Program-made: the position numbers and the translations under genes
From: Sialis fuliginosa
Taxonomy: Eukaryota > Arthropoda > Insecta > Megaloptera > Sialidae
DNA: 64,000 nucleotides
Assembly: GCA_961205875.1 (NCBI GenBank)
Contig: OY540811.1
Span: 15,679,248 to 15,743,247 of the forward strand
Direction of reading: 5' to 3'
Notes under the pieces: generated by a model
Seen by the model: only the letters and a program-made list of their open reading frames with translations
Database searches by the model: none
Told to the model about the DNA's origin: nothing
In this document: in pieces, positions 1 to 64,000 of the stretch
Numbering within the stretch: the first letter of the stretch is position 1
Layout of the letters: each line of letters opens with the position of its first letter

Positions 1-1103
1 AATGTACATCTCAATCAGTAGAATTTGACCCTATTTTTTATTTATTTTTTCTAACTCAAAAATGGCACCAGTAGGGAGTTAAAAGCAGTATTTTATTTTG
101 TCCCCCCCCTCGCTCTAGCTCGGTAACTACTGGCTCAAAAAATCTTAAAAAAATTTGGTAACGAGACTTTGATGACACTTTTTTATATTTTTTTCTAACT
201 CAAAAATGCATGGCTCCAAACATTCCACGTAGTACGAATTTCGGAACCCTTATGGCATACACTCGTGTATGTCTTGCCCGAATTTTTTTTTTATATTCTA
301 TCTGTTTGAAGAGTGCCACCATATATGTATATACCTATTCGAGATGCGGTCCTGTATAAAACCATTTATAAGACAAATAATAGTAAATCGAAACTCAACT
401 GAAATTAATGTAGGTCGGACGTTCTTTTTAGGAAAATAAATATATACTATTTACGACCTATTTCCGATTTTTTCTTCTTTAAAAGTAAATTGTTTTGCGT
501 TTCACATAGTGTTGAGATTTGGCCTACTTTTTGTAAAACTGTTCTAGAAAAACAATTGCGTGTTCTGTATATTCTACTCTTTGTTAGTTTCCTAAAGGGC
601 TTTTGAATTTTCATCATAGCTTTTTGTCATTTTAATAAGCTACTAAAAATAAATTATCGATAAAGCGGGGAGAAGCCCTCCGGTGGTAAATTTTGGGTCA
701 ACGGAAATGTAGACATTATGAAAAAATGTGATAGAAATCCGTGTACCAGTTAAATTTTTTTATGTATAAAATTCTTTACTCAGAATTTTTATTTTTATCG
801 CCTTTCTTTGTAACTGTAACACTATTGAAAATTATTATATAGGTTCAAGATGAAACAGAAATCATGTCAAGTACTCTGAAGAGTACCTAATTGTAATCAT
901 TTTAATAATATTATATATTTTATTAGTTAGCAAGATTTATTTTATATAAGTAGATACACGTACATTGTACCCTCACAGTGTTACTTATAAGAAATTCCTG
1001 TGACACTCATAGCAGTTTTTTTATATATTTTTTTCATATATTACTTTTAGTTTGACAATTGCGATTTTTTCGTTTTCATTATTTTTTTATTTTAAACAGA
1101 TCT
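1..1103. other. AT-rich intergenic DNA with a diverged repeat
   Basis: I see no coding exon. Positions about 101-180 (a C-run, then CTCGGTAACTAC, then GGCTCAAAAAA and CTTTGATGA) resemble 3,540-3,600 (C-run, CACGGTAACTAC, AGCTAAAAAAA, CTTTGATCA). Both therefore look like old copies of one repeat. The rest is low-complexity AT sequence. Confidence 0.5.
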
Positions 1104-1227
1104 TTGGAACAAATCCGAGAACTTGAGCGCGGAACAGTGGGGCAATGAGTTTTTTCTCAAAGCAGGACCAAAGCTGGGTTGAGTATCGGAGCGGAGCTTG
1201 AGCGGAACAATTTTAAATTTGTTCCAA
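1104..1227. repeat. Short inverted-repeat element (MITE-like)
   Basis: TTGGAACAAAT at 1104-1114 is the exact reverse complement of ATTTGTTCCAA at 1217-1227. The pair brackets a 124-bp segment that is clearly richer in G and C (GAGCGCGGAAC, GGAGCGGAGC) than its surroundings. This is the layout of a small non-autonomous DNA element. I could not identify a target duplication. A similar CTCCGCTCAAGTTCC string occurs at about 44,050 on the opposite strand and may be a relative. Confidence 0.45.
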
Positions 1228-1785
1228 TTACCTGGTTTATAGAATAAAAAATATACTTATCATATATGTATATGACTTTAAATTATAAGCTATACAAACT
1301 TTGTTTTATAAATTTTCATCTGAAACCTTTTGGGAAAAAATCATGAATTTTCAACGTTTCAATCTCTATCGCGATCTATAACGGTCTTCAGAGATCTTTG
1401 TAGATCGTTGTAGATTTTTGCAGGTCTCCACAGATCAAAAACTAGTGAAAAAATATGATTTTATCTCAAAATTCAGATCTATCAAGATCTAATTTGATCA
1501 CTTTATACCTAATTTTTTCCCGACCTACAATTAAATATTGGTTATATGTTATTTAGCTAGATATAATCAATTATATAATTGTTAAAAAAAAAACATTAAC
1601 CAGTAAACGATGCTTCGTAACAAATAAAAACAAAGTCAAACATAAAAATCATACCAGACGATACTGTGTAAATAACAATAATGAACTGTAAATAAAAAAT
1701 AATGTATCAATAGCGACGTCCATAAAAAATATCTAATCGCATCATTGCAGGAGCATGCAACCGTATCGATTCAAATCCACTTGTA

Positions 1786-1880
1786 TTATTAATGCACCAA
1801 TGTCATAATCGACCACTTGAGAGAATATTATAGCGTGGCTAGAAGGTTGGCAGCAGTGCCTCTCAACCAGCGGTCTGCAA
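1786..1880. repeat. Dispersed repeat, copy 1, with a hAT-like end
   Basis: This segment matches 3,193-3,290 over about 95 bp: ATTAATGCAC, AATCGACCACTT, AGAGAATA, TATAGCGT, then CAGCGGT. Within it, CAGTGCCTCTCAACCAGCGG at about 1855 resembles hAT-superfamily termini of the CAGTGNTTCTCAA type. The matching copy reads CAATAATTCTCAAACAGCGG, so the hAT-like end belongs to the repeat. The short open frame across this region has no support as a gene. Confidence 0.5.
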
Positions 1881-1936
1881 AAAACATTTATACAAATAAA
1901 CTGCACAAGACTTTTGTATACATTTTTATATGTACA

Positions 1937-1965
1937 TCCTTAATATATATAAAGCTCAACGTCTC

Positions 1966-2019
<54 letters not shown>

Positions 2020-2847
2020 CGTTAGTTGCCTTATCACTTGAGAACCACTTATCTGATTTACGAGTTTTTTTTTTAATTCATAGGTACGTTCTCTGGCCAG
2101 GTTATAGGCTATATTTTTTTACGTTAGGTAACATAACAACAAAGCAGTGACGATAATAGTAAATCAAGTCGGAAAAAATTTTGCCGTCGGCGCGCTGTTT
2201 TGTAATACGCTGCCTAAACCGTTCAATATAGAACAAAATAATGTATTAAAGAATTGTGTAGAATCAAAAGTTCTACAATTAAGTCAGCGACACGATATGT
2301 CTAACTTTTATATTTAAGCCACAATGACTGCTTTTATGTTACAAAAAAAACATAAAATATTTGGGTTTTGTTTACATGGACTTATGACCTGCAAAACATT
2401 AATCCTTATCGAAATAAATGATTTCATCGTCATAAGTACTTAATGTAGATATAGTTTGCCATTTACAGCATCCAATTTGGTCGTATAGTTTAGAAAATAT
2501 CTTAAAATATATTTATAAAGGTAACATTTTAAATGTATGGTGTCGTGCCGCATCGAAGCGATGTACATCAGACTGGATTCGCTTACGTTCGGTAGATATT
2601 CGGAGTCCCTCGGCTGACGTTTGAGTTAATTTTGTTTTCAATAATTAACATTTAAATTTAAACAGAACACAAATTATTTGTACTTTTTTCTTCTGATTCG
2701 TTTTTGTTAGGTAATTTAGGTATTGATAAATTATTATTACAATAATAACTAATCGTGTTTGTACTTAATTAATTAAACTATATTTTTCAAAAATCCTAAA
2801 CAATAATTCCGTAGTCTACGCGAGCGAAGCCGCGTGGGCCCAGCTAG
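1937..2847 (+). mobile_element. Non-autonomous Helitron
   Basis: The 911-bp element starts with TC after a flanking A (TCCTTAATATATATAAAGCT) and ends in CTAG before a flanking T, as expected for A^T insertion. Twelve bases before the CTAG end is the hairpin typical of Helitron 3' ends: stem ACGCG (2818-2822), loop AGCGAAGC, stem CGCGT (2831-2835). Near the 5' end is a GTCT microsatellite (about 1965-2019) followed by CCGTTAG, an arrangement common in insect Helitrons. No Rep/helicase coding is visible, so it would depend on proteins made elsewhere. Confidence 0.75.
1963..2021. repeat. GTCT tetranucleotide microsatellite
   Basis: About 14 tandem GTCT/CTGT units lie just inside the 5' end of the Helitron. 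The open frame read through them (a leucine-serine-valine-cysteine repeat) is a by-product of the 4-bp period. Confidence 0.9.
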
Positions 2848-5653
2848 TTAATTAATAATTTGGAAACGGGTTGTTTTACCAAAAAAAAAATGATTAGAAC
2901 AAAAGTAATAGATAATATTATTCTCTACAATATTTATTTAAAATATTTTTGATAACGCATTGTTCCAAAATAATTAGAAAGATAATTCTCTTGCTCGATT
3001 CAGGAACCCTCAAACCGATAATTTCGTTGAAATCTCAAATTCGAATTCTACTATAAATATACTAGTAGATAAATAAACTCTACTATACTCTATTTTAATT
3101 TTAATTTAATGTACATTATTTATGTTTGTATAAAAAAAAATGTAAAAACAGAACTACATGTCAGATCGCACACGTAAAACAAAGTTATAATCATTAATGC
3201 ACTAATCGACCACTTACAATTAGAGAATACTATAGCGTAGCTGGAAGGTTAGCAGCAATAATTCTCAAACAGCGGTTCTTACTATTTTATGGAATAGACT
3301 AAACCTGACATATATAGGTACATATGTACTTACTTTTTTTTATTGTTTTTCTTGTAATATATTATAAACCCTCACTATAAAACCCTCACTTTGTCACCTT
3401 TCCTTTCCAGTCAAAGCAAAATATCTCGTAAATTATAATACATATGTACATATAAAGTTATATTTCCTAGACAGAAGTAAAAATTTAAAAAAATCAGGGG
3501 AGTGCTATAAAAGCATAAAAAATATATATAAACTATAAGTAATTTACCCCCCTCTATATCACGGTAACTACAAGCTAAAAAAACAGAGCTTTGATCATTT
3601 TTTAAATATTTAAAATCTTGCGCTCTATATACAATATACATGTAGGATTGGTTCGGTTCGGTTCAGAAAAACGTTAATTAAATTTCAGTTTGGTTTGCAT
3701 CTCAAATCTAAATACCACTATATATATATATATTACATATATTGGAAGTTTCATCTTTTACAAACCCCTTATATGTTTATTAAAATCTACAACTTTCACC
3801 AAAACCAATATCCGTAGGGAAATATTATAAATAGACTCGAATCGATTTATTTTCTAATTATAAATGTATATATGTATCTATACCTATAAACTAAAAATAT
3901 AGCTACGTCAAATATTATTGCATTCAAGTAACCAAGCAGTCTGTCCAACTAACAACAACAAGAAGTTGCTAAATAATAAGTAAACAAAAATCACGATCTG
4001 TAAATATGTTAATATCTGAAGTTTACTTACCTTTAATGATTCAATAAACACCTGAAAATCAGAACAAACTGTAACTCTCGTGTTTTCTTTAGACAAACCT
4101 CGTAGTAAGAAAATATGAAGCATGCAACGTGAAACGTGACATATTTCATAAAATAAGTAAGTATTGGTGGAAGAATGAAATTCGATGATGTTGGATATTC
4201 TATTGCATGTCCAATGATTTGTTATATTTTATATTATCTTGGTGTTGGGTTTGTGCTTGCCTAATGAAAAATTGTCAAACATTTGAGTCTAATTGTGAGT
4301 GATTCAACATTATGCATTATGAAAAATACATTAGTAAGATGAGTGCTGATAATTTTATTTTTCTTTTGATCTCGGTGACACATACCATTTTTTAAAGATT
4401 ATTATCAGTAGGTATTACTTTCGGAGATATGAGCATGACGAAAAATATTTTCACGATTTTTTTTTCATTTAGTAATTTATGTTTTTAATTATTACAAAAT
4501 GTTTATACCTACATTTAAATACCTTGGATTGTCTGTTTTCATTTGATACCCTACTCGCGCGGGTTGAATAACAAACATTTTAAAAGAAAATTAAATTTTA
4601 CTTTTATCCCTCACGTCCATTATTGGTCCAATATTTACTATAATTATGACAAATCTCAGCTTTCAAGATCGAACAGTTCGGTAGATGGAAGACTATGACA
4701 GACAGACTCAGTGTTGATTTCATAAGTATTCCTTTTTCATTCATTTAACATTTGCTTCATATTTTCCATCTCATTATAATTGTTAATTTACAATATTATC
4801 ATATACAAAAGAGATAATTATAAAGTTTAAACATGAATTTTTTTCTTAAAAAAAATTCAAGAGTAGGTAAAATATACATGCTATATAAAATGTATATTTT
4901 GTATGTATAGTAAACATTATTTTTCATTACATATATTTCCATATTTTCCACGTTTCTGTTCTGTTATTTTATTACATCATTATCCAGTCTCCTAATGCAT
5001 GTTTCACTTTTCAACATTTTTTTGCAGTATCTCTACATTTAGCATTGATTGAAGAAAACTTGTATTTGATATCAGGGTTGTACAATTTAACTTTTTAAAT
5101 ATATTTTTAACTAATTTGTTTTTCCTACCTTCTACCACGCATTTATATATAATGCAAATATTATATATTTTGTCGAAACTATCATATACAACGGTTTTTA
5201 TTGAAATTAATACATTTTTCTTGGCAAAAAAAAATTTTCGTTTTTAAACATGGTTCTTCTTACAATAAGTACATTATTTTCTTGATATTATTAATTATAT
5301 GAAAAGCATTATTTAGAAAACTAAACTAAAACGTTTGTTTTTGACATCTTGGTATTTGCAGACATAAATACAAATGTAACTCCACATTCACACATGCCAG
5401 TGACAGCTTGACTCTAAAGAGATCATATCCTTATATAAATATAACTGGTTGCTTCTACATATCCACCGTATATAACATACATACACATATATGTACACAG
5501 TGGAGGCCATTGTTAAAAACCATAGTCAATTTTGCTTTCTAAACTAACATACCTATATAAGTTGAAGTTAATTATTATATTTTTTGATATATTATTATAC
5601 AGGGTACTTCTGTCAGAATAACGCATTACATGTGACATGAGCAAATTTTTTAA
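2848..5653. other. AT-rich intergenic DNA with old repeats
   Basis: No gene is supported. Positions 3,193-3,290 are a diverged copy of 1,786-1,880. Positions 3,540-3,600 match 101-180. Positions about 4,570-4,720 (TATTGGTCCA, later GACAGACAGA) match 26,375-26,530 in inverted orientation, suggesting another dispersed family. Short open frames here lack splice sites, composition or similarity that would support them. Confidence 0.5.
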
Positions 5654-5990
5654 CTTGAATAACGTTTAATGTTTCACGCCAGATAACTGGGTGGACATTT
5701 CAGAAACATAATGTAACGCACAAAGATCAGTTTTCGCGCTAGCGTAAATTTAAAATCAGTATATATGTATCTCACCACAGAGCAACTACCACGCGGGTTA
5801 TGGTCTCAAATTATAGAACAAGTACAAATCAAAACATTTACTAGTTTTAACTTCATGTTATAAAAAAAAGAACAAAAATTAAATTTTATATGTCCACGAT
5901 TGCGCTTGTAAATATTAATTAATTGAATTTAAAAAAAAACAGTATATTAGAATATATTCTCTACGACCTAACGTTTTTAATTTTAAAGTT
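5654..5990 (+). repeat. Dispersed repeat family A, copy 1
   Basis: The segment aligns with 43,099-43,468 along its length. Shared blocks include GAATAACGT, GTTTCAC, CATTTCAGAAAC, TGATGTAACGCAC-type sequence, CGCGCTAG, CACGCGGGTT, GGTCTCAAATTATA and CTTGTAAATATTAATTAATT. I saw no terminal inverted repeat or coding capacity and cannot assign it to a known transposon class. Confidence 0.75.
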
Positions 5991-6640
5991 TTTTAACAAA
6001 CAACAAACCCCGAAAAATTACATTTTTAAACATTAAACAAATATATGTATGTACAAATGTACATAAATACCTATATTTTATCTCCATACAAGTGACTCCA
6101 CTGCACACATAACACAACATAACATGTATGTAAAAGCGCGTATAAATGTAACACTGGCTGGTTGTGCAATGTTGAAAGTAACTTGTACAAGTAACCAGTT
6201 TCTGTGTATCTAAGTAGGTGATGTTAATTCCACAGCCTACTCGTAAATTAAGTCATTGTTATATTAAACAACGATATATCCTAGTTTGGTTGTATGCGAA
6301 AAATATTATACGTACTGATATTGCTTATTTTTGAACCTACCTTTATATGAAGCGTTCAGGATCCGTTTTATTTGAGGTGCTGCAATTAAAACAGCTATTT
6401 GGTTTTCAATGATAACTATTATTTTACTTAGTAATTATTTCAAATTTGGACACAATGTAGTATTTCTATTAAACTTCTAATCATCAAACAAATTTTCTCA
6501 AAATATTAACCAGTATATGTAGAAATCGATCTAAAGTAGAGCCAAGGTGAGTGTTTTAAATGGCGCCAAGAAAGCGTCAATTGAAACATCCCCATGTGTC
6601 AATTGAAACATATGTATGTTATAACTGTTTATTTTTCAAA

Positions 6641-6925
6641 TTAAGAAACAAACCAATTGAAATAATTTTTATTTAAATTATAATTATTGTTTGACGATAA
6701 AATCAATATTGTTGTTAAGCCGTTATAAAGTTTTGTCGCATTAATACAATAGGAAACCAGAAAAATTTCGTCTTCTTGCGTAAATACTTTATTCTGTGGA
6801 CGATAACCGACGTGCTCTAAATTCAAGTCTTCTTTATATTTCTTGACATACCTAGATAAAGTGTCATGATCAATTCCCGAATTTCCAGCGACTTTTCTTA
6901 TTGTTTGAACCAACGCACTTTAAAT
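6641..6925 (-). pseudogene. HTH_psq transposase N-terminal fragment (pogo/Tigger-like)
   Basis: The minus-strand frame encodes about 90 residues. It reads as a psq-type helix-turn-helix (TIRKVAGNSGIDHDTLSRYV) followed by the FTQEDEIFLVSYCINATKLY segment and then YNGLTT. That order is typical of the N-terminal DNA-binding part of pogo/Tigger and jerky-like DDE transposases. After YNGLTT the similarity is lost, and the frame runs into asparagine-rich low-complexity sequence and stops. No DDE catalytic region follows, so this is a truncated copy. I infer the family from the pattern of residues, not from a database match. A Tigger-type MITE occurs at 51,261-51,375. Confidence 0.6.
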
Positions 6926-9900
6926 TATTTCAATTTCAACCTAGTCCAAAAAATGTAACACAATATACATCAAATTTAAATTAGTGTACACTGATTAATA
7001 TCTACGACAACGTGGTAGTAGAAATTGGCGAAAGTAACCGATCGAGGGTCGGTATATAAAAACCACTATTGTAAAACAAAAAATTTTTTTCATATCTACG
7101 AGCTGCTTGCAGACAGAGAAAGGAACAAGAGATATAGAAGCAAGATATAAACTATAGGTGAGCTAGACAAGCGTCTCCATGGACCGAACAACTCTACAGA
7201 AAAAGAAACGATAAAATTAACAATGTTTTTAAATAAGGTTTTTTATAAATAATTCTAAGTAGGAATCTACCAAGTCTGGTATTAATATTAGCTAGAAATT
7301 CATATATGTTATTAAAGATATTAAGGATAAAATAAAACGATTTGATATAAATGTAAACCCAAATGTTTATTATTGATATGTATTCACAATGACATTTATA
7401 ATATTGTACCATTTAACAAAACCAATTATAATTATTACAAACATTACTAAAGCATATTATATGTATACTATGTATACTATTGTGTTTTCTATTCGATTTA
7501 AACAATTCGGGCTCAATTTTGGTTCAAACTCTTATAAGATAACAGTCAAAATATAATCATATATACACAAATACAATCATAAATGCGTGAATACATATTA
7601 TATGGTTTGTATTCTTATAAGAGAAATTTTATATATCAATATACAAATAACCAAGATTTTTTTCATTTGCAAAAATTGGATATATACGATTCATTATTTA
7701 TATTAATAATATAGATGATGTGAGTATTTAACATAAAAACTACAATGAAAAGAATCCTGGGTACTTGTTATAAAGCACAAAATCTAAAATTATTATTTAC
7801 AATATTATTAAATAAGTGCAATCACAAATTTATTTAATTTGGTTATACATATGCAATAAAATCAACCATACTTCAAAAATTAATTATTTTCCTATTTTCT
7901 TAAAGAAATACATTTTATGAACAATTATCAAAAATCCAGTACCTTCAAGACTGAAAATTGTGTAAGTATGGCAGATTTTATAGTTTTTGTTGTATAAAAA
8001 TGTACACTGATTAAAAAACGATTTATATTTACAAATTAAAAATCTCTATGGCAAGTTTACTTACACAAATATTCCCAATGCTTATATACTTATAAATAAA
8101 TATTCGTTAATTTTACCAGAGGGACATATATTTTTTTTGTATTTCAAGTAATAATTACATAAACATCAAGGGCTAGATTCACCGAAAATTAATGTGAAAT
8201 TTTTAAACCAGGCTCGCCCCCGATATATATATTTATTTATTTTGTTTCCAATTATGTTTTAAACCAATTACCCCCAATATGCAAGAAGCACATTATATTT
8301 ATATACATCCAAATTACTATTACAATCTTTAATATAAATTTCAATAATCTATTCAGCAATTTCATAAACTTGAAATAGAATAAACATTTTTAATGTTATT
8401 AACCCGACAAAAACATACTACAGATCTGCATTTATTTATTGAAATTAACTTTTGCAAATTTCAGTCAATTGCTGAACTAAATAAGTTCTCATATATTATT
8501 TTAGAAATAATATTTACATTGATGTTGCTATTTATAAACATCTATAGAAAATCTTGGTTTCGAAAAGAAATTAGTTTGAAAATATTAATAAATATAAACC
8601 GTTTAGAATAAAATTGGAATTGAAATACATAATACGAACATTAAATAGCACGTTATATATAAAATTATTTAAATATAGGTTCATGTTACCAGTGTTATCT
8701 GAAGTTATGTTGAAAATCAACATATTTATAGAAGTATAGTTGTTCTTGTTTATCCTGATATAATAAAATGTATTTTTACCAAAAACACATATCCAAATAT
8801 AATAAATTTTAAGGCTACCTAGTTTCTAAATTCTCAAATAGTTAATAAATTGAATCATTTATATTTTTTTAGATGATTTTTAAATGAAATATTTTTTCAC
8901 ACACCAGGACAAAATATACATAAATTTAATTATTTGTTAAAAATATCCTAATAACCATATAATTTCTTACAACTACAATAATCTATATTTAACACATTGA
9001 AATCAAAGTATTTAAAAACTGTACAAAACATTTTAAATGAACACATATGAATAACAAAATATATTCAAAACCATTTCAGATAAAACCATTTTCAACCAAC
9101 TAAAATCAGTTTTATACGAAATTTTAAATAATATATCTGGCATACATGAATATTTCCACATGTATTTTTTAAGTGACAAATTAGAGGTTTCTGTTATTAA
9201 CACGTTCATCAAAATTAACGTGTTAAAACAGATCTTACTATCATCGGTCGTTTGAGAGGTAATATTTTAGTTCACACAGATATAATAATTTTAAGTAAAA
9301 AATCTACCGACATAAAAGAATTTCATTATTCATTTTTACGATGTGGGTAAAACAGTACTACATCTGAAACGGCTCTGAAAATACAAACTAATAACGAAAA
9401 AACAACGCACAATAAATCAACAGCCTTTACCTCGATTAATAAAAACAACCAGAAAAAGTATTTTCACATGAACGTTAGGTGTTTTTTTATACTCTGTAAC
9501 ATTTTTTAATCTAAAACCACGCATACAAAACATATTGTTTTATTTGTTTCTCGTAATTTATTTTTATACAAATACAAATAGCGAATTCTGGTCAATAAAT
9601 AAAAGAAAATTTAATCGTCTAAAATCAAAATATATCTTACAATTAGCTCTTAATTTTTTGTTTAGTCAATGAATAAAAAACATTTTTTTTAAATATGAGC
9701 TGTTAGAGCCTAAGTGACTAATTATTTCAGTAAACAAACTTCTTGAGTTACTTTAAATAATCAAATTGCAGTTCAATCAACAAAAAGTGACATGATTTCA
9801 AACAGATCATATGTTTATTTCACATTCTATATTTATATTTATTTCCAACAAAGGTGTTAATTCAATTGAGAAAAACTCAGTACCCATAACACTACATTAA

Positions 9901-12900
9901 ATATTCCCTTTTGCACTGTCCATGTATGCTATTACACATGATAGGATATGTAACACCGGTTAATATTACAGCTCTAAGCACATGTGTATTATTATATTAA
10001 AGCTCATGTAAATAAATCCCTACAAAAAAATGCATCGCTATACTTTATAAAAGTAGTATACATGTAAAGGGGATTTCCATACCAGTTTAAAATATAATAT
10101 AAGGTCATAACATGATAATTGGCAGTTTGATGTATTCATAATATCGTTATTAGTTCAAAAAATACGTTAAAATAAATGGTAATAAATTGATATCAAAACC
10201 AAACAGGTACACTTCAAACTTTTGCCGTTATCGTGTTATGAGTTATGACTTAAGACCATCAAAATATAAAACTACATACGATGGTTGCAAACCCCCAATT
10301 TTATCAAACGAGGTAAAGTTTACATTCTATTCTAATATAAAATATAAATACTAAAATATATTATATGTATATACATAATTAGGTATTTTAAAATAAATTT
10401 CAATACACATTTTTTCAAATAAATTCGTCAATAAAATAACACTGCATGAATAAAAATAAAAAGTTCAAAAGACATTAATATTTAGTACGTTATATTTTCA
10501 CAGAAAATTCTACCAGCTGTTCGACTATTGCATTTTCCTAATTAATTTAGACATATTTTTACTTATAAATATGCACTTTTATGTAGCTATAAAAGCAGGG
10601 GCAGAAAGTGTCAGATATTTTATTGAAAGCGGATTTTCGTAGTTACCAAATACGAACACTAACCTACCTTTATTAGTAAAATACATATGAAAATAACCTG
10701 TAACCTCAATATTATTAACATTATTTTTTTATTAATAAAAATATTTTTTGGAATATTATCTAATATGTAAATATTAAATATTTTTTCAAACAAGACTAGT
10801 CATTAAACAGTGTTCAGAGATATAGGTACTTACCGAAAATGATATTACAATTTAAAAAAAATATGTAGGTACATTATTCAAAATAATCATAAAGTTTCAT
10901 ATTTATAAGGTGTACATATTTGTAAAAATACATAAAAATAAATGGCTTATTTTATTTTTTATATTATTAATTGTATATCAGTATTTATTTAATAACTTTC
11001 AGTATTTTATTTACAATAGATTTATTATATCAATTTATAACATGTATAATTATTAAAGTCAACTTTGGACCATTTATGTTGAACAATACATTAAATTTAA
11101 AATTTAGTTCGAGGGCACTAGCAAAAAAAATATTTATCAACAAATTAAAATCATACTTCGTGGTCCCTAATTTCAAAATATCTTCCTTACCCTGATGTTC
11201 CCAATCATTAAGATAGAAACCTTTCTTGAATTACACTAAAATTTCGTTTTTTTTAAACTCCAGTATGTTATTTGTAAAAATATAGCAATATATATTTACA
11301 CTATCAACAAATATTTCAAAAGTTGCAAATATTGAGTAATTGCGATTATGGAACCGCTAATAGAAAATAGTTATTTAACTAATATGCAATTATAAATGTT
11401 TTTTTGTTAATATGTTTTCCATGTCATTATAATTGCGTACAAATAATTTACAAAGGTTAATCTAGATATTTTCCTGTACATTATTATAATCAATTAAAAT
11501 ATCTGTTAAATGGATGTGATAATTAATATAGTTCATTAGATTCTTTAGCGTGCGTCATCTGTTCTTACATAAGTGAACATTTCTGCCATTGACTTACTGC
11601 TTCATAAAATGTGAATGAAATAAATACAATAAACATAAATTGTAACAAGGTAAATGTGAAAGCCAGGCATAAACAAAACATGATTATTAAAAATACACTA
11701 TATATGTTAGAAAAGTGATAAAGAAAATGCATTTAATTTTACAGTAACATGTTTTATTATAGATACTATAGTTGATGCTATCCTCTAATTTTTATCTAAT
11801 TAATATAACAAATGAATAAAATAAATGTAGATCTTAAAATGACAAATAATTATTTTCAAAAATCTAGTGCAATTTTTATTTACTAAATATTACGTTTTGA
11901 GACTCTTATAACCAACGTTTTGATTTTATATGGAGTTGAAATATAATATTCTTTGAATAATATGAATTTCAGACTCCTTATTTGCAGTTGAGATTCATTA
12001 CCTCCCATTATATAGTTTTATATATACTTACGTAATAAGATCGAATTCACAATTTGATACATTATCAAAATTAAAAAATCTATAAAAATCATTGTTGTTA
12101 GATTCACTTATAAAACGTATTATTTTATCAATTTATTTTAAATTGTTTTCGCCAAATTTAAAAAATGATAAAAGTGGACTTGTCACTGACCACACGGAGA
12201 AAAATGGAACACAAATTTTAGCAAAAATTTCAATTCCTAAATAAAAATTTACAATCCGTATTGCAATATTTTACAGACTTATTATAAAAATTATAATCTT
12301 TTATTTAAAATTACAAAGTAAATTTTTATTTAGTTAATTATTTAAATTAATAATCATGTTTTTTCTTCTAAATATCACGTCGATTAGATTAACAAAATAT
12401 ATCATATATCGAACATCATAGAATAGATTATTTAACATAATTATTCGGTGTGCAGTCAAAAAACTGAAATACTATGTACTTGGCAGACAAGTTATTATTA
12501 TTATCAAATCCGTTACGTCACAGACAATTCTCTTCCTACGTCCAAAACTCAAAACCAAGCTGAGTTGTCGGCACAACTAATATTCCAAACAAAGCTTCGT
12601 ACCTGAACTATGTATATGCACGGTCAGAGGTGGCTTTTTTGTCCAGTATTGTCAAGAATTTGGTCTAGCTTAGTAGAATTAATCGACGATCTAAAAGAAG
12701 GGGTGATTGGTGTACACCAATGGTGTCAAACTCATGATGAACATGGGCCACCAATTTTTTTTGTGAGCAAAAAAGGTATTTTATGTAAAATAACTTATTT
12801 GATAGGTATTCATATTTTCTGTAAAGAAGTAACAAAATTAAAACTAAAAATTACATTAATTTTAAGTATTATATTATTAGATTTTATCAAAATTTAAAAT

Positions 12901-13898
12901 TAGAGTAATTCAAAAAATAATATTTTTTATTGGAAAGATACCTCTTGGCAGACACTTCTTAATTTATACTTCTATAATTTGTAACATTTTATATTTTTGT
13001 AAACCCAATTTTCAAGGTTCGGATACACCATAGGAAGGATAACAACTTTACATTATTATAAATTTATTACCACTGCTCAAAAATCTATACCAAATTTATA
13101 TTAAATGGTATAACTCGTCATGATAAGCGAAATATCTGAATTTGAAAATGTTACTCTGAATGATATTTTATGCTAGAAATGAGAATAAATTTATTAAATA
13201 TGGAAATTTTGCGCGCCTGTTCTATATCTATATGCCTATATAAACTAAAGTTTAAAGTTGATAATTTCTAGAATCCTCTTGCATATAAAACTTTTTTTGA
13301 ATTCACACCTTGACATTTCCCATCTCTTGTGTCTCGTCTCGGGTAAGAAATCAAATAAATTAAAAACGTAAAAATGTTTAACCTCGTATTTTTACCTAAA
13401 TAAATTCCAAGATGGTAATACATTAATGATAATTAAAAAGAATCCTGTTTAGGGTTTCGCTCATAAAAATATGGCTAAATAGCATAACTATTTCCCTAGA
13501 ACTCATACTGACAGTGAGCTTCACTAATAACATATTTAAGCGGCTCTGTAAGGCCTTATACCGGTCCTGTACTGTGTAGTTTCTTTTAGGCAATGCTGTT
13601 ATAGAAATTAAACATAGCTTTGTCTTAAGTTTAAAGGATCGATAAACAGTAGTCTGTGAAGTTTAACAAAGCTCTTTTATTTGACCCGTAAACGATTTAT
13701 GAATTAAGCATTACTTTGAAATGTAATATTCGTATATTTTAATGAAATTTTTAATCTTTTACGTAGGTGGTTAATTCACTAAAAGTATAATTAATATAAA
13801 TGTCTATGATATAACAGTAATTGAATAAATATATACTATGTATTATTTACAATACGTTTCAATTTAATTATAAAAAATATCTGCCATGGGAACCACGG
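6926..13898. other. Gene-poor AT-rich region
   Basis: About 7 kb of very AT-rich sequence without a convincing exon. The open frames are short, AT-driven and rich in Ile, Asn, Lys and Phe. At 12,718 the string CAATGGTGTCAAACTCATGA resembles a hAT terminus, and ACACCATAG near 13,030 could be its partner, but no target duplication supports this. Confidence 0.5.
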
Positions 13899-14192
13899 GA
13901 CTTTCTTATACGTAATACTGAGAGTGAATAGTGCACATGATTCTAATTTTATTAAAAAAATTCTGACAAACTAAAAAAATAGACAATAAATGGGACATAA
14001 ATCAAAAATAATTTTCTCTACATGTATCAAATGATTTTTTTAAAGTAATTACTTAACTGAAAACGGATGTTTAGTCTTGTCAATTTTTGAATTTTCGAAT
14101 TATTTTTTTAAATAAGAGAAAAATGTTTTTGATAAAACTCGAGTATGTCATGGTATATTTATGGTTTAGCCAGTATTACGTATAAGAAAGTC
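13899..14192. repeat. MITE-like element with 22-bp perfect inverted ends
   Basis: Positions 13899-13920 (starting GACTTTCTTATACG) and 14171-14192 (ending TATAAGAAAGTC) are exact reverse complements over 22 bp, separated by about 250 bp. That is consistent with a MITE of 294 bp. A related TATAAGAAAGT string recurs at about 14,610 and 14,662. No target duplication is visible. An alternative is two diverging elements that share one terminus. Confidence 0.5.
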
Positions 14193-14597
14193 TGTTCAAT
14201 CTCTTTAATACGTATTTATATATATATTCTTGTATTTCTCCTCTGTTATGAACCATTTGAAATAATTTTTTTTATTATTTAAAAAAAAATTGTTTTTAAT
14301 AAATAGAACATAAATTACAGATGAAAATTTTATCTACAATTTTTAATCTTATCATTTTTTATCTAATTCGCACCGTTTCAAAAATAATTCGAAAAATTCA
14401 AAATTGACATCAGTAAAATCCGTTTCCGGTTGAAAGATCGTTTTCAAAAATACGAGGTTTTCTTCCCAGACAAAAATAGGTGTTAAATATAAAATATCAC
14501 CCTTCTACGATTTGTCGTATTTGAGTTACAGACCGACACGTTCTGTGTTTGTTTCAGTCAGTCGAAAATAGTCCGGAATTCAAATCAGCTTATACAT

Positions 14598-14642
14598 ATA
14601 TATAGTATATAAGAAAGTATTGTTTTCTTATATACTATATGT
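14598..14642. repeat. Short AT-rich hairpin
   Basis: The arms ATATAGTATATAAGAAA and TTTCTTATATACTATAT are separated by about 5 bases and would form a stem of about 17 bp. It carries the AAGAAAGT string of the nearby MITE-like element. Confidence 0.6.
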
Positions 14643-15347
14643 ATATTTCATACACATGGTTATAAGAAAGTAAAAATTAAATAGAGATAAATTATATAAA
14701 ATAAATTCTACTGTTACTAAAAAAAATATTTAAAAGTTAAAATTGAGATTTTTCAAGAAAGATATTATATATATTTAATAAATGTACACATTAAATAAAT
14801 TATTTCGTATAATGACCCCAAATAAGTGCGCCAAAAACTTTTAACTTTAATATTAAAAAGCCAAAGTACTAAAATATTGACTTAAATCGTTTCAAACATT
14901 TCAAAGAAGTTGGTCTTTGGCAAGTTATAATGTACATAATAAATATAATATAACGAGATTATATTTATGAATAATATATCGAAATATATGATATAAGAAG
15001 ACGAAAATACATTGACGATGTAAGTTACAATTACAATTATTTGTAATCAAAGTGACTAACTTCATCACCTTGTTTAAGAGTGCATTTTTCAGAAACAAAC
15101 ATACTTAATATTTCATTTATCAAATTTATAACTAATGATTTATTCAACTACTTGTTTTAAAAGAGTTAGTTTGTTTGAACACTTCGTTTCTATCTGGTTA
15201 TATATATAATAAGAAGTAACAATGAAAATTGGGCACAATTACTCTATTGTGCTGCTCAATGAAGCCAAGATTTAAGAATACGTCAATACTGATTTTCAGA
15301 GGTTCTTAAAATTATTTTATCAGGAGGAATATAATAATATGTATATT

Positions 15348-15560
15348 AGAGTGGACCAAATTGTATGGAAGTAATTTTACCTACCTCGGCTACCCCCCTA
15401 CGTGAAAGTACTTTCAATTCTAAGAAAAAAAAGCCCATGGAACTATACCTCTACATTCAACTTTAGTTTTGATTGAAAATTTTAAGTTTAAGTTCCTTAG
15501 AATTGAAAATACTTTCAAGTAGGGGGGTAGCCGAGGTCGGTTGGAAAATTGGCCCACCCT
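15348..15560. repeat. Foldback MITE, 213 bp
   Basis: The left end AGAGTGGACCAAATT and the right end, reverse complemented (AGGGTGGGCCAATTTT), are terminal inverted repeats. Further in, CTCGGCTACCCCCCTAC at 15,3xx and GTAGGGGGGTAGCCGAG at 15,5xx pair almost perfectly, as do the adjacent TTTCAATTCTAAG/CTTAGAATTGAAA blocks. Nearly the whole element could fold on itself. No protein is encoded. Confidence 0.65.
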
Positions 15561-18500
15561 AATGTTGATATATGTATTTTGGATTATTTTTAACTAGAAT
15601 ACCTATTCATAAAAATTTCAAAAAAATCACCTTTTTAATAAAATCGTATAAAATCAGTGCATTTAAACTCTCTACCCGATAGATGACAGTGCTACCTACC
15701 ACCTGAATACAACATAATATAACAAAAATAATTACAATAATAAACAATAGAAAAATGCATTTTAATCTTTTGAAGATAACGTGAAAAGTCATTCTAAAAA
15801 TCTAAATTTGTAATAAAGCGGTTAAATAAATAATGTAGCGTTGTAATACAAGTATGCATTTATGAGAAACTTCCTGAATTGTTAACTAACGTTTATTTAA
15901 CAAGAACAAATAATACCACAGTATTAAATTTTATCAACACCCCCGTATTGTTTTCAGTGAGTCAGTTGGATGAAGGAATAAGAAATAATGAAAATTAAAT
16001 TAATAATTAACAACACTTTGAATTTTCGAAACTTGTATATAGTTATAGTGATATTATAGTCTGATGCCTAGGGTGCTTAGTGAAATGGGGCGACGTAGAA
16101 AGAAAAGAAACTGTTTTAGTTAGATTGTTTATTCAAAAAAATCCCAAAATGTTATTTTTTCTGTTTTACCGAAATCAGCTCAAAGAATGATTTGCTTCTG
16201 TCTTAAATTTCTTCAAAAATATTCTGGTTGATGTAAATCAGAACATTTTTTTTTATTTGACGAGCAGCCATAGAAAGTCTTTGATCATTTAAGCTGTCAG
16301 TTGAAAATTTAAACTAAATACAAGAATACTTATATTATATCTTGAAGGTGGAGAATAAATAAAGAAGAGAACATTTGTTACAACATATTACATCAAATTA
16401 AAACGAATAACTTCTTTAAATTATATTTTTTATATTGGTCCAAGATTCGATAAATATCTACATAAATTGTTAATAAATAACTAAAAATTAGTTGTAATTT
16501 ATAAAATGTTATTAACTATATAAGTCATGTAATCTAAGTTTTTAACTATTATACACAATTTTACCAATATATAATTTATTTACCTATTTTTGTATATAAT
16601 ATTAATATGTAAGTAAATTGAAATTTATTCTAATTATAATTTATAATAAACAATTAAAACAGATCATTTTTATATGTTAAATAATTACTTTAAAAAATTT
16701 AAGATACTTACTTTTATTAATTATAAATAAATATTTAAAATATAATATGCCAGGATACGTATCCCTGCTAATTTTGAGGTAGATCTGAATATAAGCGATT
16801 GTTAATCGCGTATATTTGAATCCACCTGAAAACGATTCGTATATATAAGGGAGAGTGGGGCTTTTAAAAAGTTAAATTTAATTTTAAATTGCCAATGAAT
16901 AAAAAAAAGTACCAAGATAAAAATGTTTAAGACCACAGGTTTAGCCTCCAAAGCTTTTCAGAGACCACGCAGTGTGGACAGTGTTGAGAGAAAAGAGGAA
17001 GTGTTAATAAATGAAATGAATAAATGTTGACATGCTATTTTTGCAACACAACGAACAATTTGCAATTATCTATATATAACTTTGAAAACATTTATAATTT
17101 ATAAAAAAGTTGGAATTCTAAATGACACATTTAAAAATATTTAAATAATTTTGTATAGTAACAGCAGAGAAAAATTCCACAAATAAAAAATAATGGATTT
17201 TTAAAGTTATATGTTTTTAATTGAAACATCAGCAGCGTAACTTTAAGTCATTTTGAGTAAAAAAGCTTTATGTAATTCACAAACAAATGAAATATGATAA
17301 AATATGTGAATATATACCACTAATTTTTTCAATTAAAAACTTTTTATGATAACATAAAAACGAAGCAATTTGGTACGGTTTTTAATGATAAAAACTAAAA
17401 AAACTTTGCAAATAGATTTATAATTTTATACGTATTAAAAATGATTTTGTTTTGATATTGCAACAATAACTTTATTTACAATTATGCAATCTGCCAAGGA
17501 CCTAAGCTAAGCTATCATTGCGTCAAAACACCAATCTAATGAGATGTCTCATTTAATTCTTAAAGACGGCACGTGGTAGGGCAGTGTTTTAAAAAATAAT
17601 GTTTTTCTAATACTGGGTCGCAACACAATGCAACTTGAGAAAGGGCTCGTAATAATTATTTAACTTTGAAACGGTAAAAGTGAGTAGCTACGCCACTGTG
17701 TTTAATAAATGCACAAAACATGTTATGTATGTTTATATGATAATTTATTAACAGATATACAAATTTACATTTGTTCAACTAAATTTTACACAAACTTTAA
17801 AAGGTTTAAAATAAAATCAATGAAATTTATTTCGAATGAAATATACGTATTTAGGTAAATATAAATAAATAAAATTCCATTAATGCAATTAACATGTATT
17901 ATAAACTTAATTAAAGCAAATGTTATAATATTATTTACTAGAGTTTGAAATAAAACTATAAAAAACAGTTTATAAACTTATAGTTAATTACAAATAACAA
18001 TTAACTTTAAATATGTTTTATATATTATCGTAAAACTCATTAATAGTTTTAAAAATCAAAAACCAAATATCTTCCAGCTACCTCTAAAATCTCAAATCGT
18101 TCATTTTTTATATTATTAATAGATTCTGGTTATATTGTTTTTTTATATACAGGTATATATGATCATATTTGAAATAATTTTTGGTACTTAAAAAATATAA
18201 AATTGCATATACCTCTATTTAAATATAGTATTCAAAAAACATGATATTATATATTATTTGAGAATGTACAATTTAAATAATAAAACGTAGGTTTTGAATT
18301 TACCAAAATTATTATTTCCTTTGACTAGATAATTAGTGATAAATTTTATTATAAAATATAAGCTCATGTACAGGGCAAATATCAATTTAAAAAAATATAT
18401 GAACAAGAACCCGAATTAAAACTGGCTGTTACTGAGTGATTGATTATAAAATATATGTAGGTCTGTACCAATGCCCAAATATACAGTTGTTATGTAATTG

Positions 18501-18750
18501 TAAAGTATAGTGATGATAAGTAGTTTTGTCATTATTCAAATAAGATCTCAACTGACTGGGCTCATGACATGGCAATAAATATTAATATAAATCATATAAT
18601 ACAATACACATTACTTGTCAAGCGAGGTTACACAAAAGGTGTAATATTGTAAAAATAACATTAGCAATTAATAAATACCTACTTGAAATCAGTGCACAAA
18701 TAAAATATACAAAGCACACAGGCACTAATACAAGCGTCTGTTTTGGAACT
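15561..18750. other. Gene-poor AT-rich region
   Basis: No supported gene. A transposon-like terminus GTAGCTACGCCACTG ends at 17,698, and CAGTGTTTTAAAA at about 17,582 might be the matching left end, although the shared terminal sequence is only about 5 bp. The remaining sequence is low complexity. Confidence 0.45.
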
Positions 18751-18763
18751 AATCAAATAATAA

Positions 18764-19474
18764 TTTATTTACAATTTTCATCCGGGTACTTTCTATCGAT
18801 TAAGCATTAAAATATTATTATATAAGGAAAACATGAATTAGCGTTATAACCAGATCGATTGATAAACGTATATGTTTTTTGTTTAATAACTATCTACAAT
18901 TAAAACATAATAAATATTTATGTGAAATTAAATGGATACTTTTGATCACACAATTATCATAAGCTATTTGTACAATAATTAAAATCCAACATAAACATGA
19001 TAATTCTGCCATCGAGTCCTATCACAGAAGCAGACATTGCGATAGGTGCATGACACTTCCTGCCACCCAGTTATGTACAGCACATCAGATATCTAGAGCT
19101 ATGTTTCGTATCAGATGGTCAGTGCAGACGATGTATCGGAAACAGAACCGTGAACCTACGCCATCGAACAGACATGAACTATGCTAGCGAGACACGTCGA
19201 TACCGCAATGATACTGCGGAGACGCACGCCCGGCACCCACCCGACCGTCTCAGAGAGCTAAGATATCGTACCTACCTATCATTCCGGTATCGAGGTAAGA
19301 ACAGCATATTCGGCTAACAGTTAGAGTACACAATGAACTTTAAAAAAGGGCACTAAGCGAACAAATGCATCTGTTTAAAACAACCGACGGAAGATGAGAA
19401 TCGACTAAGAGACGGGTCTGAACGACCGGGAACAGCAGTACGTACGAGGTCCAACAACGCACCACACGATTCAC
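18764..19474 (-). other. Probable 3' UTR of the PKA catalytic gene
   Basis: Downstream of the PKA stop codon the sequence stays clearly richer in G and C down to about 19,000, then becomes AT-rich. The first good minus-strand AATAAA signal I see is at 18764-18769. I infer a 3' UTR of roughly 700 bp. No open frame or other gene is present. Confidence 0.45.
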
Positions 19475-20536
19475 TCAGAACTCTGCAAACTCCTTGGCAC
19501 ACTTTTCCGTAGACGAGATTCGCAACGCCTCCTCTTCGTAGTCATCAAAGTTGCTCGTGTCCCCAGGGCCCTTGCAGCGCGGTATGAAAGGAGCCTCTAT
19601 CTTCTTCTGGAACACAGCTATCCAGTCAGTTGACGCAAACCACTTGTGCCCCTTGATGTCGTTGACACCAGCCTTCAGGTTACCGTACCTCTTCGTCAGG
19701 TCAACCTGCAGCAAGTTACGCAGCAGGTCTTTCAGGTCGGAGCCGAAGTGCGAAGGGAACCGCACCTTGCCAGATACGATCTTCTCGTATATCTGTATTG
19801 GCTGGTCTGCAAAGAATGGAGGGTAACCTGCAGCCATCTCGTAAACTAGTACTCCCAGCGCCCACCAGTCTACAGCCTTGTTGTAACCCTTGCTCAAAAT
19901 GATTTCAGGTGCCAGGTACTCAGGCGTACCGCACAACGTCCAGGTACGACCTTTCACCCGTTTCGCAAACCCAAAGTCAGTCACCTTGAGGTAGCCCTGC
20001 GAATCGATCAGCAGGTTCTCCGGTTTCAGATCTCTGTAAATCAGATCCAGGTAGTGGAGGTATTCGAAAGCGAGCACAATCTGTGCTGCATAGAATCTCG
20101 AGTGCGGCTCAGAGAAGCGACCGACTTTGCGCAGATGAGAGAACATCTCACCGCCAGGCACGTATTCCAACACCATGTACAGATTGGAATTATCTTTAAA
20201 ATGAAATCTCAGACTTACGAGAAATGGAAAGCTGATTGCTTGCAGGATCCTCTTTTCGTTTAATGTGTGCTCTACCTGTTTTAATTTTACAACCTTCTGC
20301 TTATCGAGGATTTTCATGGCATAGTATTCTTTGGTGGGCTTATGTTGTACTATCATGACTCTCCCGAAAGAACCGGTGCCAAGAGTCTTGATTCTTTCAA
20401 AATCATCAAGGCTGGCTGTGTTCGTCGGATTCTTTTTCCATTTTTCTTCGAATTCCTCTTTGGCTTGGTCGAGGAATTCCTTGACACTTTCGGCAGAATC
20501 CACCTTCTTGTTTGCCGTAGCGGCATTATTGCCCAT
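19475..20536 (-). CDS. Pka-C1: cAMP-dependent protein kinase catalytic subunit
   Basis: A complete 353-residue kinase in one exon, the normal length for PKA-C. It phosphorylates Ser/Thr in RRxS/T sites after cAMP frees it from regulatory subunits. Visible features: MGNN start with Gly2 for N-myristoylation; glycine loop GTGSFGRV (53-60); ATP lysine in AMKILDK (Lys75); catalytic loop [15 protein letters not shown]; activation loop [16 protein letters not shown] with the PDK1-site threonine; C-tail ending in the FxxF-type FAEF, which docks on the N lobe. The ATG sits in an ACCATGG context, and no upstream in-frame Met is required. The gene is GC-richer than its AT-rich surroundings. The lack of introns in the coding region differs from vertebrate PRKACA but, as I recall, matches the Drosophila Pka-C1 coding region. 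Several overlapping open frames on the other strand are shadows. The family call is certain; the paralogue assignment is likely. Confidence 0.97.
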
Positions 20537-20816
20537 GGTTTTAACTTTTAAACCTTCCAGGGCTCACGGTGGATTCTTGCACCCTCACCTGTCTTATACC
20601 TTGTTGGTCGAACCTCGACCCTAATGTTTCAAGTATTCCACAGATATCAAAAATGTCAAGACAGAATGCGTCAACACTCGCCTTTCGACAGGTGCATGTT
20701 GATTTGAGGCATTGGAGCACAATTCTCTACCACAAACTACAATCGTAAAACCTTCCGAAACACTTAATTATCAACAAAAAATCACTCCAAGTCACTTTTA
20801 TAAGTCGACTTTTAAA
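20537..20816 (-). promoter_or_regulatory. Probable PKA-C leader / promoter region
   Basis: The sequence directly upstream of the kinase ATG (to about 20,700) remains moderately GC-rich with no obvious 3' splice site next to the ATG. It may therefore be 5' UTR contiguous with the coding exon. No TATA box or clear initiator can be assigned by eye. A plus-strand ATG with good context lies at 20,817, so the segment might be bidirectional. Confidence 0.35.
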
Positions 20817-20903
20817 ATGGCTTCCGATGCCCCGGATTTTCTCGACTGCGACAGTTTCGAGGGCACAGATGGGTCAATTCTGAATAATTTCATAATTCTA
20901 TCG
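20817..20903 (+). CDS. Candidate first coding exon of an unknown gene
   Basis: An AAAATGG-context ATG opens 29 codons (starting MASDAPDFLDCDSFEGTDGS) with balanced codon use, ending exactly at a TCG|GTAGGT splice donor. The composition is distinct from the surrounding AT-rich DNA. It lies divergent to PKA-C. A possible terminal exon on the same strand begins at about 23,161 after CATTTGCAG, but I cannot connect the two. I do not recognise the peptide. It could equally be leader sequence of a non-coding transcript or chance. Confidence 0.25.
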
Positions 20904-23900
20904 GTAGGTGTCTACACATATCAGTCTTCGACTAGTGCTGCTGTACGGACACAACCTGAACTACGTCTTATGTAGTAGGATTCGATCAATTTTATATTAG
21001 TAAGAAGATACAAATCAATTTTATTATAGTAGAACGAATAGAAAACAACTTATTTCTATTTACACAATAATGTATTTAGCAATATTGTATTATATAAATA
21101 GCTAATAAACTATGTATTTCCTACATAACATATTATTCTTATATCAAATAGTAATAATTCAGAATCCCATCCCTTGATCAATCAATGTTAAACGAATCCG
21201 CTTTAGAAAAAATTTATAAATTTACAAACATTTTAATTCATTTGAATTTTGAAATATTAACCGCTTAGATTGAATTAATGACACATTGTTACTATAAACC
21301 GTATCATTTTGAATGTCTCATTAATTAAGATAATTATAAATGCGTTAATACAATTATATTGAAATAGATGTTTTTGTATGTATCCAACACCTATACGTAG
21401 GTAGGTATTATGGAATCAATACAAAATACATGTCAATATGCAATATTAATATTTAAATCGATGCATTTTATGGCATGTATCTTGGATACATTTCAAATAT
21501 GTTGGGTTAAAAATCGCTTGACGTTCTTATGGTTAAACGTCACTTGGAACTACGACAATTTAAACTTATTATGTTAAAAATAGATATGATATATTTGGAA
21601 AATGATCATCCATTAGTAATGGAAAAACACAGATTGTCGATGGAAATATTCGAATTTTTTATCTACTAATTAACTGTACATTTTGTAAAAAAAATATAAA
21701 TATAATAGATGTCCGTAATAAATTATTTAATTAACTATTCAAATCAGGAAATATATTTTCTCAAAAATATTTTCGAAAAATATAATTTATATTTTTTATG
21801 TTCCTACATCAATCAGACAAATTAAGTACAACATAATTAATTAACATACATCATATAACAATATACTTGTATGCATATTTTTAAAATTTTGAAAATAGTG
21901 ATGAATTCAAGCTTGAGTATTTCTATTTTTCTGCAAACCATTATTTTAAAATACAATCAGTATTAAAATTTTAAAATTAATAAAATAAATAGAAAAATGA
22001 GTTAATTTAAACTAATTGTATGTATATGTTTTCAATTTATAATGAATATACGTTCATACTTTTTCCACTCTTAAGTGAACTGAACTCATTATTTACCAGT
22101 TGCTATCGTTTGTCAACAACTTGGTAATTTGATGATAATGTGTTGGTGTTTTTGTTACAGATCACCAGTAGCGTAACAATGAATTTTTTAGTTTGAATTT
22201 TTCAATAACACACATTTTGTACTATATGCCAATTGTTAAAATTTTTTGTAATGGCAATTTTATTATACTGAATTAATAATTCAATAAATTTTTAGAATTA
22301 AGTATTTTCTAGAAAAATTATAATTTCTCAGTTTTTAATATCTTTTACCATAAGACTTGTAATATAAATACTCGAGATTTATTTAAAAATAATAATTACT
22401 TCAAAACGCTCATGCATGTGAAAGAATTTTAATTTAAAAGCAGTTCAAGAAATAAAGCAAAAAACATCAAGTTGGCACTGCTACCAAAAACAAAAATGAT
22501 TTCATTTTTTCTCTCAAAAATAATAAATACTTTTATGAAATGATATACCAAGGGCAGGGGGTGACTAAACTATACAAAAATTATCATCTACATGTTTAAA
22601 ATTCGTAAAAATGTTCTTTTTTACTTTTTTATATCTTCCTGCAACAATTCAATATTCAGAAAAAAAACTTAAATTGATTCACCGAGTTGGTATATACGAG
22701 CATTGAGATAAGGTTTAAAATAATTATAGGCTAGATATAAACTTTTCAAGACCCACGGTCTGTAGTTTGAAGACCGTTGATTTAGATATAAATTTAAATG
22801 TTAAATAGTTCATAAAAACAAAATTTTGGAAAACAATTTACAATAAAGAAAAGTATATTTTTATTATAGTTAATATAAATTATATGTACATAAGTAGAGT
22901 AACGTGCAAATAAACATTTACTTTAAATATGATTTGTATTATCATTTTATTTAACGATGCATTTTACAAATGCATATAACATAAATACAAAAGATTTAAA
23001 TAACAAATCCTTTAGAAACCATGTTTTACACCAACGATATTTCAACTCTGATTTGTATTTAGATATAAGTACATTGTTATATATAAGAATATATATTTTT
23101 GTAACTTATATAATATTGCTATATAAATGCACATATTTTATACAATCCGAACATTTGCAGGATACTGGAGGGAGGAAGGAGTAATGAGAGTGGGTTTTTA
23201 TCTGAAGATGGCAGACAAAACGGAAGTACTTCTGGCTTCCAGGGTCATCGATTTATATAAGCACTAGTACCTGAGTATCAGTGGTAATAACTAGAGCTAC
23301 TTCTTGTGAGAGTACTTGAATCTATAAGTTAACATTTTTATGTATAATAGTTTATAAATGAATTTAGAAATTAAACAAATAAATCAATTAATGCTGAACT
23401 TTTAAACATACATTTATTAACGTTATAAAATCAGAGACTTTGATCAATCCACGCCGATATCACATTTCATTTACGAGACTGAGACAAAACCAGATTAAAT
23501 TTTAACAAAACGAGATTGTGAAATAAGACTACCTTTAAGAAGAATACTTTAAAAGTAAGAACAAACTATTTGTTCATGTTTATTTCAAATTTAGTCAGGT
23601 TTAAAAAGAGTTTCTTGAAGATGTCCACTGAAACATGCAACAAAAAGTAGCCACACTTCTGCTGAGTAATTCGTCTCACGATTGTAACATAAACGAAAAC
23701 TAATTGAGTAATTGAGTACCATAACCTGAAATATCTAAAAGTAGAAAATCAGGTGTCACTTTTACTTCTTAAAATAGTTTAACATAAAAATATTAATTCC
23801 TGACTTGTACCATTTTCTATCGCTCTGGTAGTTTTTTTATTCGTCTATCAAAAATTCAGTAGTTTTGGAGCTTATGAACGTTTTTATTGCATAGTTTTTT

Positions 23901-25193
23901 ATAATTTTTTTGCTATTTGTTATGGAATTTTTCATTTATACAGTCATTGTCTTTTCATTTTAAATTATGCATACACAATCCACTTTTTTTATTTCCGGTT
24001 ACAACTCGATTCAAAGACAGTAGGTTATTTTCTGAAAGATCAGTGCGGTCAAGAAATGGTGTTAAGTTATTTTGCCAATTCTTTCAATTTTGAGACCTCT
24101 GAATCATTGAAACAACGCAAATGGGTTTCATCGGGGTTCATGTTTATAAAAAAAACCGTTTTATTATTGTTTTTAAATAATGCAGTTGTTATACAACGAA
24201 CAATCTTAAATATATAGTATATAACAACTACTCAACTATAATTGGAAAACAATAAACAAAACAAAGCTTATAAATATTTTTTAAACCATTCATTTCTTGC
24301 CCATCTGATGTAACGATTTATTTAGGAACTCAACTATTTACAAACTCTTGTCCTATAATATGTAATAAATCCAAGTAGTCGTAGTTAGTGACAAACTTCG
24401 GGGTGCTTCGTCCTACGACTGGGGGGCACAAAGCTGGCCAGCAGGTGACACTGGCAGCTGCTCATCGGCACGCTCGCGCTGATAAAAAACACATGCTGAA
24501 TTATTGATATCCAAATATATGTAGCACAAACATGTGCCCAATTGTATTCATTCTGCGAAAAAAGAGTCCAAATAAAAACCTTTACGAAAAGAAACATAAA
24601 TGGTAGAAAGATGGGTTATTATGTATACAGTCAAGTTTCGAGAGTGTGAATGCAGATGTATGGGGAGAAGGAAGAAGCAGGGCCGGATTTAGGTATTGCG
24701 AGTTTTTAGGCTACAAAAAATATATAAGCTCCTATAGTATATAACTCAAATAACTCGGTAAAAAGGTGTAAATCAGAGGTAAAAATCGTTATAAAGTTGA
24801 AACTACGCTTTCATCAAGCGAATGTATCTATGTTTAAAAATGTATACAAACAGTACACCAGTGATTTCCAAATGAGGTACCGCAGATGCGTCAAAAATGC
24901 ACTAAATTTAAAGAATCTTAGTTTTTAGATCTTTCATGGATAATAATATAATAAACATCGATAAAAAAAGGCACGAAAGGATATGGGATACCACGAATTT
25001 CTTTGTTTTATATTAAAAGCCGATATCTAAACATAAAGACTAGGACTGCGCATTCTGTATTAACATTATCTTCACAAAAGTAATGATAGAGATACAACCC
25101 AAACAATACTATACATGTATTTTTTACATTCTATTTCTTTTTTGTGAAGACTCGATTTTCGAATCAGATCCACAGTCTATGCTGTATTAAGCC
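20904..25193. other. AT-rich region with two weak exon candidates
   Basis: No confident gene. At 23,161-23,260 a GC-richer patch follows a good acceptor (CATTTGCAG). One of its frames reads GGRSNESGFLSEDGRQNG and ends in a stop soon after. At 24,384-24,480 a GC-rich patch on the minus strand follows TTTTATCAG. Both look more exon-like than their surroundings but have no recognised product. Transposon-like termini occur at 22,166 (CAGTAGCGTAAC) and 24,679 (CAGGGCCGGATTTAGG). Confidence 0.4.
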
Positions 25194-25385
25194 TTGACAC
25201 TTTACAGAAACGGTCTCCGTCACCGCTTCGACGTTGCAAATCTATTATATATGTGATTCAATACAAGTGGCATGTTAGCTGCGTCGAAGCGGCGCTGCGT
25301 CTTGACGCAGTTAACATCTAATAGATAGATGTAATAGATTTGCAAGGTCGAAGCGGTGACGGAGACTGTTTCTGTAAAGTGCCAA
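25194..25385. repeat. Foldback MITE, 192 bp
   Basis: The two ends are inverted copies of about 50 bp. The left end begins TTGACACTTTACAGAAAC and the right end, reverse complemented, begins TTGGCACTTTACAGAAAC. Both continue through GTCTCCGTCACCGCTTCGAC and TTGCAAATCTATTA with very few differences. An inner pair (TTAGCTGCGTC/GACGCAGTTAA) continues the fold. No coding capacity is present. Confidence 0.75.
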
Positions 25386-25866
25386 AGCTTTATTCCTAAA
25401 AAAACTATAAATAAATTTTATACTATCCTTGTTCATTTAGACTTTAGACGGTTTGAATTCTCAAGATTGACGCAGCGACGTTACAGTGCTGTCTTATTTA
25501 CCAAGAAAACACCTTATTTGTCATAAAAATAACTCATTCAGTAAATAGTGAAAACTGGAAATTTATTAAATTTATTAAATAGTTTACGAATTATTTTGCT
25601 GTGACTGGACTAAAAAAAATGAACGCTCATTTTTTGTTACTTTTAATCAATCTTTTTATTATCAATTATAAAAAAATCCGGGTTTCCTTTTCATCAGGGA
25701 GCCCTGGCTGACTGAACATAACCCATTCTATCAAATCACCTATTGCTTTATATTTCATTACAAACTAATTAATGAAAAGTTTATAGCCTATCAGGTATAT
25801 ATGGCTTTCCTCAAAGACACTTGTAGGTTCTACCGGCACGTGGTTGAACGGTCTCAACTCAACTCT

Positions 25867-25895
25867 GCACCCAATGTCCGAACGACATTGGGTGC
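25867..25895. repeat. Perfect 12-bp hairpin
   Basis: GCACCCAATGTC (25867-25878) and GACATTGGGTGC (25884-25895) are exact reverse complements around a 5-base loop. They sit in a GC-richer patch (about 25,825-25,945) that also carries a 69-codon open frame I do not recognise. A decayed transposon segment is likely. Confidence 0.6.
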
Positions 25896-28800
25896 TGTTA
25901 GAAGGGATTTGGCGACAATAAAATCAACAGCGTCAATGCCAAGAAGCACAGGCGTTCACTTAATTTTATCCAAACGGGATAAATACTTTTATCCGGAAGT
26001 TCAATGCTGATTTAAAAAAGATTCCATGAGTAATTTTATAAGTAAATATTTACTTTTATACCCAGTTTCAATAAACAAACACTTACCCATTTGTAGCTTT
26101 ATTTATTAATTTAATTAATTTCAACCTGATTATTGGAAATGATAATTTTCTGCTACTATTTAATTTCACTGAAGCCAACTGATTATATTTCTGGTATTTT
26201 TTATTTATACTATACACCTGTCTATTTGTACTCGTATGTATAATGTATTATATATACAATAGTATACATATGTATTTTTTAATAACGTCAATACTATTAT
26301 ATTATAATAATTATACTTATCTATCATTTTTAGTGTTCTGTATTGAGATCGGATAAAGAAACACTCATGTAATTAACACAGTGTCTGTGTGTCCGTTAAT
26401 TTTTCTGTATATCTGTCTGTCACAGCCTAATATAGCTAAGTAAGTTAATTATATAGTAAGTATAGAAAATGGTGGACCAATAATAGACCTGAATTATAAA
26501 AATAAAATTTTATGTTTAAAATGATAAGTCAGAAAAATTTGATAAAATTGAGAATATATACTCATCCAAACAATTAAAGGAACAAGAAATTAAACATTTT
26601 TTGGGTTGTTTTTTGAAGTGCTGTATCTTGGTGAAAAATGGTCGTATCGAAATAAATAAAAAAGCATTTTAAAGCTTCAAGTTTCTAATTTTGAGATTTT
26701 TTAGCATAATTTTTTTTGAGTTACGGTTATCGCGCAATCATAAGAAATAGTGGGACACCAAAATTTTCCGCGGGCTCGGGAATGATATCAAGATCGCAAG
26801 AAAATTATCAGTACTCGCTGCATTCATTTTTTACATTTTTTAGATGAATTAGGTGTAAAAAAACATTTATTATGTACAAGACTGCAATATAGTTTTCCAA
26901 AATATGTGAAATGATATAACATAAGTTTCGAATTTAAATTTAAATGTTGGCATACAATGAATAGTTTTTGTGTGTAAAATTAAAAAGTTAAATAATCTAG
27001 GTATTTAGTCTTTATCTGCGAGCTACTCTTTTTTTGCAAAACTCTTCAAATATAAATTTTAAAATAATTAGATTGTATAAAGTTGTTTGATCATTCTTCC
27101 TCTGTTCCCCGTAAAGCGGCCACCCATGCCGCAAGGGGAAGTGAGGGGGATCAAGAGGGCTAGATCCGGCGAGCGTGGGTCGAGCGACTCGCGGAAACAA
27201 CGCGCGCGAACTGTGGAGCCAAGTTCTCTACCTGTAGAAAGTTTCTTGAACCTGTGAACTCATAATGCGTGACCCACGTGAGCAACGAGTCGCGGCGAGG
27301 CCGCCAGAGGTCCTAGAACAAGTAGTGATGCAGGAATTGCTGCTAAAACATTCTTACAATTAGATATCAGCGATTCTTTTAACCCTTGTACGTAAAAGGG
27401 TTAAATCAAATATAAAATTATATATATATATTTAGGAAAAGGGGTCAATCAATACAACATTAATAATTATTAATGTTATATTGATTGATAGTAAATAAAA
27501 CTTACGTTACTGCGTATCAATTACTTATAATTAATCGATATAGTAACTAGGTTTTACCGATCTCACTATGGTTTCCTCATTTTTAACCCCCTATTCCACG
27601 TGAAAAAGAAACCTAAAAATAAAAACCTTGCTCGTATGTCATCCTTGTTCCTAAAACATCAAAAAACGCCATTTACATTTATATCCATGTGTAGTAGGTT
27701 CCCATCTTCCAATGACGGTACTTTTATTTATTTTTAGAGATAGTAACATCGTGCTTGTGCCCAAATGGCAATTAGAGGATATTTCCTCGTTAATTATATT
27801 GTCGTGATTTATTTTTATATGACCTGTACGCAGAGTTTAAAGTCTAAATTTAAAAACACCGAACTTCCTTTTTTAGATTTTTGTAGATAATCATATTTGC
27901 ATGAGCTTTTGAACTTCAATGTTATTATTTTCTAGATAAATAATCAAAATTATATATTTTTTACAATTTTACTTTTTTAGGTCACCGTTAAAAATACATA
28001 ATATAGCATTTCTGATGAAGATCTGATTTTTGATATTTTGGGAAACAAATTTTAATTGGTTGATAAACCGATTCAAAAGTTAAATTTTAAATTGTTTTTA
28101 ATGGTGGCTTTTCTACAACCTTTAATTTAAAAAAAATGTTTTCCCTTATTGATGCTTCACAAGATATAGACGCATTTACCGCAGGTGTACAGCAAATTTT
28201 TGATGTTTATGTACTATTAATCGACTACACCTGTGCCATAAAGGGCTCCAGTTGATTCTTTTTTTTAAATTATAATAAGTACCGTTATCCATTATTTTCC
28301 GTTTAAAATCCCTATAACTTTGTCAAATTTGGAATTTAAGTAAAAAGTTAAGTGACACATTTTAGAAACTCTATTCTTCAAGAAAGCCCCCCCCCCCAAA
28401 AAAAATATTTTGTCTTCAATTTTTTTACTAGAGTACTCCCTTAAACATGAATTGTATCTATAGATATTACATACTTTTTCACGTTTCGGAACATTGCGGA
28501 CAATCCAAAAGATCAAAGAAATTCTTTAAGCTTACGTATAAAATGAAAAATGATGGTTGATATAAATATTTCCATTCACAATTTTTCTCCTGTCATGCAT
28601 TAACTTATAGCTCATTGTCAGTGACTTACATTAGCTAAATTAGGCACATTTTTTAAAGAATAGTTTTTTAACCTTTGGCAAATGATCGTATTATTTTAAG
28701 TGTGAACGCATCAGACCATTTAAAAATAAATATATATACATATGTATGTAGTAAAACAAAAGCCATTATAATTGTGACTAACTCAACTGTTAATGCCGAT

Positions 28801-30306
28801 CGATAACCTAACTTCAGAGGAGACACTTAAATGTCGAATGTTTTATCTATATATTATCAGATAAGAATTACAGATTTTTTTTTAGATTTTACAAGCTATA
28901 AAATAAGTTTTTAATTAAAGTTAGGTCACAAATAACTGCAGATAATTAATAGCTAACTTTGTTCAAATCAGATCTATACATTTTTTAGATTTTACAAGTT
29001 ATAAAATAAGTTTTTAATTAATAGTTAACTTTGTTCTTAAAACAATATTTTCTAGATATAAAAATAATAAAAAGCACTTAAGAAATAAATTTCGCTTTTA
29101 ATTTGGAAAATGATCGACTTAATGAGAGATGTCATTAATGTTGTATAAATGGGTAAACAGCATTTGTTAAAGCTCAATAATCTACCAATTAGCTGATCAC
29201 AATATGGGGTTTTTGATCTCCCCCAAAGTTATTATAACCAATTTTCTACCCTTTGTGTATTTAACTTGATGATGTGGGGAAATATATCCCTAGAAGGAAT
29301 GTAGTTTCAAATTTACAATTTAATTTATTTAATGTTATCGTTTAAAATAATTAACTACACAAATTATATTATTTTTTTATATTTTACTTATATGTATATA
29401 TTTTTTCATAAAACATAATAAATACCTATATACATAATTTGTACTTTCAAAAATATTGAAATAAGCTTATGAACATCGGACTTTAAAATAATGTATATAG
29501 TTTAAAATATTTAATGACATTTGTTAAATATTAAGACAAATATTGCTGTTTATAATTTTAAAATTAAATATTAATTCATATTTAAGAAATAATATCTAAA
29601 AATATAGCTTCAAAACATCTCTTGCCAAAAATAATATTGGTAGTAACTTTTTCTAAAGAAATCCATCACATTATTCTTTTAAACTTTATGAAAAAAATAA
29701 ATAAGTAGAGCTAATTTTTCAATAGATTCGAATTATTTAATTTATTTAATTATTGTTAAATCGTCATCAACAATAAAATACAGGATATTCACAAGATCAT
29801 TCTCAGCATGGGGATCTCCGTTATTATAAGATATGCAGATTCAATTAAATTGATTTAAAGTTTGTACGAGAGGCTATAGTATTAGTAGTTTTGATGCTTC
29901 TCCCCAAAAACAAAAAAAATGCGATATTCTTTGTTTTGTTATAATTTTTTGTTCAAAGGTTATTATTTAAGAAAAATTTTCAACTATATTTACCTTTTTT
30001 TGTTTTTGCTCTATATACTTTCTATATTTTTCTGTTACAAATTATAGTGACCTTTTTTTTGCTCTGTACTTACAATTGTTTGTATTTTTCTTTCTATTTA
30101 CAATTTTCCAACTACGCAAATTAGCGTTTACAACTATACTTTTTAATTTTTGGAACTGTAGAAACAAGCTACAACTACGCAACCTATAAAAATTTAAAAA
30201 TTATATTTACAAATCTTAGTTAACACATTATTATTATTCTGTGGTTAATACACAATATTATTACTGCTGGAAAAACGGAGAAACTGTGGTTTCTTAGTCT
30301 GGCACC
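25896..30306. other. AT-rich region with a GC island
   Basis: No supported gene. About 27,095-27,330 is a sharply GC-rich island (GGCCACCC, GCGCGCG, CGCGGCGAGGCCGCC) in otherwise AT-rich DNA. It could be a transposon end, a promoter or a decayed exon. Positions 27,445-27,488 form a 44-base palindrome with one mismatched pair. Positions 26,375-26,530 match 4,570-4,720 inverted. A C-run of about 11 bases lies near 28,387. Confidence 0.45.
27445..27488. repeat. Near-perfect 44-nt palindrome
   Basis: The central 22 bases (AACATTAATAA and its complement) are a perfect palindrome. The flanking TCAATCAATA and TATTGATTGA extend it, with a single C/A mismatch on each side of the core (27455 and 27478). 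Confidence 0.8.
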
Positions 30307-30358
30307 GTCAGGCTCCTGATGAGGACTTCTTGTGAAGTCGAAACACGTGTCAAGTGAC
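30307..30358 (+). ncRNA. Hammerhead ribozyme motif in a dispersed repeat
   Basis: The elements of a type I hammerhead are in order. Core box CTGATGA is at 30316-30322. Stem II is ACTTC/GAAGT with loop TTGT. GAAA is at 30340-30343. A minimal stem III (CA...TG around CG, or C...G around ACGT) leads to cleavage triplet GTC (30349-30351). Stem I pairs GTCA (30307-30310) with TGAC (30355-30358) across a two-base bulge, plus T-A and C-G next to the core. The first stem I pair is a C/A mismatch, so this copy may be weak. The flanking sequence (TGTTTATTGTGGTTAAGG) matches the copy at 55,418. Such motifs are known in Penelope-like elements and retrozymes; the host element here is not identified. Confidence 0.65.
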
Positions 30359-33300
30359 ATTGTTTATTGTGGTTAAGGTGAATATTTCTAGTTTAAGTCA
30401 CAATATTATTATTAATGTTTTCAATAAGTTACCATAAAAATACCTAAATAAGGTTCTGTTTTTGGGGAAATATCTGTATCTAAAACGTAATTCTTTTATA
30501 AAATGTGACCATACTGTAGGTACATACTAACAATAGTTTATGTATGATCATGAAGTCGTTCTTCTCAATTCATTAATGAATATTTTATTTAAAAGAAATT
30601 AAAACTCACTATGAGAATTTATTCTATCTTAACAAATCGAAGTGGCTATGCTAGCTGACGTTTTCATTTCCTTCATTCTGTCTCCTTTTACCCCACTTCC
30701 TTCGTGCCTGTCTGTCCTCACGTCACTGCTAATGGTATTTTCCGTTGGATGCATTTACTGTACTTCTCTCTCACTTGAAATCTAAGCAATAAACAGAGAC
30801 AGCGATATTTTATATGTTTTGTAGTGTATAAAATATATTTTGAGAATACCATGTTATATCATGTTACGAACATGTTCTTACATTTCTGATGACTTCTATT
30901 CTACGTATGGGTTTCTGGAAAAGTGTTGTTTTCTTTTCTAGGCATGCAGTTTACAGTTGAAAGATATATATTACTTATATAAATTCAGTGACAAATTCAG
31001 ATATAAGTACAAAATAAAAAAAATTACAAGTGAAGTCTAATTTTTCGCAAATTCTAAAAAATAAATAAATAATGAGTTTTTTTTGTTTATTAATTGATTT
31101 TTTCTATACATATATTAGTTTGATTAAGTAAACATTAAAAATAATAATTATATTTTCTAATTTGATTTAAAAGAGAGCGCTCTAATTGTATAATGACTGG
31201 TATTATAAAAGAGTTAACAAATTTTGCTTCAAATGGGGTATTAATTATGTAATAGTATCTATGGATTAGTTATGGAATTGAGAGCAGTGATACTTCAACT
31301 TATTGTAACATAGTTGGCGACTCTGACCGTACAAAATAATTTTCATAATATCACCATTGTTTTAATACTGTTGGTGTTTATATACCACGCGTGCACGAAA
31401 ACTATCAAACATTTCATCATATATTAAACATACTAGTATGTTTAATATATGATTTCATGCAACTTAAAAGGATAACTGTCAGATAGGTTTGAAACCTCAT
31501 TTGGAAGTGCTTGCTAGCTAGCAAATTTTGGTAGCTCATTTTACTCATTTATAATACCGGACATAAGTATCGTGCTCTTCATGCTTGTGTGAAATAAGCC
31601 GTCACTGGTTTCTAATAAAAATAGAGGAAACAGAATAAATGAACACCTTATTAAAATTATTGGTACCTAATTGTCTAGTAAGGAAGGTTGGTACCCAGGG
31701 CGGAATTTTTCACAAATATTAAAAAAAATGTTTTATTTATTAATTTTATGTAGGTGAATTTTCTCTTTTTTCGTTGTCAGTTCAATTTTGGCGCCTACTA
31801 AAAATTACTTTTGCGCCCTCCTGCAGTTTGTGAAGACTTTTTTAGTCCTCATGTCACTTTTTAATCTTCATCAAGTTCATCTACCTCATTTTGCCACCCT
31901 CTCCCAGTACCTTGGAACCTAGGACAGACCACTCCACACACCCCCTTTTAATTCGGTACTCTTCCAACATTCATTGAACATAAATTCCATGCTTACATTT
32001 TATATTCTCACTCCTTCTATGCATCCAATAATTCTGTTGTTACTTTGATTAACTTGTTTATCTAAAATATTCCTCACCTTTGCCAGCGAAGATTAAGGGT
32101 AACAGATATTGCCCTAATCATAGTTATAGTATACTACTTTATTTTAATTTACGTGTTTCATATATACAGGATGTCCAAGATAAACGTGAAAATCATTGTA
32201 ATAATTTATTGTTTTGATTGTTGTTATTGTGACTTTTGTTTAATAATTTTTGGTTTTCATGGCCTACTTAAAACTTTGTAATAAAATACTTCAGTAGTAT
32301 TTAATACTTCGACTTTTTTTCGAAAATAAATATGACAAGTGACATATCGTTCTAACTTGTAAAATAGAGTAAAAAACACGTTCAAATATGATATAGCCAA
32401 CTATATGGCCTATAAGAAAAACTTAGTTAGGACTTATAACTTGGAAACTAACCTTGAGTTGCATAAAACAAAATTAATCACGATTAGTTAATCAGTTGTT
32501 TTAAAACCATTATTACGTTAATTCTAAAAAACAATCACAGCTATGATAAATTTTATAAGGTAAACAATTATCATATTAAGTGAATTGTTCATTTACAAAT
32601 CGAAATTAAGTTTAGAATTAACATTAATCATGATTTGAAAACAACTGTGGTTAATTTTGCTTTATGCAACCCGAGGTAAATTGTGATATAAACATGTATA
32701 CTCGGTGACCGGTGTCGGCATAGTAGACAAGTATCAATTTATTTTAACATACTTTTTTTTAATAAGGAAATCAGGGTTACATAAATTCAATGTGAAATTC
32801 AAACGTAGATTTAGGCAGTATTTGAGGTAAGTACTACCTACTATTTTAAATATATGTATTAAAATAAAACAGGGCGTTTCTTCTATATGAAGAACGTGTA
32901 GATATTACCTTATTTTATCTTTTAACTGTTAAATAGTCATAGGTTTACATTTGCATATTAAATATTTAAACAATGATACAAAAAAGAAAGGATGGGCTGT
33001 ATTACTACATAAATTATACCTAAGTACGGACCATAGTAAATTAAATAATATCATATTTATTATTTTTTTAATTTCTAGGTACAACGCATGATTTAAATTT
33101 AGCTTGCAAAAGCGAAAACGAAAATATTGAATTAAAAAATAATTTTTAAATTATTTGTATCGTATTAATCAATAATAGTAAGAATATAAACGTTTACAGG
33201 AAATATATCGCAGGAAATATAAATAAAATTATCTTATTTACATTTATTTTATCGTTTGAAATATTTGTATCACAACAAATTTCAATTAAAAACGAATTAT

Positions 33301-33643
33301 TTATAAGGTGATTAAATAATTGTCTGTGGCAAAGTATCTATCATAAATATATACATACATGAAACATAATATATGTATATGAATTGCAAGTGGAGATATT
33401 GGTTTAATTTAATCATTATAATTTAACAAGACAATAAAAAAAATAGTAAGTGTAAAGTAGACAATTATCTATTAATAATATTAATAATAGGTATATATAC
33501 TATATGTATATAGCATCTTGAGGACTCTAACTTATTATAAGAATGTGGAATGAAAAGATTAATAAAAAATTGTATATATCATACTAAAAATGTATTTTGT
33601 AGTTTTCATTTGATTATATAAAAATCATATTAATGTTCTCTTT
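30359..33643. other. AT-rich intergenic DNA
   Basis: No supported gene. A perfect 38-bp palindrome lies at 31,416-31,453. About 31,690-31,900 contains AGGGCGGA and GGCGCC strings typical of decayed DNA transposon ends, without a definable pair. Confidence 0.45.
31416..31453. repeat. Perfect 38-bp palindrome
   Basis: The 19-base arm starting ATCATATATTAAACATACT at 31416 is followed immediately by its exact reverse complement, with the centre between 31434 and 31435. There is no spacer. Confidence 0.9.
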
Positions 33644-33686
33644 CAGTAGCGTAACAAGAATATAACGAAAGTGTATTAGTTATGAG

Positions 33687-33973
33687 TAGAGATTGGAAAA
33701 ATAGTTTTCAACTATTGCGAAAAATGTATTTATTGTAATTTTTATTACATACCTCCACCGTTTTCAAAAAACTGGTTTGATTGAACACAATTTGAAATCA
33801 ACTATTTGCAACTACCTTTCCAACTATTTTAAAACTATTTGCAACACTTTTTACTGCTTCGTTTGCACTAATTATTATTAAATCGTAAAAAAACTATTTA
33901 CCAACTATTTTCCGAAAAAAAATTCAACTAGTAACTATTTCATTGAAAATAAGAATTATTTTTCCAATCTCTA
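33687..33973. mobile_element. hAT-type MITE with 8-bp target duplication
   Basis: The 287-bp element has terminal inverted repeats. The left end is TAGAGATTGGAAAAATAGTT. The right end, reverse complemented, is TAGAGATTGGAAAAATAATT. It is flanked by the exact 8-bp duplication GTTATGAG at 33679-33686 and 33974-33981. An 8-bp duplication and TAGAG-type ends fit the hAT superfamily. The interior is AT-rich (CAACTATTT-like strings) and non-coding. It appears to sit inside an older element that begins CAGTAGCGTAAC at 33644. Confidence 0.85.
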
Positions 33974-34192
33974 GTTATGAGTATATAGTATATTGTTATA
34001 AGTTCATGAATTTGCGGGGTTCTCACATATCAATTATAACTATATTTCATATACCTACATTAAAATATAAAATAACGGACAAAATACCACAAAACACTTT
34101 TAAAATTACATTTTGAATACCTTTTTTCTTCTTCTCGCGGAAAGACTCTCAGAACCCAGCTTTATTCATACATAGTTTCCATCACATTTCTA

Positions 34193-35300
34193 CACTGTTA
34201 AAAATTTTTGTAAATTTACTACATTTTTACTAAGCAGTTGCTTTGTAAAATTACAAACTCTCGTATTGTATTGGAATTTTCAAACGCATTCGTAGTAATA
34301 TTGCAATTTGTAATAACAAGAGTACTAAGCAGGTTGCAATTTTACAAATTTTTTGTATTCGTCAGAAACTTGTTGTAATTTTACCATTCAAAGTTGTAGA
34401 ATTAAATCTAAAGTTTTGTAAAATTTCCATACATATTCGGAATTTAATTTTACCACAATTATCTGTAAAATTACTAACCAAAATTTGCAATTACAATCTC
34501 AAGAAGTGATTGGAAATTTACAAATCATTATTTATTTTTTCAAATTCTGTTTGCATTTTTACAAAAATTCATTCAAGTCATGAGCGCTATGTATTTTTAC
34601 AATTCTTATTTGTAATTTCAAGTCTAAAACTTTGTAAAATTTCTACACATATTCGGAATTTAATTTTACCACATTTATCTGTAAAATTACTAACCAAAAT
34701 TTGCAATTACAATCTCAAGAAGTGATTGGAAATTTACAAATCATTATTTATTTTTTCAAATTCTGTTTGCATTTTTACAAAAATTCATTCAAGTCATGAG
34801 CGCTATGTATTTTTACAATTCTTATTTGTAATTTCAAGTCTAAAACTTTGTAAAATTTCTACACATATTCGGATTTTGATTTTACCAAGATTAATAGTAA
34901 AATTACTAACCGAAACTTGCAGTTACAATTACAGGAAATTTACAAATCATTACTTTTTTTTTGAAAATTCTGTTTGTATTTTTACAAAATTTCTTTCAAG
35001 TCATGAGCGCTATGTATTTTTACAATTCTTGTTTGTAATTTCAAGTCTAAAATTTTGTAAAATTTCTATACCTATTTGTAGTCTAATCTTACTACAGTTA
35101 TCAAAAAAATGACTAACTGAAATACGTAATCCAAATTGCAAAAAGTGATTGAAAAATTGTAAAACTTTAATTACTTTAGATTTGTTTATATTTTTACTAG
35201 TGTCTCTTACAATCATATAGTTTTATGTAATCTTCTAATTCTGCTGTGTAGTTTCAAGTATAAAACTTGGTATATTTATTTTGCATTTTTATAAAATTGT
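34193..35300 (+). repeat. Left subterminal repeat array
   Basis: The array is built of variants of GTAAAATTACTAA and TTACAAAT spaced roughly every 20-35 bases. It contains a near-exact tandem duplication of 216 bp (34,510-34,725 and 34,726-34,941) and a third, diverged unit continuing to about 35,110. Because 216 is divisible by 3, open frames run through the copies and give spurious repeated peptides. Confidence 0.85.
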
Positions 35301-35981
35301 GACTTATGCAGATTTAAAATTTAATTTGAATGCAGTTCTAAGTAAAATTAGTAGCAAACATTTATACTTGAATTGCAAGTATGAAGTATAGATTATAAAA
35401 AATTTTTTTTTTTTATTAAAATGTTTTAATATACATGTTGTTTCTGAATATGAAATATGTTAGTTTTATAAAAAAAACCTCATAGAATCGATCAAGTGTA
35501 TAAAAAAAATTGTGAAAGAACCGAATTATTCACTGTGGTAAAAAATAGTGATAAAATTTAATTGTAAGTGTAATAGGGTATGTTCAAATCTGCATATCAA
35601 CATTTTTTATATTTGAAAGTAAGTAAATCTTTGCTAATTATTATTTATGAATTATATATAAACTGGTCAAAATGCCTAAAACAACCTTTATAAATGCTCC
35701 ATATGCCGGTGTAAAACAACCTTTAATTTTATTCGAATTTGCAAGTCCCGACCAGCATAGAAAAAATCATTGTTGCGTTTCTTTTGACATGCCGACACAA
35801 GTATAGAACAGTGATTCTCAAAGTGTGGGTCGCGACTCCTAGGAAGGTCGCAGAAAAATTGATGACATAAACCGAGTTTAGGTAGCAAACAATTCTTTTT
35901 TACTTGGTGTGAAAACAGTGTCCACTATTCGCTGAATTAACAATGACAGTTCTCTTGCCATTTGCAACCAACTTATTTATA

Positions 35982-37289
35982 GGCGAGCGGATTATCGAGT
36001 CTAGCTCGCTTAGAAATGACAATAACCGACTAATCGACGTTCTAGTGGCTAAAAATGATTTTATTAAATTCTTTATATTTTTCTGAGAAAAAACATCTAT
36101 ATATATTAAAAAATCTGAAAAAATTATGTAAGCTTCATTGGATTAAAATGAACATTTTTTGTCTCATAAACTTTTTTTTAAAATCAATTGTTTTGAAGAT
36201 AAAAAATATTTATACTTTAAAAATAGCGAAAAATTCGTATATTTGTGATTTTTTTTCTCGGAAACTAATTGTTCAATCAAAATAAATCAAAAACAAAAAG
36301 AATCAGCCAACTTTGAACTATAACTATATTTTTTTTCATTTTGATCATTACTGTAATTAAATGTAAAAACTTCATTAGAGCCGAACTCACTCTTTGCGCC
36401 GTAAATCGATACCATGGCTGGCTACAACATTCATTTAATAATAATTGAAATATTTAAATACTGGGATGAATGCATCAATAAAAACACTTTAGAATATTTT
36501 TATTGCACATTTATTTGTCACGATTATTTTCTTTATTATAATATTATACTTATCAGAACATCTACAAAAAATATTTCTGTTCTTGTTGCGGAAAATTTCC
36601 TTGTACAGCTAAAACATGCTCTTGTTTGGATTTAGATTTAAAATGTTGTTCAGTTTGTAGATGTTTTGATAAGTGTAACAATAAAGAAAATAATTGTAAC
36701 AAATAAATGTGCAATAAAAATATTCTAAAGTGTTTTTATTGAAACTTTCATCCCAGTATTTAAATATTTCAACTATTAAACGAAAATTGTAGCCAGCCAT
36801 GGTATCGATTTACGGCGCAAGGAGTGAGTTCGGCTCTAATGAAGTTTTTACATTTAATTACAGTAATAATCAAAATGAAAAAAAATCTAATTATAGTTTA
36901 AAGTTGGCTGATTCTTTTTGTTTATGTTTTATTCTGATTGAACAATTAGTTACCGAGAAAAAAATTCACAAATATACGAATTTTTCGCTATTTTTAAAGT
37001 ATAAATATTTTTTATCTTCAAAACTATAGCTTTAAAAAAAAAGTTTATGAGACAAAAAATGTTTATTTTAATCCAATGAAGCTTACATAATTTTTTCAGA
37101 TTTTTTAATGCAGATTTAGATTTATTAAACAAAAAAATGTGTGTACCTATTGAAGGACCGCATAAAAAAATATCATGTATATAGATGTTTTTTCTCAGAA
37201 AAATATAAAGAATTTAATAAAATCATTTTTAGCCACTAGAACGTCGATTGGTTGGTTAGTGTACTCGAAATAGCTGTAATCCGCTCGCC
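35982..37289. repeat. 1.3-kb inverted repeat (foldback element)
   Basis: The left arm (35982-36568) and right arm (36654-37289) are near-identical reverse complements with an 85-bp unpaired centre. The outer ends read GGCGAGCGGATTA on both sides. The right arm has about 70 extra bases near 37,115-37,185. Landmarks such as CCATGGCTGGCTACAA and its complement CCAGCCATGG appear in both arms. The two open frames beginning MAGYN on opposite strands are mirror products of the arms, not genes. The arrangement looks like two head-to-head copies of one terminal segment of a larger transposon. Confidence 0.85.
36575..36706 (+). pseudogene. Fragment encoding a CXC-type cysteine-rich domain
   Basis: A 43-codon frame with 11 cysteines spans the centre of the palindrome and runs into its right arm before a TAA. 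The spacing CxC-C-x4-C-x4-C-x-C-x6-C-x3-C-x-C-x3-C (CSCCGKFPCTAKTCSC, then CCSVCRCFDKCNN) closely follows the tesmin/LIN54/MSL2-type CXC zinc-cluster DNA-binding domain. The frame ends KENNCNK. There is no start codon, and upstream coding is lost at the left arm, so this is the C-terminus of a truncated, probably transposon-encoded protein. Domain identity rests on cysteine spacing only. Confidence 0.55.
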
Positions 37290-38039
37290 CTATTATACGA
37301 AATGGTATTTTCAGTACTGACCAACATCAAAACAAAGCCGCGCTCACTCATCACATTAAATTTAATTTAAAATATTTTTAGTAAACTCAATTAGTTAGTT
37401 AAGTTAATGTCGAAAAATATACAAATAATATTTTGTTCAAAGATGTACTCGAGATAAGTTATTAACATGTTATTAATTATTATTGATATTAAATTTCGCT
37501 ATTAATCACAATTATGAGTGATTCAATTCAAAAAGTTTGAGAAATACTGGTATAGAACATAGTTTCATGTGAACGCGCTGGCGGAAGGGGTAAATTTTGT
37601 TACATTTTATTTTCTCACGATGCTAAGCTACTGCGTATGAGCAATAATACGATTTTTGAACTGTCGTTATTAAAAATTTGTTGTGTAAAGATTGATGCTG
37701 CTACAAGTGATTTTTTATAATTCTGTTGTTTAATCCAATAATTGTTTTTAACGTTTATTGAATATATATCTGTTATAATTCAGGTAACTTTTTCACCTAC
37801 TTACATCTTTAAGCTGTAGCCATTTGTCTAAACAAATGATTTTTATTTTTGGAGTTAAAATTTTAAGGCAAAAGAAATATTTTCTTGTTTCAAATAATTT
37901 TTTTCCAAAACTAAGATTTTAATATTTGAAATGTGTAATCAAATTTTGATAAGTGTTTTAAAATTTCACGACAAATAAGTATAACTTCTAACGCGTGTAC
38001 ATAAGTACACATACCCACTTTTTGTTTTGTTTTTTATAG

Positions 38040-39442
38040 ACATGGATCATAAATATCGTCTTATATTATATTATATTATATATACATGGCTTCATTTTGA
38101 AAAAGATTCTGATAAGGTATATTGCAAATATATGCCAGGCCTGCTTGATGATCCAAATGTATGCGAAGAACTGCAAGAAATGGTGAAAAATTTAGAACCA
38201 CCCAAATCTACATAGCCAACATTTCTAGTGGATATTCGCGGAAGTGCTCGTAAGTAATGATATGTTATTTTAAAATAAATTCTTTACCACAATATTAATT
38301 TTTTTACATTTTATTAATTTTTGATGAGCAAAAAAAATATTTTGACATATTATTAATCAATTTTTTAGATACTTATAAAGAAGCTGAAAATAAAATCGTT
38401 GAGTTAGAAACAAAACCATATGTATACTCGACAGCAAATGAAGAATCTGCAAAAAAAAAGCAGATACTGATAAGAAGGCTCTGAAGCGCAAATTTGTTGC
38501 AAAGAATAAAGAGCTCATTAACAAACAATTTAGTCAAGCAGCATTGAAATGGACAGACGATCTTGGTATAAAAATTCGTAAGTAGTTTTAATTTTTTTTG
38601 GTAAAATTTTTTGTTATAAATATGCAACAAATATATTTTTTTTAATGTTAGATTCATCTAATCCTAAAAGTCAACACACAAAAAGAAAAAAATTGAATTC
38701 TAAATCGATTTCAATCCCAAGTTGTCACCCATCTGATGACACTGACATTAAGTCAACTTCAACGGAATTTTCCAGTGATGAAGACAACACTAACGGATTA
38801 GATCCAAACAATATATTAAATCCAAAAAGGATTGTAAAAAAAAAAGCTGAAGAAAAACTCGAGACCAGTGCAAATCAACCAATGACAATAGGTAAAAACA
38901 TACATCGTTTTTTTTTTCTTTAATGTGTATTGGAAACGTGATTTTTTTTGTTACAGAAGATCTGCATCAATTCATATCGAGCTGTTTTGTAAGCATCGGC
39001 AAACGTTTGTCAAATTTAGGAAGTCAATTAACCAATTATTCAACCAGATTACAAAGCCTTGAAAATGTCATTGAAAAACTTCATAATTCAACAAGCATTT
39101 TGAGTGACGAAATCAGTAACTCTGAGAGTGAATTTGACATGATTCTTCCACTACAAAATGAAGAAAGTTTTATTAAATTTAATGATAAAATTAAAAATGA
39201 TGTTGATTTAAAAAAAAAATTGGTAAGTAATCACAAATAAAATTATTATTTTTTTATATAAGCCCTATTTTATATAATTCGTTTATAAGACATGAATAAT
39301 AATTTTCTTTTTTTAGATTTACAAATTGTTATGCTAAATAAACAAGACAGTAGATATAACCAAGAATATTGGAAAGATACTCCGTGCCTACATTACTCGT
39401 GATTTGGCAATTAATTATGTGGCAATCAAAACGTCAGAATAA
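38040..39442 (+). pseudogene. Decayed DUF4806-like gene inside the CACTG element
   Basis: Five exons with good splice sites and consistent phases: 38040-38249, 38369-38577, 38652-38891, 38957-39222 and 39317-39442. The C-terminal part (ILPLQNEESFIKFNDKI, then LKKKL, then ITKNIGKILRAYITRDLAIN) follows the DUF4806 pattern: a PL..EE..F...L opening and a final I...TnelA.y helix. Upstream is a lysine/serine-rich linker and a predicted coiled segment (RLSNLGSQLTNYSTRLQSLE). Three lesions break it: TAG at 38213-38215, a frameshift in the A9 run at about 38451-38459, and TAA at 39335-39337. The first exon or exons are not identified and may have been disrupted by the nested hAT. DUF4806 proteins are of unknown function and are common as transposon-associated genes in insects. 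A DNA-binding accessory role is only inference. Confidence 0.6.
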
Positions 39443-39599
39443 TCTTCAAAAAAAATTTAAAATTTGTGTTAGCATTAAATTATGTTATTATTTTCATAAT
39501 ATAAATTATTGATAACACTGTTATAATTAATGACATATGTTTAATTGTTAATTAAATAATTAATAAATTAATATTTAATAAATATTTTATATTTAACAC

Positions 39600-40484
39600 T
39601 AAAATACGCTGTTGTAGCATTCATTGATTTAACAATTTTTTTCAGTAAAATTACAGTCTGATATTGAAATAAAGCTATGCAAGTTATATCCCGATGCATA
39701 GTAATATTGCAACGAGCGGTTTGTATTTTTTTCAAATTGACTTGATGTAAGTTGGGTAGTAAAAATTCAATACTGCAACAAATAGTTTGTAATTTTTCGA
39801 AACTAAATTGGTATTAGTTGGGTTGAAAAATTACGATATATGGTTGTAAAATTACTAAATGTATTTAATCTAATTTGTTTAGTAAAATTCCGACTATTGT
39901 ATTGTAATATTACTAAACAATTTTTTAATAAAGGTTAGTAATATTGCAACAAATAGTTTGTAATTTTTCTAAACTAAATTGGTATAAATTGTCTAGTATA
40001 ATTACAATAAATTTTTGTAAAATTACTAAAATTATTAGAAACATTTGGCTTAGTAAAATTACGAATAATGTACAGTAATATTACTAAACATAAGTCTAGT
40101 AAATGATTAGTAATTTTGCGACAGATGATTTGTAATAGTTTAAAATTGAGTTGTGATAAATTGTATAGTAAATTTACAAAACTGTGTTCCATAATTCCGA
40201 AAATTGTGGTGCGTAAAAACTTCCTACACATTTTTGTAAAATTACTAAAATTATTAGAAACATTTGGCTTAGTAAAATTACGAATAATGTACAGTAATAT
40301 TACTAAACATAAGTCTAGTAAATGATTAGTAATTTTGCGACAGATGATTTGTAATAGTTTAAAATTGAGTTGTGATAAATTGTATAGTAAATTTACAAAA
40401 CTGTGTTCCATAATTCCGAAAATTGTGGTGCGTAAAAACTTCCTACACATTTTTGTAAAATTACTAAAGAAATTTTTAACAGTG
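39600..40484 (+). repeat. Right subterminal repeat array
   Basis: The motif GTAAAATTACTA recurs here as at the left end. A 219-bp unit is duplicated almost exactly in tandem, starting at 40,017 and again at 40,236, up to the terminus. The 183-codon minus-strand open frame over this stretch encodes two identical blocks because 219 is divisible by 3. It is not a gene. Confidence 0.85.
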
Positions 40485-43098
40485 TAGTATATAAAATATT
40501 TATTCAAAATTCCGAAAAATATCAAATAGATCTAAATTTGTCATATGATTAATTACATTTTTTAACAACGAAAAAAATTACCTCATGATACAAAAAAATT
40601 CCTTACCTCTGATATATGTACCTAATTAATGTGTATTTCATGTCCGGTGTCACAAAAATGTTGGTAAGCTCTGTTTAAAGATAAACTATTTTCGAAAATA
40701 TGTATCCCTTCGAAGATTGAACTGATTTCTTTTTAGCATTTTATTTATTTTTTTATTATTTTTATACATTTAATATTTTAGAATTATAACCATTCAGAGG
40801 CAGGCTAGATACAAAATGGGCCGATGTTAATTATGTATTAACATTTATATAAAAATAATAAAAAAATTAATTTGACGAATATTTAAAGATTTTCTTTAGT
40901 TTTCTACTTTAATTACACCCCTGTGTGGTACCGTCATGAATGTAAAGTGTAATTAACTTTCATTAATTAAATAATTGACTTTCACTTTATTATGGAAACA
41001 TAACAAGTAAAAAGAAAATGTTTAATTACTAATTACATATAAATATTATGGTATTATTGGAATTTTTATTCGTGTAGTCTCTATTTATTCTTTACTAGAA
41101 ATTCCTTGCGGCTTCTCCCGTGTTAATTTTGAAATCAAAATCTTAAATTTTTTATTTCTTATATTTTACATATATTTAATTTTTTTATTTTACATATTAA
41201 TATTGATAAATAAATTTTGCTGTGTAAATTATTATTTTAAATGTATTCGCCACGTCTGAAAAGGCCTTCTTTTAAACAAGATGGGCTCAGCTCGAGGGCA
41301 CCAAAAACGACAGAACAAAAAAAAAGTTTTGGGACACTTATTTCAGTTTTCGTTGGGGATGCAGCAAATTCTGACTACGCCCCTGAAAATAGTAATACTG
41401 GTACTCTCTTATTTGGAACTAATCGAAACATATAGTATCTATGAAGTTCTAATTTTTCCACTAATTAAATAATTTTTCTGAAATTTTGTGGTAACGTATA
41501 CCTACCTACACTTTTACATTTGTATAAACAATAATAAACATACAAACTAAACTATTTTATATATTTAGTATACATTTCTCTCGACTTATCACATTATAAA
41601 AGTACCTATTTATATTACTTAACCCTTTGAACGCGACCATATATTCTAATTATCCCTATAAGTGTTCTAATTTTTATTTATTTACATTTTCTTTTTATAA
41701 TGTCAATTTTGAAAAGAAATTGCATATAAGGAAGTTGATATTCGTGTGTAGTACATATTATATATTATGAGGACTAATCTATAATTAATATAATATTTAT
41801 TTTACGTAAATCTAAAATTCACATACAATTCTCATTTCTCTGACATTTACATTTTTTTCTAACAACGGTGTATTTTTTCGAGTCGTGGATTATAGTCAAT
41901 TTTCGCGCAGAAGGAAAAAAATACAATCGACTTTTGTTAATTTTTACGTCCAAAGGGTTAAGGTTTTAGCAACCATCGATAATTAAGAATTAAAAAAAAA
42001 ATTCTGTGGATAAGATTTAAGTATTGAAAATATGTATAGGCAAAACTTCAAATTATATTTAGTTTTTGTGGTCGACATATCAACCATATTGTAATATAAT
42101 CAATATAGTAAAATTTATATTTTCTATATAAGACACGATACAAAAAAATTGATTGTATTTATAACAAAATTTTAACCAAGTACCAACTGTTACAGGGAAA
42201 AAATCTATCACATTCAAGTATGAAATATGTATAATATATGGCGATTCAACACGCTCGATTTAAAATGAACGAGATTCTAAAAATTATATTTAGAAAGGTT
42301 TAGTTAATCCTAAAATACTTTTGAATAATAATACCGAAATACTTGCACATTAAAATAAATATACTTACATACAGTTTCCACATACATATTGATAAGTGGG
42401 TAGATGTAATGGGTCATTCGTATTCATAGTTATAATTTTTCAGAAGCCAAAACATTTAAGTATATACAAAAAAAATTAGAAAGTTCAAGCTTTTGAATGA
42501 GCTTTGAATCATGCAAATTTAATAATTTTTCGCAGAGATATAAATTATCCCTTAATTTTTTTGATGAGTGTACAATAAAACACCACTTTTACAGATAATT
42601 TTTTCTCAATTTAATGTGGGAGAATAATCGATGAAAAAATCAAGGATCGGAGCTTTAAAAATCGATTTTTCGATAAAATCGAATCGAGATCGGAAACCCT
42701 AAAATTAAATTATTAATTACTGTAGATTTGGACATCCCGCATCAACCATTGGACGGTAGGTGGTAAATCCAATAAGAGATATTTTTTCGCTAAGCCGCGA
42801 GGCCCCCAGCGACGGAAAGCCCGTAGCATTTGCTACTCCTGCAGTCGAATTAGAAATTACTCCACCCTGAAATGAATGATAACTCCTCCAACTCCTCCGA
42901 CTCCACTACATGCTTCATCACAAATACAGTTTAGATTTTAATTATATTTTCAACAAAATAATGGTGGAAGAAGCAGTCAGTAATTGCTGGAGTTTGGTCT
43001 AATTAATTTAAAATATCATATTTATTATATAAATATATATAATTTATAAAAATGTTCCACGTTTTCAGTTTATATTTTCTATTTCGTCATTACTGTCT
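40485..43098. other. AT-rich intergenic DNA
   Basis: No supported gene. GACTACGCCCCTG ending at 41,385 is a common transposon-terminus string (in reverse, CAGGGGCGTAGTC). The 64-codon open frame around it lies in that debris. About 42,640-42,870 contains ATCGATTTTTCGATAAAATCGAT-like inverted sequence and a GC-richer patch of unknown origin. Confidence 0.45.
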
Positions 43099-43468
43099 TT
43101 TGACATGAATAACGTCTAGTGTTTCACACCAGATGGGCATTTCAGAAACTTGATGTAACGCACAGAGATCAGTTTGCGCGCTAGTGTAAATTTATAATCA
43201 GTATACCTCGACACTCAAAGCAGCTATCACGCGGGTTTTGGTCTCAAATTATATATCTCGATTATATCTACAAGGTACAAGTACAAATCAAGACATTTAA
43301 CTAGTTTTAATAAGTAAAAAATTTCATATTATAAAAAAACAACAACAAAAATTAAATTTTGTATTTCCACGATTTCGCTTGTAAATATTAATTAATTGAA
43401 TTGAAAAAAATAACAATACATAAGAATAAATTATCTACGCAGTAATGGTTTTAATTTTTTTATTAAAG
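43099..43468 (+). repeat. Dispersed repeat family A, copy 2
   Basis: Same orientation and order of blocks as 5,654-5,990. A third, partial copy (AAATTTCGTATTTCCACG to AAATATTAATTA) follows at about 43,495-43,542, so the 3' part has been locally duplicated. Confidence 0.75.
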
Positions 43469-43542
43469 TATTTCAAATTGAATAAAAAAAATAAAAATTA
43501 AATTTCGTATTTCCACGATTTCGCTTGTAAATATTAATTAGG

Positions 43543-45824
43543 TAATTGTTTTTATATTCGTACATATCATAAAAAATAACTACATACATATATTATAAGA
43601 TATTAGTTATATATTTCTTTATTTAGACTAAGTTTCGACAACATTTTTGTCCATCTGTGTAACAAACAAAAATATGTAAAGATGTATCAATTCATGAATC
43701 TGAGTTGTATTTAACCTCACTAACACGTATTCACGTCAATCACTCGACGGTGCATCCCGACACAGTCACACCAATTTTTTATTATATTTCTTACCTTAAA
43801 AAATTATGCTAAATTATTAAATTCATCAAATATACATAGCTTATTAAGAACGAAAAAGAAATACAAAGAATGATCGTCCCACGATCAGCTAAAACGCAAA
43901 TATTTAGTATTGAATTGAGGATTTTATAAAAAAAATTAAACTTGAATTTGAATTTGATGAACTAATTATAGGTGGTTATGTTCACTTGTGATGTTTCATA
44001 AAATGTATAAACAAACTAGGGCAACGTAGGAATAAAAATGTTTGTGTGCTGGCTCCGCTCAAGTTCCGGACAAAAACCCTTTGCTCTACTGCTCCATTTT
44101 AAAACTCTACTTAAAAAAACAATTGAGGAAATCGATGTTTTCTAGAGTCATATAACAATTTATAAGCAAAGAAATAAAATTGTGTATTTTTTATTATTTT
44201 CTAAAAAGCACTTCACAAATGAAATACTTCGGTATTAAAATAAACAAATCGATAAAAGGTGGTTCAAATCGTTTTGGTAATTGGACCCTTCATATAAATA
44301 TAACAATTATGTTAAAAGTTTAACACTTTCGCAGTGATCTACTGACATCTAATCAAGCAAGAATAAGAATAAGGATATGTAATCATCTTCAGTCAACATT
44401 AATAAATACATATGTAAGTACTTATACACATATATATAAATTTTAAAGAATGTGGAATTTATATCGTTATTATCTGTTTGGGAACTGCATATACATAAAT
44501 AATATTACAATACTAGCAATAATTAAACGTATACCTACATATAACATAACCCAACTGATAATTTCTGAAATAAACAAATATAATCGAAATCAATTCTTTA
44601 CTAGGTTTGCCCTTCAGTTCGTCCTTGGAGGAGGGAGTCCTAAACGGTCGATAATTCAGGACACTGTAAAACCAGATAGACATGACTCGAACCCTTGCTT
44701 CTAGGACGATATACCCTTAGTAAAAATCATACATAGCGAGCTGGTTGCAATACATTAATAAACAAAAATTGTAAAACTTAACATTAGAAGTTAAAGTAAG
44801 CTTGTAGATTTTAAGTACCTATGTAAATATAATACAGTAATAAACATGTAGAATTTAAATTCGACATGAGTAATAAATAACTATTTATTGAAATCAAAGG
44901 GTAGTAGGGGGATTTAATCATAAATTAAACTCTTATTCTATAATTGATTTGTATTTTGTATGCTTATTTGCAAGGAATTCTAAAGATCTGCACTGCTTTA
45001 TCAACATTAATACATATGAAAAATTAATAAATATCGACAAGAGGTTAAAATAATAAGTTATTGATTTTATTACATTATTTAAAAACATAAATACATACAG
45101 TTTGTATGTATTTGTGTTTGAATGAGTGTGTGTGTGTGCGTGTATTCATTTGAAATAAATAAACATGAATTTAATTCTAACTGGAATTATATTTTCTCAA
45201 CAATACTCGAATTAACGAATTATCATAAACACAATTGGCTGGCATTAAAATAATGTTTTATGTATTATCATAACGGTTGATACACACATTAAATTATTTA
45301 ATAATCAACCAACTAAAATCAAAACTCCCAAAATGTAAAAAAATACTCAAAATTAATATAAGCCAGTGGCAACCAACATATTTAAATAATGTTATAATAT
45401 GTTTTATAGCAAATTATTTCAGTTTCATAAAAATAAATATGATGTTCATTATTATTTTATATTTTATGATGAAATAGGTAACATTTTGTGAAAGTTCCAT
45501 ACATTTATATTAATAAAACTATTGTATTTTAATGAGATATATGTTGCTTATTATATAGATACTTATTTAATGTTAACATTTATTGTTCAATGTCTGGAGC
45601 GCGGTCTTTAAAGTTATAATGACTACCCATATATTTATGTACTGGAATTGGAAAGATGGTAAATATAATAGGTAACGGGTTCTATAGAAGATACATTTAC
45701 AGGAGCTGAAGCATAGTCTTACAAAAGGGAGGAGGGGGCTAACAGAGCTCTTTGCTTAAGATTCTTAGCAGAAGGGGACATGTCGAAAATCCTGGTCCGA
45801 TGGCCCACGATAGGATGTGGGAGC
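43543..45824. other. AT-rich intergenic DNA
   Basis: No supported gene. A short TG microsatellite lies at about 45,125-45,142. GACTCGAACCC near 44,687 resembles a complemented RNA polymerase III B box, but no tRNA fold or A box accompanies it. Confidence 0.45.
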
Positions 45825-46011
45825 CAGGTGCGGATCTAGGTTTACAATTTGGGGGGTCGGAGAAAAGACAATTTGTGGGGTCATGGACGGTGACATGGAC
45901 AAAAAAAGATATTTTAGTATATTTAATAAGTATTTTTCTATTTAATTTGCTTAATTTTCTGAGATTTGGGGGGGTCATGTCTCCCATGACCCCCCTCTGG
46001 ATCCGCGCTTG
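45825..46011. mobile_element. hAT-type MITE, 187 bp, with 8-bp duplication
   Basis: The ends are CAGGTGCGGATCTAG and, reverse complemented, CAAGCGCGGATCCAG. The exact 8-bp duplication GTGGGAGC is at 45817-45824 and 46012-46019. G-runs follow both termini (GGGGGGTC and its complement). It is non-coding. The 8-bp duplication places it with hAT-like elements. The open frames on both strands here are incidental. Confidence 0.85.
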
Positions 46012-46872
46012 GTGGGAGCCACGGCTAAAATTGTATGTTCAGCACTCAAGTTATTATAAAATTACAGCGGCGCATTATGATAGTCGAGAGCCACAGGCAG
46101 AATAAATAATTCGGACCGTTAATTTTTTGTCGCATAACGAAAATTTCAAAATCTATTTTTTTAATTTACATATTTTTGTTATTTTTTGCTCTTCAAATAA
46201 TTATCGTGAAAACTTTTTCTTTTTGATCTTCTAGCAATTTATTGTGAGAGAAGAAAAAAGGTCTACTAATATACCTACAATATTTTACTTCTTTCCCCAT
46301 ACGAGCTCAAGCTCCCCTTCAACGATTGATCATAGGCAGTTGCTTGTATTTACTAATATAATAGAACGCGTCACTGTAAAATTATATTTGTAATATTTAT
46401 TAGTAATTATTATTAATCTTAAGTAACAAATATGTCAAATACACTTTAATCTAAAGAAAATAAGGTCATTTTATTAATTATGTACTTATAATATCCAATG
46501 TTTATAGTTTATATCTATTTATATAATTGAATATCATGCGAAAATGGAGAATTTAAGTACTAGCATAAATCATGTGGAAAATAAAAGTAATCGAAATAAA
46601 TAGTATAATTTAATAATATTATCAATAACTATATACTCTTAGGTAAGTATAACCGTAGATATACATATATGTTAGCATGAACTTTGTATCTATAATTCGT
46701 AGTTTTGAGTCTATGTAAAAAAGATAGAGTAATTGTTTAAGTTATATCTGTATCTTCACTTTTATGAACCAAATTTTACACATTATGTTAATACAGAATA
46801 TACAGTCCATATGTCTCTGCCTATGTGTGCAACTTATACATATGAACCAGATTGAAATTGCATTCTAGAAGT

Positions 46873-47370
46873 CAGGGGCGTCTTAAGCGGAGGTGCCAGG
46901 CTTACACCTATTTCTTTATTCAATTTTTTTTCGCATGTCAAAATTTTTTCTACAACTATATTTAGAATAAAAATAAACGACTTCCACTGCCTGAAAACTA
47001 AAATATGCAGTGATAGAAAAATTAACAGCTTCAGTTGTATTAAATAAAAATCGAGTAGTATTAAAATAATATTATTAAATTTAAAAATTATGAATAATTT
47101 TTCATTTTATTGGATTTTTTGATGTATTTGACTAAAATGGCTGTTATTAATAAACAGTTTATCTCAGTGATTTGAAAATTTTTAAAATGTAAAACAAAAC
47201 TAGAGTATATTATAAATATTTAGACTATTTCGAATTTTTTGTAATTTATAGTTCTATAGTTTCTATGTCGCCAAACAGGGGATAAGATCAAGATATCTGA
47301 ATAATTCAGAGAGAGGTGGTACATGAAACTTCGCACCTCGGTGGCAAAAAATATACTAGCGTCGCCACTG
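46873..47370. mobile_element. Probable hAT-like element, 498 bp
   Basis: The left end CAGGGGCGTCTTAAG and the right end, reverse complemented (CAGTGGCGACGCTAG), share CAGNGGCGNC. The flanks CTAGAAGT (46865-46872) and TTAGAAAT (47371-47378) match in 6 of 8 bases, as an old target duplication would. GGTGCC and CACCTCGGTGGC strings follow inside the ends. No protein is encoded. Confidence 0.5.
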
Positions 47371-48280
47371 TTAGAAATATTCGAACAATTAATAAAATAT
47401 TAAGTTATTTTGTATATGGTCAAATGAATCTACCGTAAACAAAAAAAAAATTGTTGTAAACAATACGCTTGCCAACTGATATCAAATGCAATAAAAATTA
47501 TCAATGTTTCCATTATATATTTGTCGTTAATACAAAAACATATTTTAGATAAAGAATACAAGCTAGGTAATGTTGACATTTTTTTAAATATTTCTGTTAG
47601 GTAATGTTTATATGTATATTCGCGATTGAGATCCTATATCTGTATGCACTTTATTGAAGTATTTATAAAAAAATATATATTATTTTGAATAATACGTTAA
47701 ATTTATTTTACTAATGATTCAGCAAAAACACGATAGCAAGATCTAAATATAAAAGCATGAACACAAAACATATGTTAAGTATAAAACCGCTAACATTAAC
47801 GTTACATATATATATGCATACCTACCTGTATATATGTATATATTTTCATATGCGCGCCACATTCAAGGGCATTACTGTAAATTTGGATGCCGGGTATTTC
47901 TACTAAAATTTAAAACAGTTGCATTTAGTTTGAAAAATAAATATCATATTATATTAGTTTATTTAGAAAATTATTGTAAAACTATGCAGGTAGGTATATT
48001 TTAATACACATATTTATAAATATTCAAACTTCAATAAAATGTACTCATAGTAGGTATTATATACATTAAAATAATTCATGAATGGCAGTTGTATTATAAA
48101 ACATTTATTTTAATTAATTATATTATAGTGCAAACAATAAAATTATATTCAGTTTCCAATAGGTACTTGTATGAAATTTTAAAATAAAATAGTTACATTA
48201 TTGAGAACAAAATAACAACTTTATAACAGCAGTATATAAGATATTTTATGGAATAAAATGTAACGAACAAAATGTTTTCA
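47371..48280. other. AT-rich intergenic DNA
   Basis: I see no gene or defined repeat. Composition stays AT-rich until about 48,280, where the promoter region of the next gene begins. Confidence 0.5.
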
Positions 48281-48466
48281 GTGCCGAGTGCCCTCTTTAG
48301 AGCGCGGGAACCGTACAAGCCAAACGATTAGCAACATGCGCTTTGCGTTGTAGTTTGTAGTTCGTTCTCATTCGAGCGTCAGTCGTCGACCGTTGAGTGG
48401 CTTGTGTGTGTTTGTTGATCTCAGTTTTGTTATATCGGTATTAAATTATCATAAATTGAAATAAAA
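48281..48466 (+). promoter_or_regulatory. Promoter and 5' UTR of the prothymosin-like gene
   Basis: Composition changes abruptly from AT-rich to balanced (GAGTGCCCTC, GAGCGCGGGAACCG, GAGCGTCAGTCGTCGACCG), with many CpG dinucleotides, as at a broadly used insect promoter. A TCAGTTTTG initiator-like string is near 48,420. No TATA box stands out. The coding ATG follows with AAAAATGG context. Confidence 0.5.
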
Positions 48467-49471
48467 ATGGCAGATACAGCAGTAGAAAAAAAGTAAGGCA
48501 ATATTAGTTAGCGTTTTCTTCATTTCATTAGTTATAATTTGTAATATTTAAAAACATTTCCCCGGCATTCTACAAACGCCGGGGCAAGATGGCCTCTCAC
48601 CTTTACGAAACGCTTTATGCAGTGTGACTAATGGCGTTACAGTGGTAAAGTGTACACACCTGTGTTTTAATATTCTAATCAATATACGTGTTGTGAAATA
48701 TAATGTTTATGTTGCTAGTACGCGGTTCATTTATAATAAATAATCTTAACAATATTTACTGTGCCATGCGCACATGGTCTCACCAATTGTTGAAATTGAT
48801 TTGTTTTATGTTTGTTTTGAATGTGTATCGATTACGTTCAGCATAATGATACACTTTTCAATATAAACGGTAAACATTAATAAATATAGTTGTATTTTTA
48901 TTAAAAAACGTGTTTATTATTTTGCCGCCTTTAGTTCATCAAGCTATCACGGTGGCGTGGGGAGCCACCGTGCATATGCTGTAATGGCGGGAGAATTTAA
49001 ATTTTACAACACAACAATCTGAACTTTGAAACATTTTTTGTTTTGGTTTATTAATTTAGAATTTTCATTAAATTCATAATTATATTCACAGAGACACACC
49101 TGTCTCTACCCCCGAGAAGAAAGATGTTGATAAGACCCCTGTTGAAATTGTCGATGATGACTCAAAAACATCTGAAAATGGTGAAGAAAAGACAACAGAA
49201 AACGGTACATCTGAGGAGAAATCTGAAGATGTAAAAGATGGTGCTGAAAATGGTGATGCTAAAGGTATGACATTAAAATTATTAATTGTTGATTTGTTTA
49301 ATTTCATTGTTGTCATTCATTCTTTTAGATGATGTTTGTTGTATAAAAAGAAAATCAGGAGGTGGTGATGCGACGGAAATCGCAAAAGACGGTGTAACCC
49401 CAGAGAAGAAAGCAAAGTTGGATGATACACCAACAGAAGAATCAAATGGGGAAACGGAAGCGACAGCTTAA
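48467..49471 (+). CDS. Prothymosin/parathymosin-like acidic nuclear protein
   Basis: Three exons (48467-48492, 49092-49264, 49329-49471) join in phase to give 113 residues. The protein is highly charged and disordered, starts MADTAVEKKDTPVSTPEKKD, has a middle rich in Glu, Asp, Asn and Gly (EEKSEDVKDGAENGDAK), and ends with a basic KRKSGG and EKKAKLDD stretch that would serve as a bipartite nuclear signal. Size, acidic centre and C-terminal KKxK signal match prothymosin alpha/parathymosin proteins, which bind histone H1 and shape chromatin. Identity is by composition and layout, since such proteins have little alignable sequence. The Cys-Cys pair at the start of exon 3 is unusual for this class. 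A 0.6-kb first intron and a long 3' UTR are typical of a broadly expressed gene. Confidence 0.7.
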
Positions 49472-50995
49472 ATAATTTTTTTAACCTTTAAGTTATTTAA
49501 TTTTCCATATACATATTCCTAAAACGTGGCGTGTGTTTTGTCTGTGGGACCAAGGTACACTTTCCGCAAAACCATGATCCTTATCGTCACAGTACAAATC
49601 CCACGCACAATTGTTCTCTGTTAGTTACACTGCACCGCACCTGTTGTATATACAAATCGCATTTATTTTTTATTTGTCTTATTTTCCTTTTACAATTATA
49701 AAAAAATGGGTTTTTGAATTATAAATATTTTATTATTTTAAGAAACATTCCTGTTTTAATTTGTTGCCTAAATTTCGATTTGTGTATGTTCTTTTGCTTG
49801 AATATTAGTGAATAATTTAATCGGAGAAACGATTCTCAACGTACCAATGGCATTTATTCTTAATATTTTTAAACGTGAACCTTTATTCATTAAAAATATA
49901 AATGTTGTATGTTACTGATCTCAAAATTAAGTGACTTTAGTCACATTACTATTATCATAACTATTAAATGGATATTGCCAGTAATATTTTTAATGGATAT
50001 AGGTCTTAACAAATACATCGAAATGCAAATATTCAGACTGATATGTCTCTAGCTAAATTTAATGTTACGTTTTACTACATTTATATAATCTTGTTCAATG
50101 CATAATAGGTATTCTATATCGGTTTGTCAAAATTAAATTAAGTATACGAATTTATATGAAACAATGTTACCGTTATTTGTGTAAACGTTACAAACCTGTA
50201 TATATCCTGATCCATAGGAACACGATTATGCATATACATGAGAATTATAAAACGTTTAATGTCTAGTCTGTATATTAACATTTTAATGTACTCGATTGCC
50301 CATGCATATGAAAACTGACAGTAAATAATCCAAATGAAACATGACTGAAAAGTATTGCTTGAATTTTTGTATTAAAACAACACTTGTTAAATCTCGACAA
50401 TTGTTTTTTCTACTGCTTCTTAAGCTTAAGAAATTTTGGATCAAGTTTTTAATTTTTGATAATGTATTTGAACTATTGTCACTTTAAATATGCACGGGTA
50501 GTAAACTTGTAAGGTACAAACAGTTAAAATGTGATTTTCTAAATGTGTAATCACTTAACACAATTAAGGCATTGGTGCCAATCGTGTGGTGCATTGTGTA
50601 TTATCTCAAAATAGTTCTTACTATGATTGTAGTTGTAGAATAATCTAACTGGTCGTGGTGCGTTAACAAAAATAAAAAGCGCATCATAATTTTTGTGTTG
50701 TGGAACTTGTTCGTGTAAATTAAAATATCTTGATATTTATCACAACATGACTGGTTCGCTGGATAAATCTGATTTGTTAATCTATCATATCAGTTTTTTG
50801 ATGATTTATACATGATTATAGATCTCGACTACATGTTCAAACAAAATACTGTACTGCCAAACTGCATATATTTTGTATCTGATAATTTAGTAAATATTGA
50901 AATATTACAAATTGTTTGAATATTTTATCTACATGTTGATTCTTCGAACTGTACAAAAATATGTCTCGAATCGATTTGATAAAACAGGCAATAAA
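49472..50995 (+). other. Long 3' UTR of the prothymosin-like gene
   Basis: After the stop codon there is about 1.5 kb without other genes, ending at a clear AATAAA at 50990-50995. Base composition is less AT-extreme than in the intergenic deserts. Treating all of it as one 3' UTR is inference; earlier polyadenylation is possible. Confidence 0.45.
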
Positions 50996-51126
50996 ATGTA
51001 GTTTCCAGTTATTTGATTGTTTTATTTACTTTCTCCTTTATTTTCAAATAAAAAAAAAGTTATGGTAAGTTTTATTTATTTTTTATATAAATATTTGTGT
51101 TTGATTATTGAACATCATTAAATGAG

Positions 51127-51774
51127 TTCAGCGGCGCCGGAACAAATTTTTTTTCTGGGGGGGGGGGGGCTAATTTTACTTGGTGTCCTTAAAATTCAAA
51201 ATTGATTTAAATTTTCTCGTGATTAATATAGTATTATTTGTTAAATAATAAATAGAAATACAGTGGAGCCTCGTTAGTACGTTTTTGAAGAAACTATCGA
51301 GAAAAACGTACTAACAAAATGAAAAGAATGCCGGGATCTAAAAAAAGAAAAAAGAGGTACTAACGAGGTTTACTGTACTCACTTTTTGTTTTTCTTTGTC
51401 TGGTTACATTTTATAATTTGTGAGCTTTAACCACTTTAACATCCACTTTCTGGAAAGTCAGGGAATTTATTAATTTTTTTTAGAAAGTCAGGGAAAAAAG
51501 TTTCTAAATTTTAATTGACAAACAAAAAAAGAGAAAAAGGTCATTGAATTGAAAGTAAGCAACGTGTGTAAAATTTTCAAGTTATGACCAAAAAAAGTCT
51601 TCAAATTTTATTTCTGCACATTTTGAAACTAGTGGACACCCTGATCAGTTTACAAAAATTACAGAAAAAAAACAGGATCCAAATTTGGGGGGGGGGCAAA
51701 AAGTAGTTGCCCCCCACTGAAAATTTTTTTTGGGGGGGAGGGGCAGTTGCTCCCCCGACTCCGGTGCCACTGAA
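51127..51774. mobile_element. DNA element with G-rich ends
   Basis: The left end TTCAGCGGCGCCGGA and the right end, reverse complemented (TTCAGTGGCACCGGA), are terminal inverted repeats. Both are followed inward by long G-runs (GGGGGGGG) and AAATTTTTTT stretches. It is 648 bp, non-coding, and carries a nested pogo-type MITE. The target duplication is uncertain (ATGA occurs near both ends). Confidence 0.65.
51261..51375. mobile_element. pogo/Tigger-type MITE nested in the G-rich element
   Basis: The left end CAGTGGAGCCTCGTTAGTAC and the right end, reverse complemented (CAGTAAACCTCGTTAGTAC), have TA on each side (51259-51260 and 51376-51377). CAGTNNANCCTCGTTA termini and a TA duplication are the hallmarks of pogo/Tigger elements. 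A second, inner pair (CGTTTTT/AAAAACG) is present. It is 115 bp and non-coding. Confidence 0.8.
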
Positions 51775-52141
51775 TATGATATTTATATTATGTATGACAT
51801 TTGACCTGTATTTTGCTTATTATTGCTTATTATGATTTACTTATGCTTTTATGATTATATATTTTAATTCAAAACTAACGAACTTGGTTCGGTAAAATCC
51901 GTTGCTTTCAATGGATTTTTCGAATTTCAAGGTTAAAAGTCTATCTCTCTTTGTGCTACAGTAAAACGTATAGTGTTATCTTTAACTATGTCACATGTTG
52001 CTTACATGACAGAAACGAACGATCGATCTCATTATTTTTTTGTATTTTTGTCGGTGACGAAGAAAATTGATAATCTAATTACTTATAATATTATAGTTTA
52101 GTAATTACAAGAATAAACAGCATTAATAAAATATTGTTAAA

Positions 52142-54092
<1,951 letters not shown>

Positions 54093-54256
54093 GTTTTTTT
54101 ATTTGTCTTTTTTATCGAACATATAATGAACAATTCAATTATATTTTAAGACTGTTTTGTAGAAATATTTGTATATTAATTATAAATAAATAGAACAAGT
54201 TTATGTTACATAAAATAGTGTACGTATATTCAATTTTATAGAAATTATACATTTAT

Positions 54257-57200
54257 TTAAATAACAGCTTTTAATTCTATATAACCATTTATTCCTTCCC
54301 TGATTTGACTATGGATTCTCCAAAAATTTGCCCAAAAACCTGTTAAAATCTTTCTATTTTCTTTATTTGTAATAGTTATCTTCAAAGTTTTTACTCCGGT
54401 TTCTATGTAAGATATTGATTCTTCGATATTGTTTGTTATATTTTTACAACCATTTATTATTAAGTTTTGAATTGGAGGTTTATGTTCTAAAAGTTGACGT
54501 AAAGATAAAAACGTCAAGTCTTCATTAAAAGATAAGTCCAATGTATGTATTTTTTCTGATTTCGATAAACATCTGTAATAAAATTTTTTTAAAATACCGT
54601 ATTTATGTAGATAAATTCTTACTGACCTTAATAAGTCAAAAAGTTCATAGTCCGTTACTTTGCATTGTGATAAATTGATATCTAATAAGTTTTGTGCATT
54701 TCCTCTTGCAATCAGTGTTGCTAATTCTTTAGCAGCACCTCCTTCACTTGCTGTCACTCCCCTCAGATTAATTTTCTTAAGGTTTTGTTGATTAATTTCA
54801 TTTAAAATGCACTGCAAATTTTCTTTTTTGATATTATTTCCTTCTAAATCAATTTCTTCCAAGTGTTGTAAGTTAAGTCGACTATTTTCATAAAGACTAG
54901 TTGTAGATTTAGATATAATTTCCGAAAAACCTAACAAAAGTTTCTTTAGTTGTACATTTTTTGTTATGATACTTAAATGACGAATGGCTGTTTCTTCAAT
55001 AACAGTAAATCGTAAATTTAAACATCTAAGCTCCGGTAAAATATGTTCAGTTGCATTTAGAAACATTTCTGCTATTAAACTTAAACCTTTAGAAGTTATC
55101 AAGTTTAAACTTAAATCTAACACTTCTAGATGTTTCATTGTTAACAAACTCTCACATAAATATTTTATACATTCATCAGTTAATCTATTTCCTGATATAT
55201 TAAATTCTTTTAAACTGTACTGATGATTCAATGCCTTCAAAACTGGAATTATTTCATCATCATTTAAACCTAGATCATTTAAACTGAGAATTCGTGTTGC
55301 TTGACATTTATCCAACTGTTTTAATATACTTTGATTTTCATCTAAAATATAAAATAATTTGTTTAAAAATAGAAAACTTAAACTAAATATATATATACCT
55401 TAACCACAATAAAACAATGTCACTCGACACGTGTTTCGACTTCACAAGAAGTTCTCATCAGGAGCCTAACAGTTCCCTGGAACTGTTAGGCTTCTTATGT
55501 TTTAATGTGGTTAGTAAAAATAGAAAAGTTTAGAAATGCTATAAACTCACAGTTTTTCTTAGTTTTGCAAACATCTAAATATCTTTCCGATAACGAAGGT
55601 AAATTCCATGACAAAACTTCTGATTTCAGTTCTTTATCGTGAACTATTAAACTTACAGGATCATTATCATCTAATATAGCACCATCAATAGTTTCTAATT
55701 GTAGTACGGGCCTTATCCCTTCCTTACTGAAATATAAAATATAAGTCATGAATGAAAAAATTAATAAAAATAATACAACGTATTTACCTGTAATATCTAT
55801 TTGCTGCTTCTTTTGCAAGCCATTCAATTGTTAAATTGTTAATATTTGATGAAGGTATTGGAATTTTCCACATTTTGTTTTCTATCCTAATATTAATACC
55901 AACTAAATTAATTTGAGTATTCAAAGAAGGGCTTGTTGAATCTTGCTGATATTGAGTATTTGAAATCCTATTAGAAGTATTACGTTGCGATAACGGAATA
56001 CTACTTCGTTCCCTACTAAATCCTGCATCTATTAATGAAAGTTGATGTTTTCTTGGTTTATGTGAAGTATTGCTATTAAATGATGAAGATCGAGGAAATG
56101 ATATTGAAGTAGTAATAGAGTCATTCGATGATTCATCATCTAACGAAATTGTTTGTGAAGTTATTTTAGAAGGTATTTCATCGAAATCACATAAGCTTTT
56201 TATTACTTCTGGGTCACTCTTTCTAGGACTCTTTTTATTGTTTAAGCTTAGTGGTATTTTATCACTAAAGACAGAATTTAGTGATTCATTTGATGCATGT
56301 TTTGATTTGTCAAGATCATTTTTTCTCGGTGTTTTATTTGTGAAACTTGTAGAATATCCATCCAATTTTCTACGTTTTTCTTTATTACTTATATCTACAT
56401 CAATCTCTAACCAATTTTCTTCTGATTCATTAACAAGAGCTGATTTTTTTACTGGTGTTTTTTTAAGAGACCCACACTGTGTCGGTAGACGTTTACGAAT
56501 ATTTGCCATAACTTTTTGATACTCTTTAGCACCTTTGAATTCATTTCGTTTATTAGAAGTACTGGTTGATGTTGATGCATATGAATCATTACTACTATCA
56601 TCAAGATCAAGATCCCTTCTATGCCCTCTTTGAAAAAATCGATCATCATCTGTTTCATATTCATTTATACTTCTTTTTCTACCTGATCTATATTTCTTTT
56701 CACTGCTATTAGATAATGTTTTGATCATGTTTTTATGTCCTACTTTATCAAGAGCCGTTTGTAATCGAGCACAGATAGAATTATAAAAAGTGTTAGTGTT
56801 ATCGTCGATATCTGTAGTATTTCTCCAATTATGTAATATATCAAGAACTGTTAATCCGTCATCTGTCTGTACAGTTGGAATAGCGCCATTATCAAGTAAT
56901 ACTTCTATCACTTCTATATGACCATTCGAAGCTGCATCGTGCAAGGGTGTCATTCCTAAATTACATTATTAATACATTATATTAATATACTATTCATTTT
57001 AATAGGAGTTAATTTTTTTACCATTACAAAAAGTTCCTCCACGATCATTAACAGCAGCACCTTTCTTGATTAAAGCTTCTACGATTTCTTTATAACCCCC
57101 TATAGCGGCTTCATGTATCGGAAGCCAACCAGCATTGTCACGGACATTTACAGTGTGACCTTGATCAAGAAGTCTCTGTACTAATGTCAGATTACCAGAA

Positions 57201-59179
57201 ATGCATGCCAAATGTAGTTGTGTTTCACCTTTGGCATTCTTCTTTAGAGTTAAACACTTACCTCGTCTTCTAGGTCTATTCATTTGTTCATTATCGCTAT
57301 CGTCCGATATATCTGAAATAAAATTTTAGGAAGTTCAGAATATAGATGATTAAATTCTAGTAGTAAATAAAGCTGTTTTATTTTACCAGTTATATCACTT
57401 ATGTTTATATCATCAGCAAAATTTGATGTTTCGGTCATTTCTTCACTTTCAGTTTCAGAATTTAACATTGACAAAGCCATCATTGATTTTTCCTGTTCCA
57501 ATGCATCAGCAAGGTGATTTTTCCCCATTTTTCTTTGAATAGCTAAAAGTCTCAATATTGCTTTATTAATAAGTTTTTCATCTGTTATTTCTTCCGCAGC
57601 TTCTTTAGCTTTCATGTAATAAATTTCAATGTCTTCATAACTAGAGTTCATCAGTTCTAATATATCAGCTATATTTAATAATGTAGAATATGATTCTTTC
57701 TTATTGTTTTTAAATAGATCGTAATCTTTTTGAAAATAATTTAGAGCTAAATCATACTGTTTGTTATCTTTGTATGTTTGGGCTAAACTGATGTAACATA
57801 GAGATAAATCTTTTCCAGAATCCCCATTAAGTTCAGCACATTCTAACATTTTTTTATAATAATCTATAGCCTTGCTAAAATTTTTTAGTTCACAAGCTCC
57901 ATCGCCCATTTTTTCATACAATTTTTTTTTCTTTGCGTAATCATCACTTGGTGTAGTAAATAAAGCATCTTCTGCATAACAAAGTGCAGCAACTGAAATG
58001 TAAAAATATGTTTATTGATTCTTATTAGTCCATTCTATGTAACTAAAAAAAACTTACCAATTTTTAATTTATTAACGATATTCTGATGATCATCTTGATT
58101 AGGTGTTTTTAACTTATAAGCTTTCATTACGACTTGTTTAGCACCAACAAAATCAGCTAAGTTCACCAAAACTTCAAATTTAGACATCAATGCTTCACAC
58201 ATTAAATTGATTTTATCTGGCAACCTTTTGGCAACTTCAAGTGCAAAATTTATGTACTGTATAGCTTCACCATACTTTTGTAGTTTCAAATAAATTAAAC
58301 CAAGCGTGCAATAACATTTATATAACTGGTCGTGTATATCGTATGTTTTAAATATCTGTATTGCTTTTTCAATATACTTTAATGCTTCATCGAAACATTC
58401 TTTGTCTTCTTGAATTATACCAAGATTCATGTATAATCGAGCTCTCATGTCCATTTGTTCTTGTTTGTTGATATTTTTCAAACTATAAAAATCATCAATC
58501 ATAAATAAAAAAAATGGTGTAAAAATTAATATAGATACCTTTCACATACTGATAAACTCTTCACAAATGCCTTTTCAGCTTCTGAAAGTTTATTTTGATC
58601 TATATTTTCTTGATCAACAGAGGCTGCAAATAAATATGTTCTACCTATAGTTGCTAAGGCACGTTGTTCTTCTAATGAATTCCGTTCTTTTCTTGCTACA
58701 TCTAATAAGATATAAAAGATAATATTAGTGTTATAATTAATTACTTTGGTAAATATGATTTATCTTACTTAAATGAATTTGTTGATGTTTAAGTGCTTTA
58801 TCGAATTCACATAAACCTGTTGAATAAACTTCTCCTATCATTCTATGAGCGACAGCATAGTTCATATTTTGACCTAATTCATTGTATGTGTTTGCCATTA
58901 ACTGCAAATAAGATTTTATCAATATTTAAAACTAAATTATTCAGTAACCGGACATACTTCATATTCCTGAATCGCTGAATAATATTTTCCATGTTGATAG
59001 TAGGTTGTTGCTAAATCGGAGAGTACTGATATTAATAAATCTTTATTTTTGTCTTTAATCGCCTTTTCTTTACGTTTTTGTAATTCTTAAAAAAATAATT
59101 TATATTAAGTTATAATTAATAATAATATATAGTTTTTGTATGGAATATGTAATAAATAATACGTACTTTTTTCATCCAT
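54257..59179 (-). CDS. TONSL: Tonsoku-like protein (TONSL)
   Basis: Ten exons (59167-59179, 58958-59085, 58769-58901, 58539-58701, 58058-58482, 57387-57992, 57022-57312, 55788-56955, 55551-55726, 54257-55341) join in phase to about 1,395 residues. With the probable 54-nt intron at about 54,570-54,625 it is 1,377, close to human TONSL. Domains in order: TPR repeats (about 20-420), an acidic stretch, three ankyrin repeats (about 510-625, with GWLPIHEA and GMTPLHDA), a Ser/Asn-rich linker, a ubiquitin-like segment ending VLSWNLPSLSERYLDVC, and C-terminal leucine-rich repeats. The order TPR-ANK-UBL-LRR is diagnostic. TONSL with MMS22L loads RAD51 at damaged forks and reads histone H4 unmethylated at Lys20 on new chromatin. 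Intron 9 holds a hammerhead-bearing repeat. The first exon is only 13 nt. Confidence 0.93.
55342..55550 (-). repeat. TONSL intron carrying a dispersed repeat
   Basis: From about 55,375 to 55,465 the intron is a reverse-complement match to 30,307-30,395, including the hammerhead and the trailing ATTGTGGTTAAGG...TTTAGTTTAAGT. Removing it would leave an intron of about 100 bp, similar to the other introns of this gene. The hairpin CCTAACAGTTCC-CT-GGAACTGTTAGG (55465-55490) marks the other edge. Confidence 0.7.
55418..55471 (-). ncRNA. Hammerhead ribozyme motif in a TONSL intron, sense
   Basis: Read on the minus strand: CTGATGA (55461-55455), stem II ACTTC/GAAGT with loop TTGT and a bulged A, GAAA (55437-55434), a minimal stem III around ACGT, then GTC (55428-55426) as cleavage triplet. 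Stem I forms three pairs next to the core (CTC/GAG), a two-base GG bulge, then five pairs (TGTTA with TGACA, one wobble). Relative to the copy at 30,307 a stem I C-G pair is here T-G, so pairing is kept despite the change. It lies in the 209-bp intron 9 (55342-55550), same strand as the gene. A 12-14 bp hairpin (55463-55492) overlaps the 5' strand of stem I and could compete. Self-cleavage is inferred, not shown. Confidence 0.7.
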
Positions 59180-59449
59180 GATAATAATAGTATTAAATTA
59201 AACAAAAAAGTAAAGAAACTTAATTAATATTCATATTTAGTTTTTATTTATTTTATTCTCTAAACTTTTATGTTATGATTCCCGCTCAACTTCTCGTTTT
59301 ATTTGAGGTTAATATTTATTTACATATCTGTAAAGAATAATTTAGGTTATGTATTTACAATAAACGCAATAAACAATATTTTGAAATACATACATGAATA
59401 TTTTTTACCTATTTTACTAAATATTTGCTGTAAAATATTATTTCACAAA
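59180..59449. promoter_or_regulatory. Shared TONSL/PTCD1 divergent promoter
   Basis: Only 270 bp separate the start codons of TONSL (59179, minus) and PTCD1 (59450, plus). Both leaders and promoters must lie here. The sequence is AT-rich with one small balanced patch (TTCCCGCTCAACTTCTCG at about 59,279). A bidirectional promoter is inferred from spacing. An in-frame upstream ATG at 59,303 could extend PTCD1, but the added residues are hydrophobic and low complexity. Confidence 0.6.
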
Positions 59450-61665
59450 ATGTTACGATGTATGTTTTGTAGATGTACAAATAGTTTTAAATATAATGTT
59501 AGGACAACATCAGAAATAATCAAAAATCAAATTATTCAGAATTATAATTTTTCAAGTAGTTTAAATGCATCATTTAGTAATGAAATACAAGATGATATCC
59601 AAAAACCAAATAAAATTCCAGAGTATCAAATAATAAAAGATAGAATGATAGACGAATCTGAAAATCCTGATATCTTTGGTACTCTTAGTGTGCAAAGAAA
59701 AATAAATTTAAAAGCGTATGAAGATGACGAAGGGGATAAAAAGGAAGAACAGTTATCAAACTTTGTGCCTACTAAAAGATTATCAACTAAACAGTATGCT
59801 GATATGATTAAAAAATTTATTAAAGAAAGAAAAATTAAAGAAGCAATCGATGTCTTAGAAATAAAAATGATAAAAGAGGATAGAGTTAAACCAAATAACT
59901 ATGTTTATAATTTATTGATCGGTGGGTGTGGAAGAGTTGGGTATACTAAAAAAGCATTTATGTTATTTAATGATATGAAGAAACGTGGATTTTCTGCACA
60001 TCCTGGATGTTATACAGCTTTATTTAATGCATGCGCCAATAGTCCTTGGAAGTCAGATGGCCTTGAAAGGGCTCATAATTTACGTCAACTTATGCTAGAA
60101 AAAAGATACGAACCAAATGATTCTAATTATCATGCTATGATTAAAGCTTTTGGAAGGTGCGGGGATACTCAAACTGCATTTACTTTAGTTGATGAAATGC
60201 TAGTGAGACATATTTTAATAACAAATGATACTATTAATTTTTTATTACAAGCTTGTATAACTGATACAGAGCAAGGGCTTAGAAATAGTGTATTAGTTTG
60301 GAGGAAAATGTTGAGTAAGAATATCAAACCAAATTTATATAGCTTTAATTTGCTTTTGCGAGTAGTTCGTGATTGTGATATTGAATTAGAATCTGTGAAA
60401 GATCTTATTAAAGAAGTTTTAGGTGATAGTGTACAGGTATCTTTATTAGAGAATAAAACAAGTAAAATGTTAATTAGTGCACCAGAGAAACAAACAAATG
60501 TATTAAAAAATAAAACTGAAATTTCAGTTTGTAAAGAAAATGTCACACAAAACCAGTTGACTAATACTGAAGTTTCATCAGATTTAATATTAGAGTATCC
60601 AATGCAAGATGTGCCTAATTTAATAAGTAAAACACCTCATTTAGGAAATATAGTCGAACTTCAAGAATTGAATAAACCAGAGCATAGATTACTCTTGCTT
60701 GGAGGATGTTCTGGTTTTTTAAGAGAAATGGAAATTGCAAATGTATTTCCAGATATAAAAACATTTACACAATTACTTGATTGTGTACCATCAACAATAG
60801 CAGCAGAAAACTACTTATTGTCTAAAATGAAAAAGTATAAAATTAAACCCGATATAGATTTTTATAATATGTTAATAAAAAGACGTAATTTTAGAGGCGA
60901 TTTTGAAAAAGCAAAGGTAGTTTTGTAGCATATTATACTATAATTTTCGATATAATTAATTTTCATTGTTTCAGGAAGTTTTGATTCTCATTGAAAAATC
61001 TAAACTTCGACCCGATATTATTACATTCGGAGTTTTAGCATTAGGTTGTAAACATAAAGATGATGCAATAATATTAATGACAATGATGGCAGAACATAAT
61101 TATCGGTAAGGATTATCATTTTGTTCAAGGAAATTTTATACTGGTCAGTTCTCATAAATTTCAGAATAAGTAAAACGATAAAATTTATTACAGAATTAAT
61201 TGCGAGATTCTTTGTGCAATGCTTTATCATGCGTGTTATCAAAGACACTTTGGTTACATTTTAGAAATAATGGAAACAATATTGAGAGAAGATATTTATG
61301 TAACATCTAGGCTCTTAAAAAAGCTGGAAGATTTTCAAAAAAAATGTACAAAAATAGCCCATGGATCGGTAAATAAATGTATCATAATTCTATTTAATGT
61401 AATTTATATAAAAATACAATTTCAGGATAATGAAAAAGTAGCAAATTCAAGATTTTTCAAAAATGGTTATGAAATATTCAATAAACGTTACATGAAGTGG
61501 TTAACTGAAATCAAACGAGATAATGCTGATGACTGCCATCCTTGGGAACAATTTAGGAAACCTACAGAAACTGAAACCAAAAGATTTAAAGATAAATCAG
61601 TTCATTTTAAGGCAAGACATTTATCTAAGTACCGTGTAAAAACTTCTAATAAAGTTAGATATTAA
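59450..61665 (+). CDS. PTCD1: Pentatricopeptide repeat protein PTCD1, mitochondrial
   Basis: Four exons (59450-60916, 60975-61105, 61194-61368, 61426-61665) join in phase to 670 residues, near human PTCD1 (700). The start MLRCMFCRCTNSFKYNVRTT is basic, Cys/Ser/Thr-rich and lacks early acidic residues, as expected for a mitochondrial presequence. The motif NPDIFGTLS follows at about 80, a conserved mark of PTCD1. Pentatricopeptide units are visible as PNNYVYNLLIGGCGRVG, HPGCYTALFNACANS, PNDSNYHAMIKAFGRCG, KPNLYSFNLLLRVV and RPDIITFGVLALGC. In animals PTCD1 acts in mitochondrial leucine-tRNA and 16S rRNA handling. A linker of about 100 residues without repeats separates the two PPR blocks. The gene is divergent from TONSL and convergent with eIF3l (122 bp between stops). 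ATTAAA signals lie at 61699 and 61707. Confidence 0.85.
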
Positions 61666-61787
61666 AATCTCTATAAGTAGTATATTATTGATTATTTTAT
61701 TAAAAGATTAAAAGAAATGCAATTAATTATAAAGTTCTTGTTTTATTATAAATTGCAAAATGCATAAATACAAGTTACATACATTTA

Positions 61788-63565
61788 TTATATTTTTAAA
61801 TGATGTAATTTGCGATTGAGGTCTTCAAACTTGAGGATTTTCCTAATGAAGAAATCTCCATATCGATGTGCGACTTTAGTATCAGCTATATGAATCATAT
61901 CATTATCGATATAAAAGTCAAGTTCGGAACCCGATTGAAACTTTCCTTCTAAACCTGATGTTCCCTTAGTCCACACGATATTCTTCATTTTATGTTTGAA
62001 ACACAACAGATGAATCGTAAGGGCTCTGACTTCCTTGTTGATATCCCACTTAGTGTTATCGGCCGCTCGGGCTTGGCTCATAAATGTAGCTAACTTGCTT
62101 AACGGCAACGTTGTGTATAGTTTTAAATAACTACGAATTGTCGGTAGCATTTTTTGTTGCTGAACTTCGTCCATGAATACTTGAGTTTGGTGTTTAATTG
62201 CTTCTCTAACATAATCATCTGGAGCTGCGTCAGCGGCAGGTGGACACGGTGAAAGGAATTTCGGGCAGGCAAACACAAAGCAGTTCTCAAATTCGTTCAA
62301 ATCTCCATATTGCATTTTGTACATTTTTTCATGGTAATTTTTCTCTCTGAGAACATGTTGAATCGACTCGTCGATGCATTGTGGATGTAAAACTAAACAG
62401 ATAGCCAAGAGATGGTACATCTGATCAGTCTGTTTGTTGATCTGGTCATTTTGATACGTTCTAGTACTAAATAGTTGTTTTGTACGTTGAATGTACAGTA
62501 AAATCGAGCTGAATGTGCGGATAGCATCTGAGTAACGCCTCATCATCATATAAGCAAACCCAACATAGTATGAAGTTGTAATTTGGCATGCAGGTACATG
62601 AGAATATTGCGATTTTTTATGGAGTTCTATATTTTCAAGTACTTTAATCGCTTGGTAATAATCTCCAAGCAAAGAATGTAAACGCAGTAATCCGACAAGT
62701 GAAAAATAACCCAACATTTTGTATAATGAGTGCCTGCCAAATTCTCCAGCAACTGAATCAGGATCGCCACCACTAGCATATACTTCAAGTTGCCGTTTGA
62801 TGTTAGATTTATCAACTAATGAATGAAGAACATTTAGTACACAAAGGACATTCCAAACTTTATTGTTTTGGTTTAATGTATCCAATTCTTCTTCAGTTTT
62901 CTTTGTGAGTCTTGCACGATATTGGGCAAAAGATTGAAATTGGTAAACAAATTCATCTACTAATTCCCATAACCATTGGTCTGGTAACTCTAAAGGTACA
63001 GGGTTATCTGCGCTTAGGATATAGTTGAATAAGTCACAGTAATTGAAGAACGAGTTGAACCGCTGTTCTAAAGTTGGACCTCCTTGTATCCGTGCGTAAA
63101 TATGACGAAAATATAGTTCTTTGTAAAGAATCATGAAGACCTACGGTAAGAAATTAATAATTTGCTGTTTTGTTTGAACAAATATGATAAATTTAGACAT
63201 ACCGGATCATTATCAACCACATGAGCTACTTCTTGTTCTTCAGGCCATGGCCGTTTCTCAAAATACTGTTCAGTAAGTTTCGGGTATGAATTTTCATAGA
63301 CATTTTGTATGTCGAACATTGTTCCCTCATTTATTACTGTACGAAAGTAAATTAAAAATTTCTTTACAACATCTGGCATCTTATAATATTGACGATCATA
63401 TTCTATGTCTAAATGGGGGTCGCCTGTATGGGGCTCATAATCTCCAAACTCATACACCTGTAAAAAATATAACCAAAATTTTTAAACAAAATGTGGTGTT
63501 TGCAATTCCATCGGTATGTTGTTATTTACATTACTTGCCTGCTCGTATTCTTCATTAGAATACAT
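61788..63565 (-). CDS. eIF3l: Eukaryotic translation initiation factor 3 subunit L
   Basis: Three exons (63539-63565, 63203-63457, 61788-63140) give 544 residues; human eIF3l has 564. Long stretches are nearly invariant in the family: HTGDP at the N-terminus, [83 protein letters not shown], and the C-terminal PCI region with [10 protein letters not shown] and [18 protein letters not shown]. eIF3l pairs with eIF3k at the edge of the eIF3 octamer on the 40S ribosome and is not essential in all organisms. The first intron uses either a GC donor (CAG|GCAAGT) or a downstream GT donor (AAT|GTAAAT) that keeps the frame and adds three residues. A minus-strand AATAAA lies at 61742-61747. Confidence 0.97.
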
Positions 63566-64000
63566 TTTACCGTTTACTTAAAACCTTTCACTATAAATTA
63601 CAGACTCAATATTTATTAACACGTGAGAAATATGTTATAAAATTTCTCAATTGTCAACGAAGTTATTTTAGGGAAAAATAAAAATACATCATTGTTGGTA
63701 CCTACTGCTAATGTTTTATGTTGGTAGAGCAGTAAATGCAAATACATAGATGGGAAATTTAAATTTTACCTCTTTTTTATATTACTAAAATAAATCATAA
63801 ATTACGTAAGTTCGTAAGTATGTAGGTATATGGATATGGAAAAAAAACAATTAGGTATCTATTATTAATTTATTAACTAATATATTTATGGATATGCAAA
63901 CATATTATGTACATTTAAATACAATGTCTATTTAACATTAACGTCTTTATTGCCTGACTGTATTAATAAATATATTATTTAATTTCAAAATTGGATTTAA
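63566..64000. other. Upstream of eIF3l, no gene seen
   Basis: AT-rich sequence that should hold the eIF3l promoter and leader near 63,566-63,700. No other exon, repeat or RNA gene is evident up to the window edge. Confidence 0.5.

Follow-up and report, generated by a model that had tools for sequence, protein, structure and literature searches.

Introduction

Penelope-like elements (PLEs), such as Penelope of D. virilis, Pen2/Pen3 of A. vaga and Poseidon PAc of Anolis, couple a reverse transcriptase (RT) to a GIY-YIG endonuclease and carry inverted pseudo-LTRs arranged head-to-head. In the available excerpts of PMC3846280, they are further characterized by an optional one-sided tail of about 31 bp, a short target-site duplication, a TATA box and an initiator within the pseudo-LTR, and a palindrome at the junction. 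Type I hammerhead ribozymes in PLE pseudo-LTRs have also been described, usually as minimal forms without helix III and tertiary contacts (excerpts of PMC6155905 and PMC7761336). For the Anolis PLE, the accessible part of PMC11167929 reports two RT start sites bounding the tail, with both target strands cut and extended; in vitro, the start site was the same for both strands, and the PLE protein did not need ribozyme cutting. Hammerheads with a two-pair helix III capped by a tetraloop are found in invertebrate non-LTR retrozymes, which form a small RNA (PMC7229834, in excerpt), and hammerheads in the RECK and CTCL introns of amniotes are reported as conserved (PMC6155905, in excerpt).

Here, we analyzed a hammerhead motif in an intron of TONSL from Sialis fuliginosa, within a stretch of 64 kb that we refer to as the window, and traced it to a PLE of the same genome. 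The family shares the PLE features named above, including a type I hammerhead in the pseudo-LTR and, as we propose, two start sites and the use of both target strands. Compared with known PLEs, leader-only copies predominate among those examined (30/37 tail arms), a tail at one end marks nearly every two-ended copy, the duplication is mostly 12 bp, and the tail holds no ATG by our reading. Nearly every copy has two different ends, in contrast to the common start site of the Anolis protein in vitro, and a 2-bp helix III and the stem I bulge have been kept. The helix III resembles that of the retrozymes, but the copies in our samples are not tandem and are linked by sequence to a PLE. Like the amniote hammerheads, the motif is intronic, but it sits in a dispersed mobile-element insertion. 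The literature that we searched, outside which many relevant papers lie, gave no account of dispersed ribozyme-bearing PLE leaders and no description of unequal inner ends as a priming test.

A type I hammerhead motif in an intron of TONSL

The minus strand of the window encodes TPR, ankyrin and LRR domains in that order, which fits TONSL; we take this order to be the TONSL architecture. One of its introns (55342-55550, minus strand, 209 nt) has GT-AG ends and keeps the reading frame, as read from the sequence. Within this intron, in sense orientation relative to TONSL, a type I hammerhead motif occupies 55418-55471 (minus strand) and presents a complete core made up of CTGATGAG, stem II, CGAAAC, helix III, GTC and stem I. 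The stretch from CTGATGAG to CGAAACACGTGTC covers 55426-55461 of the minus strand, and the predicted ribozyme cut would fall between 55426 and 55425. The type I hammerhead consensus is CUGANGA, GAAA and UH; these elements, stems I, II and III, and an open stem I are all present. The first-pass annotation had placed a sense hammerhead core in a TONSL intron, and the sequence, the Rfam alignment, a pattern scan and the domain order all agree with it. Stem I has the 3+5 pairs described there, arranged around a GG bulge, while the clean 5-bp stem II has to be redrawn as a G-C pair, a 1-nt bulge and 5 pairs (6 pairs in total). Helix III consists of 2 pairs.

The Rfam model Hammerhead_1 (RF00163) aligns end to end at 55467-55420 with 21 bits (E 0.0057, 161 nt searched). 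This lies under the curated gathering score of 34 bits, and the motif thus fails the formal covariance threshold. The first-pass annotation had counted such a result against its own reading, along with an absence of other genomic copies of the same core; the latter clearly does not apply, as many copies were found. No Rfam family exceeded its gathering score anywhere in the 64-kb window, and no hammerhead covariance match at E up to 5 was obtained in 18 loci searched together. The core pattern occurs twice in the window, at 55426-55461 (minus strand) and 30316-30351 (plus strand). In 100 dinucleotide shuffles, 0.00 core matches were expected and none (0/100) reached two, which rules out a chance motif.

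As a separate observation, an ATG within the core CTGATGAG, in the window core and in the plus arm of locus L002, starts a 12-codon frame whose TGA stop lies just past the cut. In the Anolis PLE, the main ORF begins at hammerhead stem II (PMC11167929, accessible part).

The motif belongs to a dispersed insertion

The hammerhead lies within an insertion of 135 bp (55380-55514, minus strand), delimited by a flanking duplication. It is a PLE leader copy with two inverted arms, the second of which is truncated, and without a tail. A 16-bp direct repeat with one mismatch surrounds it: the first copy of this target-site duplication, TAAAAATAGAAAACTT, at 55364-55379 is identical at 15/16 positions to the second at 55515-55530, found by repeat search. 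Without the insertion and one duplication, the intron would measure about 58 nt. Alignment with other copies identifies an intact arm 3' of the ribozyme that terminates at the no-tail end (55380-55417, minus strand), and a remnant of the second inverted arm, ATGTTTTAATGTGGTTAG, follows at 55497-55514 (plus strand), where the sequence resumes at leader index about 65 (L001). The TONSL-intron hammerhead therefore came with a dispersed PLE leader insertion and is not a feature of TONSL, leaving the TONSL-specific, regulatory ribozyme of the first-pass annotation without support.

The head-to-head junction of both arms forms a hairpin at 55456-55499 (minus strand; repeat search and folding), with 21-nt arms that are 90% complementary; it covers stem I on its 5' strand. 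The first-pass annotation had predicted such a competitor for a stem I strand, and it exists, but it is a remnant of the inverted repeat of the element rather than an evolved switch that could turn the ribozyme off.

The second copy in the window (30264-30398, plus strand) has its tail on the left, the core at 30316-30351 and an arm on the right. Copy analysis places a 13-bp target-site duplication, CACAATATTATTA, at 30251-30263 and 30399-30411. In this copy, the stem I pair beside the cut is a mismatch (CTC versus AAG).

Predicted folding of the intronic ribozyme

In the TONSL copy, the ribozyme fold was predicted at -22.3 kcal/mol versus a minimum of -46.6 kcal/mol, tertiary contacts lying outside the model. 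The predicted penalty of forming the ribozyme, 24.3 kcal/mol, is the same whether the element or 206 nt of the intron is folded. For a free leader, the active fold reaches -22.8 versus -38.8 kcal/mol, so that other folds are preferred by 16 kcal/mol, again with tertiary contacts outside the model. Furthermore, the hairpin at 55456-55499 is transcribed in full before most of the core and occupies the stem I strand. Because this upstream hairpin hides one ribozyme strand, cutting of TONSL pre-mRNA appears unlikely, and the folding predictions lead us to expect little or none. The ribozyme in TONSL is probably inert baggage, its stem I strand locked in the hairpin.

Copies across the genome

Copies were collected from the genome to which the window belongs (392 Mb, 20 contigs). 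A 120-bp query gave 1,132 candidates; the 40 that were scored all matched, in 82 matched stretches including the TONSL copy itself. With an 82-bp query from the sequence downstream of the ribozyme cut, we obtained 1,421 candidates, 40 of which were scored, and 40/40 matched at 100% over 82 nt. Three places were common to both searches. To judge by these matches, the copy number is large, and the near identity of the copies points to a recent spread. An exact-match scan of prokaryote genomes with the tail and one of viral contigs with the core found nothing.

Two samples were drawn. The first comprises 41 copies (25 distinct loci, 15 further places and the second window copy, 5 overlapping loci having been dropped), and its query contains the hairpin, which favors palindromes. 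The second comprises 37 of the 40 places of the 82-bp search, the other 3 being already in the first sample, and was not chosen for the ribozyme. Its query starts at the cut, which excludes tail arms ending beyond the cut, while an end exactly at the cut would still be visible. The exact core was present in 39/41 copies of the first sample, with one per strand in 17/41, and in 25/37 of the second. Among 37 arms with a complete ribozyme region (out of the 52 arms of 26 copies), 2 substitutions fall on the 13 core positions and 18 on the remaining 63 that precede the AT run, counts from which core conservation cannot be judged because the query that found these copies itself contained the ribozyme.

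Most copies of the first sample consist of two inverted leader arms, giving an element of about 230 bp and low GC content. One end bears a tail of about 35 bp and the opposite end stops at TTTAGTTTAAG. By automatic call, the tail was found at exactly one end in 33 of the 35 two-ended copies (35 of 41 copies are two-ended), a count that includes L025, which is probably single-armed and miscalled. The two exceptions are L018, with a divergent tail on one side, and the single-armed L039. The target-site duplication measures exactly 12 bp in 17/35 and at least 9 bp in 29/35, a length that mismatched flanks, our control for chance, reach in 1.7% of cases. The TONSL copy itself has no tail, and its two duplication copies differ at one position. 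The tail holds GAAAC-CACA-GTTTC, a small hairpin with an AC-rich loop that resembles, by eye, the AC-rich stem loop where the Anolis PLE starts reverse transcription (PMC11167929, accessible part). Throughout both samples, the copies are inverted pairs or single arms, and no direct tandems were seen.

Two particulars of single loci may be recorded here. At L038 (1033-1627), two copies share the same duplication and a common downstream flank, which amounts to a local tandem duplication that includes flanking DNA, and the AT run of one arm differs in length between them. In the copies at L091, L100 and L088, fragments of the PLE body, rearranged or inverted, occur in the upstream part.

The leader derives from a Penelope-like element

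Several copies are longer. In the second sample, 7/37 extend more than 20 nt beyond AGTCTGG into a common upstream sequence, whereas 30/37 tail arms do not. This upstream sequence contains a TATA box, TATATATA, whose first base lies 31 nt before the A of the initiator TCAGTC. A distance of 31 nt between TATA box and initiator is a usual arthropod spacing. The leader RNA would accordingly begin with AGUCUGG (AGTCTGG in the DNA), where the palindromes are centered, and would carry the type I hammerhead within the 56 nt at its 5' end, followed by the arm and then the tail.

At locus L122, an RT-like ORF and a GIY-YIG-like ORF lie upstream of an identical 138-nt leader. The former matches RVT_1 (E 2.6e-12) and has 35% identity to the RT of another PLE of the same genome. 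The latter matches the endonuclease of that other PLE (E 6e-7) and ends 34 nt before AGTCTGG, although a Pfam search of this ORF returned no GIY-YIG match. This locus is broken, with the RT and endonuclease ORFs in different frames and the 5' side rearranged. The longer copies join the leader to the 3' end of a PLE, in the order reverse transcriptase, GIY-YIG-like domain, TATA box, initiator, hammerhead, arm and tail. The upstream RT, the GIY-YIG-like ORF, the TATA box and the initiator identify the leader as a PLE pseudo-LTR. The source locus thus supplies an RT and a GIY-YIG-like endonuclease, and the family shows inverted pseudo-LTRs, a one-sided tail and a target-site duplication, the TONSL copy itself being tail-less. 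Among the copies examined, none is a full-length, intact copy of this PLE and none continues past the tail into an ORF start; we therefore infer both the order of leader and ORF start and how far apart they lie. L123 contained no part of the element.

Other PLEs in the same genome

A search with the RT of another PLE returned 489 candidates, of which 120 were scored; many have open frames near 896 aa. PLEs with these frames form head-to-head tandem arrays on contigs 3, 5, 7, 10 and 11. More specifically, the array on contig 10 consists of six minus units followed by four plus units, and that on contig 7 of 5 minus then 4 plus units with a period of about 3.56 kb. Such arrays are what one would expect if multi-unit cDNAs had been primed from both strands of the cut. 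In 30 other PLE loci, the leader sequence had no significant match (best E 0.042 over 37 nt).

Further details of these families were noted. In two groups (L057-L071 and L072-L078), the ends show the same two alternatives as the leader element, with or without a tail, and the tail reads like an ORF start (MVIY...). The array ends often lie beside (TA)n runs, which the leader element does not use. With a loose pattern and by eye, minimal hammerhead-like motifs without helix III were seen in the pseudo-LTRs of L051, L054, L057, L068 and L072, some with the altered cores CTGAAGA or CTGAGGA. The first bases of contig 7 (L079) carry the telomere repeat CCTAA (TTAGG); a TTAGG telomere repeat fits an arthropod.

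Formation of the inverted copies

To understand how the copies arise, we compared their arms and ends. In 32 first-sample copies with both arms, 24 variants are common to both arms, compared with a mean of 5.2 and a maximum of 12 in arm shuffles. Sharing beyond chance suggests one template, or templates from one locus. The private deviations between arms number 27, more than the common ones, and are read as later mutation.

The inner ends are informative in the second sample. In the 25 copies with both arms, these ends lie more than 10 nt apart in 21 and within 5 nt in 4 (Spearman -0.02). The second arm is absent in 12/37 copies within the short stretch fetched, and some of these arms may lie beyond it. 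Inner ends fall at the inferred RNA start (-4 to 0) in 11/37 tail arms and 8/25 other arms, and at the ribozyme cut (54-58) in 0/37 and 1/25, respectively; microhomology makes these positions uncertain by a few nt, and the tail arm of L110 ends at index 53, just outside the 54-58 interval.

Two ideas suggested by the first sample were abandoned. There, resumption points lie beside the cut, at 56-60 in 5/15 and at 56-65 in 9/15, which hinted at ribozyme-cut templates; the ends of the second sample at 54-58 (0/37 and 1/25) do not support this. Likewise, all incomplete first-sample copies except the second window copy contain a 16-28-nt fold-back. Fold-back was dropped as an explanation, given that the first query contained the hairpin and that the second sample has many hairpin-free junctions.

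The pattern of ends is consistent with two separate cDNAs made from both cut strands on uncut RNA. In this it agrees with the in vitro behavior of the Anolis PLE protein, which extends both cut strands from two internal start sites without needing ribozyme cutting (PMC11167929). As we picture it, the PLE protein would cut both target strands about 12 bp apart, and reverse transcription would start from each cut 3' end at either of two internal sites, the tail end or the arm end. The template would be the same RNA or sister RNAs, and the two cDNAs would then be joined head-to-head. With priming inside the RNA and close to its 5' end, a single-unit mRNA would yield the leader only, and templates starting upstream would yield the longer copies.

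Discussion

Taken as one joint explanation, the origin of the insertion from a PLE leader, priming at both target strands, and a ribozyme that belongs to the element and is probably inert in TONSL have our firm, though not complete, confidence. We lean, with a good deal more reserve, toward a stricter form, in which the labor is divided obligatorily (one strand always using the tail site, the other always the no-tail site), the cut is staggered by about 12 bp, both strands copy the same uncut RNA, and the hammerhead does not make the template.

Under the reading of the first-pass annotation, the intronic hammerhead is functional: it cuts TONSL pre-mRNA and thereby tunes the TONSL level, with the hairpin as its switch. 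This would account for a canonical sense core in an intron with a hairpin present. The motif was brought by a dispersed mobile element, though, most of the core is transcribed only after the hairpin has been completed, and folding puts the ribozyme 24 kcal/mol above the minimum; we regard this reading as very improbable. Only slightly better placed, and still very doubtful, is a metazoan retrozyme, that is, a small non-autonomous hammerhead element spreading via a circular RNA made by its ribozyme. About 230 bp, low GC, a type I hammerhead and many copies would suit it, and most of the classical type I hammerheads in animals reportedly belong to retrozymes (PMC7229834, in excerpt). Yet the copies in both samples are inverted pairs or single arms without direct tandems, a PLE RT and endonuclease adjoin the leader in one continuous sequence, and arm ends accumulate at the inferred RNA start rather than at the cut, so that cut RNA would not be the usual template. 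Least credible of all, to the point of being negligible, is a DNA-transposon MITE that captured a hammerhead. Short length, an inverted repeat and many copies recall such elements, but the tail on one side makes the ends unequal, the duplication varies in length, and there are single-armed and upstream-extended copies as well as continuity with an RT. Both the MITE and the retrozyme readings were rejected on the ends, the duplications and the RT continuity.

The strongest of the competitors, although itself unlikely, concerns how the inverted pairs form, namely by one cDNA folding back to prime itself (or on antisense RNA), a route hypothesized for rotifer PLEs (PMC3846280, in excerpt). Palindromic centers in many first-sample copies and the variants shared between arms speak for it, but the palindromes come from a sample drawn with a hairpin-containing query. 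The inner ends of 21/25 two-armed copies in the second sample differ by more than 10 nt, and the tail is one-sided. As fold-back would predict equal ends and two tails, the unequal ends and single tail disfavor self-priming and leave priming at both cut strands as our preferred route.

What appeared to be a ribozyme story of a single gene thus becomes an ordinary insertion, and intronic ribozyme motifs need to be checked as possible mobile-element cargo. The family also provides an instance of short hammerhead elements whose PLE source can be identified, a link that a review of animal hammerhead elements only proposes (PMC7761336). Its near-identical short copies provide sequence evidence on self-priming versus priming at both cut strands and on the role of the hammerhead in making the template, and together amount to a natural data set on PLE integration. 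If the stricter form is true, internal priming near the 5' end of the mRNA would explain why most insertions are dead-on-arrival leaders that carry a ribozyme. It would also explain why full PLEs in this genome are found in head-to-head tandem arrays, as a full copy would need read-through or a multi-unit RNA.
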